Below, piece by piece: positions 1 through 64,000 of a DNA stretch of 64,000 nt. Source of the stretch: Pseudomonadota bacterium (GTDB lineage Bacteria; Desulfobacterota; Binatia; Binatales; Binataceae); NCBI GenBank assembly GCA_021324885.1, contig JAJPIF010000018.1:1-64000 (forward strand), given 5' to 3'. A model generated the notes under the pieces. It did not search any database. It worked only from the letters and a program-made list of their open reading frames with translations, and was not told the origin of the DNA. Both the position numbers and the translations under genes were made by a program. How positions within the stretch are numbered: the first letter of the stretch is position 1; the number at the start of each line of letters is the position of its first letter.

Positions 1-82
1 AATCGATGTAGCGATCCCACAGATCGTACGGCTCCATCAGATGCATATCCGAATCCATCACCGGGATGCCCTTATAAGACAT
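1..82 (-). CDS. amidohydrolase family 2 (ACMSD-like), N-terminal fragment cut by window edge
   Basis: The first 27 codons are visible and the rest lies beyond position 1. The start codon is the ATG at 82. The fragment reads MSYKGIPVMDSDMHLMEPYD and continues as LWDRYID, which carries the N-terminal metal-ligand signature DSDxHxxEP of PF04909 amidohydrolases (His14 and Glu17). It is almost residue-for-residue the same as the N-terminus of the gene at 150-1298, which lies 67 bases upstream on the same strand, so the two are tandem paralogues and probably co-transcribed. Family members are TIM-barrel metal-dependent hydrolases or decarboxylases. No substrate can be assigned from this fragment. 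Confidence 0.8.
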   Translation of the reverse strand, partial: MSYKGIPVMDSDMHLMEPYDLWDRYID

Positions 83-149
83 GGTTCAGCCTCCCAGAAC
101 CGCTGCGACTCAGCACTTTTATCACTCCAGTGAATCGCCTTCCCCGAAC

Positions 150-1298
150 CTATATTCCGTACAGGCGCGCGCAATTGTCCCACAGGAATTTCCGCTTGGC
201 GGTGCCGCTCAGCGGCAGCTTCATGAACAGCTCGACCGCGTGTGGGAACCTGCTGTCCGGATGCGGATAGTCGGTGGAAAAGACGACATTGTCGTCGCCG
301 AACCATTCCACGAAGTTTTTGACCGCGTGCTCCTCTGGTTCGACCGAAACGAAGCAGTTGCTCTTGAAGAATTCCGAGGGCTTCTTTGACAGCTTGATTT
401 CGAACCTGCCGGTGTAGTCCAGGTAGTGATCGTCCAACCGCCCCAACAGCCACGGCGCCCAACTGCAGTTTGCCTCCAGGAGCCCTACGCGCAGCTTCGG
501 AAAACGGTCGAACACGCCGCCTGAACACAGACTTACTCCGGCCGACATCGGGCCCAGGCAATGCGAAAACGTATGCCGCATCATCAGCGACTCGGTCAGC
601 CCCAGGCCGAAGTCCGTCAGTTGATCCGGGACTCCGCCGTGGAACCCGACCGGGATGTCCAGACGCTCGCATTCCGCCCACAGCGGATCGTAGTCGGGAT
701 GATGCCACGGGCGGCCCTTGATCAGGCCCGGCAGCAGGAAGATGCCCTTGAAGCCGAGTTCCTTGACGCAGCGCCGGGTTTCGGCCACCGCGGCGTCCAC
801 GTCGTGCGGGGCAACCATGGCAACCCCGATCAGGCGCCTGGGATCGGGCGAGCAGAAGTCACGCATCCAGTCGTTGTACGCGCGGGCGATCGCAACGGCG
901 AAAGCCGGCTCGATGCCTCGCTCTCCGACGAACTCCACGCTGTCGATTCCCAGCACCGCCAGGCCTTTGGTCGGGTACTGAAAGGCAATATCAATACCTT
1001 CGCGGTCCATTGCGTGCAGTTGCGATACCCCGTCCCAATTCCGTTCCACCGCAACTGTGTAATCGGCCATCTGCGGTTCCATGTGCTGAACCAGCGGGCC
1101 AAACCATTTGAGCCCGACCAGCGGGCTGGTCAGTTGCTTGCCCGGCATCTCGACGCCATGGAGGCGCGGATGGTGAACTTCCTTCGGACCTGCGGGCGCG
1201 GCGCTTCGATAGCGGGGATCGATATAGCGCGTCCACAGATCCCCGGGCTCCATCACGTGCATATCGGAGTCCATTACCTTGAGTCCCTTGTATGCCAT
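150..1298 (-). CDS. amidohydrolase family 2 (ACMSD-like metal-dependent hydrolase/decarboxylase)
   Basis: This 382-residue protein has the typical length for PF04909. The N-terminus carries the metal-ligand pair in MDSDMHVMEP (His14, Glu17). A mid-chain FHGG motif gives the barrel His, and near the C-terminus FSTDYPHPDS carries the catalytic Asp and the conserved DYPH. The ATG at 1298 is preceded by GAGGA about eight bases upstream; an in-frame upstream ATG at 1400 adds 34 residues unlike the family and is rejected. The downstream neighbour (1-82) is a tandem paralogue. Known members decarboxylate or hydrolyse aromatic and cyclic carboxylates in the cytoplasm; the substrate here is unknown. 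Confidence 0.88.
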   Translation of the reverse strand: MAYKGLKVMDSDMHVMEPGDLWTRYIDPRYRSAAPAGPKEVHHPRLHGVEMPGKQLTSPLVGLKWFGPLVQHMEPQMADYTVAVERNWDGVSQLHAMDREGIDIAFQYPTKGLAVLGIDSVEFVGERGIEPAFAVAIARAYNDWMRDFCSPDPRRLIGVAMVAPHDVDAAVAETRRCVKELGFKGIFLLPGLIKGRPWHHPDYDPLWAECERLDIPVGFHGGVPDQLTDFGLGLTESLMMRHTFSHCLGPMSAGVSLCSGGVFDRFPKLRVGLLEANCSWAPWLLGRLDDHYLDYTGRFEIKLSKKPSEFFKSNCFVSVEPEEHAVKNFVEWFGDDNVVFSTDYPHPDSRFPHAVELFMKLPLSGTAKRKFLWDNCARLYGI

Positions 1299-1489
1299 GG
1301 CTGGTCCTCGCTTGTGTTCTCCAAGCGGAAAGATATGATGGCCGCTCCTTAAGATTCTTGAAGGAAATCGGCGTTCTTTGAAGGAATCGGGCAAACGCAC
1401 CGAGAGACAACTGGCGATTTGCGGCGCGGCTTGCTACTGCCGGCCTGACGGATCGCCGTTGAAAACGCCCAGCAATTGCCGCTTTTTAT

Positions 1490-1670
1490 TCAAGCAATGC
1501 CGTTTCTTTTCAAGACCAGGTGAGGTGCGATAACTTTTTTGGCCGTGCCGTTGTCGAAGTCACGGTAACCCTGCGGCGAATCTTCAACGCGCCGCCGGCA
1601 CGGGTGATTTGCATTACCGAATTGAGCACGCTTGCGGGATGTTTCCGGCCTGAGTCGCCGGCGTGACCAC
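1490..1670 (-). pseudogene. remnant of glutathione-independent formaldehyde dehydrogenase-like Zn-ADH (3' end)
   Basis: In one minus frame the translation contains HPASVLNSVMQITRAGG, which matches the late-domain segment of FdhA-type formaldehyde dehydrogenases (consensus near xPATVLNSLMQVTRxAGK). In a second frame just downstream it contains SPQGYRDFDNGTAKKV, which matches the C-terminal segment of the same family (APxGYxxFDxGxPKKFVIDPH). The roughly 80 residues that normally separate these two blocks are missing and the frames do not match. This is therefore a decayed gene with an internal deletion and a frameshift. The comparison is from memory of the family. Confidence 0.6.
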
Positions 1671-1734
1671 ATGGATGCCGTTGGGCGGAGCAAGTTGAAG
1701 AGTCGGGGGCGCCGCAGGTGTCGGCGTGCCTCAA

Positions 1735-1844
1735 GTGGCGCGGCCCGGGAAACCTGGCGCCTTCGCCAACGAACAGAATGCGCCTCAGCCGCGCCCTGGC
1801 CGCGCGCCCCCGCCTGAGATCAATGCCACCTTGTCTTGGTCCAT
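1735..1844 (-). pseudogene. remnant of a short-chain dehydrogenase 5' end
   Basis: An ATG at 1844, preceded by a good ribosome-binding site (GGAGGGAG), opens with MDQDKVALISGG. One frame change later it reads GARGQGAAEAH, and after another it reads LFVGEGAR. Together these spell the N-terminal cofactor-binding region of an SDR (TGGxxGxG-type motif). At least two small indels break the frame, and sequence similarity is lost after about 35 codons, where formaldehyde-dehydrogenase-like sequence takes over. The intact ribosome-binding site suggests fairly recent inactivation or a deletion fusion. Confidence 0.6.
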
Positions 1845-2042
1845 CCTACTCCCTCCTGTCTGGATCGCGAAGGGTGAAGTTAAGCCTGTCCAGTGGTCTT
1901 GAGAAAGATCGGCCGTTTCCTGAAAAAAGGCACTAATAGTTTTAACGCCTTTGACGCCCCGGCGAAGCGAGTATCGAGAAGGGTTAGCCGACTACAAAGC
2001 GCAAAAGGAGGGAAAGAACGGCGCTACTAAGTGAAGGCGGGA

Positions 2043-3002
2043 TCAGCAGCCGAGGACGAACTTTTTCGGGGTGACACCCGTTATCTTGTGGAACACTCGA
2101 GTAAAATGGCTCTGGTCGCTGAACCCGAGCTGGAGACTTATGTCGGCGATACTTAATTTGCCTTCGCGAAGTAGCCGTTTCGCCTGCGTGACCCGCGACC
2201 TGAGAAGATACTGGTGAGGCGTCATTCCCATCCTCTTTTTGAACAGCCGGGCGAATGTATAGGGAGCCATCTGCGCATTCGCGGCCATCTCCTCCAGCCG
2301 CAGATCCCCGGCCAGATTTGCCTCGATATACTCAATTGTCTGCCGGAGCCGGTTCCCCGGCATTCCTGCGGTGATTTCCCGTAATTTTGGCGGCCACGCG
2401 CAATAATGGCGCGCGAGGTAAACCGTGAGTGACGCCCCCAGCAATTCAGCATAAAGCCGCCCGGAAGGGCAGCCCGCCGATACCTCCATCTGAAGCGCCG
2501 CTCCGAGGCTGAAGATGTTCGGATCCCTAACCGAGGTCTGATCACGCAACTCCACAATCGCGGGGGCGTCATCCTGCAACACGCGCGTGAAAATGCCGGG
2601 ACCCAGCTCGATCACGAACAGCTCAAACGTTCGCTCGCAACCGCCCGCCGGCGTCGCGCTTCCCGCTGAAGCCAGATGGGCGCCGCCCGGGTTCAGGAAG
2701 GTATAGTGTTTACGGCCGTTCTCATACCAGTAGGCTGGCGTAGGGCCGGCCATGTGGATGCACAGGTGATGATTTAAGTAGGTCTTGCCGCGGTTGCTAT
2801 AATCCGAGAGACGGTACTGTTCGCACAGTATGCCGTCCCATTGGGATCGCGCGCTGCTAAGAAGGGGAGCAGTTTCGAAGGCGGTAAGAGATCGACCATT
2901 CTCGACGGCGCCAATTCGGCGCTGTTCCGGCCCATGTTGCGGATCGGCCGCCGGATCCGTTTCTGTGTGCGCTGGCACTTCCGGACTTTTACGTTCGGCC
3001 AT
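2043..3002 (-). CDS. AraC/XylS-family transcriptional regulator
   Basis: The protein has about 319 residues. Its last hundred form the AraC DNA-binding domain with two helix-turn-helix units; recognisable blocks are LRLEEMAANAQMAPYTFARLFKKRMGM-like sequence and the signature LGFSDQSHFTRVFHK followed by TGVTPKKF. The N-terminal 200 residues would be the effector or dimerisation domain and are not recognised. I use the ATG at 3002; a GTG at 3014 is also possible and no clear Shine-Dalgarno sequence decides. It lies downstream of, and in the same direction as, the amidohydrolase at 3398-4507, so it may control the amidohydrolase or alcohol dehydrogenase genes nearby. Confidence 0.88.
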   Translation of the reverse strand: MAERKSPEVPAHTETDPAADPQHGPEQRRIGAVENGRSLTAFETAPLLSSARSQWDGILCEQYRLSDYSNRGKTYLNHHLCIHMAGPTPAYWYENGRKHYTFLNPGGAHLASAGSATPAGGCERTFELFVIELGPGIFTRVLQDDAPAIVELRDQTSVRDPNIFSLGAALQMEVSAGCPSGRLYAELLGASLTVYLARHYCAWPPKLREITAGMPGNRLRQTIEYIEANLAGDLRLEEMAANAQMAPYTFARLFKKRMGMTPHQYLLRSRVTQAKRLLREGKLSIADISLQLGFSDQSHFTRVFHKITGVTPKKFVLGC

Positions 3003-3397
3003 ATCGGTGCCCACTTCGAAACGGTTCAGGCAAACGGTTCGGGATAAAATCCTGGCTCACCCCTTTCTAGCTCCCCCCTTTTATCTTGGCCGTTTCCGTG
3101 CGAGCGCTCAGCGTAATTATCGGCCGTGCGATCCATTCGTCAAGAGTCTCGCGCCCTATTATCGCGCGCTGCTGGCCGATGCTCCGGTAAGGGTCCGGAT
3201 GAGCACACTCAGTACCCTGGCTTCTCGTTACGCCGGCGCGCTCACGATTTTTCCCGGCATGGAGCAAGGCCGACATTTCATACCAACGCTCCTTCAACGT
3301 AAAGCGCAAGCCGATGGCGCCGATTCAGCCCTGAAAACCGCGGCACCTGCAAGCCTCGTCCGCGCCATCCGAGGCAGCACAACGGTCAGGTTTGGAA
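3003..3397. other. 395-bp intergenic region, nothing recognised
   Basis: This interval lies between the AraC gene and the upstream co-directional amidohydrolase. It presumably holds the regulator's promoter. I find no open frame with family resemblance, no hairpin with a T-run and no clear repeat. Confidence 0.5.
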
Positions 3398-4507
3398 TCA
3401 GGTCAACCTGTAGAGTTTTGCCGCGTTCCTCCACAGCAGCTTTTCGCGTTCTTCCTGCGTGTTGTGGCGTGTCTGCGCGGCGATCGCGTCCCAGGATTTC
3501 GGCCAGGTGGTCACGCTATGCGGATAGTCCGAGGCCCACATCAGATTATCCGCGCCGGTGAACTTGACGTTGGCGCAGGCCACCTCGTCGTCCATGAAGG
3601 TAAAGAAAATCTGACGCCGGATATACTCGCTGGGCGGATTGGGCAACTCCAGCTCGGACCAGTAGCGCTGGCGCTTCCATTGATCGTCGCACAGGCGCTC
3701 ATAGTAAGCGACCCAGCCGGCGTCGCTTTCCGCCGACACCAGCTTCAAATTCGGATAGCGATGCAACGCGCCGCTGAACAGGATGTGGGTCACCGGCTCC
3801 AGCGCGGCGAAGAAGCGCAGCACGATGCCCGCCACCATCAGCTTGCCGCCCACGTCCGAGGTGCCGCGAGGCACGTACTTGCCGGTGGCGCGATGGAAGT
3901 GCAGCGGGATCTGCATCTCGGACGCTGCCGCCCATAACGGCTCGTAATACTTGTCAGTGTAGAGTTTCTCGGGATAGGTCAGGAGGAAGGCGCCGCGGCA
4001 GTTCTTCTTCGCAATGCGCTCCAGTTCTTTGAGGATCTCGTCCATCCCGTCGTCGATCGGCAGCACTCCCAACGCCACCAGGCGTTGCGGGTCGACCGCC
4101 TGGAACTCGTCGAGCAACCAGTCGTTGTATGCGCGCACGCAGGCCAGCCGCAGCTCGCGATCCTTGATCGCGGCGGCGATGCCCATTCCGATCCCGCCAT
4201 AGAGCACGCTGCAATCGACCCGGTCCATCGCCTGGTCGGCCAGGTGCGCCTGGGCGTCCCAGTTGCCTTTGCGCAAATCGGAGAAGCGCAGGCCGTGATC
4301 CTTGAACTGCTTGAAATCCGCCTTGCCGGCCATCGCGTCGAGGCCGAAGGAGCGCGGCTTGCGTCCCTCCCAGCTCCATCCCTGGCCGCCGTCCTCGCAC
4401 TCCACGATTTTCGGGCCCGCCTCCTTCATTGCGGCGGGCAGGCGATCCTGAAATGCGTTGGGTGCTTCGAGCACGTGCGAATCGCCGGAAATTGCACGGT
4501 ATTCCAT
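3398..4507 (-). CDS. amidohydrolase family 2 (ACMSD-like)
   Basis: This 369-residue TIM-barrel amidohydrolase starts with GDSHVLEAP (His11 and Glu14 as the N-terminal metal ligands). It has LHFHRAT mid-chain and ends with WASDYPHSVTTWP, the conserved Asp-Tyr-Pro-His block. The ATG at 4507 is the natural start, since the signature begins eight codons in. It is divergent from the zinc alcohol dehydrogenase at 4697 with 189 bases between them, which probably holds both promoters. It is only distantly similar to the pair at the left edge (different loops around the signature), so it is a separate paralogue. Hydrolase or decarboxylase activity is inferred from family; the substrate is unknown. Confidence 0.88.
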   Translation of the reverse strand: MEYRAISGDSHVLEAPNAFQDRLPAAMKEAGPKIVECEDGGQGWSWEGRKPRSFGLDAMAGKADFKQFKDHGLRFSDLRKGNWDAQAHLADQAMDRVDCSVLYGGIGMGIAAAIKDRELRLACVRAYNDWLLDEFQAVDPQRLVALGVLPIDDGMDEILKELERIAKKNCRGAFLLTYPEKLYTDKYYEPLWAAASEMQIPLHFHRATGKYVPRGTSDVGGKLMVAGIVLRFFAALEPVTHILFSGALHRYPNLKLVSAESDAGWVAYYERLCDDQWKRQRYWSELELPNPPSEYIRRQIFFTFMDDEVACANVKFTGADNLMWASDYPHSVTTWPKSWDAIAAQTRHNTQEEREKLLWRNAAKLYRLT

Positions 4508-4696
4508 GGTTAACTACGCTTCGGACTTCTGAATGCAAAAAGGCTACATCAGCGCAAAGATTTATGCCATTGGGTGCGCCGGCCCAATCTGCTATGAGCA
4601 ACCGCAGTTGGATGGTGGGCGCATGCCCGGAGGTAATCGGTTTTCCAAAACGCGCCGAAGCTATGGCGCACGCGAAACCGCAAGAGGAACTCTGCT

Positions 4697-5698
4697 ATGA
4701 AAGCCGCCGTTTTCAGAGGTGCGGGACAGCCGCTCTTGATCGAAACTGTGCCCGATCCAACTCCCGGCCCGACCGAGATGATAATCAAAATCGCGCGCTG
4801 CGGAATCTGCGGCACCGATATTTCGATGAGCGCCGGACACGGCGAAGTTCAGCCCGGTCAGATTCTTGGACATGAGATGGCCGGCGAAGTCGTGGCGATC
4901 GGATCCGCAGTCAGGAATTTCAAGGTCGGAGATTTGGTTGCACCGATGTCGTTCGTGCCGTGCGGCGCCTGTCCCGACTGCCTCAAAGGCGAACCGATGT
5001 GGTGTCCCGAATGGCTTGGCGGCAGCGGAGGTTTCGCCCAGTTCGGTAAGGGCGGCCATCTGGCGACGGTCAAGCTGCCCGAGAATCTCGCGCTCAACGA
5101 CGCGGCGCTGATTGAACCGGCCGCGGTCGGACTGCACGCCGTACGGATGGCCGGGATGAAACCCGACGCGCGGGTAATGGTGATCGGCGCAGGACCGATC
5201 GCGTTGGCAACCATTTTTTGGGCGCGGCGGCTGGGCGCGGGACCAATCGCGGTCACTGCCGCATCCAATCGCCGCGCGCCGCTGGCGATGAAGATGGGCG
5301 CCACCGCGTTTGTGGCTGCGGGCGCCGAACTCGCTGCCAATGCCGCCGAGGTTTTGGGTGGACCACCCGAACTGGTCTTCGAAGCGGTGGGCAGGGAAGG
5401 AATCCTGGGCCAGGCCCTTAACTGCGTCGCCCAACGCGGCACCGTCGTGTCGCTGGGCTTCTGCACCGTGCCGGACACCGGGATGGTTCCCGCGGTAGGT
5501 CTTTTCAAGGAAGTGCGGATCCAGTTTTCGATGGTTTACGACATGCGCGACTACCGACTAACCGCTGAAGTGCTGGGCACCAGCCCTCTGCCTGCGATGG
5601 TCACCGAGACGGTCGGCTTCGATCGGTTTCCAAGCACGTTCGAATCACTGCGCGGACCCACCACCCATGGCAAGGTGATGCTGGACCCGTGGTCCTGA
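4697..5698 (+). CDS. zinc-dependent alcohol dehydrogenase (MDR superfamily)
   Basis: The protein has 333 residues. The N-terminal GroES-like domain holds the catalytic zinc ligands: Cys38 in CGICGTD and His59-Glu60 in GHE. The structural-zinc lobe has all four cysteines (89, 92, 95, 103, in PCGACPDCLKGEPMWC). A Rossmann segment VMVIGAGPIA follows near residue 157. It should oxidise an alcohol with NAD(P)+ in the cytoplasm. The ATG at 4697 has AGAGGA upstream. It is divergent from an amidohydrolase and followed after 64 bases by the DUF1214-type gene, so the two plus-strand genes may form an operon. The substrate is not predictable. Confidence 0.9.
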   Translation: MKAAVFRGAGQPLLIETVPDPTPGPTEMIIKIARCGICGTDISMSAGHGEVQPGQILGHEMAGEVVAIGSAVRNFKVGDLVAPMSFVPCGACPDCLKGEPMWCPEWLGGSGGFAQFGKGGHLATVKLPENLALNDAALIEPAAVGLHAVRMAGMKPDARVMVIGAGPIALATIFWARRLGAGPIAVTAASNRRAPLAMKMGATAFVAAGAELAANAAEVLGGPPELVFEAVGREGILGQALNCVAQRGTVVSLGFCTVPDTGMVPAVGLFKEVRIQFSMVYDMRDYRLTAEVLGTSPLPAMVTETVGFDRFPSTFESLRGPTTHGKVMLDPWS

Positions 5699-5762
5699 CG
5701 CCCTCGTGTTTGGGTGTTTCATCCAGGATCGTATAACCTCCCCGGCAAAGGAAGCACCAATC

Positions 5763-6941
5763 ATGGCTTACGGCGACACGCCATACGACGAACAGCTCAA
5801 ACGGGCATGGGAAGAATTTTGCGACAAGCTCAAGAGCGCGCAGAGCCTGATCTTCAATGATACGCTGGGCGCGACGGCGCTGGATCGGGCGACCGGATTC
5901 CAGTACCTGTCGCGCTACATCTCCAAGGCGCTGAGCGAAAAATTCGAGAACGATCCGCTCTATCCGCAGTTGTGGCAGTTGCAGACGCCGACCAACAAAT
6001 CCTTCGGCGACAATCCCGATTGCACTTACCTGGTGACCTGGCTCGATGGCGCACACACCTACAAAATTGCCGGCAATCGCGGCACCGTGTCATGGGTATC
6101 GTTCCTGGTCAACGGCGCCGAATTCAATATCACCCACTCCGCGATCAACAACAGCCAGCTCAAAACCGAATGGGACGGCAGTTTTCAGATCATGCTCAGC
6201 GCGCAGCAGCATCCTGGAAACTGGCTGAAACTGGGGCCCGGACCCAATTTCCTGTTTATCCGGCAGTTCTTCGGCGAATGGGATACCGAGGAGCCGATGT
6301 GGATCAGGGTCGAACGCGTCGGGGACTTCGAACCGCCGCCGCCGCTCACCCCGGAACGCCTGATTCGCGGTCTGGAGAACGCCGGCAACTGGTTCCTGTC
6401 GGACTCCAAACGATGGGTCGACTGGGTGGAGTTTTATTCGGACCAGCCCAACCAGTGGGTGAGCAAGATGCCGGGTTGGGCGGGTGACGGACAGACCGGA
6501 TCGCTGGGGCGCCAACTGCAGTTCTGCTACTGGAAGATCCAGTCGGACGAGGCGCTGATCTTTGAAGTGAAGCCGCCGCGATGCGCCTACTGGAATTTTG
6601 AACTGGCTAATCGATGGTTCAATTCCACTGACTATCGTTACCGTTTCTCCTCGCTTAACGGAAAGCAGGCCGTTTACGAAGACGACGGCTCGGTGCGAAT
6701 CGCCGTTTCACACGTCGATCCCGGAATCCCGAACTGGCTCGACGTCGGGGGGCACTGCGTGGGCATGGTCAATCAGCGCTGGGTCGAGGCGCAGGAGCAT
6801 CCCGTGCCGACGGCGAAACTTATCAAGGTGGCTGACTTGCCGCGCCTGCTGCCGCCCAACGCGCGCCGCATCACGCCCGAGCAGCGCCGCGAACAGTTGC
6901 GCCGGCGCAAGATCGGCGTAGATCGGCGTTTTCCCGTGTAG
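5763..6941 (+). CDS. DUF1214-type domain protein
   Basis: This is a 392-residue soluble protein. The middle (roughly residues 85-190) reads as a DUF1214-like fold, with Trp/Asn-rich blocks such as TYKIAGNRGTVSW, EWDGSFQIMLS and HPGNWLKLGPGPN. No signal peptide or membrane segment is visible. Such proteins are often encoded beside steroid, hydrocarbon or sulfotransferase genes, but their biochemical role is not settled. The ATG at 5763 has AAGGAAG upstream; an in-frame ATG at 5706 lacks this and is less likely. It ends six bases from the stop of the convergent sulfotransferase gene. I cannot assign a reaction. Confidence 0.75.
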   Translation: MAYGDTPYDEQLKRAWEEFCDKLKSAQSLIFNDTLGATALDRATGFQYLSRYISKALSEKFENDPLYPQLWQLQTPTNKSFGDNPDCTYLVTWLDGAHTYKIAGNRGTVSWVSFLVNGAEFNITHSAINNSQLKTEWDGSFQIMLSAQQHPGNWLKLGPGPNFLFIRQFFGEWDTEEPMWIRVERVGDFEPPPPLTPERLIRGLENAGNWFLSDSKRWVDWVEFYSDQPNQWVSKMPGWAGDGQTGSLGRQLQFCYWKIQSDEALIFEVKPPRCAYWNFELANRWFNSTDYRYRFSSLNGKQAVYEDDGSVRIAVSHVDPGIPNWLDVGGHCVGMVNQRWVEAQEHPVPTAKLIKVADLPRLLPPNARRITPEQRREQLRRRKIGVDRRFPV

Positions 6942-6947
6942 CGACTA

Positions 6948-8117
6948 CTAAAGGCGGTAGCGCTCGATGTAATCCGCGTACTTGCGGCGGATTTCCTGCG
7001 CGGTCAGGCCGTACTGTTCCGGCGTGTATTTGTGGAACCCCGGACGGGTATGGGCGTGCGCGTCCAGCCATGATTGCATCCTGCGCTCAGTGGGCTCGTC
7101 CAGCTTGAGGCCGAAATGCCGGTAGATGGCGCGCACGCCGCCCATCGTATCGTTCACGAACTCGCGGAAATCCACGTCCAGGAAGCGCTCGGGATTTCGA
7201 TCGCGCACCTTCAGCGCGCGATCGATGCCGATCTTCCACAGCTCGAACTCGCGTCTGCCGCACTGCTTTGGGTCCGCCTTCGGTCCGAGGATAGCGCGCC
7301 GCCCGATCATTATCAGACTGCATACTGACGGCAGCACCGCGACCGGATCGCGATGGGTAAAAATGATGCTGGCGTCGGGAAACACTTCCAGCAGCGAATC
7401 CAGATACAACAGATGCGATATATTGCGCAGCAGCCATCGTCGGTTCGGATCGTTGAAACCGATGAGCTTCAGATTGTCCCGATGGCGGTAGTAGTTCGGC
7501 GTCTCGTCCTGCGCCATCCACCATTCGTCGTAGCTCGGCGTCGCCATGCTGGCGCCGAAGGTATTGTGCACGAACCGCTGAAGCATCATGTATAGACATT
7601 CGTCCGGCTCCCCCGCCACCACATCGTGAATCAGCCGCGACATCGGGTCTTCGCGGTCCGCCGCCTCCAGCGCGGCGACGGTGGCGCGATAGAGCGGGTT
7701 GCTTTCCCACGTCTGGCGCGGGGGCCGCACCATTGGATTGGGCGCTATCCAATACTCGAGTCCCTGGAATTGCGGGTCGAGCGACATCAGCTTTTGTAGC
7801 GTCGTGGTCCCTGTGCGAGGCAGGCCGACAATTACGAGCGGAGCACGAATTTCCGTGCGCAGGCATTCGGGATGCTCCGCCCATCCCTTTTGCGAATAGA
7901 GCCGCCCGCTGAGCGCGCGCAGCACCGTTGCAAACATCCGCTCGCGGCCGGATTCGCTCAGTTCAAGGTCGGTGTCGATCGCCTTGAGCAGGACCCGCAA
8001 CCCCGTCAGATAATCCTTTTCGCCGAAGTCATCGTACCCGACCTGCGCGGCTGCCGCCTCGTGCAGGACTTCTTCGGCGTCAGCGAACTTCGCGGGAATT
8101 TTTATCGTTCTGGCCAT
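6948..8117 (-). CDS. sulfotransferase-family protein (PAPS-type, Sulfotransfer_3)
   Basis: The protein has about 389 residues. The 5'-phosphosulfate-binding loop is VIVGLPRTGTTTLQ (near residue 95) and the 3'-phosphate-binding segment is SIIFTHRDPVAVLPS (near residue 250), as in PF13469. It has no transmembrane segment. These enzymes transfer sulfate from PAPS to a hydroxyl on a lipid, steroid or secondary metabolite. I chose the ATG at 8117 because GGAGAG lies just upstream; the ATG at 8129 has no ribosome-binding site. It is convergent with the DUF1214 gene and divergent from the acyl-CoA dehydrogenase at 8241. Confidence 0.85.
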   Translation of the reverse strand: MARTIKIPAKFADAEEVLHEAAAAQVGYDDFGEKDYLTGLRVLLKAIDTDLELSESGRERMFATVLRALSGRLYSQKGWAEHPECLRTEIRAPLVIVGLPRTGTTTLQKLMSLDPQFQGLEYWIAPNPMVRPPRQTWESNPLYRATVAALEAADREDPMSRLIHDVVAGEPDECLYMMLQRFVHNTFGASMATPSYDEWWMAQDETPNYYRHRDNLKLIGFNDPNRRWLLRNISHLLYLDSLLEVFPDASIIFTHRDPVAVLPSVCSLIMIGRRAILGPKADPKQCGRREFELWKIGIDRALKVRDRNPERFLDVDFREFVNDTMGGVRAIYRHFGLKLDEPTERRMQSWLDAHAHTRPGFHKYTPEQYGLTAQEIRRKYADYIERYRL

Positions 8118-8240
8118 CGCGCTCTCCATCGCGGGACTTGAATCCGGCTTCCAGCTTCACAACAAAGCCCGCCCGTTTGCAATGATTGTAGGGTCCTGCG
8201 CCTGGCGCTATGCTGCGCGGTAACTGACGGGCTTCACTCG

Positions 8241-9395
8241 ATGGATTTCACACTGTCGGAAGATGATCGGAAGCTGGTCGAACTTCTCGATCGGATCGGC
8301 GCCGAGCGCTTGCGGCCCAAGGCTTGGCAACGCCGCATCGAGAATGGCCCCCCGGCCGACAATATGCGTCTGCTGGGCGAGCTGGGCGTGCTCGGTATCT
8401 GTCTGCCAGTGGAACTGGGCGGAGAAGGACGCGATGCTCTGTCGGGAATACTGGCGGTCGAACATATCGCCCGATGGTGTCCGCGGACCGGAATAAGCGC
8501 GCTGATGGCGATCGCGGGTCCCGGCATGTTCATAGCCAAATGGGGCACCGAGGAGCAGAAGGCAAAATATATTCCGCCGATCCGCAGTGGCGAAGCCAAC
8601 ATGGCGATCTCGCTGACCGAACCGCAAGCCGGCAGCGCGCTGACTGACCTCGCCACGCGAGCTGAGATCAGAGATGGGGTCTGCGTGCTGAACGGGCAGA
8701 AGACTTTTTGCAGCCATGCCGGCTGGGCCCGCAACATTTTGGTGTTCTGCCGCTTCGCGCCCGGCACTGGCGGCATCGGCGCGGTGATCGTGGATCGCGA
8801 TACGCCCGGATTCACGCTGAGCGAGCCCCACTACCACATGTGCGGCACCCCGTGGTGGGAATTATATTTCGATAACGCCCGCCTCCCGGCCGAAAATGTC
8901 CTTTTCGCCGGCGACGGGTTCCGCAAGCTGATGTCGAGCTACAGCCTGGAGCGATGCGCCGCAGGGGCGTCGTCGATCGGAATCGCCCAGGCCGCCTTCG
9001 ACATGGCCCGCGACTATGCGGTCGAGCGCAAACAGTTCGGCCGTCCAATCTGCGAATTTCAATTCGTGCAGGACAAGCTGGCCAACATGTATCTTGCACT
9101 TGAACAGGCGCGGCTGCTGCTTTACAAAGCTGTCGGCAGCAGCCAAGGGAGTGCCGGGCGGCTTGAATCCTCCGCAGCGAAGGTGGCGTGCACCGAAGCG
9201 GCGGTCTTTGTATGCGATCAGGCCATGCAAATATTCGGTGGATCCGGCATGTCCCAGGAATTGCCCTTGGAATGGATGTATCGGATGGTCAGGACCGCGA
9301 CGGTGGCGGGCGGCACCTCGGATATCCATCGCGGCATGATCGCGAGCGAACTGGTTGGCCGCCGCTTCGAGCAGCGTTTGCGCACGCCGGATTGA
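8241..9395 (+). CDS. acyl-CoA dehydrogenase family protein
   Basis: This 384-residue protein has the full ACAD layout. The helical N-terminal domain begins with DFTLSEDDRKLVELL. The middle beta domain includes ISLTEPQAGSALTDL (FAD contact) and LNGQKTFCSHAG. The helical C-terminal domain includes YAVERKQFGRPICEFQ, QIFGGSGMSQELP and AGGTSDIHR. The Glu that serves as base in MCAD-type enzymes (YEGT) is Gly here, as in the partner gene downstream. A second ACAD follows after 132 bases in the same direction, and the pair may form a heteromeric enzyme. It should oxidise an acyl-CoA at alpha-beta with FAD. Confidence 0.9.
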   Translation: MDFTLSEDDRKLVELLDRIGAERLRPKAWQRRIENGPPADNMRLLGELGVLGICLPVELGGEGRDALSGILAVEHIARWCPRTGISALMAIAGPGMFIAKWGTEEQKAKYIPPIRSGEANMAISLTEPQAGSALTDLATRAEIRDGVCVLNGQKTFCSHAGWARNILVFCRFAPGTGGIGAVIVDRDTPGFTLSEPHYHMCGTPWWELYFDNARLPAENVLFAGDGFRKLMSSYSLERCAAGASSIGIAQAAFDMARDYAVERKQFGRPICEFQFVQDKLANMYLALEQARLLLYKAVGSSQGSAGRLESSAAKVACTEAAVFVCDQAMQIFGGSGMSQELPLEWMYRMVRTATVAGGTSDIHRGMIASELVGRRFEQRLRTPD

Positions 9396-9527
9396 AAGAT
9401 GTTTTCTATCGGATTGCGCTTCGTTATTGAAAGCTTAACGATTGCTCACCAGGTTGGGACAGTGCACACCGTTCAACCAAAGCCCGCAGTTGGTCCGGCC
9501 TGACGCGGACAACGAGCAGTAATCGCG

Positions 9528-10721
9528 ATGGATTTTGAATTCACTCCCGAACAGGAAAAATTCCGCCATGAGTTCCGCACCTGGCTTGAAGCCAATGTTC
9601 CCGACGACCTCAAGGGCGACTACGAGCCGATCGATTCGACGCCGCCGGATTGGGAGACTTTTCACAAGCGCGTCGCTCTTCAGAAGAAGATGTATGAAGC
9701 GGGCTGGATGGGAATCTGGTGGCCGCGCGAGTACGGCGGACGCGGCGCCAGCCTGATCGAACAGGTCATTTACGAGGAGGAATTCAAACGCGCCCGCGCG
9801 CCGCTGCCAGTCAACTTCGCGCCGATCAACCAGTGGGGGCCGACGCTGATTCATTTCGGCACGCCCGCGCAAAAACAACGTTTCCTCGCCCGGATGCTCA
9901 GCGGCGAGGACACCTGGTGCCAGGGCTACTCCGAGCCCAACGCCGGATCCGATCTCGCCGCGTTGCAGACCCGCGCCGAAGATCACGGCGATTACTTCAT
10001 CCTGAACGGCCAGAAGATCTGGACCACCAGCGCGCAGTTTGCCGACTGGATGTACATGCTGGTGCGCACCGATCCGTCCGCGCCCAAGCACAAGGGCATC
10101 AGTTGTATCTACCTTGACATGCACAGTCCCGGCGTCGAGGTCCGCCCGCTGGTGACGATGAGTGGAGAGCGCCATTTCAACCAGGTCTTTTTCGACAACG
10201 TGCGGGTGCCTAAAGATTCGCTGGTCGGACCGCTCAACGAAGGCTGGCGCGTGGCGATGATCACGCTGGCGTATGAACGCGCGATCTCCGGCGGCAGCGG
10301 CCATCAGAACCAAATCGACCGGCTCAGGGATTTGGCCCGCCGACTCACCATCAATGGCCATCCGGCGAACCGGGACGCATATGTCCGTCAGCAACTGGCG
10401 CAACTTCAGATCGAATGCGAGGCGCTCAAGTACACGGGACTGCGCGCGCTCACCCGCCAGCTACGGGGCCAGCCGGCGGGGCCTGAACTTTCGCTGATGA
10501 AGATCGCGGGATGCGATCTGGTGCTGAAGATCGTCCGCTTCGCGACCGAGCTTTTGGGCAGCCATGCCGTCGTAGCCGACGGCAGCGGGCCCATCCCAGA
10601 GGCCGCCGACTGGCTGATGCGGGTGCTCAACGTGCGCGGCACGACAATCTCGGGCGGCACGACCGAGATCTCGCGCAACATTATCGGCGAGCGCACTTTG
10701 GGCCTGCCCAAGAGCACCTGA
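9528..10721 (+). CDS. acyl-CoA dehydrogenase family protein (FadE-like)
   Basis: The protein has 397 residues. It opens with DFEFTPEQEKFRHEFRTWL and an insert (PIDSTPPDWETFHKRVA) typical of actinobacterial and deltaproteobacterial FadE subunits. The FAD-binding block is CQGYSEPNAGSDLAALQT and the C-terminus ends ISGGTTEISRNIIGERTLGLP. The MCAD-type catalytic Glu is replaced by Gly, as is usual in this subgroup. Known alpha2beta2 ACADs for steroid side chains are encoded by adjacent genes like this pair, so a heterotetramer with the 8241-9395 product is a reasonable inference. A luciferase-like gene begins 14 bases downstream. Confidence 0.9.
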   Translation: MDFEFTPEQEKFRHEFRTWLEANVPDDLKGDYEPIDSTPPDWETFHKRVALQKKMYEAGWMGIWWPREYGGRGASLIEQVIYEEEFKRARAPLPVNFAPINQWGPTLIHFGTPAQKQRFLARMLSGEDTWCQGYSEPNAGSDLAALQTRAEDHGDYFILNGQKIWTTSAQFADWMYMLVRTDPSAPKHKGISCIYLDMHSPGVEVRPLVTMSGERHFNQVFFDNVRVPKDSLVGPLNEGWRVAMITLAYERAISGGSGHQNQIDRLRDLARRLTINGHPANRDAYVRQQLAQLQIECEALKYTGLRALTRQLRGQPAGPELSLMKIAGCDLVLKIVRFATELLGSHAVVADGSGPIPEAADWLMRVLNVRGTTISGGTTEISRNIIGERTLGLPKST

Positions 10722-10735
10722 GCGGGGGGTTCGCA

Positions 10736-11719
10736 ATGCTCAAGCCGAAATTCCATGTGATGCTTCCGCAGCGCGATTTCGCCAAAACCCGCGCGATCGC
10801 CGAGGCCGCTGATTCGCTGGGCTATCACGGCGTCGGACTCGGCGACCATCTGTTCGTCCATCGCGGCGATATGCAGATGCCCAACGAGCCGTTCCTGGAG
10901 TGCTACACGACGCTGGCGGCAATCGCCGCGCTCACCGAACGGGTGACATTGACGCAGGTGGTCGGCGCCATTTCGTTTCGCAGCCCCGCCCTGCTGGCCA
11001 AGATGACTTCGACCCTGGACAATATCAGCGACGGACGCTTCGAGCTGGGAATCGGCGCCGGATGGCTGCGCGAGGAGTATGAAGCCTACGGGTATCCGTA
11101 TCCGTCAAATGCGGAGCGGATCGATCAACTCGATGAGGGACTCCAGATAATCAAGGCGATGTGGACGCAGGAGGAACCGAGCTTCCACGGCCGCCACTTT
11201 CATATTGACAAAGCCTACAATTTTCCCAAGCCGGTCCAGAAGCCGCATCCGAAAATTCTGATCGGCGGCTCGGGCAGGAAGATCCTCGAAGTGATCGCGC
11301 GCCACGCCGACATAGTTAATATCGCGCCCGCCGTGACCGAGGGTCGGATCGATCCGATCAGGTGGGCGCGTTTCAGCAAGGATTCCGTCAAGGCCAAAGC
11401 CGAGACCCTGCGCCAACTGGCCGTCGTCGCGGGCCGCCCCGCCGCCGCAATTGAAATCAGCACCAGTTCTTCGATTTTTATATCTGAGAAACCGGGAGAG
11501 GCCGAGACCACTGCGCTCAGAGCGGCCCGTGCGATGGGCATTCCGACCAAAGAGGCGGCCCGCAATGCGCCCGGCGTCATGTGGGGAACGCCTGCCGAAA
11601 TCAGGCAGGAGATTCGCTCCCGGATCGATCAGGTGGGCATTACTCACTTTCCACTTTACTTCGGGTCGCCCGGCGGCCTCGAATTGTTCGCTCGCGAAGT
11701 GCTACCTGAATTCCGGTAA
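10736..11719 (+). CDS. LLM-class flavin/F420-dependent oxidoreductase
   Basis: This 327-residue luciferase-like TIM barrel shows the usual blocks: ADSLGYHGVGLGDHLF near the N-terminus, TERVTLTQVV, the DNISDGRFELGIGAGWLREEYEAYG signature region, and PKPVQKPHPKILIGG. The start is the ATG at 10736, fourteen bases after the FadE stop; the frame stays open upstream through the FadE gene, but that part is antisensical low-complexity and not homologous. The cofactor could be F420 or FMN, which the sequence alone does not decide. It probably belongs to the same transcript as the two acyl-CoA dehydrogenases. Confidence 0.85.
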   Translation: MLKPKFHVMLPQRDFAKTRAIAEAADSLGYHGVGLGDHLFVHRGDMQMPNEPFLECYTTLAAIAALTERVTLTQVVGAISFRSPALLAKMTSTLDNISDGRFELGIGAGWLREEYEAYGYPYPSNAERIDQLDEGLQIIKAMWTQEEPSFHGRHFHIDKAYNFPKPVQKPHPKILIGGSGRKILEVIARHADIVNIAPAVTEGRIDPIRWARFSKDSVKAKAETLRQLAVVAGRPAAAIEISTSSSIFISEKPGEAETTALRAARAMGIPTKEAARNAPGVMWGTPAEIRQEIRSRIDQVGITHFPLYFGSPGGLELFAREVLPEFR

Positions 11720-11843
11720 CGAGAGATCGAAATTGCAGGCCATGCACTTCAAGCGCATGTGACACATCGCTGCGCCAAAGCGGCGCGGGAAACGAAAAAA
11801 TTTTCCGCCAATGCTTCCGCCGGGGATGGAGGGAGCTTTCCGA

Positions 11844-12014
11844 ATGGCCAATCTGCAGGCGAAGGGCCGGTCTATAGTGCATGCCGACGGTCATTTCCCG
11901 GAACCGCCGGACCTGTGGGAAAGATACCTGGAAGCGAAATGCAAGCCTCGCGCGATCCCGATCACGAAAGCGCTTGCGTGGCCCTCCTGGGGTCAGGTCG
12001 GCGTGGCTCCGTGA
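11844..12014 (+). pseudogene. truncated amidohydrolase (N-terminus only)
   Basis: An ATG at 11844 with an excellent ribosome-binding site (GGAGGGAG, seven to eight bases upstream) opens MANLQAKGRSIVHADGHFPE and PPDLWERYLEAK, the N-terminal metal-ligand region of a PF04909 amidohydrolase. Similarity stops after about 38 codons (near 11958), and the remaining 18 codons run into the antisense of the monooxygenase gene to a stop at 12012-12014. The rest of the gene is missing, so a deletion or rearrangement has joined its 5' end to the 3' end of the convergent gene. Confidence 0.65.
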
Positions 12015-13914
12015 CGAAGTCGTCAAGATTGGCCGCGCGCGTCATCTCGAAAAATTTGACATTCTTGTATGGTGAGTTGACTACCACCCTCCCCCGATCA
12101 TTGCGATAGTAGGTCTCCACGCCGGGATGCGTCCAGACCATGTTCGCATGCCTCCGATCCACATCCTGATTGTACGCATCGTGCACTTCCTTGCGGCATT
12201 CGACGGCGCCAAGTCCCTGTCTGACCATCTTGGTCAGCAAATCCATGATGTAGCGCATCTGCATCTCGATCACGAACATGATGCTGCCGCCGTGGCCCGG
12301 TTGCAGGTTCGGGCCGTACAGGCAGAAGAAGTTCGGGAAGTCGGGAATGACGGTTCCCAGGTAGGCTCGCGCGTTGTCGTCCTCCCATACTTCGCGCAAA
12401 CTGCGCCCCGAACGGCCGCGCGCCTCGAAACTGGTGAGAAAGCGCAGAACGTCGAACCCGGTCGCCATCACCAATACATCGGCCGGATACTCGGTGCCAT
12501 CCCTGGTGACTACTCCATCGGGCTTTATCTCGGCTATGGGATCGGACACGAGCTTCACGCGTTCGTTGCGCAGCATCCGGTACCACCCGTTGTCCAGCAG
12601 CATCCGCTTGCCGAACGGCGGATAGTCGGGGAGGACCTTTTCGAGCAGATCGGTACGCTCGCCGAGTTCCGATTCGATATAGCGGGTAAAGTACGCCCGA
12701 TGCGAGTCGTTGATTCTGTTCAATGACCTCCGCGCCTCGGGCCAGTTTGGATCCTTCTGCAGGGCCGGATGGAGCCGATCGCCAAAAGTCCATCCCAGGC
12801 GCAGGCGATACCATAGCCGGTACAGCGGCACCTCGCGCATCAGGAAGCGCAACGGCTGCGGTATCATCAGGCGAAATTGCGGATTGGGCGATACCCAATG
12901 CGCCGAGCGCTGAAAGATGGTGAGCGATTTGACGATGTTCTGAATTTCGGGACCGATCTGCATCGCGCTGGCGCCGTTGCCGATCATCGCCACGCGCCTG
13001 CCCCTCAGATCGAGCTCGGACGGCCATTGCGCGCTGTGAAAGCAGGGTCCGGCGAAGCTTTTCAATCCCTTGATCTCAGGCATCTTGATCGGGTTGAAAA
13101 TCCCAACCGCGCTGATGAAGACGTTGGCCGTAAGCTTCTCCTGCGCGCCGTCCGACTTTACAACCGTGACCGTCCAGCGCTGCGCGCCGGCGTCGTAGGC
13201 CGCGGATTTAACTTCGGTGCCAAAGCGGATATTGGAACGAAGTTCAAACCTATCGGCTACGTACTCCAAATAGGAATGAAGCTCGTCGCGCAGCGCGAAA
13301 TACATCGACCAGTCATACGGCGCGAACGAGTACGAATAGAGATGGTTCGGCGTATCGACGCCGGCGCCGGGATAGCGGTTGTCCCACCATGTCCCGCCGA
13401 CGGTCTCGCTCTTCTCGATAATGGTGAAGGGAATGCCGGCTTTGCGGAGATTTACCGCAGCGCACAGGCCCGACACGCCAGCGCCGACGATCAGGACCTG
13501 GAAGCCGTCCGGGACAGGCAGTTTCTCCACGTTTAACGCCCGCTGCGGAAAAAGCTCCACCTCGATAATCGAGTCGTACTCGGGCGGAACCTCCTCCGCC
13601 ATCGCGCGGCTCAGCATCGTACGCCGCAATTCCGGGGACGGTTCGGGAATCGCGACCGGTTTACCTGCGCGCCAGGCCAGGATCGCATCAAGCGCCGCGG
13701 CGCGGATTTCAGACTGGATGGGTTCCGGCAAGCCGCCGGTATCGTTGTCATTGACCCCGCGCGCCCGCGACGGCCGGTAAGGAGCCTCCAGCCACCGCAG
13801 CTCGCCGGTCAGCTGCACCAGCACCATCAACAGGGTCGGGATGTTTGCGATCGCAACCGCATCGGCAAAGAGCTGCCGGTGCGCGGGATCAATAGCTCCA
13901 TTCACCTCAGGCAT
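11962..13914 (-). CDS. HAPMO-like Baeyer-Villiger flavin monooxygenase
   Basis: The protein has 650 residues. A helical N-terminal extension of about 130 residues (with IPTLLMVLVQLTGELRWLE) resembles 4-hydroxyacetophenone monooxygenases. The FAD Rossmann motif GAGVSG is at 144-149, followed by GGTWWDNRYPGAGVD. The Baeyer-Villiger fingerprint is FAGPCFHSAQWP, and the NADPH Rossmann motif is VAMIGNGASA. It should insert one oxygen of O2 next to a ketone carbonyl using NADPH. The ATG at 13914 has ACGGAGC upstream. The last dozen residues (RPDPRRATQALS) fall over the breakpoint with the truncated amidohydrolase and may not be the original tail. Confidence 0.88.
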   Translation of the reverse strand: MPEVNGAIDPAHRQLFADAVAIANIPTLLMVLVQLTGELRWLEAPYRPSRARGVNDNDTGGLPEPIQSEIRAAALDAILAWRAGKPVAIPEPSPELRRTMLSRAMAEEVPPEYDSIIEVELFPQRALNVEKLPVPDGFQVLIVGAGVSGLCAAVNLRKAGIPFTIIEKSETVGGTWWDNRYPGAGVDTPNHLYSYSFAPYDWSMYFALRDELHSYLEYVADRFELRSNIRFGTEVKSAAYDAGAQRWTVTVVKSDGAQEKLTANVFISAVGIFNPIKMPEIKGLKSFAGPCFHSAQWPSELDLRGRRVAMIGNGASAMQIGPEIQNIVKSLTIFQRSAHWVSPNPQFRLMIPQPLRFLMREVPLYRLWYRLRLGWTFGDRLHPALQKDPNWPEARRSLNRINDSHRAYFTRYIESELGERTDLLEKVLPDYPPFGKRMLLDNGWYRMLRNERVKLVSDPIAEIKPDGVVTRDGTEYPADVLVMATGFDVLRFLTSFEARGRSGRSLREVWEDDNARAYLGTVIPDFPNFFCLYGPNLQPGHGGSIMFVIEMQMRYIMDLLTKMVRQGLGAVECRKEVHDAYNQDVDRRHANMVWTHPGVETYYRNDRGRVVVNSPYKNVKFFEMTRAANLDDFVTEPRRPDPRRATQALS

Positions 13915-14004
13915 AATCTTGCTCCGTCGTTCCTTCCCATCATCAGGATATTACGGTCGGATGACCGCGGCCGCTGTATCAGCGCGATTTGTCTTACCTT
14001 TTCC

Positions 14005-16098
14005 TCAGGCCTTCGCCAGATGGAGATTCAGATACTCGTCCACGCGCGCGACGTAGCCGGGCGGGCAGACAGTGCTGGAGTCCGGCTCTTCGATGATCGC
14101 CGGTCCGGCAACCGTGTCCGCAGGAAGCAGGCGCGGGCGATCGTAGACTCTTGTTTCGACGAAGTCCTGCGCTTCGCCGAAGTAGGCTCTTCGAGTTCCC
14201 TTCAACGCGCGTCGACAATCGCCGTCGCCGCGTGCCAGCCTGCTCAGTTCCGGTTTCGGCACGATGCCGCTGGCGCGCACGCGGAAATTGACGAACTGAC
14301 ACGGATCGTTGGGCAGCACGCCGTACATTTCATTGTAGAGAGTGCGAAACCCGGATTCGGCCGCGCTGATAGTGGCGTCATTGACCAGTCCGTTCGGAAT
14401 CGGCACGGCCAGCTCGTGCGATTGATGCTTGAAGCGGACGTCGATGAACCGCTGAATCACCATTTGGGAATCCGCTACGCCCTGGGCGCGCAGCGCACCG
14501 CGCCCGCGCGCCTCCAGATCATCGAACATCCGCCTGATCCGTTCGACATCAGCGCTGGCGCTGTCCATCAGCAGAGTTGAAACATAGTCTTCCGCCACAT
14601 CCGAGACCAACAGGCCCATCGCCGATGCCACTCCGGGAGAGAGAGGGACGATGACATTGGGAATTTCGAACTCTTCGGCAACTTTTGCCGCATGGACCGG
14701 ACCGGCGCCGCCGAACGCCATCACCGCAAACTCGCGCGGATCGATACCGCGCTGAATAGTCACTACTCGAACCGCTGAGCCCATGTGAGTATTGGCGATC
14801 TCGTAGATGCCCCTGGCGACCGCCACCGGATCAAGTCCCAGCCTTTTCGCCAGGGGCGCGATCGCGGCCAGGCTGCGCTCGGGATAGATCGGCATCTGCC
14901 CGCCAAGGAAATAATCCGGATCGAGATAACCGAGGATCAAGTTGGCGTCGGTGACGGTGGGCTGCTCGCCGCCGAAGCCGTAGCAGGCGGGACCGGGCGT
15001 GGCGCCCGCGCTCATGGGCCCGACCTGCAACGCACCACCCGCATCGACCCAGGCGATGCTGCCGCCACCCGCGCCGACTTCGGCCAGGTCGATCACCGGA
15101 GTTTTGATCGGGTAACCGCCGGCCCGCATCCCTGAACTCAGATGGCTCCCGACGCGGAAATCGTGCGTCATCCCCGGCTTGCCATGGCGGATCAGCCCGG
15201 CCTTGGCGGTGGTGCCGCCCATATCGAAGGATATAATGTTGGACCGGCCGCACAACTGGCCCAGGTAGGCCGCTGCAATCACACCCGCAGCGGGACCTGA
15301 CTCGATGCTGTAGACCGGCTTGCGCGCGACCGCCGCCGCCGACATTACGCCGCCGCTCGACTGCATCACGTCGAAGGAGCCTGCAATTCCGATTTTGCGC
15401 AAGTCGGCTTCCAATGCCCTTACATAGGTCGAGATCGTGGGGCCGACGTAGGCGGAAATCACGGTGGTCGAAGCGCGCTCGAACTCACGGAACTCGGGCC
15501 AGATTTCGGATGAGAGGGCGACGTAAACGCCCGGAAGATGCTCGCGCGCCATTTCCGCGATTTGCCGTTCGTGCGCGGAGTTGGCGTAGGAATGCAGGAA
15601 GCAAATGGCTACCGCTTCGGGATGCTCGCGTCCCAGCCGCCGCAATCCCTCGACCGCCGCGCGCTCGTTGATCGGCTTTATCACCTCGCCGGCCCGGTTG
15701 ATCCGCTCCTCGACCTCGAGCGTCAGCCGGCGCGATACCAGCGGCGGCGATTTATCGAACAGGACATTGTAACGATCCGCCCCGACCACCCGCTCCTTGC
15801 CGATTTGAAAAAGGTCGCCGAAGCCGGCGGTTGTTATATATGCAACCCGGGAACCCTTGTGTTCCAGAATCAAATTGGTGGCCAGCGTGGTCGCGTGAAC
15901 CACGCGTTCGACGTCGGCGGGTTTGGCCCGCGCTCTGGCGAGCGCCTCGCCAATCGCCGTGATTACGCCGCGGCCGGGACTGTCCGGCGTCGTCAGCGTT
16001 TTGGCGGTGTAGAGACGATGTCCGGTCGCTTCGGCGAGCACCACGTCGGTGAAGGTCCCGCCGATATCGACTCCCACAAAATACCGGTCCGTTTGCAT
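14005..16098 (-). CDS. hydantoinase/oxoprolinase subunit A (HyuA-type)
   Basis: The protein has about 697 residues, the normal size for the family. It opens with RYFVGVDIGGTFTDVVLAE, the ATP-binding actin-like motif of Hydant_A_N. It has the Hydantoinase_A core with SFDMGGTTAKAGLI and VQSSGG-like MQSSGGVMSA, and the C-terminal block FGGAGPVHAAKVAEE. Such subunits hydrolyse ATP to drive opening of 5-oxoproline, hydantoins or carboxylation of ketones, normally with a HyuB partner. No HyuB gene is nearby. The ATG at 16098 is preferred because AGAGGA lies about ten bases upstream; the ATG at 16122 is an alternative. Confidence 0.88.
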   Translation of the reverse strand: MQTDRYFVGVDIGGTFTDVVLAEATGHRLYTAKTLTTPDSPGRGVITAIGEALARARAKPADVERVVHATTLATNLILEHKGSRVAYITTAGFGDLFQIGKERVVGADRYNVLFDKSPPLVSRRLTLEVEERINRAGEVIKPINERAAVEGLRRLGREHPEAVAICFLHSYANSAHERQIAEMAREHLPGVYVALSSEIWPEFREFERASTTVISAYVGPTISTYVRALEADLRKIGIAGSFDVMQSSGGVMSAAAVARKPVYSIESGPAAGVIAAAYLGQLCGRSNIISFDMGGTTAKAGLIRHGKPGMTHDFRVGSHLSSGMRAGGYPIKTPVIDLAEVGAGGGSIAWVDAGGALQVGPMSAGATPGPACYGFGGEQPTVTDANLILGYLDPDYFLGGQMPIYPERSLAAIAPLAKRLGLDPVAVARGIYEIANTHMGSAVRVVTIQRGIDPREFAVMAFGGAGPVHAAKVAEEFEIPNVIVPLSPGVASAMGLLVSDVAEDYVSTLLMDSASADVERIRRMFDDLEARGRGALRAQGVADSQMVIQRFIDVRFKHQSHELAVPIPNGLVNDATISAAESGFRTLYNEMYGVLPNDPCQFVNFRVRASGIVPKPELSRLARGDGDCRRALKGTRRAYFGEAQDFVETRVYDRPRLLPADTVAGPAIIEEPDSSTVCPPGYVARVDEYLNLHLAKA

Positions 16099-16149
16099 CG
16101 GGGCACGATCCTCTACATCCATTAGCGCGCCCGCCGCGGCTGAAGCAAA

Positions 16150-16308
16150 CTACGACGGTCGAATCTCCAGCCCTATCCAATTCAGCAGCAGTCCCGAAGC
16201 TTGCCCGAAGTCTTCCTGTGCTCGATACTCGGGAAAGCCGCCTGCCGCGAGATGAAAATCCGCAACCTTTATTACTTCCCAGTACTCCATAAGCGGCTGC
16301 CCACTCAT
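16150..16308 (-). CDS. possible small protein upstream of hyuA
   Basis: An ATG at 16308 opens a 52-codon frame ending at 16150-16152, with sequence MSGQPLMEYWEVIKVADFHL and then AAGGFPEYRAQEDFGQ. It sits 51 bases before the HyuA start on the same strand. The composition (balanced acidic and hydrophobic residues, no arginine runs) looks more protein-like than the antisense frames around it. I do not recognise a family. It could be a small partner, a remnant of a larger gene, or chance. Confidence 0.35.
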   Translation of the reverse strand: MSGQPLMEYWEVIKVADFHLAAGGFPEYRAQEDFGQASGLLLNWIGLEIRPS

Positions 16309-16366
16309 ACAACCGCGCTTTCCACCTGGCGTAGGCGTATCAGCTTATTATTCGGTAAAATAAAGT

Positions 16367-17484
16367 ATGGAAGCCTACAAGTATATTTCCGCTGACAGTC
16401 ACCTGGTCGAACCGGAGGACCTCTGGGTCACCCGGATGGACCGGCGCTTTCGCACGCGGGCCCCGCGGGCCGAGATTCGCGGCGACGACAAGGTCATGGT
16501 CGTCGAGGGCAGCCTTGAAGTATCGCTCAAGGCCGACGTACTGCTGGCGACCGACGAAAAGCAGCGCCCTGTGCTGGATCAGAGTCCGGGCGGACGCCAC
16601 GAGAAGATCCGTCCGGGCGGATTGAATCCATCCCTTCGGCTGCTTGACCAGGATTTGGACAATATCGCGGCCGAGGTGGTGTATCCGAACTGGGGACTTT
16701 ATTTCTTCGCTACCCCAGATCCCGAATACCAGCGTGAGGCGATGCGCGTTTACAATGACTATATCGCCGAGTACTGCGCTGCTCACCCCGACGTCTGACG
16801 GCGGTCGGACTGCTGCCGCTCAAAGGCCCGATACAATGGGCGGTCGAGGAAGCCGAACGATGCGCCAGGCTCGGGATGCCCCAGGTGATGATCGCCGCCG
16901 GCGTGCCAAAACGGCCGTATCACGATCCGCATTACAAGCCGTTGTGGAACGCCTTGCAGGATCTCGATCTGATGGTTGCAATGCACGCGGGATGCTATGA
17001 CGAGCCGTTCGTTGATTTCAGCTATCAGAGCGTGTTGCCGCAATCGCTGATTGTCGAAGGCAAGATCATTTTGCTCGAGCGGGGGATGGTCAACCTGATT
17101 TCCGGCGCGATTCCCCAGACCTATCCGCACCTGCGCTTCGTGCTGGTAGAAGGTGGTATCGGATGGATCGCGCCGGTGCTGCGCTTGATGGACCATTTCT
17201 GGGAGGACCATCACAAATGGATGGAGCCGCGCCTGGCCGAACCGCCGTCGTTTTATTTCAAGCGCCAGTTCTGGGCCACTTTCGAGGATGATCGTCCCGG
17301 CCTGCTGACGCGCAGCCTGATCAATCAGGATCACCTGATGTGGGGCTCCGATTATCCGCACAGCGAAGGCACGTTCCCATATTCGCGCCAGAAGATAGCT
17401 GCCGACTTCGTTGATCTGCCGGCAAGCGACACGCGCAAACTGGTCCGCGATAACGCCGCCGCGCTGTACGCGATCGAGGTTTGA
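16367..17484 (+). pseudogene. amidohydrolase family 2, interrupted by a one-base frameshift
   Basis: The first frame (ATG at 16367 to the stop at 16796-16798, 143 codons) carries SADSHLVEPEDLW and ends at YCAAHPDV. The sequence then continues two bases on in another frame with TAVGLLPLKGP, HAGCYDEPF, and WGSDYPHSEGTFPYS to the stop at 17484. Family members have PDRLxxVGxxPL at the junction. Restoring one C (GACGTCTG to GACCGTCTG) near 16791 rejoins the frames exactly as HPDRLTAVG. All metal and catalytic motifs survive, so this is either a very recent pseudogene or an assembly error. Total length would be about 372 residues. Confidence 0.85.
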
Positions 17485-17633
17485 AGCCCGCTTTGTTAAA
17501 GCTGCCGCTTACGCCAAATCCTGCCGACGACGCGCGTCAATCAAGATTGGGAGCGCTGTTGCCATGCATAATGTTGGGCGGTTGCCGCCTTGTGCGCCGA
17601 ACCAAGGCTGAAGATCCGTTGAGGAGAAGCAAG

Positions 17634-18356
17634 TCATCGGCTGGCGAGGATTTCGGCCAGATGGCGGACGCGGATTCGGCTGCCTGCGCGATGCAGTCCG
17701 CCGCCCATCTGCATCAGGCATCCGCCGTCGTTGGCGACGACGAACTCGGCGCCGCTTTGCTCGATGCATTTGCACTTGTCAGCCAGCATCGCGGCGGAAA
17801 TTTCCGGGAACTTGACCGAGAACAGGCCGCCGAACCCGCAGCATTCCGCGCTTCGCGCCAGCTCGCATAATTCGAGGCCGCGCACATTTTCCAGCAACCG
17901 GCGCGGCGCGTCGGTGACGTGCAATTCGCGCATCAGATGGCATGATGGATGGTAGGTCACCCGATGGGGAAAGCAGGCGCCGACATCCGTGACGCCCACA
18001 ACATTGACCAGGAAGTCGGAGAATTCATGCACCCAGGGTATCAGCGCTTGCACCTTTTGGAGCAGAGCAGGTTCATTCACAAACAGGTCGGGATAGAACA
18101 CCTTGATCATGCTGGTGCACGAACCCGAGGGAACCACGAGCGGCGTACCTGGTCTATGCGTATCGAGCAGGCGCACGGCCAGTTCCCGCGCGTCGCGGCG
18201 CATGCCTTCATTGAACGCGGCCTGGCCGCAGCAAAACGCCTCGCGTCGGACATTGACGCGTATCCCGAGCCGCTCGAGGACAGTTCGCGCCGCCGCAATC
18301 GCGGAGGGAAAGAATTCCTCCCCAAGGCAAGTGGAAAACAGCGTAACCTCGTCCAC
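17634..18356 (-). CDS. lutA: lactate utilization protein A, cysteine-rich CCG-domain subunit
   Basis: The protein has about 240 residues with two cysteine-rich CCG motifs: EAFCCGQAAFNEGM near residue 50 and SAECCGFGGLFSVKFPE near residue 185. This is the LutA/YkgE layout, in which the motifs ligate an Fe-S cluster of the LutABC L-lactate dehydrogenase complex. The GTG at 18356 puts the start exactly where LutA proteins begin (DEVTLFSTCLGE) and has AAAGGTGG upstream. A TTG at 18371 overlapping the lutC stop is the alternative. It is last in the order lutB-lutC-lutA. Confidence 0.9.
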   Translation of the reverse strand: MDEVTLFSTCLGEEFFPSAIAAARTVLERLGIRVNVRREAFCCGQAAFNEGMRRDARELAVRLLDTHRPGTPLVVPSGSCTSMIKVFYPDLFVNEPALLQKVQALIPWVHEFSDFLVNVVGVTDVGACFPHRVTYHPSCHLMRELHVTDAPRRLLENVRGLELCELARSAECCGFGGLFSVKFPEISAAMLADKCKCIEQSGAEFVVANDGGCLMQMGGGLHRAGSRIRVRHLAEILASR

Positions 18357-18367
18357 ACGCCCACCTT

Positions 18368-19051
18368 TCAAACCGGCCTACAGCAGCGCTCTCCAATTAT
18401 CACGACGTATAACTCCTTCGGACCGTGGACGCCGATTACGATTCGCTTTTCGATGTCGGCGGTGCGGCTGGGCCCGGTAACCATCACCATCGGATGCGCC
18501 GCGATGGTCTGCGGTCCGACCGCGCGCAGGGCCGCGGCGAGCTCGGGCAGTATGCGACTTGCGCGCAGCAGCACGACGTTGGTTGGAGGCAGGAGCGACA
18601 GGGATCGAGGCCGCGTGGGTTGGCCGATCAAAACCAGGGTGCCGGTCGGCGCGATCGCATAGTCGGCCTCGACGATGCCGGCGTCGATCGCCGACAGCGC
18701 GTCGCCAGGATTGACCGCGCTGTTTCCGACCCGCGCGATCCGGCATCCGTCGCGCGACAGACGTTGCGCCAAAGCTTCAGCGTCGACGGTAATCCCCTCG
18801 CCCAACGCCGCCGAACGAAGCCCTGCCGTTTGGACCAGCTCCGCGATTTTATCTACTGCGCTGGTTTCATCGGCAGCTTCGATCGCTTTGCCGCCGACCC
18901 CGGTCAGGGCCGCGATGAATTGCGCGCGCAGGTCACGGCCGGCGATCGCGCTGATCTGCGCATCTTCGGGGAGCGTAACGCGAGGTTCCGGTGCTCGGTC
19001 ATTGCTCAGTCCGGCTCTGATACGGCTGACGATGTTGTGGAATGCGCTCAC
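18368..19051 (-). CDS. lutC: lactate utilization protein C, LUD-domain subunit
   Basis: The protein has about 227 residues with the LUD domain seen in LutC/YkgG. Visible blocks are GITVDAEALAQRL, VEADYAIAPTGTLVLIGQPTRPRSLSLLPP and the C-terminal VMVTGPSRTADIEKRIVIGVHGPKEL. It begins at a GTG (19051) that overlaps the lutB stop codon as GTGA, indicating translational coupling. Its own stop lies 12 bases upstream of the chosen lutA start. It works with LutA and LutB to oxidise lactate to pyruvate at the cytoplasmic side. Confidence 0.88.
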   Translation of the reverse strand: MSAFHNIVSRIRAGLSNDRAPEPRVTLPEDAQISAIAGRDLRAQFIAALTGVGGKAIEAADETSAVDKIAELVQTAGLRSAALGEGITVDAEALAQRLSRDGCRIARVGNSAVNPGDALSAIDAGIVEADYAIAPTGTLVLIGQPTRPRSLSLLPPTNVVLLRASRILPELAAALRAVGPQTIAAHPMVMVTGPSRTADIEKRIVIGVHGPKELYVVIIGERCCRPV

Positions 19052-20511
19052 AGCTTTGAGATGCGTGACGCCTCCTCGCCCTGCGACCCGCCGTCGGGCC
19101 GCGCGCCATCTACGCCGTCGGCCACGGGAGCAGGAAAGTCGCGCACGCGCGTCCACGCGCTGAACGGACCCGGCATCCGGCGCAGGTAGCCGTCGCGTGC
19201 GAACGGCTTGAGCATCAGCGCGCCCATCCTGCCCGCGATTCTCATCAGCGCCGGATATCTCGCCGCGCGCGCGAACAGGCCGGCCGCCGCTCTGACGCGG
19301 GCCGGGGCCAGCGGCCATGCGACCTTCTCGCCCTCCCCCTCAGTCATCTTCCATCGCAGATGGAGCAGGATTCGCGGGATATCGATCCTGACCGGGCAGA
19401 CCTCCTTGCAGGCGCCGCACAGGGTTGACGCAAACGGCAGATGGCCCGCGGCGGCGGTGCCGAACAGCGACGGACTGACGATGGCGCCGATTGGACCCGG
19501 ATATGCCGATTGGTAGGCATGACCGCCGATATGGCGATACACCGGACAGGCGTTCAGACACGCGCCGCAGCGCAGACAGTAAAGCGCCTCGCGCAAAACC
19601 GGATCCGCCAGCATCCGCGTCCGCCCGTTATCCAGCACCACCAGATGCATTTCACGCGGCCCGTCCGAATCACCTTCCCGCCGCGGCCCGTTCAGAAAGC
19701 TGGTGTAGGCTGTCAAGCGCTGCCCGGTCGCGGTGCGAGCCAGGATTTCGAGGAAATGGCTGAGGTCCTCGAATTTGGGAATCACCTTTTCGATTCCCAT
19801 CACCGCAACATGAATACCGGGCGTGGTGGTGCAAAAACGCCCGTTGCCCTCGTTTTCGACGATGACCAGCGTGCCGGTCTCGGCGACCGCGAAGTTGACG
19901 CCTGTGATGCCCATCTCGGCGTTCAGAAACTTATCGCGCAGCCGCTCGCGCGCCACCGCGGTCAGAGCCGACGGATCGGCGGTATAGCCGACTCCCAGCT
20001 TCTGCGCGAAAAGCTGCCCGATGTCTTCCTTTGAAAGATGGATCGCCGGTGTGATGATGTGCGAAGGCGGCTCGCGGCGAAGTTGCACAATATACTCGCC
20101 GAGGTCGGTTTCGACCGCTTCTATTCCGGCCTGCTCCAGCGCGGGGTTGAGAGCGATTTCCTCGGTGGCCATCGATTTGCCCTTGACCACCCGCTTGACA
20201 CCTGCCGTTTGCGCGACCTTGACAATATAATCGCGCGCCGCTGCCGCGTCCTGGGCAAAGAAAACTTTGACTCCGCGCTGCTCGAGCCGATCCTTGAGTT
20301 CAGCCAGAAGCTGGTCGAGCCGCTGGATTGAATCCTCCTTGATGCGGCGGGCGACGTCGCGTTCGCTCTCGTACGCAGCGAATTCTTTTTTCGCCACGGC
20401 CAGATGCTCGAAATGGCGGGCGCTCGCATTTTCCAGCTTGCGGTTGAGTTCCGTATCAGCCGCCGCCCGGTTGCTGGCGGCATAAAAAGCGTCGGGCCCG
20501 CTGGGCAGCAT
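19048..20511 (-). CDS. lutB: lactate utilization protein B, LUD plus 4Fe-4S ferredoxin subunit
   Basis: The protein has about 487 residues. The N-terminal half is a LUD domain (KGKSMATEEIALNPALEQAGIEAVETDLGEYI region, GVNFAVAETGTLVIVENEGN). The C-terminal half carries two 4Fe-4S motifs, CLRCGACLNACPVYRHIGGH and CGACKEVCPVRIDIPRIL, and a tail with the LutB_C character. The ATG at 20511 follows the SirB1-family stop by two bases; a TTG at 20517 would overlap that stop. The product passes electrons in the LutABC lactate dehydrogenase. The family is normally induced by lactate through a regulator that is not seen here. Confidence 0.9.
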   Translation of the reverse strand: MLPSGPDAFYAASNRAAADTELNRKLENASARHFEHLAVAKKEFAAYESERDVARRIKEDSIQRLDQLLAELKDRLEQRGVKVFFAQDAAAARDYIVKVAQTAGVKRVVKGKSMATEEIALNPALEQAGIEAVETDLGEYIVQLRREPPSHIITPAIHLSKEDIGQLFAQKLGVGYTADPSALTAVARERLRDKFLNAEMGITGVNFAVAETGTLVIVENEGNGRFCTTTPGIHVAVMGIEKVIPKFEDLSHFLEILARTATGQRLTAYTSFLNGPRREGDSDGPREMHLVVLDNGRTRMLADPVLREALYCLRCGACLNACPVYRHIGGHAYQSAYPGPIGAIVSPSLFGTAAAGHLPFASTLCGACKEVCPVRIDIPRILLHLRWKMTEGEGEKVAWPLAPARVRAAAGLFARAARYPALMRIAGRMGALMLKPFARDGYLRRMPGPFSAWTRVRDFPAPVADGVDGARPDGGSQGEEASRISKL

Positions 20512-20513
20512 GG

Positions 20514-21341
20514 TCAACTGATCCGTGAAACCTGGCGCGCCAGGCGCATCACACCGTCACGGGCCGCTTCGGCGAACGGATGGTCCGGCGCAATCGACAG
20601 GAAGCTTTGCAGGTCGTCCAACGCGGCCTGGAAACATTCGAGCGTCTCGTAAAGCTTGGCGCGCTCCAGTAGTTCTTCGAGCGAGCGCGGCTCCAGGATC
20701 AGGATACGATCGAGCGCGGCGACCGCGCGCATCCAGTCCGCGGCGGCTACATAGATGTTCTTCAAATTGCGCAGCATCCGGCTCAGGATCTGGCGCGAGG
20801 ACGCCGCCCGCAGCATCGCCGGATGCAATTCCACCGGCTGGCCATAAACCCGGTTTAGCAGCGCGCGTATCTGTTCGAGATCGAGAATTGTTCCTTCATT
20901 AAACGGATCGATAATCAGTTCGCCGCGTTCATCCGTCGCCTTGACCAGGAAATGGCCGGGAAAAGACACGCCCTCAAGCTTGAGTCCCGCGCGCCGCCCG
21001 ACCTCGATGTAGACCACGGAAAGTGAAATCGGGATTCCCAGCTTGCGCTCGAGCACTTCGTTGAGGAAGGAGTTGCGCGGGTCGCCGTAGCTGGACTGGT
21101 TGCCGGCAAATCCCTGATGCTCGAACAGAAAGCGCGACAGCGCCTGCACCTTCTCGACCGTGTTGGCCGCGGTGCCCATCCATCGCGCGGCCTCGCGTCC
21201 CAACTCCGCCAGCCGCTCCAGATAGCGGTCGACTTCGAGCCCTGGATATTCCTCCTTGGCAATTACCAGGGCCGCGCGTGCCAGCGCCACCGGCTCGCGT
21301 GACGCCAACGCGACGAATTCGCTTCGCGCTTCCTGGTTCAT
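20514..21341 (-). CDS. SirB1-family transglutaminase-like/TPR protein
   Basis: The protein has about 275 residues. The SirB1 region contains FAGNQSSYGDPRNSFLNEVL, KLGIPISLSVVYIEVGRRAGL and GVSFPGHFLVK, a transglutaminase-like core in which the usual cysteine is Ser. The C-terminal third contains two or three TPR-like helical pairs (AALDRILILEPRSLEELLERAKLYETL). The role of the family is not established. The ATG at 21341 has GAGGGAAG upstream; in-frame upstream codons look non-native. It is directly coupled to lutB (two-base gap) although it has no known role in lactate oxidation. Confidence 0.82.
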   Translation of the reverse strand: MNQEARSEFVALASREPVALARAALVIAKEEYPGLEVDRYLERLAELGREAARWMGTAANTVEKVQALSRFLFEHQGFAGNQSSYGDPRNSFLNEVLERKLGIPISLSVVYIEVGRRAGLKLEGVSFPGHFLVKATDERGELIIDPFNEGTILDLEQIRALLNRVYGQPVELHPAMLRAASSRQILSRMLRNLKNIYVAAADWMRAVAALDRILILEPRSLEELLERAKLYETLECFQAALDDLQSFLSIAPDHPFAEAARDGVMRLARQVSRIS

Positions 21342-21410
21342 AAGGCAGGCTTCCCTCGCGCCGGGTCCGCTTCCATGACATCCAAGCTTAGCAGGCGTCA
21401 ACGCGGCGCT

Positions 21411-22544
21411 CTACGGAAGCGGCCCGCAAAGTGCGCCGGAAATTTCCGTGCGGACAGCGGCGTCCGCTTCAACGGCGGCGGCCGCTTGCAATGCCCGTTT
21501 TGCTGGATTTCCGCCCAGCCGGCCCAATGCCCAGGCTGCGTGCGCGCGCACCAACGGTTCGGGCTCATTGCACAGCGCATGCTCCAGCACCGGGACCGCG
21601 TCGGGATTGCCGGTATTGCCCAGCGCCACGGCGACATTGCGCAGCAGCCCGCGCCGTTTGGTCCGTTTGATTGCGCTGTTGCGGAAACGGTGGCGAAATT
21701 CTTCCTCGTCCAGCGCCAGCAGGTCGGGCAGATAGGGCTGAAGTTCAGCCATCTCGATACCGCCTGGTTCATTCCATGGACAGACTTCCTGGCAGATGTC
21801 GCAGCCGAAAATCCAGTTGCCCAAATGGGAGCGCAATGCGGGCGGAATCGCGCCGCGCAATTCGATCGTGAGATAGGAAATGCATCGGCGCGATTCCATC
21901 ACATAGCCCTCTTCCAAAGCGCCGGTCGGGCACAGGTCGAGACAGCGGCGGCAGGTGCCGCAAAACTCGCCATAAGAAGGCGGCTCGCCGCCCAGTTCAA
22001 GATCGGTGAAAATTTCCGCCAGGAAGAAGTACGAACCGTAAGCCCGATTGAGCAGATTGGTGTTTTTCCCGAACCATCCGAGCGACGCTTCGCGGGCCCA
22101 TTCGCGCTCGAACACCGGACCGGTATCGACGTATATGCGCGCCAACACCCCCGCGCGCAGCCGCTGAAGCTCGGCCGTCACGGCGCGGGCGCGGGCCATC
22201 ACGCGGTCGTGGTAATCCTCGCCCAGCGCATACGAAGCGATGCGGCCACGCAGTTCGCGCCGCCAGTCTATGGGGGCCGGCGCAGGCGCCTGATAGGGGA
22301 AACCCAGGCTGATCACGGAGCGCAGGCGCGGGTCGATCCGGCGTGGATCCAGGCGCCGCTGTGGTTCGCGCGCCAGCCAGGCCATCTCGCCATGACGCTG
22401 TTGCGCCAGCCATCTGGTATAGAACTGCTCGCGCGGCAAGGGCTGGATCCGGCTGAATCCCACCAGCGCGAAGCCTTGCTCGCGGGCCGCTGCCGCGATT
22501 TCGCGCTCCAGCGCGCCCATTCGCATGTTGCCCATTGCGCTCAT
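21411..22544 (-). CDS. queG: epoxyqueuosine reductase
   Basis: The protein has 377 residues. The N-terminal cobalamin-binding domain contains QQRHGEMAWLAREPQRRLDPR and GFPYQ. Two 4Fe-4S motifs follow, CGTCRRCLDLCPTGAL and CDICQEVCPWN. The C-terminus has HEAT-like repeats (LLRNVAVALGNTGNPDAVPVLEHAL), as in QueG. It reduces epoxyqueuosine to queuosine in tRNA, using cobalamin. ATGs at 22544, 22535 and 22526 are all possible starts. It heads the minus-strand run that continues with sirB1 and lutBCA after a 69-base gap. Confidence 0.93.
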   Translation of the reverse strand: MSAMGNMRMGALEREIAAAAREQGFALVGFSRIQPLPREQFYTRWLAQQRHGEMAWLAREPQRRLDPRRIDPRLRSVISLGFPYQAPAPAPIDWRRELRGRIASYALGEDYHDRVMARARAVTAELQRLRAGVLARIYVDTGPVFEREWAREASLGWFGKNTNLLNRAYGSYFFLAEIFTDLELGGEPPSYGEFCGTCRRCLDLCPTGALEEGYVMESRRCISYLTIELRGAIPPALRSHLGNWIFGCDICQEVCPWNEPGGIEMAELQPYLPDLLALDEEEFRHRFRNSAIKRTKRRGLLRNVAVALGNTGNPDAVPVLEHALCNEPEPLVRAHAAWALGRLGGNPAKRALQAAAAVEADAAVRTEISGALCGPLP

Positions 22545-22555
22545 CCCTGTCGTGC

Positions 22556-22585
22556 TTGACTGGCCCTTTTCCCGACGATTACGCT
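22556..22585 (+). promoter_or_regulatory. candidate sigma70-type promoter for the Fe-S carrier gene
   Basis: TTGACT at 22556-22561 and TACGCT at 22580-22585 are separated by 18 bases and lie about 45 bases before the ATG of the ErpA/IscA-like gene. The divergent queG begins at 22544. The match is fair and is a sequence pattern only. Confidence 0.4.
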
Positions 22586-22627
22586 GTTTTATACAAGGTA
22601 TGGAAGCTTGAGTTTTGAGGAGTCAAG

Positions 22628-23026
22628 ATGGCGGATAACGACATTCCATCAGAGCAGACCTCGCACCACGGCGCTGGCGCCCAGGAAATCCCGGTTCCAG
22701 CAATCGATCTTACGCCCAAAGCGGTCGAGATGGTCAAGAAGACCCGCGCCAAGGAGGGCTTGGGCGAAGCCTATGGACTGCGCGTTTCGGTGACCGGGGG
22801 CGGATGTTCCGGCTTTCAATATTCGTTGGGTTTTGACAGCGAACAACACGAAGGCGACACGGTGGTTACATTTGACGGCGTGCGCGTGATGATTGACGAG
22901 GTTTCGCTGCCCTACATCGCCGGTACGAGGTTGGATTATATCGAGGGGCTGCACGGCGCCGGGTTCAAGTTCGACAATCCTCGCGCCGCCCGGACCTGCG
23001 GCTGCGGTTCTTCCTTCAGCGTCTGA
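22628..23026 (+). CDS. erpA: A-type iron-sulfur carrier (ErpA/IscA-like)
   Basis: The protein has 132 residues. After a 25-residue flexible start it shows the HesB/IscA fold: LTPKAVEMVKKTRAKEGL, LRVSVTGGGCSGFQYSLGFD with the first conserved cysteine, and the C-terminal CGCGSSF pair. These three cysteines carry or transfer a 2Fe-2S or 4Fe-4S cluster to target proteins. It stands alone between queG (divergent) and an unknown gene, with its own promoter-like sequence and a terminator hairpin downstream. Subtype (ErpA, IscA or SufA) is not certain; the symbol is the nearest match. Confidence 0.88.
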   Translation: MADNDIPSEQTSHHGAGAQEIPVPAIDLTPKAVEMVKKTRAKEGLGEAYGLRVSVTGGGCSGFQYSLGFDSEQHEGDTVVTFDGVRVMIDEVSLPYIAGTRLDYIEGLHGAGFKFDNPRAARTCGCGSSFSV

Positions 23027-23075
23027 GAACCGGGGACGGCCGCGGCCATCCGTGCCGATTTGAAATATTGAGCAA

Positions 23076-23119
23076 CCGGGCTGCCGTGACATGCCGAGGT
23101 CGCGGCGGCCCGGTTTTTT
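23076..23119 (+). terminator. intrinsic terminator after the Fe-S carrier gene
   Basis: CCGGGCTGCCG (23076-23086) pairs with CGGCGGCCCGG (23103-23113) as an 11-pair stem with one G-U pair, a 16-base loop and a TTTTTT run at 23114-23119. It sits 50 bases beyond the stop codon. Confidence 0.85.
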
Positions 23120-23174
23120 CAGAGATCATTGAGAGTGGGCCGCAAATCCGCTTCGTGGCCCTTGGATAAACAGG

Positions 23175-23753
23175 ATGTTTGCCGCTGTGCGCTATCTGTT
23201 ATCGCCGTGGCGTCTGCGCTTCATGCGCCGTTACGCCAGACCGGCGATCTACGAAATGCGCGGGCGGCTTGACCAGTTCGCATCGCGCAAGGCGCGAATC
23301 TTTACCACGACGCTGCTGGACGCCAACGCCGAATTCCTTGCCCGCGCATTTTCTCCAGCGGGTACTTTGTCGGGCTTTCGCGATCGGGTCACCATGCAAT
23401 CGGTTCGCACCTGCCTTGGCTCGATGCTGATTTACTCGGCGAACCTGGTTGCGCGCAACGAGATGGCGCGCGACGGTGGTGAACTGGTGACGCTGGTAAG
23501 CCGGGTGCTTGGGGTGAGCCGTGAGAGTGTGATCATACGGCGTGAAATCCTGCGCAAGTCGCCGAGCAGCGAGGAATGGATGCTTTACACCTGGCTGTTG
23601 AAAGATCTCGACGCGCCGGCGCCGAAATTCGATCCCGCGTTGGAGCAATCCTTCGGCTACCACTATCTTTCCTACATCGGCCAGTACAAAAACATTCTTG
23701 AAAAGAACATTCCGGCGGCGAACAGGACGCGCGGACGGGCTCAAAGGCATTGA
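23175..23753 (+). CDS. hypothetical protein, coupled to a FabG-like gene
   Basis: This 192-residue basic protein is not one I recognise. The N-terminus is rich in Arg and aromatic residues (SPWRLRFMRRYARPAIYEM) and could lie along a membrane, but there is no clear signal peptide. The middle is mostly helical with NLVARNEMARDGGELVTLVSRVLG. Its stop codon overlaps the start of the next gene as TGATG, so the two are translationally coupled and may share a function in acyl metabolism. It lies 55 bases beyond the terminator, so it probably begins a new transcript. Confidence 0.6.
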   Translation: MFAAVRYLLSPWRLRFMRRYARPAIYEMRGRLDQFASRKARIFTTTLLDANAEFLARAFSPAGTLSGFRDRVTMQSVRTCLGSMLIYSANLVARNEMARDGGELVTLVSRVLGVSRESVIIRREILRKSPSSEEWMLYTWLLKDLDAPAPKFDPALEQSFGYHYLSYIGQYKNILEKNIPAANRTRGRAQRH

Positions 23754-24502
23754 TGAATCGGGCACTCGAAGGCAAAGCAATCATCGTTACCGGCGCGACC
23801 CGCGGTATCGGCCGCGCCATCGCGCTTGAGATAGCGCGGCAAGGCGCCAACGTCGCCTTCAATTATGCCAGCAACGCTGAAATGGGGGCTGCGCTCCAGG
23901 ATCAATTAACCTCCACGGGCGTCAAGGCGCTGGCGTTTCGGACCGACGTCGCCGACCTCAAGGGAGCGCGAGAGATGGTCGCCGCCACCAAAGCGGAGTT
24001 CGGCAAAATCGACGGGCTCGTCAACAACGCCGGCATCACCCGCGACAAACTGCTGGCGATGATGAGCGAAGAAGACTGGGCCGCGGTAATCCAGACCAAT
24101 CTGACCGGTGCCTTCAATTTTGCGCGCGCCGCCATCTTCAATATGATGAAGGCGAAAGCCGGTTCTATCCTCAATATCTCTTCGGTCAGCGGCCTGTCGG
24201 GGATGGCTGGTCAGGTCAACTATTCGGCCTCCAAAGCCGGGCTCATCGGGTTGACCAAGGCGCTGGCCAAAGAGGTCGGCCGCGTCGGCATCCGGGTTAA
24301 TGCGCTGGCACTGGGTTTCATCGAGACCGACATGACAGCCGCGCTCCCCGATCAGAACCGCAAACAGGTTTTGGACCTCATACCGCTGGGCCGGTTCGGC
24401 CGCGTGGACGAGGTGGCGCCGATGGCGGCGTTCCTGATGTCCGAGGCGGCCTCCTACATCACGGGCGCCGTGATCCAAATCGACGGTGGTCTCGCAATGT
24501 GA
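23753..24502 (+). CDS. fabG: 3-oxoacyl-ACP reductase-like SDR (FabG family)
   Basis: The protein has 249 residues with all classical SDR motifs: TGATRGIG cofactor loop near residue 14, NNAG (VNNAGITRDKLLAMM), Ser in NISSVSG, and the YSASKAG active-site Tyr and Lys. The block NNAGITRD and the C-terminus VIQIDGGLAM are typical of FabG, which reduces 3-oxoacyl-ACP with NADPH in fatty-acid synthesis. The ATG at 23753 overlaps the preceding stop (TGATG). Many SDRs are present in the window, and this one is the closest to true FabG. It may instead act on acyl-CoA. Confidence 0.85.
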   Translation: MNRALEGKAIIVTGATRGIGRAIALEIARQGANVAFNYASNAEMGAALQDQLTSTGVKALAFRTDVADLKGAREMVAATKAEFGKIDGLVNNAGITRDKLLAMMSEEDWAAVIQTNLTGAFNFARAAIFNMMKAKAGSILNISSVSGLSGMAGQVNYSASKAGLIGLTKALAKEVGRVGIRVNALALGFIETDMTAALPDQNRKQVLDLIPLGRFGRVDEVAPMAAFLMSEAASYITGAVIQIDGGLAM

Positions 24503-24654
24503 GGAATGAGAAAAGAGCAGTCAGAAAAGAAAAGCCCTTGATTTTCTCACTGCTCTTCATACCTCGCTCTCCTCCAACTGTGGAGCGTCGTCCGCCGTTG
24601 CCGTGTGTTTCACTTGAAACGGCCTACGTCTGCCACCATAATTTAGATGTGGCG

Positions 24655-25167
24655 ATGCAAGAAAACTCTTCGGTATTTTACGAAGCGCCGCCTCCACAGG
24701 CCTCGCGTGAGCTGGCGGAGCTGCGTCAGAATTCGGATTATTCCCCGCCTTTCCAGGTAATCCGCCGCCGCGTTATTGACGATTATAACGAAGGCAAAAT
24801 GACCACCGACGCCACCGTCGTTATCCGGATTGGAGATGTCGAAGAGACCGAAGCGGCGCGCGGAGTCGGCGTGGTCAACGCCTTGGACCTGGCCTTGCGC
24901 AAGGCCTTGCTCAAGTATTTTCCTTTCCTGAGTTCGGTGCGAGTTACGGAAACCTACACCCATGGCAGCGGCGAATCGACCGAGGCCGAGGTAATCTCGG
25001 TCAAGAAGTTCTCCGACGGTCAGACCACGTGGACGACGATGGCGAAGTCGGCCAACACGGTCGAAGCGGGGTGGAACTCGCTGGTCGACGGCTATGAGTG
25101 GCGGATCAATATGGAGAATTTCCGCACCCGCCGACTAACAGGGAACCCCCGCCTGTCGAGCCGTTAG
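24655..25167 (+). CDS. stand-alone LeuA/CimA-type allosteric (dimerisation) domain protein
   Basis: This is a protein of about 170 residues. From about residue 35 onward (VIRRRVIDDYNEGKMTTDATV, ARGVGVVNALDLALRKALLKYFP, AKSANTVEAGWNSLVDGYEWRI) it matches the C-terminal regulatory domain of 2-isopropylmalate and citramalate synthases (LeuA_dimer, PF08502), which binds leucine or isoleucine. No catalytic HMGL-like barrel is encoded with it. The ATG at 24655 is chosen because the conserved part starts soon after; no strong ribosome-binding site is seen. cysS follows 83 bases downstream. A role as a separate regulatory subunit is an inference. Confidence 0.75.
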   Translation: MQENSSVFYEAPPPQASRELAELRQNSDYSPPFQVIRRRVIDDYNEGKMTTDATVVIRIGDVEETEAARGVGVVNALDLALRKALLKYFPFLSSVRVTETYTHGSGESTEAEVISVKKFSDGQTTWTTMAKSANTVEAGWNSLVDGYEWRINMENFRTRRLTGNPRLSSR

Positions 25168-25250
25168 CCACGCTGCGCGACCGCGCACCAAAAGTCGGCG
25201 GACCGTTCTGTTCAACACTGCGGCGCCACGATAAGCTAGTTGCTGACGCC

Positions 25251-26681
25251 GTGAAACCTTTTTTTATCTACAACACCCTCAGCCGCACGGTGGAGGAGTT
25301 CGTCCCGCTCAAACCCGGCGTGGTGACGCTTTACTCGTGCGGTCCGACCGTGTACCTGCCCCAGCACCTGGGAAACATGCGCACTTATCTGTGCACCGAC
25401 ACGCTCAAACGCGCGCTGAGGCTCAACGGTTACCAGGTGCGCCACGTCATGAACATCACCGACGTGGGCCACATGACCTCCGACCAGGATGCCGGCGAGG
25501 ACAAAATCGAAAAGACGGCTCGCGCCGAGGGCCGATCGCCAAGGGAAGTAGCCGACTACTACACCCAGTTATTCATCCGCGACCTCGAAATGCTGCGGAT
25601 CGAAAGGCCGACCGTTCCGCCGGGGCAGTTTTGCCGCGCCACCGACCATATTGCCGACATGATTGCCCTGATCCAGCGTATTTTGGATCGCGGGTACGCC
25701 TACGTCGTCGGCAGCGGGGTTTACTTCGACGTCGAGAAATGGCGCGGGCCCGGCGCCAAGGGACGGCTATCGCGTCAAAGCCTGGAGGAGCAATATTCGG
25801 AACAGCGCCTCGAACACGCTTCCGACAAGCGCAGCAAGCACGATTTCGCGCTGTGGGTGCTCAATCAGCCCCACCATCTGATGCAATGGGACAGTCCCTG
25901 GGGCCGCGGCTATCCCGGATGGCATATCGAGTGTTCGGCGATGTCGATGAAATACCTGGGCGAGACGCTCGATATCCATACCGGCGGCCTGGATCACATC
26001 CCGATCCATCATGAGAACGAGATCGCGCAGTCCGAAAGTGCAACCGGGAGGCCGTTCGTGCGCTATTTCGTCCATTATGCTTTCCTGGTCGGGATGGAAG
26101 GGGCAAAAATCAGCAAAAGCTCCGGCAAATTCCCGGTGCTCACCGATCTTATCGCAGCGGGAATCGATCCGATGGCGTTCCGTTTGTTCTGTCTGGGCGC
26201 CAAATACCGGTCCGAACTCGCCTTCAGCCTCGACGCGGTGCGCGCCGCGCAAACCAACTTCGAATACTTTACGGAATTCGCCCGCAGCATGCCGCCGGAC
26301 GCGTGCAGCGCGCCTGACAGCGGGTGGACGCAATCGTACTTCAACCGTTTCATCGATTCTCTCAACAACGACCTCAACACGCCGCAGGCGCTCGCGGTGA
26401 CGCTGGAATTGATCGGCGAATCCTACCGCCGCAAGGACCGCTGCGTGTGGAGTACGCTGACCAAAATGGACTCGGTGCTGGGACTCGGCATGGAAGAAAT
26501 CCGCCGACAGGCGGCCAGCCAGACCTTGCCCACCGAAATCGAGGCGCTGCGAGCGGAGCGCGACCAGGCGCGCCAAAAAAAGGATTTTCGCCGCTCCGAC
26601 GAGTTGCGAAGAGAGCTTCAAGCGCGCGGCTACGAGGTAAAGGACACGCCTTCAGGAACAGTGCTCCAGCCACGGAGGTGA
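25251..26681 (+). CDS. cysS: cysteinyl-tRNA synthetase
   Basis: The protein has 476 residues and the class I synthetase signatures. The HIGH-equivalent is PQHLGNMR after the zinc-binding SCGPTVY, with further zinc-region residues in GWHIECSAM, then GGLDHIPIHHENEIAQ and the KMSKS-equivalent KISKSSGKF. The C-terminal end carries the ARQKKDFRRSDELRRELQARGYEVKDTPSGT block typical of CysRS. It charges tRNA-Cys. The start is the GTG at 25251, just before KPFFIYNTLSRT; upstream in-frame codons overlap the preceding gene and are not homologous. Confidence 0.95.
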   Translation: MKPFFIYNTLSRTVEEFVPLKPGVVTLYSCGPTVYLPQHLGNMRTYLCTDTLKRALRLNGYQVRHVMNITDVGHMTSDQDAGEDKIEKTARAEGRSPREVADYYTQLFIRDLEMLRIERPTVPPGQFCRATDHIADMIALIQRILDRGYAYVVGSGVYFDVEKWRGPGAKGRLSRQSLEEQYSEQRLEHASDKRSKHDFALWVLNQPHHLMQWDSPWGRGYPGWHIECSAMSMKYLGETLDIHTGGLDHIPIHHENEIAQSESATGRPFVRYFVHYAFLVGMEGAKISKSSGKFPVLTDLIAAGIDPMAFRLFCLGAKYRSELAFSLDAVRAAQTNFEYFTEFARSMPPDACSAPDSGWTQSYFNRFIDSLNNDLNTPQALAVTLELIGESYRRKDRCVWSTLTKMDSVLGLGMEEIRRQAASQTLPTEIEALRAERDQARQKKDFRRSDELRRELQARGYEVKDTPSGTVLQPRR

Positions 26682-26755
26682 AGGATTAGGCCGGGCCGGC
26701 TCGCCTTGAATGCCGCCGAGTCTCTTTCCTACAATCGCTGGCAAAAGGAAATCAG

Positions 26756-27625
26756 ATGTCGCTTGAGCTGAAAAAATTCGACAGCAGGATACTTGGCGAA
26801 AGCCCCGAGGTGCGCAGGCTTAACCCGGCCGACGCTCCCTTTTACTTGCCCATCACCGACGAGGTCGACATCTTCACCGCGGCTTACAAGGCCCGCCTCC
26901 CCGTGCTGCTCAAGGGCCCGACCGGATGCGGCAAGACGCGTTTCGTCGAGCACATGGCACATCGCCTGGCCGAGCTTCCCGACGGACCCAGTGAACTGGT
27001 AACCGTCGCCTGCCACGAGGATCTGACGGGCAGCGACCTGGTTGGACGCTATCTGTTGCTGGCCGACGAAACCGTATGGGTTGACGGTCCGCTGACCCAG
27101 GCCGTTCGCCGCGGCGCGATCTGCTACCTCGACGAGATTGTTGAGGCGCGCAAGGACACCACGGTACTGATCCATCCGCTGTCCGACCATCGCAGGATCC
27201 TGCCGATCGAAAAGCGCGGCGAGATAATCCAGGCGACCAGCGGCTTCCTGCTCGTGATTTCCTACAATCCGGGCTACCAGAGCATCCAGAAAAACCTCAA
27301 ACATTCGACGCGCCAGCGCTTCGTGACGATCGAATTCGACTATCCACCCGCCGAAAAGGAAACGGAGATCATCCGGCACGAGGCGGGGGTGGACGAGGAC
27401 ATAGCCGGACAACTGGCGCTGCTCGGCGAAAAGGTGAGGAACCTCAAAGCATCGGGTTTGGAAGAAGGCGTATCGACCCGGCTGCTGATCTACGCCGGCG
27501 AATTGATCGGCCAGGGCATCAGTCCGCGCCGCGCCGCAACGGTCGCCGTCACCTGGTCGCTTACGGACGAACCCGACAGCAAGCGCGCGATCGGCGAAGT
27601 GGTCAAGGCGATCTTTCCCGAATGA
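26756..27625 (+). CDS. CbbQ/NirQ/NorQ-type AAA+ ATPase
   Basis: The protein has 289 residues. Walker A is GPTGCGKT near residue 60, Walker B is [11 protein letters not shown] near residue 125, then [11 protein letters not shown] (sensor region) and a C-terminal CbbQ_C domain ([22 protein letters not shown]). These MoxR-superfamily ATPases remodel or activate metalloenzymes (NO reductase, Rubisco), together with a von Willebrand-domain partner (NorD or CbbO). No such partner is encoded nearby. The ATG at 26756 has AAGGAA upstream. The threonine aldolase gene begins seven bases after its stop, so they share a transcript. Confidence 0.88.
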
Positions 27626-27632
27626 TGCAGGC

Positions 27633-28685
27633 GTGGTTGTGATCGACCTGCGCAGCGACACCGTTACTCTGCCGACGCCCGAAATGCGCGAGGCGATCGC
27701 CCACGCCGAGTTGGGCGACGACGTCTACGGCGAAGACCCTACCGTCAATCGCCTCCAGCAGATGGCCGCGCAAGTGACCGGCAAACAGGCCGGGCTGCTG
27801 GTCGCCAGCGGCACGATGGCCAATCTGATCGCGCTGCTGGTCCATTGTCCGCGCGGCGCCAAGGCGATCGTCGGATCGAAGTCGCATACGTACGTCTATG
27901 AGGCGGGCGGAGGATCGGCCGCCGGCGGAATCGTCATGACGCCGGTCGCCAATCTCGAAAACGGGGCGCTCGATCTCTCTGAACTGGAGCGCGAACTCGC
28001 AACGCCCTGCGATTCGCACTTCGCGCAGCCCGCACTGGTCACGCTGGAAAACACTCACAACAATTGCGGAGGCGTGGCCGTCCCGCTTTCGGCAATGGCG
28101 GAGGCGGCGGACATGGCGCGGCGCTACCGGGTGGCGATCCATCTGGACGGCGCGCGGATCTTCAACGCGGCCATCGCGCTTGAAACCAACGCCGCGGCGC
28201 TGGCCGCTTGCGCCGATTCGGTATCCTTCTGCCTCTCCAAGGGACTGTCCTGCCCGGTGGGATCGCTGCTGTGCGGCACCCGCGAGTTCATCGCCCAGGC
28301 CCATCGCGTGCGCAAGATGATTGGCGGCGGGATGCGCCAGGCGGGCATTATCGCGGCGGCTGGAATCGTGGCGCTGGAGAAAATGGTCGACCGTCTGGCC
28401 GAAGATCACCGCAATGCACGCGCTCTGGCCGAAGGTTTAGGCTTGATCGCCGGTCTCAACGTACAGCCGGTGTCGCGCCGCACCAACATGGTCTTTTTCG
28501 AAGTTGATGGCAGCGAGGCAACCGCGCAGAAGTTTCAGCAGGAATTGAAGGACCGCGAGGTCCTGGTAGGCCGCCGCGGCCCCACCACGTTCCGCGCCGT
28601 GACCCATTACGGAATTGATCGCCGCGCAATCGATCGCGCCGTTTCAGCCGCCGCCGAAGCCGCCGGCGAAGCCTTTTTCGGCTGA
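27633..28685 (+). CDS. ltaE: low-specificity L-threonine aldolase
   Basis: The protein has 350 residues. It opens with IDLRSDTVTLPTPEMREAI and GDDVYGEDPTVNRLQ, the standard start of threonine aldolases. ENTHNNCGG and HLDGARIFNA bind PLP and substrate, and the PLP lysine lies in SFCLSKGLSCPVGS. The enzyme cleaves L-threonine or L-allo-threonine to glycine and acetaldehyde in the cytoplasm. The start is GTG at 27633 or 27639. Because it follows the NorQ-type ATPase by seven bases, the pair is probably co-transcribed, though no functional link is known. Confidence 0.93.
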   Translation: MVVIDLRSDTVTLPTPEMREAIAHAELGDDVYGEDPTVNRLQQMAAQVTGKQAGLLVASGTMANLIALLVHCPRGAKAIVGSKSHTYVYEAGGGSAAGGIVMTPVANLENGALDLSELERELATPCDSHFAQPALVTLENTHNNCGGVAVPLSAMAEAADMARRYRVAIHLDGARIFNAAIALETNAAALAACADSVSFCLSKGLSCPVGSLLCGTREFIAQAHRVRKMIGGGMRQAGIIAAAGIVALEKMVDRLAEDHRNARALAEGLGLIAGLNVQPVSRRTNMVFFEVDGSEATAQKFQQELKDREVLVGRRGPTTFRAVTHYGIDRRAIDRAVSAAAEAAGEAFFG

Positions 28686-28843
28686 GTGGTGCAGGGCTAC
28701 TGTCGAGCGGGACCCGATAGCGGCTCCGAAAAGGGTGGCGCGGTTGGTGCGCGCATCGACGCGAGCACGGCGGCGCGCATTGGGATCCCTGTTAAATCAC
28801 TGAACAATTCCGTGTACCGTATTCGGACCACGGCAGGTTTCAC

Positions 28844-29626
28844 ATGGACGCATTGCATGAGCTGTTTTCGTTGCGCGGGCATATTGGGCTGGTTACCGGG
28901 GCGTCTTCCGGACTGGGCGTGGAATGCGCCAAAGCGCTCGCAATTGGCGGGGCGGACGTTGTAATCGCGGCGCGGCGCGGGGACCGTTTGGAGGCCGTCG
29001 CCGCCGAGATCCGCACGGCCTACGGCGTGCGCGTGCTTCCGATTGCCGCCGATATCACTGTCGAGGCGGACGTCGATCGGATCATTTCAAGCAGCGTTGC
29101 CGAAATGGGCGAAATCGATATCCTGGTCAACAACGCCGGTATCGCGCCCACCGGACGGGCTGAACGCATCTCCCGTCAGGTGTGGGACAGCGCAATCGCG
29201 CTCAACCTTACTGCCCCGATGTTTCTGTCGCAGAAGATCGCCGCACGCCTGATCGAACGCGGCAAACCCGGCCGCATCATCAACATGACCTCAGTCCTTG
29301 GTCAGCGCGCCAGCGCGGTCTATCGGCTCTCGCCTTATACGGCGACCAAGGCCGCAATTTCCAATCTGACCCGGCAATTGGCGGTTGAATGGGCCGCGTA
29401 CAAAATCAACGTCAATGCAATCTCGCCGGGATGGATTCCCACCGAAGCAACTGAAGCCGGGATGGCCAAGCCCGGCAACCGCGAAAAAATGGAGGCGCTG
29501 ACCCCGTTGGGCCGTCTCGGCTTGCCCGAGGAAGTGCGCGGCGCGGTCATATTTCTGGCCAGCAAGGCTGGCGATTACGTAACCGGATCGATCCTGTCGG
29601 TCGACGGCGGTTATACGGCATGGTAG
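28844..29626 (+). CDS. SDR-family oxidoreductase
   Basis: The 260-residue protein is a classical SDR. Cofactor loop TGASSGLG is near residue 18, NNAG (VNNAGIAPTGRAE) near 95, Ser in MTSVLGQ, the catalytic YTATK, and SPGWIPTEATEAG beyond. The C-terminus ends SILSVDGGYTAW. An Arg pair after strand 2 (AARRGDR) suggests NADP(H) preference. It lies between the threonine aldolase and an amino-acid permease, both plus strand, with gaps of 158 and 37 bases. The substrate is unknown. Confidence 0.88.
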   Translation: MDALHELFSLRGHIGLVTGASSGLGVECAKALAIGGADVVIAARRGDRLEAVAAEIRTAYGVRVLPIAADITVEADVDRIISSSVAEMGEIDILVNNAGIAPTGRAERISRQVWDSAIALNLTAPMFLSQKIAARLIERGKPGRIINMTSVLGQRASAVYRLSPYTATKAAISNLTRQLAVEWAAYKINVNAISPGWIPTEATEAGMAKPGNREKMEALTPLGRLGLPEEVRGAVIFLASKAGDYVTGSILSVDGGYTAW

Positions 29627-29663
29627 CAACCGGCCCGCGCATTTAGCGGATTGAATCGCAATA

Positions 29664-31136
29664 ATGCCAACCGAACGGCCAGACCTTAAAACTCAGCTTT
29701 TCCATCGCAAGCCGGTCGCGATGCTGCTGGAGGACGCCGCCTATCATGAAGGCGGCCTCAAACGCGCACTGGGAGCGCTCGACCTCACCGCGCTGGGGAT
29801 CGGCGCGATCATCGGAGCGGGCATCTTCGTGCTGACCGGAGTCGCCGCCGCGAAAATGGCCGGCCCCGCGGTGACGCTTTCCTTCGTCGTCTCAGGCTTC
29901 GCCTGCGCGATGGCGGCGTTGTGCTATGCGGAATTCGCTTCGATGATCCCGGTGGCCGGCAGCGCCTACTCCTACTCCTACGCCACGATGGGCGAGCTGG
30001 TCGGATGGATCATCGGCTGGGATCTGATCCTCGAGTATGCGGTGGGCGCGGCGGCCGTGGCCGTGGGATGGTCGGGATACCTGCGCGTCATCCTCAACGG
30101 CATCGGGATCCATCTGCCGATCGCGCTGGCCAACGCGCCCGGCTCGGTCCCCGGCGCCATCATAAACCTGCCGGCGCTGCTGATCGTGCTGGCAATCACG
30201 GCGCTTTTGGTGGTCGGGATTTCGGAAAGCGCCCGGGTCAATTCGATTATCGTTGCGATCAAACTGACCGCGGTCGCCATCGTGATTGTGGTCGGCGCTT
30301 TCTTTATCCGCCCGGCGAACTGGAGTCCCTTCGTACCCTTCGGATGGCACGGGATCATGAAGGGCGCCGCCGTGATCTTCTTCGCCTACATCGGCTTCGA
30401 CGCGGTCTCGACCGCAGCCGAAGAAGTCGTGGAACCGCAACGCAATTTGCCGTTGGGTATAATTGGATCGTTGGCGGTCTGCACGGTGCTCTACATCCTG
30501 GTCGCCGCCGTGCTGACCGGGATGACGCGGTACAGGACCATCGACGTCAACGCGCCGCTCGCGTCGGCTTTCGTCAACCAGGGGCTTAACTTCGTGTCGG
30601 CCATTATTTCGCTCGGGGCGGTCGCCGGGCTCACCTCGGTGCTGCTGGTCCTGCTGCTGGGACAATCGCGGATTTTCTTCGCGATCTCGCGCGACGGCCT
30701 GTTGCCGCCCGTCTTTTCGCGGATCCATCCGCAGTTCCGCACGCCTTATATACCTACCATTCTTACCGGAATCGCGGTTGGTATAACCGCCGCCTTTCTG
30801 CCCATCCAGGAGATCGCCGAACTCACCAATATCGGCACCCTGTTCGCTTTCGTGCTGGTCTGTATCGGGGTTTGGATCCTGCGCCATACCGACCCTGATC
30901 GGCGCCGTCCGTTTAAAACACCGCTGGTCCCAGTCGTCCCCATTCTGGGCGTGCTCTTTTGCGGATACCTTATGGCCAGTTTGCCACCGCTTACGTGGAA
31001 GCGCTTCTTCGTCTGGCTCACGCTGGGACTGCTGATCTACTTCACTTATGGACGATGGCACAGCCGGGTGAGCGCTGCGGGGAGCGGCGTGACGCCTGTG
31101 GCGAAGCAAACCACCGCCGAGGCCACGTCCGCGTAG
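29664..31136 (+). CDS. APC-family amino-acid permease
   Basis: This is a 490-residue membrane protein with about 12 hydrophobic segments. The first helix region has LTALGIGAIIGAGIFVLTGVAA, the hallmark of cationic-amino-acid-transporter-like APC permeases, and IFFAYIGFDAVSTAAEEVVEPQRNLPLGI follows in the middle. The C-terminus is short and cytoplasmic. It should import amino acids with proton symport across the inner membrane. It follows the SDR by 37 bases. Substrate range is not predictable, but members of this YfnA-like subgroup take up neutral or cationic amino acids. Confidence 0.88.
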   Translation: MPTERPDLKTQLFHRKPVAMLLEDAAYHEGGLKRALGALDLTALGIGAIIGAGIFVLTGVAAAKMAGPAVTLSFVVSGFACAMAALCYAEFASMIPVAGSAYSYSYATMGELVGWIIGWDLILEYAVGAAAVAVGWSGYLRVILNGIGIHLPIALANAPGSVPGAIINLPALLIVLAITALLVVGISESARVNSIIVAIKLTAVAIVIVVGAFFIRPANWSPFVPFGWHGIMKGAAVIFFAYIGFDAVSTAAEEVVEPQRNLPLGIIGSLAVCTVLYILVAAVLTGMTRYRTIDVNAPLASAFVNQGLNFVSAIISLGAVAGLTSVLLVLLLGQSRIFFAISRDGLLPPVFSRIHPQFRTPYIPTILTGIAVGITAAFLPIQEIAELTNIGTLFAFVLVCIGVWILRHTDPDRRRPFKTPLVPVVPILGVLFCGYLMASLPPLTWKRFFVWLTLGLLIYFTYGRWHSRVSAAGSGVTPVAKQTTAEATSA

Positions 31137-31274
31137 GGGTCGCGAGCGGTGGGCAAACTTGACTTAATACCGCGGCGGCGTTTAATCCACCTCGTAGACC
31201 CAAGCGTATCGGTCTGAAAGACTGGGAACAGCCGCGGGTCGGCTCTGAAAATCTGAACGGAAGAGGAACATCCA

Positions 31275-32207
31275 ATGGCACTTTTGGAAGGCAAAGTCGC
31301 AATCGTAACCGGAGCCGGACGCGGCATCGGCCGCGAAGAAGCGCTGCTGATGGCGCGCCATGGCGCCAAAATCGTCGTCAACGACCTCGGCGGGCATTTC
31401 GACGGCACCGGCCAATCCCGTTCTCCCGCTGAGGAGGTGGTCAAAGAGATCCGCGCAGCCGGCGGCGAGGCAGTGGCAAACTTCGAGAGCGTTACCGACT
31501 TCAAGGCCGCCAAGCGCATCTTCGAGTGCGCTATCGACAATTTCGGCAAGCTCAATATCGTAGTTAACAACGCCGGCATCCTGCGCGACCGCATGATCTT
31601 CAACATGTCAGAAGAGGACTGGGACGCCGTCATCGCCGTCCATCTCAAGGGCTCTTTCAACGTGTCGCGCCATGCCTGCACTTACTGGCGCGAGCAGCAC
31701 AAGCTCGGCAACCATCTCAACGGCCGTATCATCATGACCAGCTCCGATTCCGGACTGCTGGGCAACGCCGGACAGAGCAACTACGGCGCCGCCAAGGCCG
31801 CGGTGGCCGCGATGGCGATAATCATCGATCGCGAGATGGCTCGCTACGGCGTCACCGCCAACGCTATCGCGCCGGTCGCGCGCACGCGCATGACGGTGGA
31901 AGGCGTGCCCTCTTCGATGTTTTCCGCAAGCGAATCGAAAGAACAATTCGACCCTTTCGACCCCGCCAACGTTGCACCGGTAGTAGCATGGCTGGCTAGC
32001 GACGACGCTAAAGATGTGCATGGTGAAGTGTTCCGCTCGGGTCTGGGCGGCGTGTGGATTCTGAAAGGATGGACCACTGCGGCGATGGTGGCGCAGAAGG
32101 CAACCTGGGACCCGATCGAATTGGGCAAGCGGCTGAAGGAAGAACTGGCCAAAGGCATCACCCAGAAAGAGACTCTGGGCAACGTGATCAAGTCGGTCCT
32201 TGCCTGA
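31275..32207 (+). CDS. SDR-family oxidoreductase of the long (HSD17B4-like) type
   Basis: The protein has 310 residues. Motifs are TGAGRGIGREEALLMARHGAKIVVNDLGG, NNAGILRDRMIFNMSEEDWD, Ser in MTSSDSGLLG, and NYGAAKAA. The long cofactor loop with VNDLGG and the 60-residue C-terminal tail are shared with multifunctional (3R)-hydroxyacyl-CoA dehydrogenases, so oxidation of a hydroxyacyl-CoA is plausible. The ATG at 31275 has GAGGAA upstream. The SDR at 45905-46834 is of the same subtype. The small phosphatase gene begins 13 bases after its stop. Confidence 0.88.
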   Translation: MALLEGKVAIVTGAGRGIGREEALLMARHGAKIVVNDLGGHFDGTGQSRSPAEEVVKEIRAAGGEAVANFESVTDFKAAKRIFECAIDNFGKLNIVVNNAGILRDRMIFNMSEEDWDAVIAVHLKGSFNVSRHACTYWREQHKLGNHLNGRIIMTSSDSGLLGNAGQSNYGAAKAAVAAMAIIIDREMARYGVTANAIAPVARTRMTVEGVPSSMFSASESKEQFDPFDPANVAPVVAWLASDDAKDVHGEVFRSGLGGVWILKGWTTAAMVAQKATWDPIELGKRLKEELAKGITQKETLGNVIKSVLA

Positions 32208-32219
32208 CGGCGTCCGCGG

Positions 32220-32756
32220 ATGGCTGAAGCAACGTCCGCCAGCGCGCCGCCGCGTCTGCGCTACCGGTCGGTGCTGTTCATTTGCGCCGCCAACACCGCG
32301 CGCAGCATCATGGCCGAATACATCATGAAGCGCGAACTGCAGGCGCGTGGCCTCCATGAACAGGTCACCGTGCGTTCGGCCGGAATCGCCCCTTACTCGC
32401 GCGATGGATCGCTGGTTTCGCTCGATACGCGGATCACCCTGCGCGAAGACGGTATCGATATCAGCGACGAGGCCAAATCAACCGCGCTCCGGCGCCATCC
32501 CGAGCTGCTGGAGCAAGCCGATCTCATCCTGGCGATGACGGAAAAGCAACGCGCCGAGCTGCGCGCCAACTTTTTGCGCGACTCCGAACGCCCGATCTAT
32601 ACCCTGCGCGAGTTCGCCGGCGAACGCGGCGATATCGAAGATCCCTGGCTCGAGGGTTTGGAGGTCTGGGTCGCCTGCCGCGAGGAAATCAAACGGTTGC
32701 TCCCGGCGGTAATCGATCGGATGCTGGAAGAAGCACCCGATAGGCGCGCCCAGTGA
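32220..32756 (+). CDS. low-molecular-weight protein-tyrosine-phosphatase/arsenate-reductase fold protein
   Basis: The protein has 178 residues. The phosphate-binding loop is CAANTARS (Cys-x5-Arg-Ser) near residue 21, followed by IMAEYIMKRELQARG and a later IEDPWLEG with the catalytic Asp. This is the LMW-PTP fold. The loop is closer to protein phosphatases and protein-arginine phosphatases than to ArsC, which in this window is a separate gene at the right edge. It follows the SDR by 13 bases and precedes a CoA-binding protein by 10, so it is part of an operon. Confidence 0.82.
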   Translation: MAEATSASAPPRLRYRSVLFICAANTARSIMAEYIMKRELQARGLHEQVTVRSAGIAPYSRDGSLVSLDTRITLREDGIDISDEAKSTALRRHPELLEQADLILAMTEKQRAELRANFLRDSERPIYTLREFAGERGDIEDPWLEGLEVWVACREEIKRLLPAVIDRMLEEAPDRRAQ

Positions 32757-32766
32757 GTGAACAGCT

Positions 32767-33195
32767 ATGGCTTGGAGCAATCCCCCTGACAGTGAAATCA
32801 AGCGTATTCTCTCCAACCCTACGACGGTGGCGGTGGTCGGATGCTCGGATAAGCCCGCACGCGACAGTTTCAGGATTGCGCTCCTGCTCAGGAACAAGGG
32901 CTTCAGGGTGATTCCCGTCAATCCGACCTTGCCCGCCGGCGCGCTTATGAATGCGCTGGGCCAGCCCTGTTATCCCGACCTTAATTCGATTCCCGAGCCG
33001 GTCGAGATCGTGGACGTGTTCAGGCGTCCCGAATTTCTTCCGGAAGTGGTCGATCAGGCGATCGTCAAGGGAGCGAAAATCCTCTGGTGCCAATTGGGGG
33101 TGATCGATCTTGGGCAGGCCGAACGCGCCACCAGGGCCGGCATGACGGTCGTGATGGATCGCTGTCCGGCAATCGAGTATGGGCGGCTGTTCTGA
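32767..33195 (+). CDS. CoA-binding domain protein (YccU-like)
   Basis: This 142-residue single-domain protein has the CoA_binding_2 Rossmann fold: TTVAVVGCSDKPARDSFRIALLLRNKGFRVIPVNP, then VEIVDVFRRPEFLPEVVDQAI and a C-terminal RCPAIEYGRLF. Members bind CoA or acyl-CoA, with no known catalytic activity. Its TGA overlaps the start of the NUDIX gene (TGATG), so the two are translationally coupled. Confidence 0.88.
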   Translation: MAWSNPPDSEIKRILSNPTTVAVVGCSDKPARDSFRIALLLRNKGFRVIPVNPTLPAGALMNALGQPCYPDLNSIPEPVEIVDVFRRPEFLPEVVDQAIVKGAKILWCQLGVIDLGQAERATRAGMTVVMDRCPAIEYGRLF

Positions 33196-33761
33196 TGCGG
33201 CCACGCGGCAAACCCGGTCCCGCCACCTGGAAAACGCTGGAGAGCCGCAAGGTTTACAGCACGCGCATCTTTGATTTGCATCACCATCGACGTTATCACC
33301 ATCAACGCGGCCATCATGATTTCTACGTGCTCGAAGCTCCCGACTGGGTGAATATTATCCCTTTGACGGAAGACGAGCACGTTGTAATGGTGCGGCAGTT
33401 CCGCCACGGCACGGAGGATTTCACGCTGGAAATTCCGGGTGGGATGGTCGATCCGGAGGATCTCAGCCCGATGGCCGCCGCGCGGCGCGAGATGCGCGAG
33501 GAAAGCGGTTACGATTCCGACGACATAATCGAACTGGGCAAGGTCCATCCCAATCCTGCCATCCAAGGCAATTACTGCCATACGTTCCTGGCGCGTGACG
33601 CGCGTCCCGGAGCGAAAATCCAACTCGATACCACCGAAGAGACGGAAGTGGTACTCGTCCCACTGGCCTCAATTAAGGAATTGATCGCGGGCGGCGAAAT
33701 CACGCACGCTCTGGTCATCGCTGCTTTCTCATTTTTCCACTTCTATAATCCGCCTGCCTGA
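33195..33761 (+). CDS. NUDIX hydrolase (ADP-ribose pyrophosphatase-like)
   Basis: The protein has 188 residues. The NUDIX box lies at about residues 78-100: GGMVDPEDLSPMAAARRE followed by MREESGY. Compared with the consensus Gx5Ex7REUxEExGU it has one extra residue before RE, and Asp stands for the first Glu. The REMREE core is intact. The layout (strand VYSTRIFDLHHHR, VRQFRHGTEDFTLEIPGG) matches ADP-ribose and NADH-type hydrolases. It is the last gene of a coupled set (SDR, phosphatase, CoA-binding, NUDIX). The ATG at 33195 overlaps the preceding stop codon. Confidence 0.85.
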   Translation: MRPRGKPGPATWKTLESRKVYSTRIFDLHHHRRYHHQRGHHDFYVLEAPDWVNIIPLTEDEHVVMVRQFRHGTEDFTLEIPGGMVDPEDLSPMAAARREMREESGYDSDDIIELGKVHPNPAIQGNYCHTFLARDARPGAKIQLDTTEETEVVLVPLASIKELIAGGEITHALVIAAFSFFHFYNPPA

Positions 33762-33781
33762 TCGAAAGCTCGAAACTGCCA

Positions 33782-34396
33782 ATGGTCAGAAAACCGCGTA
33801 CCGCGCTGCTGTGGCTGATCGCAGGCTTGCTGACCAGTGCAACCTGTGCGGCCCGGGACGTGCGGAAAACCACCGTGACGGTGTTTACTCCGCGGGTGCC
33901 GGTTGAACGAAGCCGCAGCGGCGAATGTTGGACGGATTCGATCGCGGTCACGCGCCGGGGTGCCTACCGATGCATGGTCGGCAACGAAATTTACGACCCG
34001 TGCTTCACGAACCTGAATCTGGCGGACGCGGTGATCTGCGGCGCCAATCCGGCCAACGCCAGCACCGGTTTCATTGTCAATTTGACCAAGCCGCTGCCCA
34101 AGCCTCCGGCCCATCAATCGGTCCATCCGCGTCCATGGCTGGTCAAGCTCGCCGACGGGACGATCTGCGAAATCCAGACCGGAACGATTGCCTTTGTGGC
34201 CGGAATCGAGGTTCCCTACGGCTGCTCGGATTCAAAAAAATGCGACGCAAAAGGCTGCCCATACATGACCGGCCTGACCGCTAAATTCAAGCGTGATAAA
34301 GTCTGGACCGCGGACAAGGTAGCCTTCAGCTCAAGTGCCAGCGGGCTCAAGTTGCTGAACCACAAACCAATCGCAGTCAGCGAGATTTGGGAATAG
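33782..34396 (+). CDS. hypothetical secreted protein with six or more cysteines
   Basis: The 204-residue protein starts with a typical signal peptide (KPRTALLWLIAGLLTSATCAA, cleavage near residue 23). The mature part has cysteines in GECWTDS, YRCMVGN, DPCFTN, VICGAN, TICEIQ, YGCSDSKKCDAKGCPYM, suggesting disulfides in the periplasm or outside. No enzyme motif is recognised. It starts 20 bases after the NUDIX stop and ends just before a hairpin shared with the convergent amidase gene. Confidence 0.65.
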   Translation: MVRKPRTALLWLIAGLLTSATCAARDVRKTTVTVFTPRVPVERSRSGECWTDSIAVTRRGAYRCMVGNEIYDPCFTNLNLADAVICGANPANASTGFIVNLTKPLPKPPAHQSVHPRPWLVKLADGTICEIQTGTIAFVAGIEVPYGCSDSKKCDAKGCPYMTGLTAKFKRDKVWTADKVAFSSSASGLKLLNHKPIAVSEIWE

Positions 34397-34399
34397 TGT

Positions 34400-34424
34400 G
34401 CGCGGCTGTGCCGCGCCGCTTTTC
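34400..34424 (+). terminator. probable terminator between convergent genes
   Basis: GCGCGGC (34400-34406) and GCCGCGC (34410-34416) form a seven-pair stem with a TGT loop, followed by CGCTTTTC on the plus strand. It begins four bases beyond the secreted-protein stop, and the convergent amidase gene ends at 34423. The T-run is short, so efficiency is uncertain. Confidence 0.5.
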
Positions 34425-35592
34425 AAAGCTCGATGCGCTCGGCCAATTGCAGCAGCGTCCGATCCCATCCGCGCGGTGCCATGATGCCGAGTCCGATCGG
34501 GCATCCGTCCACCGTTGCCGCCGGGATGCATATCTGCGGCAGTCCGCACAGCGATGAGATCGACGTCAAGACCAGCATCGCCGCGCGGCATTCCGGACTG
34601 TCGGCCTCGGCTCGCAGCGGGGCGATGAACGGCGTCATCGGCATGCAGGCCACAGTCCCTGCACCAAGCACGGCGTCAAGACGCGCGCGCGCATCCTCGC
34701 GCACCTTGAGCGCCGCCTGATACTGTTCGCGGGTGACGCGCGACGCAGCCTGGTAGCGCTCCGCCGTCGCGGGGCCGAAATTGGGCCGGAACTTTTCGAA
34801 CCACGCGCCGTGATTCGACCACGCCTCGAACCCTGTAATTGTGCTGTGCGCGTCGCGCCAGTGCTCCAGTCCCTGCGGGCTGAGCGTCACATGATGTGCG
34901 ACGCCAATCGCCTCGCCGACACGCCGCAACGCCATATCCAGCGCGGCGCGTTCCCGGACCTGGGTCAGCACGATGGGATCGTCGAGCACCAGCAGGCGCT
35001 GGGGTGCTTGGGGCGGCGGCAAATGCGATAGCAGTACTTCCCCGACCCGGCGCAGCGTCGTGGCGTCGCGCGCGAACCATCCTGCAGTATCAGCGGTATG
35101 CGCATGCGGCACCAGGCCCGTGGTCGGCACGGCGCCATAAGTGGGACGGATTCCAAATATTCCGCAAAAACTCGCCGGCACTCTCACCGACCCTCCGGTG
35201 TCGCTCCCCAAGGCGAAATCGCACAGCTCGCCGGCCACCGCCGCCGCCGAACCGCTGGACGATCCGCCGGTGGCGCGCTGCGGCGCGCGCGGATTTATCG
35301 GCATCCCGTAATGGACGTTATCGCCGCTCAGCCCATAGGCCATCTCAACCAGCGTGGTCTTTCCGATCAGGTCCGCGCCGGCGTCGAGCAGCGCCGTGAT
35401 CGCAACAGCGGTCGCCGTTGCCGCCGGATGGGTCCGCAGCCAGTCTGGATTGCCCGCGCAGCAGACAAAACCGGCGACGTCGAAATTGTCCTTGGCGGCG
35501 AATGTCAGTCCCGCCAGCGGTCCGTTCCGCCGGCCCCTGATCGAAACGTCGCAATGCTTACAAAACGCTCCAAACGGGTCATTGATTGCCAT
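34423..35592 (-). CDS. amidase (amidase-signature family)
   Basis: The protein has 389 residues. The catalytic triad is complete: Lys in FAAKDNFDV near residue 34, and the Ser-cisSer pair in TGGSSSGSAAAVA (near 112) and SDTGGSVRVPAS (near 135). The length is shorter than the usual 450-500 residues, mainly in the C-terminal half. It should hydrolyse an amide to an acid and ammonia in the cytoplasm. Substrate preference is not evident. It is convergent with the secreted-protein gene and divergent from the SDR at 35712, with 119 bases between. Confidence 0.9.
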   Translation of the reverse strand: MAINDPFGAFCKHCDVSIRGRRNGPLAGLTFAAKDNFDVAGFVCCAGNPDWLRTHPAATATAVAITALLDAGADLIGKTTLVEMAYGLSGDNVHYGMPINPRAPQRATGGSSSGSAAAVAGELCDFALGSDTGGSVRVPASFCGIFGIRPTYGAVPTTGLVPHAHTADTAGWFARDATTLRRVGEVLLSHLPPPQAPQRLLVLDDPIVLTQVRERAALDMALRRVGEAIGVAHHVTLSPQGLEHWRDAHSTITGFEAWSNHGAWFEKFRPNFGPATAERYQAASRVTREQYQAALKVREDARARLDAVLGAGTVACMPMTPFIAPLRAEADSPECRAAMLVLTSISSLCGLPQICIPAATVDGCPIGLGIMAPRGWDRTLLQLAERIEL

Positions 35593-35711
35593 AGCACCGA
35601 AGTTACTACGGATCAGGACTGCGGGTCATCGGCGCTGCGATCGCGAAACGACGCGAAATGGTCTCGCCTGCGGGTCCAGCCTCGCCCGCAACCGCGGTTT
35701 TGCGTTATTGA

Positions 35712-36533
35712 ATGGGTATGGACCTTCAACTTCAGGGCAAGCGGGCGTTGGTGACGGGCAGCAGTTCGGGAATTGGCGCGGCGATCGCGGCAACACTAGC
35801 CGGCGAGGGCGCGGCGGTCGTCGTGCACGGGCGCAATCGCGAGCGCGCCGACCGCGTGGCCGATGAGATCCGCCGCCGCGGCGGCCGCGTCGAAGTCGTA
35901 ATTGGAGATTTAACCGACAACGAACAGGCGCGGCAGGTCGCACAAACCGCCGACGCCGCGTTGGGTGGAATCGACATCCTGATCAACAACGCCGGCGGGA
36001 CGTCAAGCCGCCAGCAGCAGGACTGGCTCGGCACGACTCCCGAAACGTGGGTTGCAACCTACGAGATGAATGTGGTCTCGGCGGTGCGCCTGATCCGCTA
36101 CTTTATCCCGCAGATGAAAAGTCGCGGATGGGGCCGGATCATCCAGATGGCCAGCGCCTCCGCCACGCAGCCCCTGCCCTTTTCGATTCCCGACTACCAG
36201 GCCTCCAAGGCCGGCGTCGTGAATTTGACCGTGGGTCTGTCAAAGTATCTCGGCGGCACCGGAATTACGGTCAACACGATCACGCCCGGAACGATCCTGA
36301 CACCCGCGTTGGAACAGACCTTTCGCGATTGGGCACGCGCCCGCAACTGGGGCGAGCAATGGCCGGAGATCGAGCGGCGCGCGGTGGCGGAGATGTTTCC
36401 CAATCCATCGGGGCGCGTTGGGCGCGTCGAGGATATCGCCGCCATGGCCGCGTTCCTCGCCAGTCCGCTGGCCGGCTACGTCAATGGCGCCAACATCCGG
36501 GTTGACGGCGGGCGCGTCCCTACTATCAACTGA
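35712..36533 (+). CDS. SDR-family oxidoreductase
   Basis: The 273-residue protein has TGSSSGIG, NNAGGTSSRQQQDW, Ser in MASASATQ, and YQASKAG. The C-terminal region FLASPLAGYVNGANIRVDGG is typical. Between the active site and the C-terminus it has the TPALEQTFRDWARARNWGEQWPEIERRAVAEMFPN insert often found in SDRs from xenobiotic or terpenoid pathways. Two ATGs (35712 and 35718) are possible. The luciferase-like gene starts 45 bases downstream in the same direction, suggesting a two-gene transcript. The substrate is unknown. Confidence 0.87.
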   Translation: MGMDLQLQGKRALVTGSSSGIGAAIAATLAGEGAAVVVHGRNRERADRVADEIRRRGGRVEVVIGDLTDNEQARQVAQTADAALGGIDILINNAGGTSSRQQQDWLGTTPETWVATYEMNVVSAVRLIRYFIPQMKSRGWGRIIQMASASATQPLPFSIPDYQASKAGVVNLTVGLSKYLGGTGITVNTITPGTILTPALEQTFRDWARARNWGEQWPEIERRAVAEMFPNPSGRVGRVEDIAAMAAFLASPLAGYVNGANIRVDGGRVPTIN

Positions 36534-36577
36534 TGGTCACGGGCAGCGACGCCCGTTGTCAAAATCCAGGAGTGGCC

Positions 36578-37417
36578 ATGAAGTACGCTCTTTCCATTTT
36601 CCCGACCGAGTATGCGATCAGAATCGACGAACTGGCGCGCGCCGCCGAGGAGCGCGGCTTCGAGTCGCTGTGGGTGCCCGAACATACGCATATCCCCACC
36701 TCGCGCCGCACGCCTTATCCTGGCGGCGCGGAGCTGCCCAGGGAATACTCACACACTTTGGACCCGTTCGTAGCGCTGTCGACAGCCGCTGCAGTAACAA
36801 CCAGATTGAAAGTCGGGACCGCGATCTGCCTGGTGGTCGAACGCGATCCGATTGTGCTGGCCAAGGAAGTCGCCAGCCTCGACCTGCTTTCCAATGGCCG
36901 CTTCATGTTCGGAGTCGGCGTCGGATGGAACGCTGAAGAAATGGAGAATCACGGCACCAACTTCAAAACGCGCCGCAGCCTGATGAAGGAACGGATCGAG
37001 GCGATGAAGGCGATATGGACCCAGGAGGAGCCGCAGTACCATGGCCGTTTCGTCAATTTCGACCCAATCTGGAGCTATCCCAAGCCGGTGCAGAAGCCAC
37101 ACCCGCCGATCCTGATGGGTGGCCAGGGGAGCAAGGCGCTGCGCGGCGTGATCGCGTATTGTGACGGATGGATGCCGATTCCGGCGCGGATCGAAAATCT
37201 CGCTGCGCAGGTAGCCGCCTTGCGGCGCCAGGCGGAGGAGGCCGGCCGCGACCCCAAATCGATCTCAATCACGATCTTCTGGGGCCAGGCGAACAAGGCG
37301 GCCATCCAGAAATACGAGGAAGCCGGCGCCGAACGAGTGATAATATTGCTGCCGCCGGCGCCTCGCGACACGGTGATGCCGAAGATCGACGAATATTCAA
37401 AGCTGATCGGAAGCTGA
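36578..37417 (+). CDS. LLM-class F420-dependent oxidoreductase
   Basis: The protein has 279 residues and a luciferase-like TIM barrel: ALSIFPTEYAIRIDELARAAEERGFESLWVPEHTHIP at the start, LKVGTAICLVVERDPIVLAKEVASLDLLSNGRFMFGVGVGWN, and a compact C-terminus. This pattern (EHTHIP, with TSRRTPYPGG) is that of F420-dependent LLM enzymes (TIGR03619-like). The ATG at 36578 has AGGAG upstream. It follows the SDR by 45 bases. F420 use would imply an F420 biosynthesis pathway elsewhere in the genome. Confidence 0.85.
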   Translation: MKYALSIFPTEYAIRIDELARAAEERGFESLWVPEHTHIPTSRRTPYPGGAELPREYSHTLDPFVALSTAAAVTTRLKVGTAICLVVERDPIVLAKEVASLDLLSNGRFMFGVGVGWNAEEMENHGTNFKTRRSLMKERIEAMKAIWTQEEPQYHGRFVNFDPIWSYPKPVQKPHPPILMGGQGSKALRGVIAYCDGWMPIPARIENLAAQVAALRRQAEEAGRDPKSISITIFWGQANKAAIQKYEEAGAERVIILLPPAPRDTVMPKIDEYSKLIGS

Positions 37418-37594
37418 AAAGGCTTAAAATACGCCTGAAGCATAATTTTGCTAGTAGGCCGGCGGCGCTACCCATCTTCGGCGCGCCTTGCAGTGGAATG
37501 GAATGCGGGACCGAATAAAGAAATGAGCGTGGCCGCCACTATTAGAGGAAGAGGAAATGAACATCTAATCAGTTCATTGAATTTTGCTTAAGTA

Positions 37595-38668
37595 ATGGCT
37601 GATGACAATCAGAATAAACCCACCGGCGAGGAGCTGATCCGGCTCACCGCGCGCTGCAAGGCGGCGGGTTGAGCGGGTAAGCTGGGTCCGGCGGACCTGA
37701 AGGGAGTCCTTGGCCGGCTCAAGCTGGCTGGCCATCCTGATTTGCTGGTCGGAATCTCCACCGGCGACGACGCGGGGGTGTATCGTCTGACACCCGACCT
37801 CGCAATCGTCAATACGGTTGATTTTTTCACTCCCGTGGTTGACGACCCCTACACCTATGGCCAGATCGCCGCGGCCAACTCGATGTCGGACATCTACGCG
37901 ATGGGCGGCACACCGCTCACCACGCTCAATATAGTATGCTGGCCGCAAGCCGGGCTGCCGCCGCACCTGCTCGCCGAAATTCTGCGTGGGGGTGCCGACA
38001 AGGCGCAGGAAGCCGGCGCTGTCGTCGTCGGCGGCCACACCGTGGCGGATGAGGAAGTGAAATACGGGATGGCGGTGACGGGCATCATTAATCCCAATCG
38101 TGTCGTACGCAATGTCGGCGCGAAGGCTGGAGACGTGCTGGTGCTCACCAAGGCGCTCGGCACGGGCGTCCTGATGACCGCGTTCAAGCGCGACCGCCTG
38201 CCGGCGGAGTTTTATGATGCCGCGGTGCGGTCGATGGCCGAACTGAATGCTGCCGCTGCGGCCACGATGCTGAAATACAAGGTCCATGCCGCCACCGACA
38301 TCACCGGGTTTGGCCTGGTCGGCCACGCCTGCGGGATGGCGCAGGGCAGCGGCGTAACTCTGGTCTTCGAGGAATCGGATTTACCACTGCTGCCCGGAGC
38401 ATTGGAACTGTGCCGCGCAGGCATGATTCCGGGGGGCGGCGCGCGCAATCGCCAATTCTACGCGCCGTATACTCATATCAGCGACGAGGTCGCCGACGCG
38501 ATGGCCGAGCTTGCGTTCGATCCCCAGACCTCGGGCGGATTGCTGATCGCACTGCCTGAAGCCGAGGCAGCCAAACTTCTCTCCGACCTGCAACAGGCGG
38601 GCAATCTGGATGCCGCCATCGTCGGCCGCGTCGAACCACAGCAGGAGTTCCTGATCCAGTTGGTGTGA
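37595..38668 (+). CDS. selD: selenide, water dikinase containing selenocysteine at position 26
   Basis: The frame from the ATG at 37595 runs to 38668 if the UGA at 37670-37672 is read as Sec, giving 357 residues. The N-terminal motif is KAAGUAGKLGPADL, with Sec at the catalytic position and the essential Lys three residues on, as in SelD enzymes whose active-site residue is Cys or Sec. The rest is fully conserved: GDDAGVYRL, VDFFTPVVDDPY, GQIAAANSMSDIYAMGG, TDITGFGLVGHA and DPQTSGGLL. It makes selenophosphate from selenide and ATP. A SECIS-like hairpin follows the UGA. A caller that stops at UGA would begin at TTG 37742 and lose the active site. No other sel genes are in the window. Confidence 0.9.
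37683..37699 (+). promoter_or_regulatory. bacterial SECIS-like hairpin in selD
   Basis: GGTCC (37685-37689) and GGACC (37693-37697) pair around a three-base loop GGC. Two wobble pairs (84/98 and 83/99) extend the stem to about seven. The apical loop begins 18 bases after the UGA and has G in its first position, matching the usual bacterial SECIS spacing and loop rule. Confidence 0.65.
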
Positions 38669-38790
38669 GATCCATTCGTGATCGGCGCCGAAGGCACGAT
38701 CAGGACGCGACCCTGTAATAATTGGAAGTTCGTGGCGTTTGACCATATCGCATTTGCTCACTATCCGCTATCTCATGCGGACTGCGAAAT

Positions 38791-40050
38791 TCAGGCCGAG
38801 GCTGGCTCCTGCGCCAGGGTCTCAGGCATCAGGAACCCTAGCGCCGCGAAGGCGACCGCGGCTATCGATGCAAGAAACACAAAGGCGCCATCGAATGAGT
38901 AATGATGAACGACCGCGCCGGCGATCGTCTGGCTGAGCGCGGCCCCGATTCCAACCGCCGTCGCAATCGCGCCCAGAGTCAGGTTGAAACGACCCGTGCC
39001 GCGCGTCAGGTCGGCAATCACCAGCACGGAAACCACGCCAAAGACGCCCGCGCCAATCCCGTCGAGCACCTGGATGCTGACGAGCAGCAAGGGGCTGCGG
39101 GTCATGACGTAGAGAATTCCGCGTATGGGCAGGACTCCGAATCCGATCAGCAAGAGTGGTTTTCTTCCCCAGGATCGCGCAAGCCGCCCCAACAATCCCG
39201 CGATCAGCGTGATCGTAAGTTGAGTGGTTACAACGCACGCCGACATGAACATCATCGAAGCGCGGCCCTTACCTCTGGCAAGCATTTCACCGAGCAACGG
39301 CAGCATGGCCGCATTGGCAAAATGGAAAAGCACTGCGCAACCGAGGAATATCGCCAGCGGACGATCCTTGAGCAAATTTCTGATGCGGACGGTCTTGCCG
39401 TCATCCTTGCCATTTCCGATCCCGCGCGCCAACTCGTAGTCGATCTCATTCGAACGGATGAGCAGCAGCACAAGCATCGTTGGGGCCGCCAGAACGCTTA
39501 CCAAAAAGAAGACCGCGCGGTTGGAGATGAAATATCCGATCAATCCCATGCTCACCGCGGCGGTTACGTTTCCCGCTGAGTTGAACGCCTGGTTGCGTCC
39601 CTGGCGCAGGTCGAAAAGATTGCGCCCGACCATTCCCAGCGAGATTGCAGCAATTGCGGGCATGAAGACGCTCGAGCTTATCCCGATCAGCGTTTGCGCC
39701 GTCACGACCGGCCAGAACGACGGCAATAGCGCGATCACAAAAGCGCCCACGGCTAGAGCGCTTATTCCTGCGCCGATTAATGCGCGCTTGCATTCGAGCT
39801 GGTCCACCAGCCCGCCCGCGGGCGTCTGCGAGACGATGCCCGCAATTCCGCCCACGGTCAGCGTCAGTCCCACCCGCTCCGCGTTCCAGTGATAGCCGGC
39901 AAGATAGATAGCAAGGAACGGCCCCACACCGGTCTGCACGTCGGCCAGCAGAAAGTTGAGCCAGTCTAATCCGCGCAAGCTTCGATTCGAAATGTTCGGC
40001 CGCGAAGGCGCGGCCTGGGCCGGGTTCGGTACTCCCTGATCGCTCAGCAT
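38791..40050 (-). CDS. MFS transporter
   Basis: The protein has about 419 residues and 12 predicted membrane helices. The first part contains GLDWLNFLLADVQTGVGPFLAIYLAG, then the MFS-like cytoplasmic loop GGLVDQLECKRALIGAG. The long middle loop reads RGIGNGKDDGKTVRIRNLLKDRP. It is closest to drug- or metabolite-efflux MFS proteins. The ATG at 40050 is used; an in-frame TTG at 40059 is an alternative. It is convergent with selD, with 122 bases between. Substrate unknown. Confidence 0.85.
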   Translation of the reverse strand: MLSDQGVPNPAQAAPSRPNISNRSLRGLDWLNFLLADVQTGVGPFLAIYLAGYHWNAERVGLTLTVGGIAGIVSQTPAGGLVDQLECKRALIGAGISALAVGAFVIALLPSFWPVVTAQTLIGISSSVFMPAIAAISLGMVGRNLFDLRQGRNQAFNSAGNVTAAVSMGLIGYFISNRAVFFLVSVLAAPTMLVLLLIRSNEIDYELARGIGNGKDDGKTVRIRNLLKDRPLAIFLGCAVLFHFANAAMLPLLGEMLARGKGRASMMFMSACVVTTQLTITLIAGLLGRLARSWGRKPLLLIGFGVLPIRGILYVMTRSPLLLVSIQVLDGIGAGVFGVVSVLVIADLTRGTGRFNLTLGAIATAVGIGAALSQTIAGAVVHHYSFDGAFVFLASIAAVAFAALGFLMPETLAQEPASA

Positions 40051-40346
40051 GTTTTTCAAAAGTCCATCCAGCGGTCATGGCCTGCGTTAACAACGCGAAA
40101 ATGCAAACCAGGCCATACCGAAGTCCGATTACAGATGATAGCGTGCGGCGGGGATTCGGAATGTATTCTTAATCAGAAACGCGATAGGCCACGATTTTCG
40201 AGCGATCAAGCGTATCGCCGAAACCGGTGGAGCGAGCCGTCCGCTCGCGTTCGCGTACATCGAAAAAGATCAGAGGCTGTAACCACGTTTCCGGTCAATC
40301 TTGCCGAGTTACAGCTCTGCTCACTTTCTCTTCTCGCCTCCTCACA

Positions 40347-40814
40347 TTAATGCACGATGGCGCCGCTTAGTTCGGTGCCGCCCGGCGCGACCGAGCCGAG
40401 CGGCGATTCCGAATACGCGCCAATCGCCGTCGTTTTTGGAACTATGCCCAGGTCGCTCTCGGCCCGCTCAAAGTCCGCCATCGCTTGCTCTGCATGGTTG
40501 GATTCCAGTGCGCCGTCGCCCTTGCGCCGATCGGCCTCGGCCGCAGCAACGCTCCTGCCCGACGTGCGCGCCTGCTCGATCTCGGCGGCGATCTGCGCCT
40601 CGCGCTGCCGTGCTTCCATGCTTGCGACAGCAGGGTTGGTGGCCGCCGGGCTGCCATGCCCATAGGCAAGACTACCCATCATCGACGAGCCGCCCATGGA
40701 TACGCCGACCCCAACCGCACCCGGCGCGCCCATGCCGAACCCGGCCGCCGTCGCAATCGGCCAAAGAACGAAACCCACTAGCCCAGCCAGCACGATTTTA
40801 GTGAGGCGCATCAT
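40347..40814 (-). CDS. hypothetical secreted protein with Gly/Met-rich start
   Basis: The 155-residue protein begins with a signal peptide (LTKIVLAGLVGFVLWPIATAAG). The mature part opens with a Gly/Met/Ser-rich stretch (GVGVSMGGSSMMGSLAYGHG), followed by a helical, Ala/Glu/Arg-rich segment (ASMEARQREAQIAAEIEQAR). That segment resembles the coiled-coil regions of small periplasmic proteins. I do not recognise a family. It is divergent from the SDR at 41102, with 287 bases between the two starts. Confidence 0.6.
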   Translation of the reverse strand: MMRLTKIVLAGLVGFVLWPIATAAGFGMGAPGAVGVGVSMGGSSMMGSLAYGHGSPAATNPAVASMEARQREAQIAAEIEQARTSGRSVAAAEADRRKGDGALESNHAEQAMADFERAESDLGIVPKTTAIGAYSESPLGSVAPGGTELSGAIVH

Positions 40815-41101
40815 GGTTCACCTCGCAACAGTGTGCTCGCTAAACGACGGCCAACCCCCCGAAGTTCCACAGACCAGCACGAGATCACCCCCTGAAAAAT
40901 TCTACCCAAGACCGTTCGACCAGATCAAAAGAAGATAAACACGCACTTGCGGCTGTTTAATTTCATTCAGGCTCGACTCGTGTCGCCAGCATGCGCTGCT
41001 TCGGGCAGGGAAGGATTGCCAGTTCGCCGTCTGGCCCCCGACTATCTAGCCATATGCTTGCACGCTGTGCTTACTTAGCATCCGGAGCACAGGGAGGCTT
41101 T

Positions 41102-41947
41102 ATGGGAAAACTAGACGGAAAAGTCGCGGTGATAACCGGCGCGGCCAGCGGTATGGGCCGCGCTTCGGCGCTTCGCTTTGCAAAAGAAGGCGCGGCCGTG
41201 GTCATCGCCGATCTCAATTCCCAGGCGGGTGAGCAAACAATCTCTGAAATCACCGCGGGCGGCGGCCGCGCGGTGTTTCAACACACCGACGTAGGCAGCG
41301 AGAAGCACCTCAAAGCGCTGTTCGATCGCGCGCTTGACGAATACGGACGGCTCGATATCACGTTCAACAACGCGGGCCTCGGCGGCGCAACCGGTAAACT
41401 CTCGGAGATCAGCGCGGAGGACTGGGACAAGACGTTCGTAATCCTCACTCGCGCGGTGTTTCTGGGTATCAGGTTTTCAATCGAGCCGATGCGCAAGGCG
41501 GGTGGCGGCTCAATCATTTCGACCGCGTCAGTCGGGGCCCTGAGGCCCGCCGCCGGACTTCATGCCTACTGCGCCGCCAAGGCGGCGGTGGTAAGCCTTA
41601 CGCAAAGCGCGGCGATCGAACTCGGCCAGCATAATATCCGCGTCAACTGCATCTGTCCGGGCGGAATTGTCACGCCACTGGTATACAAGGGAATGCCTGG
41701 CGGCGAAGAAGAAGCCCGCCGCAATATGGCGCGCCAGCAGCCGATTCCGCGCGCCGGCAACCCCGAGGACATCGCTGCGATGGCGACGTTTTTAGCCAGC
41801 GACGACGCCGAATGGATTACCGGCACCTCGATGGTCGTCGATGGGGGCATGAACACCGGCAACTCGCGAATCAGCTTTGCTCCGGGCTTTTCAGGCCCAT
41901 CCTTCCAGCGCCGCGATCGCACCGGCGAACCGCATCGGGCCAGGTAA
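41102..41947 (+). CDS. SDR-family oxidoreductase
   Basis: The protein has 281 residues. TGAASGMG, NNAGLGGATG, Ser in STASVGAL and the active site YCAAKAA are all present, with VNCICPGGIVTPL after it. The C-terminus has a 30-residue tail beyond the usual VDGGM (NTGNSRISFAPGFSGPSFQR). It belongs to the glucose-dehydrogenase/cyclopentanol-dehydrogenase-like SDRs. The ATG at 41102 has AGGGAGG upstream. The unknown gene at 41994 follows after 46 bases, so they are probably co-transcribed. Confidence 0.87.
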   Translation: MGKLDGKVAVITGAASGMGRASALRFAKEGAAVVIADLNSQAGEQTISEITAGGGRAVFQHTDVGSEKHLKALFDRALDEYGRLDITFNNAGLGGATGKLSEISAEDWDKTFVILTRAVFLGIRFSIEPMRKAGGGSIISTASVGALRPAAGLHAYCAAKAAVVSLTQSAAIELGQHNIRVNCICPGGIVTPLVYKGMPGGEEEARRNMARQQPIPRAGNPEDIAAMATFLASDDAEWITGTSMVVDGGMNTGNSRISFAPGFSGPSFQRRDRTGEPHRAR

Positions 41948-41993
41948 GGCCGACGGATAGGTGGGAATCACAACGGCCGACGCAGGGAGAAAA

Positions 41994-42833
41994 ATGATGG
42001 AACACCCATACCGCGAACTGCCAAATACCGGACCTTATGAAGCACGCCTCGGGCATGCACTGATCACGATGGTCGAACCGCATCCGGGAGAAGAGCGCGT
42101 TTACAATCGCTGGTACGAGGATGACCACTTTATTGCCGGCGCGATGGCGATGCCGTGGATGTTCGCGGGACGGCGCTGGGTCGCGACGCGGGACTTGCAG
42201 TCGATGCGATACCCGCAGGACTCCGTGCTGGCGCAGCCTGTCACCAAAGGCTGCTATATTTCCATTTACTGGGTCACGCAGGGCCGGATGCAGGACCATC
42301 TGGAGTGGACGATAGCGACCAATCAGCGCCTGATTCGCGACGGGCGTCTGGCCAATCATCTGCATCGTATCGAGCAGGTCTACACTTCGTTCCAGGATCA
42401 CGCCGGGACGGTTTATCGCGACCAACAGGGTCCGCGCGATATCCACGCGCTTAATTATCCATATCAGGGACTCGTCCTCGAAGTCGTCGATGCACCCGAG
42501 GCGGCCGGCCGTGCCGCGCTCGAACAATGGCTGCTGCGCGAGCATCTTGCCGAAGCGATGCGGAATTCGCCGGCTGCTATCTGCACCGTCTTTCGTCCTC
42601 AGCCTTTCCCCGAGGGCTCGTTGTCCCTGGTCAGGAAAACCGACCCGTCGCGCGAAGGCCGCCGCCTGACGGTGCTGTGGTTTTTGGAAGCCGATCCGCG
42701 CTCATGCTGGACCGATCATTTCGCGCGGGAGGGTGAAGCTGTCGCGCGGTCCGGTCATGGCCGCGTCGAGTTGATGGCGCCCTTCATCCCGACCCTGCAC
42801 GGCACCGACACCTACGTAGATCAACTGCGCTGA
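41994..42833 (+). CDS. unknown protein, possible double dimeric alpha/beta barrel
   Basis: The 279-residue protein is cytoplasmic by appearance and rich in aromatic residues. The first half (GHALITMVEPHPGEERVYNRWYEDDHFIAGAMAMPWMFAGRRW) has the pattern of an EthD/NIPSNAP-like dimeric alpha/beta barrel: strand, charged loop, Trp-Tyr-Glu-Asp-Asp-His helix start. The second half begins similarly (YQGLVLEVVDAPEAAGRAALEQWLLREHLAEAMRNSP). A two-repeat barrel is therefore possible. I cannot assign a function. It starts at 41994 or 41997 behind GGAGA and follows an SDR closely. Confidence 0.55.
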   Translation: MMEHPYRELPNTGPYEARLGHALITMVEPHPGEERVYNRWYEDDHFIAGAMAMPWMFAGRRWVATRDLQSMRYPQDSVLAQPVTKGCYISIYWVTQGRMQDHLEWTIATNQRLIRDGRLANHLHRIEQVYTSFQDHAGTVYRDQQGPRDIHALNYPYQGLVLEVVDAPEAAGRAALEQWLLREHLAEAMRNSPAAICTVFRPQPFPEGSLSLVRKTDPSREGRRLTVLWFLEADPRSCWTDHFAREGEAVARSGHGRVELMAPFIPTLHGTDTYVDQLR

Positions 42834-42960
42834 CTTTGCTTATGCGCGTTTGACGCCTGCGATAAGAGTGCCTAATAGTTTGGTTGAAAGCACAGCCGAC
42901 ACTGGAAGCTGCGAATCGGGTTGTGCGCGGCCAGTGGAATGGCGCTCTATGCACGTTTAA

Positions 42961-44586
42961 TCAATGAGCAGCGGCGATCTGGCCTGAAAGCGGGCGCACT
43001 ATTTTGCGCTCCTGCCAGATCCAAAGCAGCAGCAGGAGGGGAACTACAAAGGTTTCGATGTAGAGCAGCATCCGGTAGATGTCGTTGAACGCCAGCATCG
43101 AGGACTGCGCTCGAATCTGCCCGTAAACCATCGCGAGGCTCTGGGTGCGGCCCGCCATTAGATGCGGCGCGCCCGGCATCCGCTCCGGCGCCATTTGCAT
43201 CCGCCACGCGTCAAAGACCGAGAAATGTTCGGCCAGATAACTCTGATGGATTTGCTGATGGCTGACCAGCATCGAGGTCATCAGCGAGATTCCCATCGAG
43301 GCGCCGGTGTTGCGGATCATGCTGAACAGGCTGGCCGCGTAGCCCATCCGCTCGCGCTCCACGCACGAGAGCGTGGCGGCGGCCAGCGGCGGAAAGATCG
43401 TCGAGAAGCCGAAACCAAACATCACGGTGGGAACCACCACCTGCCAGTAGCCAATTTGCAGGTTCCAGGTCGCCATTTCGTACAGCGAAAGGACCTGGAA
43501 GAAATAGCCCATTATCCACACGGGTCGGCTGGCGCCGAACTTGTAACGTTCGATCTGCCCCACCAGCAGCATCGCAGCCATTGCCCCAACCGCGCGCGGA
43601 GCCAGCACCAGCGCGGCCTGCAGCGAGCTGTAGCCCATGAACTCCTGCAGGAATATCGGATTCAGCAGATTGACGCTGAACAGCATGAAGGTGAGCGGGA
43701 TCATCGCCATCAGAGCCAGCGTGAAGGTCGGCTTAGACAGAATTCCCAGGTCCAGAATCGGCTCGGGGAAGGTCAGCTCGCGGCGCACCAGCAGGACCAA
43801 CGAGATGGCCGATCCTGCCGTTGCGTAACTGACCCAGGGCGAGGCGAACCAGTCGGCGCGCTGCCCGCGATCGAGCACCAGTTGCAGCAACCCCAGCGTG
43901 GAGATGATCAGGAAGATGCCGGCGTAGTCCACGTGCCGGCTCGCAGCGCGAGCCTTGCGCAGATAAGGCGGATCGTGAAGGAACGTCGATACCATGATCA
44001 CCGCCAAAATCCCGATCGGGATATTGATATAGAAGTTCCATCGCCACGACCAGTTGTCGGTAATCCAGCCGCCGATCGTAGGCCCAAGGATCGGCGCGAC
44101 CATCATCCCAATCCCCCACAACGCCATTGCCATCGCCTGCTCTTCCGGCGGAAAGGTCTCCATCAGGATCGCCTGCGACGACGGCTGCATCGCGGCGCCA
44201 GCCGTTCCCTGCAGCACGCGGAAGATGACCATCTCCTGCAGGCTTCGCGCGGCCCCGCATGCCGCCGACGCCATCACAAAACCGGTTACCGAGATGAGAA
44301 AGTAGCGCTTGCGCCCAAGCCGCGAGGAGATCCATCCGGTCATCGGGATCATGATGCCGTTGGCGACCAGATAGCTGGTCACAATCCAGGTGATTTCGTC
44401 GACGCTGGCGGAAAAGCTGCCCTGCATGTGCGGCAGCGAAACATTGACGATCGTGGTGTCCAGAATCTCCAGGATCGTCCCCAGCATGATGGACAATGCG
44501 ATGATCCATCGATGCGGATTGGCCGGCTCCACGGCGGCAGTGGCGGCGGCTTCCGCGACAGCAAAAGACTGGCGATTTGTACTCAT
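42961..44586 (-). CDS. DHA2-family MFS multidrug efflux transporter (EmrB/QacA type)
   Basis: The protein has about 541 residues with 14 hydrophobic segments. Motif C-like and DHA2 signatures are present: LEILDTTIVNVSLPHMQGSF in helix 1, the motif-A loop GWISSRLGRKRYFLIS, and WRWNFYINIPIGI. This family exports drugs with proton antiport, usually with an EmrA membrane-fusion protein. No emrA is adjacent. I use the ATG at 44586 because the upstream 20 codons are not homologous to the family. A 128-base gap separates it from the convergent gene at 42833. Confidence 0.88.
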   Translation of the reverse strand: MSTNRQSFAVAEAAATAAVEPANPHRWIIALSIMLGTILEILDTTIVNVSLPHMQGSFSASVDEITWIVTSYLVANGIMIPMTGWISSRLGRKRYFLISVTGFVMASAACGAARSLQEMVIFRVLQGTAGAAMQPSSQAILMETFPPEEQAMAMALWGIGMMVAPILGPTIGGWITDNWSWRWNFYINIPIGILAVIMVSTFLHDPPYLRKARAASRHVDYAGIFLIISTLGLLQLVLDRGQRADWFASPWVSYATAGSAISLVLLVRRELTFPEPILDLGILSKPTFTLALMAMIPLTFMLFSVNLLNPIFLQEFMGYSSLQAALVLAPRAVGAMAAMLLVGQIERYKFGASRPVWIMGYFFQVLSLYEMATWNLQIGYWQVVVPTVMFGFGFSTIFPPLAAATLSCVERERMGYAASLFSMIRNTGASMGISLMTSMLVSHQQIHQSYLAEHFSVFDAWRMQMAPERMPGAPHLMAGRTQSLAMVYGQIRAQSSMLAFNDIYRMLLYIETFVVPLLLLLWIWQERKIVRPLSGQIAAAH

Positions 44587-45048
44587 TAGACTGGATGTCG
44601 GCGGAAGATGACGGTCACGGTTGAGCCCCAAAACCCAACCGAGCAAGCCGCAGCGCCTGGCTCAGCCTGGAGGTCAGGCACAATAGCTTGCCCGGCCGGT
44701 GCAACAACATGGCGAAAAACCTATGGCAGAAGGGGGTGGTAGTAAAGAAGGTGCTGGATGCCGCCGCTGTAGGTGACCGTCAGTCGCCAACGCCTGCAAG
44801 TTTCGGTAAAACCGACGATGACCCGTTTTTGGATTACTGACGTTATGAGAGATTCAACCGGGCCGCTTTCAAGTCCGGATCCACAGCGGCTGCAGTCCAT
44901 TCACCGATTACCGGCAGCTCCTCAGCAAAGCGTGAGTATTGGCGCGCGACGCCGCATAGTCTAACCACACGGGCACAGACTTCAATGCGCCCATTGCGGT
45001 GGACGCGCAAGCCGGATTTGCTAAAACCACCCATGCGAGGTGATCATT
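44587..45048. other. 462-bp intergenic region, nothing recognised
   Basis: This lies between two divergent genes (the efflux transporter and an SDR) and should hold both promoters. I see no conserved frame, no strong inverted repeat and no T-run hairpin. Confidence 0.5.
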
Positions 45049-45846
45049 GTGGCGCACAGCATAAACCTGGAGGGACGAAGAGCGTTGGTGACCGGCGGCG
45101 GCCGCGGAATTGGACGCTCGATCGCGCTGGCGCTTGCGCAGGCCGGCGCGGATGTAGCCGTCGCGGCGCGCTCGCGCGATGAACTGCAAGAGGTGGCGCG
45201 CGAGATCGACAAATTGGGCAGGCGCGGCGTGGCGACGGTGGTCGACCTGATGGACCGCAGCGCGATTGCCGATGGTTTCGCACAGGCTTCGCAAACGCTG
45301 GGCGGCGTGGATATCCTCGTCAATAATGCCGGCGGTACGGTTCACGCCGGGAGCGAATTGCTCAACCCGCTCAACCATGACGCCCGAGCCTTCGAGGATA
45401 ACCTTTTCCTCAATCTCCTGCAGGCGGTTTACATGACCAAGGCCGCCTTGCCGTTCATGATCGCACAGAGCTGGGGCCGTATCATCAACATCGGATCCTC
45501 CGGCGGCGACCATCATGGGATGGGTCCGGTATCCTACACGACGGCCAAGCACGGACTGGTCGGATTCACGCGCGCGATGGCATACGCGCTGGCTCCCCAC
45601 GGGATCAACATCAACGTGATTTCTCCGGGGCTGACCGAGACCCGGGTGCTGGACTGGGAGCATATGGCGCATCTGTACCAAGTCGCGACTGCCGAGGAGG
45701 CCCGGCGCAAAGCGGTGGACAAGACCGCATTGAAGCGACTACTTGCTCCAGACGAGTTCGGTCCAGTCGCGGTACTGCTGGCCTCGGATGCTGGCGCCGC
45801 CATCACCGGCCAAATCATCGGAGTGGACGGCGGATACCTGGTGTAG
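45049..45846 (+). CDS. SDR-family oxidoreductase
   Basis: The 265-residue protein has TGGGRGIG, NNAGGTVHAG, Ser in IGSSGGDHHG, and the active site YTTAKHG, followed by VISPGLTETRV and a C-terminal IIGVDGGYLV. The GTG at 45049 has GAGGTGAT just upstream; an in-frame GTG at 45040 lacks this. The next SDR follows 58 bases downstream in the same direction. Substrate unknown. Confidence 0.87.
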   Translation: MAHSINLEGRRALVTGGGRGIGRSIALALAQAGADVAVAARSRDELQEVAREIDKLGRRGVATVVDLMDRSAIADGFAQASQTLGGVDILVNNAGGTVHAGSELLNPLNHDARAFEDNLFLNLLQAVYMTKAALPFMIAQSWGRIINIGSSGGDHHGMGPVSYTTAKHGLVGFTRAMAYALAPHGININVISPGLTETRVLDWEHMAHLYQVATAEEARRKAVDKTALKRLLAPDEFGPVAVLLASDAGAAITGQIIGVDGGYLV

Positions 45847-45904
45847 CGCGCGACCAGTCTCCGGGAGGCCTCGCCAAAAGAATTCACTAACGAAGGAGCA
45901 TCCA

Positions 45905-46834
45905 GTGTCGGAACTGAGATTCGACCGTCGGGTAGCCGTAATCACGGGCGCGGGCAGAGGGCTGGGACGCGCTTACGCCCTGCTTCTCGCGTCCAGAGGC
46001 GCGAGCGTCGTCGTCAATGACACCGGGGGCAGCCTTAAGGGAGAAGGTCTCGATGCCGCTCCGGCAGAAGAAGTCACGCGGGAGATCAGATCCGCGGGCG
46101 GCGAAGCAGTCGCCAGTACCGCTTCGGTTGCTACCCCCGAAGGCGGACACTCGATTATCGAAACCGCGCTGGAGCATTACGGCCGCATCGACATTCTGAT
46201 CCACAACGCCGGCATTGTTCGCGCGGCGCCGCTTAGGGAGATGACGCTGGAAGACTTCAACGCGGTTCTTGACGTCCACCTGCGGGGCGCCTTCCACGTC
46301 GTTCAGCCTGCCTTCATTGAAATGTGCAAGGCGCGCTATGGCCGTATCGTGCTGACTTCATCGATTGGCGGTTTATACGGCAATCATCGCCAGGCCAATT
46401 ACGGCGCTGCCAAGGCAGGCATCATCGGACTATCCAATGTCATCGCGCTTGAGGGCGCCGCCGACGGCGTCAAGTGCAACGTTATCGTTCCCGCCGCCGT
46501 GACCCGGATGGCCGAGGGATTGGATACCAGCGCCTACCCGCCGATGTCGCCCGAGATGGTGGCGCCGGTGGTGGCATGGCTCGCTCATGAATCCTGCACG
46601 ATCTCGGGCGAGATGTTGATTTCAATCGCCGGCCGTGTTGCGAAAGCGTTTATCGCGGAATCGCAAGGCGTCTACAGACCCGCATGGTCGATCGAAGATG
46701 TGGCCGCACAGATGGACGCGATCCGCAACACGGACGCGCCATTCATCGCCGCGGGCGAGCCCCATGTCGATCATATCCGCTACAGTTTCGAAATGGCCAG
46801 GAGCGGCCGGCGCCCCGAAGTTGAATCGAAATGA
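45905..46834 (+). CDS. SDR-family oxidoreductase, HSD17B4-like long type
   Basis: The protein has 309 residues. It begins at a GTG with AAGGAG upstream and reads ELRFDRRVAVITGAGRGLGRAYALLLASRGASVVVNDTGG, the same long cofactor loop as the SDR at 31275. NAG in IHNAGIVRAAPL, Ser in LTSSIGGLYG and NYGAAKAG follow. The long tail (60 residues after the SDR core) is typical of hydroxyacyl-CoA dehydrogenases of multifunctional enzymes. It is second of two coupled SDRs and converges on the GntR gene. Confidence 0.87.
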   Translation: MSELRFDRRVAVITGAGRGLGRAYALLLASRGASVVVNDTGGSLKGEGLDAAPAEEVTREIRSAGGEAVASTASVATPEGGHSIIETALEHYGRIDILIHNAGIVRAAPLREMTLEDFNAVLDVHLRGAFHVVQPAFIEMCKARYGRIVLTSSIGGLYGNHRQANYGAAKAGIIGLSNVIALEGAADGVKCNVIVPAAVTRMAEGLDTSAYPPMSPEMVAPVVAWLAHESCTISGEMLISIAGRVAKAFIAESQGVYRPAWSIEDVAAQMDAIRNTDAPFIAAGEPHVDHIRYSFEMARSGRRPEVESK

Positions 46835-46927
46835 GTGGCCCCACATCGGCGATTCATGGGACCAACGCACAAACCATCCCCGCGAATCGCCGCGGGGCCC
46901 CACCAATTCGAATCAATTGCAATACTG

Positions 46928-47722
46928 CTAACGTTTGACGCGGCGCAGGGTCATCGAATGGCGGAAGCGCGAGGCCGGATGGGTATTGATTGTGACCTGG
47001 GCGATTTCGCCGTCAGACATTTTGTAGGTGCGCCGGAACTCGAGCGCGGGCGTTCCCGTCTTGACCTTGAGGCGGTTGGCCAGTGCCGGCGAGATCAGCG
47101 TTGCAGCGATTTCCTGGTGGACCTCCTCGATTTTTCGGCCGAACAAATCCTCAATCAACGGGAAGATTGGACCGGTGTGGCGCTGCAGCAATCTGCCGAC
47201 GGCGGCAAATTCCCGCTTGATGTAATACTCAGTCCAACACAGCGGAGCTTCCACGTTGTCTTTGTGTCTGAAGCCGCATACCGATAACCATTCCTGCCCG
47301 CCGGCAAGTCCAGTGCGCAATGCCAGCTTGCCGTCCATCGAAACCATCCTGACCGACTCGATAGCGAAGCGTGTGCCGATCGCGAAGGCCAGCAGATCAT
47401 TGATCGACATGACGTCGTGAACGTAGACGTCCGAGGAGCGCGGGGGAACGACGATAGTGCCCGCGCCCTGCCGCGAGGATACCAGGTTGTCTTCGCGCAG
47501 CCGTCTCAGCGCTTCCCGCACGGTAAACCGGCTGATGGAGAAACGCTCGCGCAGTTCATCTTCGCTTGGAAGTTGCGATCCGACGGGATATACGCCGCCC
47601 ACGATCTCATCCTTCAATGCACGCGCAACCCTCAGATACAGAGGGCCGGCAGGCTTGAGATCAGCCCTGGCGGTTCGTGATGGTTTTGCGCGAGATGCCT
47701 TCACTCCAGTCCTCGACAGCAT
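46928..47722 (-). CDS. GntR/HutC-family transcriptional regulator
   Basis: The protein has about 264 residues. The winged helix-turn-helix domain (residues 25-95) contains LPSEDELRERFSISRFTVREALRRLREDNLVSSRQGAGTIV. The C-terminal UTRA ligand-binding domain ends FRRTYKMSDGEIAQVTINTHP. These regulators repress neighbouring catabolic genes until an effector binds. I choose the ATG at 47722; the 52 in-frame residues before it are not GntR-like. It is divergent from the SMP-30-like gene, with a palindrome TTGTCCGGACAG in between. Confidence 0.88.
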   Translation of the reverse strand: MLSRTGVKASRAKPSRTARADLKPAGPLYLRVARALKDEIVGGVYPVGSQLPSEDELRERFSISRFTVREALRRLREDNLVSSRQGAGTIVVPPRSSDVYVHDVMSINDLLAFAIGTRFAIESVRMVSMDGKLALRTGLAGGQEWLSVCGFRHKDNVEAPLCWTEYYIKREFAAVGRLLQRHTGPIFPLIEDLFGRKIEEVHQEIAATLISPALANRLKVKTGTPALEFRRTYKMSDGEIAQVTINTHPASRFRHSMTLRRVKR

Positions 47723-47777
47723 GACCCGTTTTACCACTCGCCCGCACGGCCAAGCGGACGACCTCGTGGCGCTGGAT

Positions 47778-47789
47778 TTGTCCGGACAG
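47778..47789. promoter_or_regulatory. candidate GntR operator, copy 1
   Basis: TTGTCCGGACAG is a near-perfect 12-base palindrome (one mismatch) 56 bases before the GntR start and 122 before the SMP-30 start. GATTTGTC (47775-47782) is repeated at 47820-47827 as a half-site. A perfect copy of the palindrome occurs at 50389. Confidence 0.5.
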
Positions 47790-47910
47790 GTTGCAACGAT
47801 CAGGGAAGTTTGTTTATCAGATTTGTCTGTCAATCGCGAGGGCACGGAAGTAAACTGGCTCAAACGGCGCACAGGCACGTTAGTTCAGCGGGGTAAAGGA
47901 GACGATCCGG

Positions 47911-49515
47911 ATGGCGCTGCAACAGGGACGCTACGCGGCCCCAAAACCGGCTGCTATCGCCCAAGGATGGAGTCTGGAACGGCTCACCCCGCCCAGCCGC
48001 CTGTTCGGCGCCAACGGTTTGCGCACCGGCCCAGACGGACGCATCTATGTTGCGCAGGTGACGGGCAGCCAGATCAGCGCAATCGATCTGCGAAGCGGTG
48101 AGGTCGAAACCATCAGCCCCATGGGCGGCGAGATCATCGCGCCCGACGACGTTGCCTTCGACCCGTTGGGCAGCCTCTATGCGACCGAGGTGATGGACGG
48201 GCGGGTGAGCTTACTGGCCGCCGATAGGCGCCCGCGGGTGTTGCGGGGCGACCTGCCTTCCGCCAATGGCATCACATTCTATAAGGGCCGATTGTTCATC
48301 GACGAATGCCGGTTGGGCGGCCGTCTGTTGGAGCTCGACCTCAACGGCGGTGCGCCGCGCATTTTGCTCGACAACCTGCCGCTACCCAACGCCTTGGAGG
48401 CCGGTCCGGACGGCCGCTTATATTTTCCGGTAATGGGCGCCAACGAGATCTGGCGCGTCAATCCCGAAGGCGGCGCAGCAGAGCGCGTCGCTGGCGATTT
48501 AGGGATGCCGGATGCCGTCAAGTTCGATTCCCAAGGCTGGATCATTTCGACCCAGGTCCGGACCGGCGAGGTCCTGCGCATCGATCCGCGCACCGGCAAT
48601 CGCAGCGTTCTGGCCACTCTCGCTCCAGGCCTGGACAACCTCACCTTCGTTGACCAGCGGCTATTCGTCTCCAATTTCGACGGCCAGATCACCGAGATTC
48701 TCACCAATGGCGATAGCCGAACCGTCTTGCCAGGAGGATTTAACTGGCCCCTGGATTTGACCGTCGGCGCCGACGGCCAACTCTACGTCGCCGATGGGAC
48801 CCGCTTCTATCAGCTAACGCCCGGGGGCAAACCGAAGTCCATCGGTATGCTTTTCAGCCCCGGCTATCCCGGTTTCCTGCGCGGTGCCGAAGCAGCCGCT
48901 GGCCAGGCTTTCGCGGTCACCACCGCGAGCGGCCACGTGGCCTTGTACCGACCTGACGCGCAGCAAAGCCAGGTACTGGCCGACGGGCTGGACCAGCCCT
49001 ATGGTGTGGCGGTTGCGGCCGGCGGGGCGATCCTCGTCGCGGAACTCGGCGCGGGACGCGTGCTGTCGGTGGAAGCTGGCGAAGTTCGGGTTTTGGCTGG
49101 CCGTTTGCGCGAACCCCTGGGTGTGGCCATCGGCCCTGACGGCGCCTGCCTGGTCTCGGAAATGGGCGCGGGCCGGGTCGTCAAGCTGAGTCGGACCGGC
49201 GTCGAAACCGTGTTGGACGGCTTGCAGCAACCGCAGGGCTTGGCCGTCCGCGACCGCCGACTCTACGTTGTCGATGCGGGCGCCAAGGTGCTCATCGCCC
49301 TGGATTTGGAAAATTACAAACCGCAGATCATAGCGGCCGACCTGCCGGTAGGCGCTCCGCCGGGCGTCATCCCCAAGCCACTACGCGGACTGCCGCCGTT
49401 TTCAGGCCCCCAGGGCCCGTTTGCGGGCATCGCCGCCGGCCCTGACGGCACTATCTATTTTTCGGCTGACGCCGAAGGCAGCGTGATGGCGCTGCGGCCG
49501 GAAGCGGCCGCTTAG
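47911..49515 (+). CDS. double-length SMP-30/gluconolactonase-like beta-propeller protein
   Basis: The 534-residue protein is built of NHL/SMP-30-type blades of about 40-45 residues across its whole length. Examples are RTGPDGRIYVAQVTGSQISAID, GPDGRLYFPVMGANEIWRVN and GPDGACLVSEMGAGRVVKLS. SMP-30 lactonases have about 300 residues, so this protein has room for two propellers or about twelve blades. The family opens lactones with a divalent metal ion, but I did not verify the metal ligands. No signal peptide is visible. The ATG has AGGAG upstream. It is the first gene of a six-gene run under the GntR regulator. Confidence 0.8.
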   Translation: MALQQGRYAAPKPAAIAQGWSLERLTPPSRLFGANGLRTGPDGRIYVAQVTGSQISAIDLRSGEVETISPMGGEIIAPDDVAFDPLGSLYATEVMDGRVSLLAADRRPRVLRGDLPSANGITFYKGRLFIDECRLGGRLLELDLNGGAPRILLDNLPLPNALEAGPDGRLYFPVMGANEIWRVNPEGGAAERVAGDLGMPDAVKFDSQGWIISTQVRTGEVLRIDPRTGNRSVLATLAPGLDNLTFVDQRLFVSNFDGQITEILTNGDSRTVLPGGFNWPLDLTVGADGQLYVADGTRFYQLTPGGKPKSIGMLFSPGYPGFLRGAEAAAGQAFAVTTASGHVALYRPDAQQSQVLADGLDQPYGVAVAAGGAILVAELGAGRVLSVEAGEVRVLAGRLREPLGVAIGPDGACLVSEMGAGRVVKLSRTGVETVLDGLQQPQGLAVRDRRLYVVDAGAKVLIALDLENYKPQIIAADLPVGAPPGVIPKPLRGLPPFSGPQGPFAGIAAGPDGTIYFSADAEGSVMALRPEAAA

Positions 49516-49539
49516 TTCGACAAGCTTGAGGAACCTCCG

Positions 49540-50385
49540 ATGGAAGAAAATCTTCTGAACCTGGCAGGCCGCATCGTTGTGGTATCCGGCGCCGCGGGCG
49601 GCGGCATCGGGACCACTATCACACACCTGATTGCCCGCGCCGGCGCCACCGTGGTGGCGGTAGGCCGCTCCCGCGCCAACCTCGACCGGCACATCGCGCC
49701 GCTGATCTCGCAGGGACTTTCGATCACGCCGCTTGCCGCCGACGCACAGACCGAAGCAGGAGTGGCCGCCGTGATGGAGCGCGTGCGCGCAACCCGAGGC
49801 GAGCTTTATGGGCTGGTCAACGTGGCGGGCGGCGCGGCGCCTTCGACCTGGGGCCGCTGCACCCGCCTTTCACGTGCTGACTGGCAAGCTCTGTTCTCGC
49901 AGAACCTCGACTCGATGTTCTTCATGAGCGGGGCGGTCGCCGCGGAATTAAGGACCCAGGGACGTCCGGGTTCCCTGGTCTCGATTTCGTCGATCAGCGG
50001 CGTGAACTCGGCGCCGTTTCATGTCGGCTACGGCGCCGCCAAGGCTGCGATGTTGTCGGTGGTGCGCACGATGGCGCTGGAACTGGCGCTGGAGGGTATC
50101 CGGGTCAACGCCGTGGCGCCCGGACCGACCGCGACCCCGGCTTCCACCACCTATGTCGGAGATGATCCGGAGCGCGATCGCCGGGCGATCCCGATGGGAC
50201 GGCGCGGGCGCCCCGAGGAGATCGCCGGTGCCGTGCTTTTTCTGCTCTCGGATCTGTCCAGCTACATCACGGGCCAGTGCCTGATTGTTGACGGCGGCAT
50301 CAATCTCAGATGGTCGCATCTGGCACCAGATAACACGCCGGCCTTCCTCAAGGACGAAGCGTTTCGTGCGGCGATGAAGCGCTGA
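49540..50385 (+). CDS. SDR-family oxidoreductase
   Basis: The 281-residue protein has SGAAGGGIG as cofactor loop (unusually Gly-rich), VNVAGGAAPSTW in place of the NNAG motif, Ser in ISSISGVNS, and the active site YGAAKAAM. The C-terminus ends CLIVDGGINLRW with a 30-residue tail. It lies 24 bases after the beta-propeller gene and is probably second in the operon. It would oxidise the alcohol or reduce the ketone of the pathway substrate. The NNAG change (Asn to Val) may alter activity. Confidence 0.85.
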   Translation: MEENLLNLAGRIVVVSGAAGGGIGTTITHLIARAGATVVAVGRSRANLDRHIAPLISQGLSITPLAADAQTEAGVAAVMERVRATRGELYGLVNVAGGAAPSTWGRCTRLSRADWQALFSQNLDSMFFMSGAVAAELRTQGRPGSLVSISSISGVNSAPFHVGYGAAKAAMLSVVRTMALELALEGIRVNAVAPGPTATPASTTYVGDDPERDRRAIPMGRRGRPEEIAGAVLFLLSDLSSYITGQCLIVDGGINLRWSHLAPDNTPAFLKDEAFRAAMKR

Positions 50386-50388
50386 AAG

Positions 50389-50400
50389 TTGTCCGGACAA
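50389..50400. promoter_or_regulatory. candidate GntR operator, copy 2
   Basis: TTGTCCGGACAA is a perfect 12-base palindrome starting four bases after the SDR stop and 170 bases before the Rieske start. It differs by one base from the copy in the divergent GntR promoter. Confidence 0.5.
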
Positions 50401-50414
50401 ATTGGAGAAAGCTA

Positions 50415-50432
50415 TTGGCGCGAACGCGCCAA
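50415..50432. repeat. perfect inverted repeat before the Rieske gene
   Basis: TTGGCGCGAACGCGCCAA has eight-base arms with an AA centre. It has no T-run after it on either strand, so it is more likely a protein-binding site than a terminator. Together with the palindrome at 50389 it marks an internal regulatory region. Confidence 0.6.
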
Positions 50433-50569
50433 AAGTCTAAGGTGAACGCCAGGGACTCGCTGATATTGTCTGAACAGGATCGATTCAATGGTTGCGGGAG
50501 CACTGGCAGGCGCGGCCGGTGCCGGCTCATTGCGGACTACCCGCCGCCATTCATAAACAGGAGGACGTC

Positions 50570-51943
50570 ATGAACGAACCCGAGGGTATCGCGGATTTGG
50601 TTCAAAACGCCGAAGATCTGACCGAGCCGGTAACCATTGGCCCCGAGGCCTACATCTCACCGGAGTATGCGCGGCAGGAGCGTGACAAGCTGTGGCGCAG
50701 AGTGTGGCAACAGGCTGGCCGCGTCGAGGAGATCCCGGAAATCGGCGATTATCTCACTTACGAGATTCTCGACGATTCGATTATCGTGGTGCGCACAGGG
50801 CCGGATAAAATCTCCGCCTACTATAACGTCTGCCCCCATCGCGGGCGTCGGCTGGTCGACACTCCCAATGGCGCGCACAACGCCTGTGGCAAGCGGCGGC
50901 AGTTCATCTGCAACTTTCACGGGTTCCGCTACAACCTCAACGGCGAATGCGTCCATGTTTTTGAAAAAGAGGACTGGAAAGGCGCGCTGACACCGCAGCG
51001 CACGCATCTGGGTGAGGTCAGGGTCGATACATGGGGCGGATGGGTCTGGATCAACATGGACCCTGACTGCGAACCCTTGCGCGACTACCTGGAGCCTGCC
51101 GCCACGATGCTGGATCCGTTCGAGCTGCAAAATATGCGTTACCGATGGCGCCGGTGGGTCATCTTCGATTGCAACTGGAAGGTCGCGATGGAGGCGTTTA
51201 ACGAAACCTACCACGTCCCCGCGACCCATCCGGAGTTCACCAAGTTCGGCGACTTCCGCGGATGGGCCCGGGTGCAGGGAAAACACAGCAACATCGGCTA
51301 CGACGCGCCCAAGGATTTGGACGAGAACCAGGCCAAACTGCGGCTGGGCAAGGGCGACCCGCGCATCTCGACGGCGGAGATGCAGCTTTACACCTGGGAG
51401 CATGTGAAGACCAACACCACGCAAACGCTGGTGGACGCAGCGGTGCGCCTGGTGGACGAGTTGCCCGAGGGAACTCCGGCCGACAAGGTGCTCAAGCATT
51501 GGCTCGACTCCGCGCGACGCGACGATGCCGCCCGCGGCGTGATTTGGCCGACTATCGATCCCAAACACGTGGGCGCCAGCGGCACCGCCTGGCAGATTTT
51601 CCCCAACTTTCAAATCGGGCATGCCTTGAACAACGCCCTGTGCTACAGCGCCCGTCCGTTCGGCTATGACCCCGACAAATGCATCTTCGAGGCCGTTACT
51701 TACGAGCTGTATCCAAAAGGGCAGGAGCCGAAAACGCAGTGGCTGTACACGCCGGTGGACGATCCGGCATGGTTGAGTGTGCTGCCCCAGGATTTTTCCA
51801 ACATGGCCGCCGTGCAGCAGGGGATGAAGTGCGCAGGCTTTCGTGGTACTCTGCCCAATCCATACCGCGAGCGCAGCATAGCCAATCTACATCGCAACCT
51901 GGCCAAATATATGGGCACCGGCGCGCCCCGCAAACTGAAGTAA
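50570..51943 (+). CDS. Rieske aromatic-ring-hydroxylating dioxygenase, alpha subunit
   Basis: The protein has 457 residues. The Rieske 2Fe-2S site is CPH (in YYNVCPHRGRR) and CNFH (in QFICNFHGF), separated by 23 residues where 15-17 is usual. The mononuclear iron site is NETYHVPATHPE (His-x4-His), within NWKVAMEAFNETYH. The fold matches large-subunit dioxygenases with a C-terminal SRPBCC domain. It would use O2 and an external electron-transfer chain to hydroxylate an aromatic or alicyclic substrate. No ferredoxin, reductase or beta subunit gene is adjacent. The ATG has GGAGG upstream. Confidence 0.9.
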   Translation: MNEPEGIADLVQNAEDLTEPVTIGPEAYISPEYARQERDKLWRRVWQQAGRVEEIPEIGDYLTYEILDDSIIVVRTGPDKISAYYNVCPHRGRRLVDTPNGAHNACGKRRQFICNFHGFRYNLNGECVHVFEKEDWKGALTPQRTHLGEVRVDTWGGWVWINMDPDCEPLRDYLEPAATMLDPFELQNMRYRWRRWVIFDCNWKVAMEAFNETYHVPATHPEFTKFGDFRGWARVQGKHSNIGYDAPKDLDENQAKLRLGKGDPRISTAEMQLYTWEHVKTNTTQTLVDAAVRLVDELPEGTPADKVLKHWLDSARRDDAARGVIWPTIDPKHVGASGTAWQIFPNFQIGHALNNALCYSARPFGYDPDKCIFEAVTYELYPKGQEPKTQWLYTPVDDPAWLSVLPQDFSNMAAVQQGMKCAGFRGTLPNPYRERSIANLHRNLAKYMGTGAPRKLK

Positions 51944-52018
51944 ACCACTGTGCGTATGGGGCTGCGTCGGACAGGCTTTCGGGGCCCACCAATTGGACAA
52001 CGCGCGAGCAGGTAATCG

Positions 52019-53197
52019 ATGAAGGTCAATTTCGGTGTCTTCGCACACAATTCCAGGGACTGGGAGCGGGTCCAGGCCGGCGATTACAGCCGCCCGCCGG
52101 CCACGCCCGATTACGAGTTGGTCCAGCGCGCGTTCGCCCTGGCCGATTTGGCCGAACCGCTGGGCTTCGACGGAATCTGGGCGCCCGAACACCAGGGCAC
52201 TCCGTATGGAATGACGCCCAATCCGCTCCAGGCGCTGACCTATTTCGCCGCACGCACCAGGCACATCAGTTTGGGATCGATGGTCGTCGTGACGCCGTGG
52301 TGGAATCCGATTCGGCTGGCCCACCAGATCGCTTATCTCGATATCTTATCCAACGGACGTTACGACACGATCGGGCTGGGGCGCGGGGTTTCCAAATCGG
52401 AGTTCGCCGCGGTCGGTGTTCCGCGCGAGGAAAGCCGCCAGCGCTTCGACGAAACTCTGGATATCCTGAAACTGGCTTTCTCCCAGGAACGATTCTCCTA
52501 CGAGGGGAAAATCTTCAAAATCCCGGAAATGTCACTGCGGCCCGCGCCCAAGAGCCGCGACCTCTACTCCCGCATCTACGGCTCATCCTCGACGCTCGAT
52601 TCGCTGGAGATACTCTCGCGCCGCGGGATGGTGCCATTGTTCGTCGGCAACAAGCCGCTTGAGGAGGCCGGCAAAGAAGTTCAGATGGTGAACACGATCC
52701 GCCGGGAAATCGGGCTGCCACCCTGCCAGCCAAAAAACGTCGTGTTCATGTACTGCACGCCCACGGCCGAAGAGGCGAGCAGAGCTGACGAGTATATTTT
52801 GACCGCCGGCAGAGATGTCGCGCTGCATTACGGATTTGCCGATCCCTCCAACTTTATCGGCGTTGCGGGGTACGAAGCCTACGCCAACCGAGCGGCCGGC
52901 GCGACCGCGCTGCTGGCCGCTGCCGCACGCGGAACCGAACAAAACCAGCCCAAAGCTCCCGGATACCATCCTTCCAACCTGATGATCGGAACGCCCGACG
53001 AAGTGATTAAGCGAATCATGGCGGCCCAGCAGGCGTGCTCGTTTTCGGAAGTCACGATCGTGGCGCAATTCGGCACCATGCCTTACGACGAGGCCGAGCG
53101 GAGCACGAAATTGTTTGCCAAAGAGGTTTTGCCGGTGATTCACAAAATGGAAGCGCCGCTCAACCCGCCCGCGCTTCCGCCCGAGGCTGCCGCTTAA
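52019..53197 (+). CDS. LLM-class flavin-dependent oxidoreductase
   Basis: The 392-residue protein is a bacterial-luciferase-like TIM barrel, longer than the other two in the window. Blocks are LGFDGIWAPEHQGTPYGM, ISLGSMVVVTPWWNPIRLAHQIAYLDILSNGRYDTIGLGRGVSKSEF and the C-terminal VTIVAQFGTMPYDEAERSTKLFAKEVLP. Members of this longer subgroup are two-component FMNH2-using monooxygenases or F420-dependent enzymes. It lies between the Rieske and the monooxygenase genes (75 and 16 base gaps). Reduced flavin supply would come from elsewhere. Confidence 0.85.
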   Translation: MKVNFGVFAHNSRDWERVQAGDYSRPPATPDYELVQRAFALADLAEPLGFDGIWAPEHQGTPYGMTPNPLQALTYFAARTRHISLGSMVVVTPWWNPIRLAHQIAYLDILSNGRYDTIGLGRGVSKSEFAAVGVPREESRQRFDETLDILKLAFSQERFSYEGKIFKIPEMSLRPAPKSRDLYSRIYGSSSTLDSLEILSRRGMVPLFVGNKPLEEAGKEVQMVNTIRREIGLPPCQPKNVVFMYCTPTAEEASRADEYILTAGRDVALHYGFADPSNFIGVAGYEAYANRAAGATALLAAAARGTEQNQPKAPGYHPSNLMIGTPDEVIKRIMAAQQACSFSEVTIVAQFGTMPYDEAERSTKLFAKEVLPVIHKMEAPLNPPALPPEAAA

Positions 53198-53213
53198 ACT
53201 CATCGGATCGGAC

Positions 53214-55031
53214 ATGATCTGCAAGCCAACCCAAACACCTGAAATCGACCTACCCGCGCTGCGCGACAAATACCGCCAGGAGCGCGACAAGCGCATCCGG
53301 GCCGACGGCGGCAATCAATATGTCGAAGCCGCTGACGGCTTCGCCGAATACTACGAAGCCGATCCATATTCGCCGCCAGTGATTCGCGAACCGGTCTCGC
53401 AGGAACTCGACGTCGCGGTCCTCGGCGGGGGCTTTGCGGGTCTAATCGCCGCCGCGCGCCTCAAGCAGGCCGGCGTCTTGAATTTGCGCATCATCGATTT
53501 GGCTGGCGACTTCGGCGGCGCCTGGTACTGGAACCGGTATCCGGGTATCCAATGCGATACCGATTCCTGCTGCTACCTGCCGATGCTCGAAGAGGTGAAC
53601 TATATTCCGAAGGACAAATACGCCTACGGCGCCGAGGTTTACGAGCATTGCCGCAGGATCGGCAGACATTTCGGCCTCTACGAGACTGCCCTGTTCGGCA
53701 CGCTGGTCCGCTCCCTGCGCTGGGATGAATCGATCAGGCGATGGCGCGTCGGCACCAATCGTGGCGACGACCTCCGATCGCGCTTCGTCGTCATGTGTCC
53801 GGGTCCCTTTAATCGGCCAAAACTGCCGGGCATACCGGGAATCCAGAGCTTCAGGGGCCACACGTTCCATACGGCGCGCTGGGACTATGACTATACCGGC
53901 GGCGACACGACTGGCGGGCTGCACAAGCTGGGCGACAAGCTGGTTGCCATCATCGGCACCGGCGCCAGCGCTATCCAGGTCATCCCGTTTCTCGCCCGTC
54001 ACGCGCGCCATCTGTACGTGTTCCAGCGTACGCCGTCCTACATTGACGATCGCGGCAACCAGCCGGTCGATGTAGAAATGATAAAGGCGCAGGGACCGGG
54101 ATGGCAGAAGAAGCGGCAAGCCAATTTCCACACGGCCGCGTTCGTCGGTTTTGGTCCGGGTGAGCCGGACCTGGTCTGCGACGGCTGGACTGAGGTCAGC
54201 CGCAATATGGCGGCGAAGTTGGAGGCCATGGGATGGCCCCAATTGACGTTCTTGCAGTTGATCGAAATGCGCGAGATTGAAGACTACAAGGCGATGGAGC
54301 GGCTGCGCCGGCGGATCGACAGCGTGGTTAAGGACAGGCAGACGGCCGAGGCGCTGAAACCCTATTACCGCTTCCTGTGCAAGCGGCCGTGTTTTTCCGA
54401 CGAATATCTGCCCACATTCAATCGCCCCAACGTCACCTTGATCGATGTGTCGCAATCAAAGGGGGTCGAACGGATTACCCAGATGGGTATTGTCGCGAAC
54501 GGAGCCGAATACCAGGTCGATTGCATTATCTTCGCCAGCGGCTTTGAGATCACCACGGAACTGAGACGCCGCTTCGGGATCGAGCCGCTCGCAGGCCGCG
54601 GCGGGCTTTCACTCTACGATCACTGGGCCGATGGCTACCGGACGCTGCACGGCATGATGACCTATGGTTTCCCCAACCTGTGCTTCACCGGCTTCACCCA
54701 GGCGGGCGTGTCGGCCAACACGACCGCGATGTTCGAGCAGCAGGGCAATCATATCGCCTACATAATCAAGGAAACGCTGGCGCGCGGAGCGGCCACCGTC
54801 GAACCCACCCAGCAAGCGCAGGACCAATGGGTCAGGATCATCCGCGAAACGTCGATAACCGACCGGCAATTCTGGCGCGAGTGCACGCCCGGCTACTACA
54901 ACAACGAAGGAGAAGAAGTGTTCCGCTCGCATCTCGGCGAGCCTTACGGCCCCGGCTTTTACGCCTTCGACCAACTGCTGCAGCAATGGCGAGATGATGG
55001 CAACATGGAAGGACTTCTGCTCGGAAAATGA
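53214..55031 (+). CDS. type I Baeyer-Villiger flavin monooxygenase
   Basis: The protein has 605 residues and lacks the long helical N-terminal extension of the other two monooxygenases. The first Rossmann motif is GGGFAG near residue 72, then FGGAWYWNRYPGIQCD. The fingerprint is FRGHTFHTARWD. The second Rossmann motif (IIGTGASAIQVIP) binds NADPH. It resembles cyclohexanone- and phenylacetone-type enzymes and should convert a ketone to an ester or lactone. It starts 16 bases after the luciferase-like gene, so translation is tightly linked. Confidence 0.9.
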   Translation: MICKPTQTPEIDLPALRDKYRQERDKRIRADGGNQYVEAADGFAEYYEADPYSPPVIREPVSQELDVAVLGGGFAGLIAAARLKQAGVLNLRIIDLAGDFGGAWYWNRYPGIQCDTDSCCYLPMLEEVNYIPKDKYAYGAEVYEHCRRIGRHFGLYETALFGTLVRSLRWDESIRRWRVGTNRGDDLRSRFVVMCPGPFNRPKLPGIPGIQSFRGHTFHTARWDYDYTGGDTTGGLHKLGDKLVAIIGTGASAIQVIPFLARHARHLYVFQRTPSYIDDRGNQPVDVEMIKAQGPGWQKKRQANFHTAAFVGFGPGEPDLVCDGWTEVSRNMAAKLEAMGWPQLTFLQLIEMREIEDYKAMERLRRRIDSVVKDRQTAEALKPYYRFLCKRPCFSDEYLPTFNRPNVTLIDVSQSKGVERITQMGIVANGAEYQVDCIIFASGFEITTELRRRFGIEPLAGRGGLSLYDHWADGYRTLHGMMTYGFPNLCFTGFTQAGVSANTTAMFEQQGNHIAYIIKETLARGAATVEPTQQAQDQWVRIIRETSITDRQFWRECTPGYYNNEGEEVFRSHLGEPYGPGFYAFDQLLQQWRDDGNMEGLLLGK

Positions 55032-55119
55032 GCCGCGTTGACGGGATTGGTAGGGTGATGCTACTTGGATAGCAAGGCCGAATCGCGAGTATCGAGCGCG
55101 CCGAACAAGGAGAAGAGCG

Positions 55120-56262
55120 ATGAAGTACCGAGTCATCTCGACCGATGATCATTTGCAAGAAGCGCCGGATACCTGGACTTCCCGAATGTCGGCGGCGAAA
55201 TGGGGCGATAAGATCCCGCAGATCAAGCCGCTCGACAAGGAGCGCGACGCCTGGTTCGTTTACGGCGAACCCAACAAACGCCTGGGTGTCGCGATTGTTC
55301 ACGGCGCGCTGGCCGACCGGGCCAAGTCAGTCAATCGATGGGAAGACGTGCCAAAAATCGCCTACGTGCCCGCGGAGCGGGTCAAGGCGATGGACCAGGA
55401 CGGGGTCGACGCCCATACCTTCTTCGGCAACATTGCCGGAGTCGCGGGCGGCACCTTCAGCAATCCCAAGTATGACGAACAGTTCCGCCTGGAGGCGATC
55501 CGCGCTTTCAATGACTTCCAGATCGAGGAATACGACCGTCCCTTCCCCGGCCGCTTCATCACCATCGCGATCGTGCCGTTGTGGAACGCCGCCGCGGCGG
55601 TGGCCGAGGTCGAGCGAACGCGCAAGATGGGAATCAAAGGCATCAGCTTCGCATTTCCTCAACAGTTCGGTTACCCGCATATCGCCGACCCGCACTGGGA
55701 TCCACTGTGGCGGGTGTGCCAGGAAACCGGGCTGTCGGTCAACCTGCACATCGGCTCCGGCGGCAGCATGGGGCTCGGACCGATGAACGACTTCGCCGGT
55801 CACAGCGAGATGCGCTGGCTGGCCGAGGCCTCGACCAAGGCTATCTCGGCCAATACCCAGGTGATGAGCACGATCCTGTTTTCAGGCATCCTCGAGCGGT
55901 TCCCCTCGCTCAAGATCGTCTCGTCAGAAAGCGGTCTGGGATGGGTGCCCTACCTGCTCGAGACCGCCGATCACCAGTGGGAGCGGCAAAAGCTGTGGCG
56001 CGAGGGGATGAGCATCAAGCCCAGCGAGTACTTCCATCGCCAGTGCTACGTGAACTTCTGGTATGAGCAGGTTGGAATCGAAAATCGCCACCATATCGGT
56101 GTCGATAACATCATGTGGGAGTCGGATTTTCCGCATCCAACCTGCACCTGGCCCAACTCGCAGGAGTTCATCGCGCGCTCGCTTGAAGGAGTCCCGCAGG
56201 ATGAACGGCAGAAGATCCTGGTTGACAACGCAGTCCGGGTCTTCAATCTGACCAACAACTAG
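55120..56262 (+). CDS. amidohydrolase family 2 (ACMSD-like)
   Basis: The 380-residue protein has STDDHLQEAPDTW (His11 and Glu14 as metal ligands), VNLHIGSGG mid-chain and WESDFPHPTCTWP near the C-terminus (Phe in place of the usual Tyr). It is closest in layout to the amidohydrolase at 3398. The ATG at 55120 has AAGGAG upstream. It is the last gene of the six-gene run; a strong terminator follows 22 bases after its stop. It probably decarboxylates or hydrolyses a product of the pathway. Confidence 0.88.
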   Translation: MKYRVISTDDHLQEAPDTWTSRMSAAKWGDKIPQIKPLDKERDAWFVYGEPNKRLGVAIVHGALADRAKSVNRWEDVPKIAYVPAERVKAMDQDGVDAHTFFGNIAGVAGGTFSNPKYDEQFRLEAIRAFNDFQIEEYDRPFPGRFITIAIVPLWNAAAAVAEVERTRKMGIKGISFAFPQQFGYPHIADPHWDPLWRVCQETGLSVNLHIGSGGSMGLGPMNDFAGHSEMRWLAEASTKAISANTQVMSTILFSGILERFPSLKIVSSESGLGWVPYLLETADHQWERQKLWREGMSIKPSEYFHRQCYVNFWYEQVGIENRHHIGVDNIMWESDFPHPTCTWPNSQEFIARSLEGVPQDERQKILVDNAVRVFNLTNN

Positions 56263-56283
56263 CTTGGCTGCGAGGCAGCAGTA

Positions 56284-56320
56284 AATGGCGCGAGGTAAAT
56301 CAGTCCTCGCGCCATTTTTT
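56284..56320 (+). terminator. strong intrinsic terminator closing the catabolic operon
   Basis: AATGGCGCGAGG (56284-56295) pairs perfectly with CCTCGCGCCATT (56305-56316) around a nine-base loop, followed by a T-run (56315-56320). Read from the minus strand it has only TTTA after the stem, so it mainly serves the plus strand. Confidence 0.92.
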
Positions 56321-56586
56321 CACTGACTCGGCGGTTGCGGCTGCATTTGCTGCAGCTCTTGCTCGGTGAATTCTTTTTGCACGTGGTGCTTAGCTAGATG
56401 ACGCCGATGGTGATGGCTGAGATGATGCCTCGGCTTGGACGCGGCTGCGGATTCGGGCTTGGAAGATGGCGCAGCCTGCGCTGTCGCCGAGGCTGCCGGC
56501 GCAGGTGCGCCCTGCGCAAGACAGGTACCGGTGCCGGCGCATAAAAGCACGGCGGCCGCGCCAGCGATTAGGGTTCTGATTTTCAT
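56320..56586 (-). CDS. small secreted His-rich protein
   Basis: The 88-residue protein has a signal peptide (MKIRTLIAGAAAVLLCAGTG then CLAQG, cleavage near residue 24; a lipobox is not clear). The mature part is Ala/Pro/Ser-rich, then a His/Arg cluster (RHHLSHHHRRHLAKHH) and a Gln-rich tail. The His cluster could bind metal ions in the periplasm. The ATG at 56586 has GGAGG upstream. No known family is recognised. It is convergent with the amidohydrolase and shares the terminator region. Confidence 0.7.
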   Translation of the reverse strand: MKIRTLIAGAAAVLLCAGTGTCLAQGAPAPAASATAQAAPSSKPESAAASKPRHHLSHHHRRHLAKHHVQKEFTEQELQQMQPQPPSQ

Positions 56587-56705
56587 GTATCCTCCTTTTA
56601 TGCGCCTGAAGCGCTCTGAATCGTTGAAAGTCTGCTCACCCGGCCGTCGATTCGGATTTGCCTGCGTCGCTACCCTGGGAAAAATCAAGTCTTGTACTTG
56701 CGCGA

Positions 56706-57680
56706 TCAACGCGTCGGGCCGCCGAACAGAGCGCGCTTGAGCGCGTCGTCGCGTTCGGCCTTGAATTGCTTTGACACACGCGCCGATGGCGCAAAGACAT
56801 CGAACCCGTGAAACGCGCCGGGATAAACATGGAGTTCGGTCGGCACACCAGCCTGGATCAGGCGCTGCGCGTACTCGATATTCTCGTCCACGAAAAGATC
56901 CAGCGCGCCGGTCGGAATGTAAGCCGGCGGCAGATTGGTCAAATCCGTGGCCCGCGTCGCCGCCGCGTAGGGCGATACGTCGGGTCCGCCGCCGTCGCGA
57001 CCGAGGTAGGCCTTCCACGCCAGGCGGTTGCTCTCGCGATTCCACATGCGCGGATCGGTGATCGCATAACTGGCGGCGGTGACGTTGCGATCGTCGATCA
57101 TCGGGTAGATGAGGAGTTGGAAACACACCTGCATTTCAGCGCGGTCGCGGACCATCAAGGCCAATCCCGCGCACAGGCCGCCCCCGCCGCTGGCGCCGCC
57201 GATTGCGATGCGGGAGGGTTCGACCTGAAGCTCGCCGGCATGGCCAAAGAGCCACTTCAAGCCGGCATAGCAATCCTCCACCGGAGCGGGAAAGGGATGC
57301 TCGGGCGCCAGGCGGTAGTCCACTGAAGCTATCACGCAACCGATTCGCTTGACCATCTGCTTCATCAGCCGGTCATCCTGCTCGATGTCGCCCATCACAT
57401 AGCCGCCGCCGTGAATCCAATACAAAGCAGGCAACTTGCCCGCCTGATCCTTTGGCCGATAAACGCGCACCGGCACATCCGGAGCACCCTGAGGACCGGG
57501 CGCCAAATGATCCTTGCTGCTGACACCCTCGACGGGCGGCAACCCCTCCACCGCCGCCACCATCATTTTCTTCATTTTGGCCCGCGCCGCAGCAATCTGA
57601 CTGATGTCCAGTCCGCGGTCAGGCGGCAACTTCTCCACGACAGCTCGAAGCTCAGGGTCCAATTGGTCGACAAAGTTCAT
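56706..57680 (-). CDS. alpha/beta hydrolase of the hormone-sensitive-lipase family
   Basis: The protein has 324 residues. The oxyanion-hole motif is HGGGYVMGD near residue 90. The nucleophile is in GGASGGGG (GxSxG). Catalytic Asp and His lie in ALDLFVDENIEYA and YPGAFHGFD. This is the bacterial HSL (family IV) esterase layout, which hydrolyses short-chain esters. The ATG at 57680 has GAGGAG upstream. Two functional readings fit: general esterase, or cleavage of the esters made by the nearby monooxygenases. Confidence 0.9.
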   Translation of the reverse strand: MNFVDQLDPELRAVVEKLPPDRGLDISQIAAARAKMKKMMVAAVEGLPPVEGVSSKDHLAPGPQGAPDVPVRVYRPKDQAGKLPALYWIHGGGYVMGDIEQDDRLMKQMVKRIGCVIASVDYRLAPEHPFPAPVEDCYAGLKWLFGHAGELQVEPSRIAIGGASGGGGLCAGLALMVRDRAEMQVCFQLLIYPMIDDRNVTAASYAITDPRMWNRESNRLAWKAYLGRDGGGPDVSPYAAATRATDLTNLPPAYIPTGALDLFVDENIEYAQRLIQAGVPTELHVYPGAFHGFDVFAPSARVSKQFKAERDDALKRALFGGPTR

Positions 57681-57901
57681 GCTGCAAGCTCCTCGGCAGT
57701 GTCCGCCAGTTATCGCGAAGGTTATTGCACGATTCAAGGACGAGATAAATGGCGACGATGACGGGGGAGATCGAACGGAGACCGGTAAGATCGGCCTGCT
57801 TGTGCAACAGGGACTTCGCTTCGTATGCTCCCTGGGGTAGGTTTGCGCGTTTGGAGATATGTTCGAGTGACCGATGATCAAGACGAGCGGAGGACCGGAT
57901 C

Positions 57902-58288
57902 ATGAGCGGCAGGACTGAAGAGTTTGAAGGCGGTTGCCTGTGTGGCGCGGTCCGTTTCATCGCGCATGGGACACCCAAGGGGGTTTACTGGTGTCATTGC
58001 CAAAGTTGCCGAAAACATACGGGCGCGCCGGTTTCCGTCTTCGTGGCCTTCGATCGCGAAGCGTACACGGTTACCAGGGGCGAGATCGCCAAATTCGATT
58101 CCACGCCGGGCAAAACACGGCGCGGATTCTGCGCCACGTGCGGGACAACCCTGACCTGCGAAAGCCTGCCCTCGCTGGCGCTAACCCATTTCCACGTCGG
58201 CGCATTCGATCGGGCCGCGCAACTCGCGCCGACCAAACAGTACTTTGTCGAAGAGCGGCTGCCCTGGTTACACACCGGCGACTCTTAG
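57902..58288 (+). CDS. GFA/CENP-V-family zinc protein
   Basis: The 128-residue protein has the Cys pattern of glutathione-dependent formaldehyde-activating enzyme-like proteins: GGCLCGAVRF, YWCHCQSCRKHTGAPVS and RRGFCATCGTTL. These bind two zinc ions. Formaldehyde-glutathione activity is known for one member only; the role of most others is open. It stands alone on the plus strand between two minus-strand genes. The ATG at 57902 overlaps no other gene. Confidence 0.87.
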   Translation: MSGRTEEFEGGCLCGAVRFIAHGTPKGVYWCHCQSCRKHTGAPVSVFVAFDREAYTVTRGEIAKFDSTPGKTRRGFCATCGTTLTCESLPSLALTHFHVGAFDRAAQLAPTKQYFVEERLPWLHTGDS

Positions 58289-58570
58289 CTGTTGGTTTGG
58301 AAGTGCGGCGCCTTGTCCTCCGATTTCCGGTCTCGAAGGCGCTGCTTGAGGCTGCTCTGGCTCACTCGACCAGCTTTCAGGGTAGCTTGCAAAGGCCGCC
58401 TTCGCATGCATGCGAGGCGTGGGGCTGAAAGTCATCTGCCGTTTGCGGGTAGAAGTCGTAGCGTTGACCGCTTAGCAACCTCCGCCAACGTCCAGCCAAG
58501 GGCGGCGTTCAGAAATTCAAACCGGTCGCGGACGGGGATCAGCCAAACCGCCGTTGCGGTGGAGGATTAC

Positions 58571-60571
58571 TCACTCCATCACAAGATCTTCCCCAAAGTA
58601 GGGCCGGACGGTGCGGCTGGCCAGGGCTTCCGGATCGCCCCATCGGCGGCCTTCGGCGCGGCCGTCGGCGGGGTCGCGCAGCCAGGTCCAGATTTTTCTT
58701 ACGTCGATCGGGCAGTTGGCGGCTGAGCGCCCGGCGTCGTTCTTGTAGTAGTTGTGGGCGCGCGGGTCCTTGTAGATCATCAGGGCTTCGCAACGATCCA
58801 CCTCGTCGTTGTAGCGCCAGTAGGCTTCGGGCGTGACGTCGATCGCGCGCTTTTTCTGCGTGATCACTCCCGCCAGGCATTCGAGCGCGAACCTCGTGAC
58901 CATCTCTTCGAAATCGACGATTTGCAGTCCGCCGAAGTTGTTGGTGTTGGGCCCGTAGATCATGAAGAAATTCGGGAACCCCGGCAGCATCGTGCCAAGA
59001 TACGCGCGGGCGCCGTCCTTCGCCCACAGATCCTCGATACTCCGGCCGCCTCGCCCGCGCACCTCCATCGGCCACAGGAAATCGTTGGCTTTGAACCCGG
59101 TGGCATAGACGATGATATCCAGCTTGTACTCAAAGCCGCCTTCCACCTCGATTCCATTCGGCGTGATCCTGCGAATCGGATCTGTGACCAGGGTGACGTC
59201 GTCGCGCATCAGCGCATCATAGATGCAGTAGTTCGAATCGACGATAATCGGCCGCGCCGAATATGGCGGAGCGACCGGGATCATCTTCTCGATCAGGTCG
59301 GGGCGCCCAGCCAGCTTGCGTTTGATGAACTCGATCTGTTGCTCCCGGACCTTCTTGTTGCGCTCGCTCCTTGCATGCTCGTCCTTGAAGTCAGGATCGA
59401 TCCGCATCGTTTTCATCACGCTTTCCGGACCCGTAAGCCAGCTCACGCGCAGCCGGATGAAATTTCTGATGTAAGGGAAGTTGCGGTCCAGCCAGTTGAC
59501 TTGCGGCGGGAAAGGTTCGAGGTATCCTTTGACGTCGAAGCACCAATTCGGAGTGCGCTGAAATACAAAGGTGTGGCCGGCCATCTTGGCCAGTTCCGGG
59601 ACTAACTGGTATCCGGTAGCGCCCGTCCCGATTACCGCGACCCGTTTGCCTTTGACCTCCAGGCCACGGGGCCAGCGGGCGGTATGGAATGCCGGGCCTT
59701 TGAACGTCTGCATCCCTTCGATGTTCGGCAGATTGGGGCGCGACAGGAATCCAACGCTGGTGATCACCGCGTTGGCGTGCCACACGCGCGGCCCCTGAGG
59801 ACCTTCTGCTTTGATTTTCCACAGCTTCCCCGCCTCGTCCCAGATAATCGACTTGACCTCGGTCCTGAAGGTAATGTCCTTGCGGACATCGAAGTGGTCG
59901 GCCACCCACCTGAAATATTTCAGGTTCTCACTCTGCGGGCAGTACGCATTAGGATACTCGAAATCCACCCCATAGATATGGGTGTAGGTGCGGCTGGGAG
60001 AATCGACGCGCGCACCTGGGTAACGGTTTTCATGCCAGGTGCCGCCGACTTCGTCGTTCTTTTCGATCACAAAGTATGGAATACCGGCATGCTTCAGTTG
60101 GACCGCGGCGTTGAGGCCGCCCATCCCGGCGCCGATCACGGCGACGACGAAATTTTGCAGTTCCTGGGCGGGAGGCGGCTCCTTCCAGACCAGGCTTCGC
60201 GCCCACGGATCCAGCGCCAATTGCTCCAGCCACAGTTCGAACTCGGACTGCGGAAGATCGGTTCCAAGGGTCAGATTGATGCTGCGGCGCAGACGCTCGG
60301 GCGGACCGTAAGAGATATCGGGAGCGCCCTGATCGCGGTAGGATTTCAGAAACGCCGCCGCTTTGGACTGGATCAGTTCCACGTCGGAGCGGTCGGCGAC
60401 CATCGGAATGTCGGCGTTTCGGATGGTCATGATTGCAACCCTGGTGGCCGCGACGCTCTCGTCACCGGTCAACTGGTAAAGCAGACCGCGCAACACCATC
60501 GGGTCGGCATACTTCACCGCGTCTTCGATCACCTCGTCAGTTGCCGCAAGCAATTCGGGTCGTTCGGTCAT
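58571..60571 (-). CDS. HAPMO-like Baeyer-Villiger flavin monooxygenase
   Basis: The protein has about 666 residues. The helical N-terminal extension (MVLRGLLYQLTGDESVA) matches that of the protein encoded at 11962 and of 4-hydroxyacetophenone monooxygenases. FAD motif is VIGAGMGGLNAA, then GGTWHENRYPGARVD, fingerprint FKGPAFHTARWP and NADPH motif VIGTGATGYQLVP. The ATG at 60571 has GGGAGA upstream; the ATG at 60622 does not. It should oxidise a ketone to an ester with NADPH and O2. It is a single-gene transcript by spacing. Confidence 0.9.
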   Translation of the reverse strand: MTERPELLAATDEVIEDAVKYADPMVLRGLLYQLTGDESVAATRVAIMTIRNADIPMVADRSDVELIQSKAAAFLKSYRDQGAPDISYGPPERLRRSINLTLGTDLPQSEFELWLEQLALDPWARSLVWKEPPPAQELQNFVVAVIGAGMGGLNAAVQLKHAGIPYFVIEKNDEVGGTWHENRYPGARVDSPSRTYTHIYGVDFEYPNAYCPQSENLKYFRWVADHFDVRKDITFRTEVKSIIWDEAGKLWKIKAEGPQGPRVWHANAVITSVGFLSRPNLPNIEGMQTFKGPAFHTARWPRGLEVKGKRVAVIGTGATGYQLVPELAKMAGHTFVFQRTPNWCFDVKGYLEPFPPQVNWLDRNFPYIRNFIRLRVSWLTGPESVMKTMRIDPDFKDEHARSERNKKVREQQIEFIKRKLAGRPDLIEKMIPVAPPYSARPIIVDSNYCIYDALMRDDVTLVTDPIRRITPNGIEVEGGFEYKLDIIVYATGFKANDFLWPMEVRGRGGRSIEDLWAKDGARAYLGTMLPGFPNFFMIYGPNTNNFGGLQIVDFEEMVTRFALECLAGVITQKKRAIDVTPEAYWRYNDEVDRCEALMIYKDPRAHNYYKNDAGRSAANCPIDVRKIWTWLRDPADGRAEGRRWGDPEALASRTVRPYFGEDLVME

Positions 60572-60819
60572 GGGTGCGATCTCCCTGAATCGTGATAACA
60601 GCAGCGCCTCCGCCGCGCCCATAAAGCACTAGAGATTTGCCGAAATCCGGCCTGTGTATTCTTTATGCCAAGTCTGACGGACTTTCAAAAGCCCCTGCCC
60701 CCGGTTCAAGCCGTTCGGGGACCAAGTGGGCTGGCGCCGGCTTTTGATTTTCAGCCGTTCGCAGATCGGGTGTGAATGATATCGTGGGCGAAGCGGCCCA
60801 CGCCGCGTCCTGAATCCGC

Positions 60820-61172
60820 CTACACGTTGACGAGAGCTCGTCTTTGCCTGGATTTATCGATATGCCTGATATTTCTGCCTTCGACCAGGAATACCACCAA
60901 CTCGGCAATGTTGGTGGCGTGGTCGGCGATGCGTTCCAGATACTTGGATACAAACAGTATCGCGGTTGCGCTCCTGATCGTACGGGGTCTTCCGACATAT
61001 AGCTTAGAAGCTCGCGATAGATTTGGTAGTTGAGCTGATCCACCTCATTGTCGCGGTCTATCACCTGTGCCGCCAGCTTAGCGTCGTGGTTGAGAAAGGC
61101 GCGCAGGCTGTCCTTGACCATCGCAGTGCCCGCGTATGCTTCCGCGTATTCCTGCGGCTGCTTGGGCGCAGC
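60820..61172 (-). pseudogene. phoU: phoU remnant: 5'-truncated and frameshifted
   Basis: The C-terminal half of a PhoU protein is visible. EYAEAYAGTAMVKDSLRAF and RDNEVDQLNYQIYRELLSYM lie in one frame. After a one-base loss near GACCCCGT, RSATAILFVSKYLERIADHA and TNIAELVVFLVEGRNIRH lie in another frame, ending at 60820. The N-terminal half is missing: the arsJ stop lies where it should be. PhoU regulates phosphate uptake. Being next to arsenate detoxification genes is typical, but this copy cannot make a complete PhoU. Confidence 0.75.
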
Positions 61173-62420
61173 TCATGCATCAGCTTCGGTCAGTTTGATG
61201 GTCAGCGGAATCGCCCGAACGCGGGGGAGATTGAAGGACAGCAGACCGGCTGCAAGCACCAGGGTAGCCGATGCCAGCAGACACCCGCTGAAGCCGTGCC
61301 ACTCGAAAATCACACCGGATAACAGCGTTCCCAGCAGCCTGCCGCCGGCGTTGGCCATGTAATAGAACCCGACGTTGGCCGCCACCTGGTCGTCTTCCGA
61401 ATAGGCGAGGATCAGATAAGAATGCACAGCCGAGTTGATGGCGAAGATGATCATGAAGATGGCGAGTCCAACCATCAAGACCGCGGCCGGGCTGACGTGC
61501 AGTTTCAGCGCCGATGCCAAAGCCATCGGAATGACGGCCAGAATTAAGGCCCACAGGCGGGCGGTATCCCCGGTTACGCCCTGGCGGGCGCCCAATCGGC
61601 GGAGAATCTCGGGCACGATCGCCTGAACCATTCCGTAACCGATAAACCAGGCGGCGACGAAAGCGCCCACCTGCATGAAGCTCCAGCCCAGTATCGACGC
61701 CAAAAAAACCGGTAATCCCACGACGAACCAGACATCGCGCGCGGAAAACAAAAACAGCCGCGCGGCCGAAAGCCAGTTCACGGCGGCACTTTTCGAGAAC
61801 AAGGTGGTGAATTTGACTTTTGCTCGTGCTTTCCCCATCCCGCTGGGAAGCGCGACCACAGTACCAACCAGCACCACGGCCAGTCCCACGGCCATCGCCG
61901 CGAGCGACCCGACGAAACCGAGCCCACCAAGAAGCGCAGCGCCAAGAAAGAAGCCGGCTCCCTTGAGCGCATTCTTGGATCCGGTGAGGCGAGCGACCCA
62001 TTTGAACAGGGCGCCGTCTTCACCTTCGGGCACCACGACTTTGATGGCGCTCTTGGCGCTCATCTTGGTCAGGTCCTTGGCGATCCCCGAGAGCGCCTGT
62101 GCAGCCGTCACGTAAGCGACGGAGGTCAGGCGAGACCAGGCCGGCTGCAGCAAAGCGAGCATGATCAGCGCAACGATTTGGAGCAGCAGGCCGCCGTAAA
62201 GGGTGACCTTGAGTCCGGAGCGGAGGGCAATCCAGCCACCCAGAAGGTTAGTGACAACGCCAAAGAACTCGTAGAAAAGAAATAGAAAGGCGATCTGGAC
62301 CGGGCTGTATCCGAGCCGGTCAAAGTGCAGCAAAACCAGCATTCGCAAAGCGCCATCGGTAAGCGTGAAACCCCAATAGGCGCCCGTCACGAGAGCGTAA
62401 TTGCGTATGGAGGCTGTCAT
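61173..62420 (-). CDS. arsJ: ArsJ-type MFS organoarsenical exporter
   Basis: The 415-residue membrane protein has about 12 hydrophobic segments. It begins with [32 protein letters not shown], the hallmark start of ArsJ, and has [28 protein letters not shown] in the middle loop. ArsJ exports 1-arseno-3-phosphoglycerate made by a dedicated GAPDH. Its ATG at 62420 overlaps the GAPDH stop as ATGA, so the two are translationally coupled. The phoU remnant begins directly after its stop. Confidence 0.88.
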
Positions 62421-63457
62421 GGTGCTCCCGCCGCGGCCCTGCCCTGGACCGAAGGCAGGCCGCACGCAACCTTCGCCGCCAGTTCGACGAGCCGGTTCGC
62501 GTAACCCCATTCATTGTCATACCAGGCGATGACTTTGACTTGGGTGCCGTCAACGACCATCGTCGAAGGGCCATCGACGATCGAGGACCTCGAATCGTTG
62601 ACGAAATCCACCGAGACGAGCGGGCGCTCCTCAAAACCGAGGATGCCCCGCAGCTCCCCTTGCGCCGCCTCTTTCAGAAAGCCGTTAACCTGTTGCGTTG
62701 TCGTTGGGCGAGCGACCTCGAAAACGCAGTCGGTCAACGAGGCGTTGAGCAGCGGCACGCGGACTGCGATGCCATTAAGCTTTCCCTGCAACTCGGGATA
62801 AATGAGGCCAATGGCGGTGGCGGAGCCGGTCGTGGTCGGCACCAGCGACATCAGGGCTGATCGCGCGCGACGCAGATCTCTGGTGGGTGAATCCACCAGC
62901 GTCTGGGTGTTGGTTGCGTCGTGAATAGTGGTGATGACGCCGTGGCGGATGCCAAGCTTGCGGTGGATCACTTTGACTATGGGAGCCAGGCAATTCGTCG
63001 TGCATGAGGCGGCCGTGACGATATGATGTCGCCCGGGGTCATACAAGTCATCGTTGACTCCCATCACGATATTGAGAGCGCCCTGCCTGACCGGCGCCGC
63101 CACGATGACTTTGCGCACACCCAGATCGAAATACCTTTGGAGCAGCTCCGATGTAAGGAACTTGCCTGAACATTCGAGAACGATTTGTACCTGCGCCTAG
63201 ACCCATGGCGCTTTCCAGGGCGCATCGACGTTGCTGTAACCGATGCGTTCACCTTGCACATTGAGCCCATGCGCATTCGCCGCTATCGGCACTCGCCAGC
63301 GCCCGTGCACACTGTCGAATTCGAGCAGGTGAGCGGCGGTGTCCGGGCCGCCAGCCAATTCGTTGATGTGGACGATTTTGATTTCGGGATTGCCAAACGC
63401 GGCGCGCAGGGCCAGGCGTCCGATGCGTCCAAACCCATTAATTCCAACCCGTACCAT
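62417..63457 (-). pseudogene. ArsJ-associated glyceraldehyde-3-phosphate dehydrogenase with an internal amber stop
   Basis: The 346-codon frame runs in one phase from the ATG at 63457 to 62417 but has TAG at 63197-63199 (codon 87). N-terminal NAD motif INGFGRIGRLALR, and after the stop [10 protein letters not shown], the catalytic Cys in [12 protein letters not shown], and the C-terminal [15 protein letters not shown] are all present. Related proteins have Glu or a similar residue where TAG occurs, so a single GAG-to-TAG change explains the break. In the arsenate pathway this enzyme makes 1-arseno-3-phosphoglycerate for ArsJ. It is either a recent nonsense mutation or a sequence error. Confidence 0.85.
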
Positions 63458-63486
63458 AACCCTTTTAACCCCGCCTCAGAAAACCA

Positions 63487-64000
63487 TCACGCCGCCAGAT
63501 CCAGCTTGCCGATTTCCGTAACCCAGCGCTGGAGGGCGAAATGTTCGAGGGTTTCGATCGGCAGAGCGGCGAAGATCCTGATGCGCCGCTCGAGCTCCCT
63601 GTAAACTCTGAAGAAGGCCTTTTTTCTGACGGCACTGGAACCCGCAACCGAAACCGGGTCCTGCACGCCCCAATGCGCCATGATCGGTTGCCCCGGCCAG
63701 GTTGGGCAGACCTCCGCGGCGGCGCGGTTGCAAAGCGTGAAAACGAAATCAAGCGGGGCGCTGCCGGGCTGGGCGAATTCGTTCCAGTCCTTGCTCCGCA
63801 ACCCTTCGGTCTCGTAATTCAATTCGTGCAGCAGCTTGAGTGTCATCGGATGTACGCTCCCGCGCGGTTTGCTCCCGGCACTGAACGCCTGAAATCTCCC
63901 GCTGCCCCAGCGATTCAGTATGCATTCGGCCATGATGCTGCGGGCGGAGTTATTGGTGCATAAAAACAGAACATTGAATGCGCGTCCCGGAGCCGAGCTT
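63487..64000 (-). CDS. arsC: arsenate reductase, LMW-phosphatase type, 5' end beyond window
   Basis: About 170 codons are visible and the start lies past position 64000. The phosphate-binding loop reads NVLFLCTNNSARSIMAE (Cys-x5-Arg) near the window edge. Further on are FSAGSKPRGSVHPMTLKLL, LCNRAAAEVCP with the additional redox cysteines, and HWGVQDPV with the catalytic Asp. These belong to the thioredoxin-coupled ArsC group. It reduces arsenate to arsenite. It is followed by the GAPDH and arsJ genes, so one transcript handles both arsenite and organoarsenical routes. Confidence 0.9.
   Translation of the reverse strand, partial: SSAPGRAFNVLFLCTNNSARSIMAECILNRWGSGRFQAFSAGSKPRGSVHPMTLKLLHELNYETEGLRSKDWNEFAQPGSAPLDFVFTLCNRAAAEVCPTWPGQPIMAHWGVQDPVSVAGSSAVRKKAFFRVYRELERRIRIFAALPIETLEHFALQRWVTEIGKLDLAA

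Follow-up and report, generated by a model that had tools for sequence, protein, structure and literature searches.

Feedback control of the isopropylmalate synthase LeuA and the citramalate synthase CimA is built into a single polypeptide, and acetohydroxyacid synthase has separate regulatory subunits, IlvN/IlvH. The folds of IlvN/IlvH, HisZ and Gmet_1956 are unrelated to that of SAB, the protein described here. Excerpts of published work present HisZ as a separately encoded regulatory subunit of HisG (PMC9734150) and Gmet_1956 as a separate regulatory module beside a chorismate mutase (PMC2700814). Like these three, SAB is a regulatory module encoded apart from an enzyme, and a related family, SA2, is in addition partly operonic; unlike in them, the enzyme partner of SAB, CimA, is one that we infer. 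Two proteins of known structure share its fold. The regulatory domain of Leptospira interrogans CimA (LiCMS; 3f6g/3f6h) resembles SAB over residues 31-152, in the GxG helix N-terminus and in the equivalent of T464, but SAB is a separate protein in which Tyr454 is replaced by Thr, Leu or Ser, position 458 is deleted and a Glu/Tyr/His strand is invariant. Mycobacterium tuberculosis isopropylmalate synthase (1sr9, 3fig) has in common with SAB the LeuA_dimer domain (PF08502) and the same fold (Z about 11), but SAB has no barrel and its protein sequence does not match the LeuA of its own host at E 0.001.

The PF08502 family itself is already known, and public databases surely contain such stand-alone proteins under domain names. 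Among the open-access literature matches listed (subscription journals lay outside the scope), a stand-alone LeuA/CimA regulatory domain was not found described; what is new with respect to these matches is that the stand-alone domains form a conserved class, that this class is in part coupled to cimA and that its Binatota branch has an altered pocket.

SAB is encoded in a 64,000-nucleotide stretch of DNA from a member of the Binataceae (contig JAJPIF010000018.1, positions 1 to 64,000), called the window below, by an open reading frame of 170 aa that runs on the forward strand from an ATG at 24655 to a stop codon ending at 25167. The gene and its two neighbours are:

24655-25167, + strand: SAB, stand-alone LeuA/CimA-type regulatory domain protein, 170 aa (assigned from PF08502, the TIGR00977 C-terminus, orthologues and dN/dS)
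23750-24502, + strand: FabG-like reductase, upstream neighbour (TIGR01830, 306 bits), in an order common to many Binataceae loci; a promoter lies between fabG and SAB
25251-26681, + strand: cysS, downstream neighbour (TIGR00435, 401 bits), its GTG start at 25251 set by eye, in an order common to many Binataceae loci

LeuA_dimer matches SAB residues 33-147 (E 5.3e-11) with 43 bits against a gathering cut-off of 24.9, which places SAB in that family, and at E 0.001 it is the only Pfam match, with no barrel detected. The preliminary description had proposed a LeuA/CimA regulatory domain standing alone without a catalytic barrel, and both this assignment and its coordinates hold exactly. The sole NCBIfam match is to the C-terminal end of citramalate synthase, TIGR00977 (E 1.9e-16), where SAB, devoid of the HMGL barrel, scores 59.5 bits and so falls below the full-length cut-off of 450. 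As a search of the host genome with the SAB protein at E 0.001 recovered CimA and not LeuA, CimA is the nearer parent. Between positions 20000 and 30000 of the window, Rfam gave no match at its gathering threshold.

PF08502 occurs at three places in the 96% complete host genome, and HMGL barrels (PF00682) at two. Each barrel has a PF08502 domain of its own, in a LeuA open frame of 565 aa and a CimA open frame of 691 aa, and the SAB gene is the third, barrel-less copy. The cimA gene is on a different contig from SAB; it comes after an aspartokinase-like gene (named by eye). A threonine deaminase match above its family cut-off is also found in the host, and CimA therefore need not be its sole source of 2-oxobutyrate. 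These data bear on the proposal that SAB regulates, as a subunit, an isopropylmalate or citramalate synthase that consists of the barrel only and is encoded elsewhere in the genome, which was suggested by the domain architecture alone and to which the extra barrels in shorter frames of some relatives might be added. With LeuA and CimA full length and no third HMGL barrel in the host, the search for barrel-only homologues came back empty and this reading finds no support there; exactly two barrels occur in 23 of 39 family genomes, the remaining 16 having one or three to five, and we regard such a partner as very improbable. By the test set in the preliminary description, its reading would fall if all leuA and cimA genes of the genome were full length and the gene itself was not conserved: the former is true of the host and the latter is false, as follows.

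In a protein search of 57 genomes, an SAB orthologue was found in 34 of 35 genomes of the same family, its own included, with 68-89% identity among the other copies, two of which are cut by contig ends; the only miss, G006, is a genome 53% complete. Stand-alone copies are also present in all three genomes of family f5 (45-52% identity to SAB) and, more distant at 38% identity, in both genomes of family f2, and a match was absent from 17 of the 57 genomes, all of them of other families of the class. With Pfam, a stand-alone PF08502 copy scored above the cut-off in 37 of 39 family genomes, every one of which also has a CimA-length frame; the two misses were G006 and G019, and for G019 the protein search had shown a truncated copy. 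A scan of named genomes, of which 80 of 137 confirmed loci were covered, found the domain standing alone in 43 cases (L043-L085, of which two are truncated by contig ends) and within CimA-length frames, of 450-660 aa, in the other 37; among these 80 loci, Verrucomicrobia and one Clostridiales genome had CimA-length frames only, and a PF08502 search of three genomes from those other phyla returned only frames of 533-606 aa. One Binatia-type stand-alone domain (L085) is on a contig titled as a Klebsiella pneumoniae metagenome-assembled genome, probably a mislabelled bin.

By the Nei-Gojobori method, comparison of the window with two congeners gives SAB a dN/dS of 0.055 and 0.044 (with dS of 1.3 and 1.6, near saturation), and comparison of the congeners with each other gives 0.084. 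The yardstick genes, which cover the congeners only, give 0.13 and 0.12 for fabG and 0.10 for cysS, and SAB in the window against its copy in another genus (L009) gives 0.15. SAB is thus under purifying selection (dN/dS 0.04-0.15). The gene is moreover preceded by a promoter-like element:

24614-24642, + strand: sigma-70-like promoter, TTGAAA at 24614-24619, 17-bp spacer, CATAAT at 24637-24642, a recurring pattern

The distance from its -10 to the SAB ATG is 12 nt. With spacers of 16-18 permitted, TTGA-N2, spacer and NATAAT were present upstream of the gene in 21 of 32 sequences (the window and 31 loci, L059 having been dropped), the spacer being 17 whenever the pattern was found; in mononucleotide shuffles its frequency was 0.0009 per sequence, for a pattern that was picked after inspecting the same sequences. 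Transcription of SAB thus seems to begin at a start of its own, leaving the mRNA with hardly any leader, if one at all. The adjacency to cysS and a FabG-like gene that had been pointed out earlier is real, and with an own promoter in those 21 sequences the link is a positional one. Given the orthologues, the recurring promoter and the purifying selection, SAB is not a chance open reading frame. The possibility that it is a functionless remnant, in decay, of what was once a leuA or cimA gene was considered as well, since only the C-terminal domain is present; the low dN/dS, a copy in 37 of 39 family genomes, the recurring own promoter and a position in the tree apart from CimA (100/99; see below) speak against it, and we discard this reading as refuted by conservation.

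An AlphaFold model of SAB, built with a 48-row alignment that included 14 CimA rows, and the residues conserved in the SAB family define the following features:

24745-25110, + strand: double beta-beta-beta-alpha regulatory fold, residues 31-152 (AlphaFold pLDDT 86.7; VIA Z 15.0 to 3f6g)
24862-24888, + strand: G70-D78 (GVGVVNALD), N-terminal end of helix 1, at the LeuA/CimA ligand site (G70, G72, A76 and D78 in 43/43 rows, V74 in 42/43)
24949-24963, + strand: E99-T100-Y101-T102-H103, family-specific strand, D-Y-K-V-R in CimA (E99, Y101 and H103 in 43/43 rows)
25048-25059, + strand: S132-T135, N-terminal end of helix 2, which makes up the second half of the ligand site (S132 in 43/43 rows)

The DSSP order of the model is that of a double beta-beta-beta-alpha fold. 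Residues 31-152 superpose in VIA on 3f6g, the isoleucine-bound regulatory domain of L. interrogans CimA, with an rmsd of 2.1 over 117 aligned residues; M. tuberculosis LeuA follows at Z about 11, compared to 7.7 for the best unrelated chain. Ribosomal proteins, dsRBDs and RAD52 chains come next in the fold lists at Z <8, which we take to reflect a common arrangement. In PDB sequence searches, the SAB protein or the family profile retrieved only unrelated proteins (E 0.24 or worse) and the host CimA domain alone gave no match at E 0.01; 3f6g was reached by sequence only with a mixed LeuA/CimA/stand-alone profile (E 6.8e-5).

For the isoleucine site we used the pocket residue list of LiCMS (Tyr454, 458, T464 and others). 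At the Tyr454 position, all 43 SAB-family rows have Thr, Leu or Ser (Thr in the window), compared to 26 Tyr and 2 Phe in 28 CimA rows; position 458 is a gap in all 43 in the alignment, the loop behind the strand being two residues shorter; and the T464 equivalent is kept in all 43. E99, Y101 and H103 stand where CimA has Asp, Lys and Arg. The ligand site of SAB therefore looks, as far as the aligned residues tell, rebuilt rather than decayed, and with the pocket Tyr lost, the loop shortened and Glu/Tyr/His invariant, the protein probably responds to something other than plain isoleucine, or binds its effector in a different way. SAB may still be the free leucine or isoleucine sensor that the preliminary description suggested, although no row of its family has an aromatic residue at the Tyr454 position. 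The loss of the pocket Tyr and of position 458 in every row, with the fold kept, would also fit SAB being a ligand-free pairing partner or decoy of the regulatory domain of CimA (or LeuA) that sets basal activity or stability; that the helix N-termini and T109 of the ligand site are invariant in the same 43 rows is unexpected if no ligand is bound, and we consider this unlikely.

Further stand-alone frames, some beside cimA, appeared in a phylum sample of 148 genomes. A profile (A5) of twelve of these, run over 395 genomes of the phylum, defined a second family, SA2, in 37 genomes, the twelve of the profile included, with E 3e-54 or better, the next matches being CimA-length frames from 2e-31. 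In 16 of the 37, comprising all 13 carriers of f63 and all three of f35, cimA precedes the SA2 gene in the same orientation, a trait that SAB, flanked by fabG and cysS, does not have. On the basis of putative SA2 start codons, eight of these 16 junctions have a possible 4-nt overlap of the cimA stop with the SA2 start (GTGA or TTGA, after GAGGAG or GAGGGG), in four the possible overlap is longer (or, for one of these four, replaced by a gap of 1 nt), one is at 14 nt and three have wider gaps of about 106, 193 and 603 nt. For the other 21 SA2 genes, the cimA barrel is absent from the available stretch, several such stretches being short or at a contig end. In two loci (L123 and L124) the order is tsaE, aspartokinase, cimA and the stand-alone domain, the first two named by eye.

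SA2 resembles SAB in standing alone, in its similar length, in PF08502 and in a Gly-aromatic-Glu-aromatic motif near the end of most rows (by eye), but differs in its cimA linkage, in keeping the CimA pocket residues and in forming its own tree group. In its rows, which were selected by a motif outside the pocket positions, L451, Y/F454, I/V458 and V468 are found in 37 of 37 and T464 in 35. As some relatives are encoded directly behind cimA, isoleucine synthesis may have a control subunit of its own, and a natural reading of SA2 is that it may serve CimA as an additional subunit that senses isoleucine.

When 57 domain sequences were placed in an unrooted tree (with L136 omitted from SA2 as too short), CimA (98/96), the SAB family (100/99), SA2 (100/99) and a pair from f2 (100/99) each fell on one side of a branch. 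The f2 pair, L039 and L040 of genomes G048 and G035, represents a third separate stand-alone group and adjoins mltG-like and MoxR-like genes (by eye). SAB and SA2 may be sisters, weakly so, and all stand-alone domains may form one clade: the grouping of SAB with SA2 received 83/74 with the long-branch warning of the program, and alternatives with SAB next to CimA (p-AU 0.26) or to the f2 pair (p-AU 0.46) were not rejected. What SA2 suggests of function can therefore be carried over to SAB only by inference.

Rates of evolution were compared in 20 genomes, G030 having been dropped for its broken LeuA. Given fabG and LeuA, the rate of SAB correlated with that of CimA at 0.49, with 0.58 for the barrel part of CimA and 0.07 for its regulatory part (permutation p 0.29); given fabG and CimA, the correlation with LeuA was 0.02. 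A comparison over nine genes in 11 genomes, in which every gene was set against the average of the remaining eight, gave 0.42 for cysS, 0.24 for the lyase and 0.16 for CimA. On contig C8 of G030 (L239), LeuA apparently lies in two pieces, a barrel frame of 426 aa and an end of 114 aa, as a result perhaps of a frameshift or an assembly error.

Our preferred reading, to which we give a probability of roughly 45%, is that SAB is a free CimA-type regulatory subunit that probably acts in trans on CimA, its ligand specificity having changed in this lineage. SAB would probably pair as a dimer of double beta-beta-beta-alpha units, a small effector would bind at the dimer interface, and the protein would then pair with, or dock on, the regulatory domain of full-length CimA, so that the pyruvate route to isoleucine would be tuned by SAB. 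Such action is favoured because CimA is the nearest full-length relative, the fold matches, SA2 with its pocket occurs behind cimA, a CimA-length frame accompanies SAB in all 37 carriers, the gene is under purifying selection and the helix N-termini are invariant. Against it weigh the absence of the gene from the vicinity of cimA in the window and its relatives, the weak sister grouping, the loss of two pocket positions, the low rate correlation with the regulatory part of CimA, the rate correlations of cysS and the lyase above that of CimA, the 21 of 37 SA2 genes without a cimA barrel in the available stretch and the 17 of 57 genomes without a stand-alone match. A broader and more tentative proposal is that stand-alone LeuA/CimA-type domains may be free allosteric subunits that make up a class of their own in the phylum, as yet without a name, in which the SA2 branch would be translationally coupled to cimA and sense isoleucine in trans and the SAB branch would have been re-tooled, through its Glu/Tyr/His strand and short loop, for a different metabolite, coupled to isoleucine synthesis or to another target. 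If true, a conserved free control domain with a cimA-linked branch would mean that control is also exerted in trans, as for acetohydroxyacid synthase; it would provide subunit pairs that can be tested directly and show, in a natural case, how a regulatory domain can change its effector, and would give a function to genes that carry merely a domain name.

The main rival to CimA as the partner comes from the pocket and from the gene neighbourhood. The order in many Binataceae loci is lldF, sirB1-like, queG, iscA, fabG, SAB, cysS, cbbQ, a beta-eliminating lyase and an SDR gene, with lldF, sirB1-like and queG named by eye. Of the 30 loci whose downstream sequence was long enough, 25 have a DCC-type motif directly behind the SAB orthologue, and both DCC proteins that were scanned contain PF04134; in L072 the motif is kept, cobyrinate-synthase-like genes (by eye) replacing cysS. 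SAB may accordingly be an independent small-molecule sensor with a target other than CimA, a dimer that would use the Glu/Tyr/His strand to bind a new effector and would control, for instance, the DCC protein. The invariant and family-specific E99, Y101 and H103, the changed pocket and the lack of a cimA link in the SAB lineage are in keeping with such a sensor, but the window has no DCC gene, nor do L043 and L044 (the window's genus) or L045, L054 and L057, and the cimA-coupled relatives show that a stand-alone domain of this kind can be wired to CimA; we regard the sensor as a fair possibility, though less likely than action on CimA. As the DCC gene is absent from some loci and a guaB-like gene (by eye) lies near the stand-alone gene in two f5-type loci, L080 and L085, no fixed partner gene is seen across the whole group.

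The DCC-type genes following the SAB orthologue, of the thiol-disulfide oxidoreductase kind, were seen within L046-L073. Some other features of the neighbourhood are confined to a few loci. A divergent gene of ~670-740 aa, lytic-transglycosylase-like by eye, lies between fabG and the orthologue in L046, L048 and L050. In the window, positions 23175-23753 encode a 192-aa protein without a Pfam or NCBIfam match, which is present in the loci of only four relatives, at 44-70% identity.
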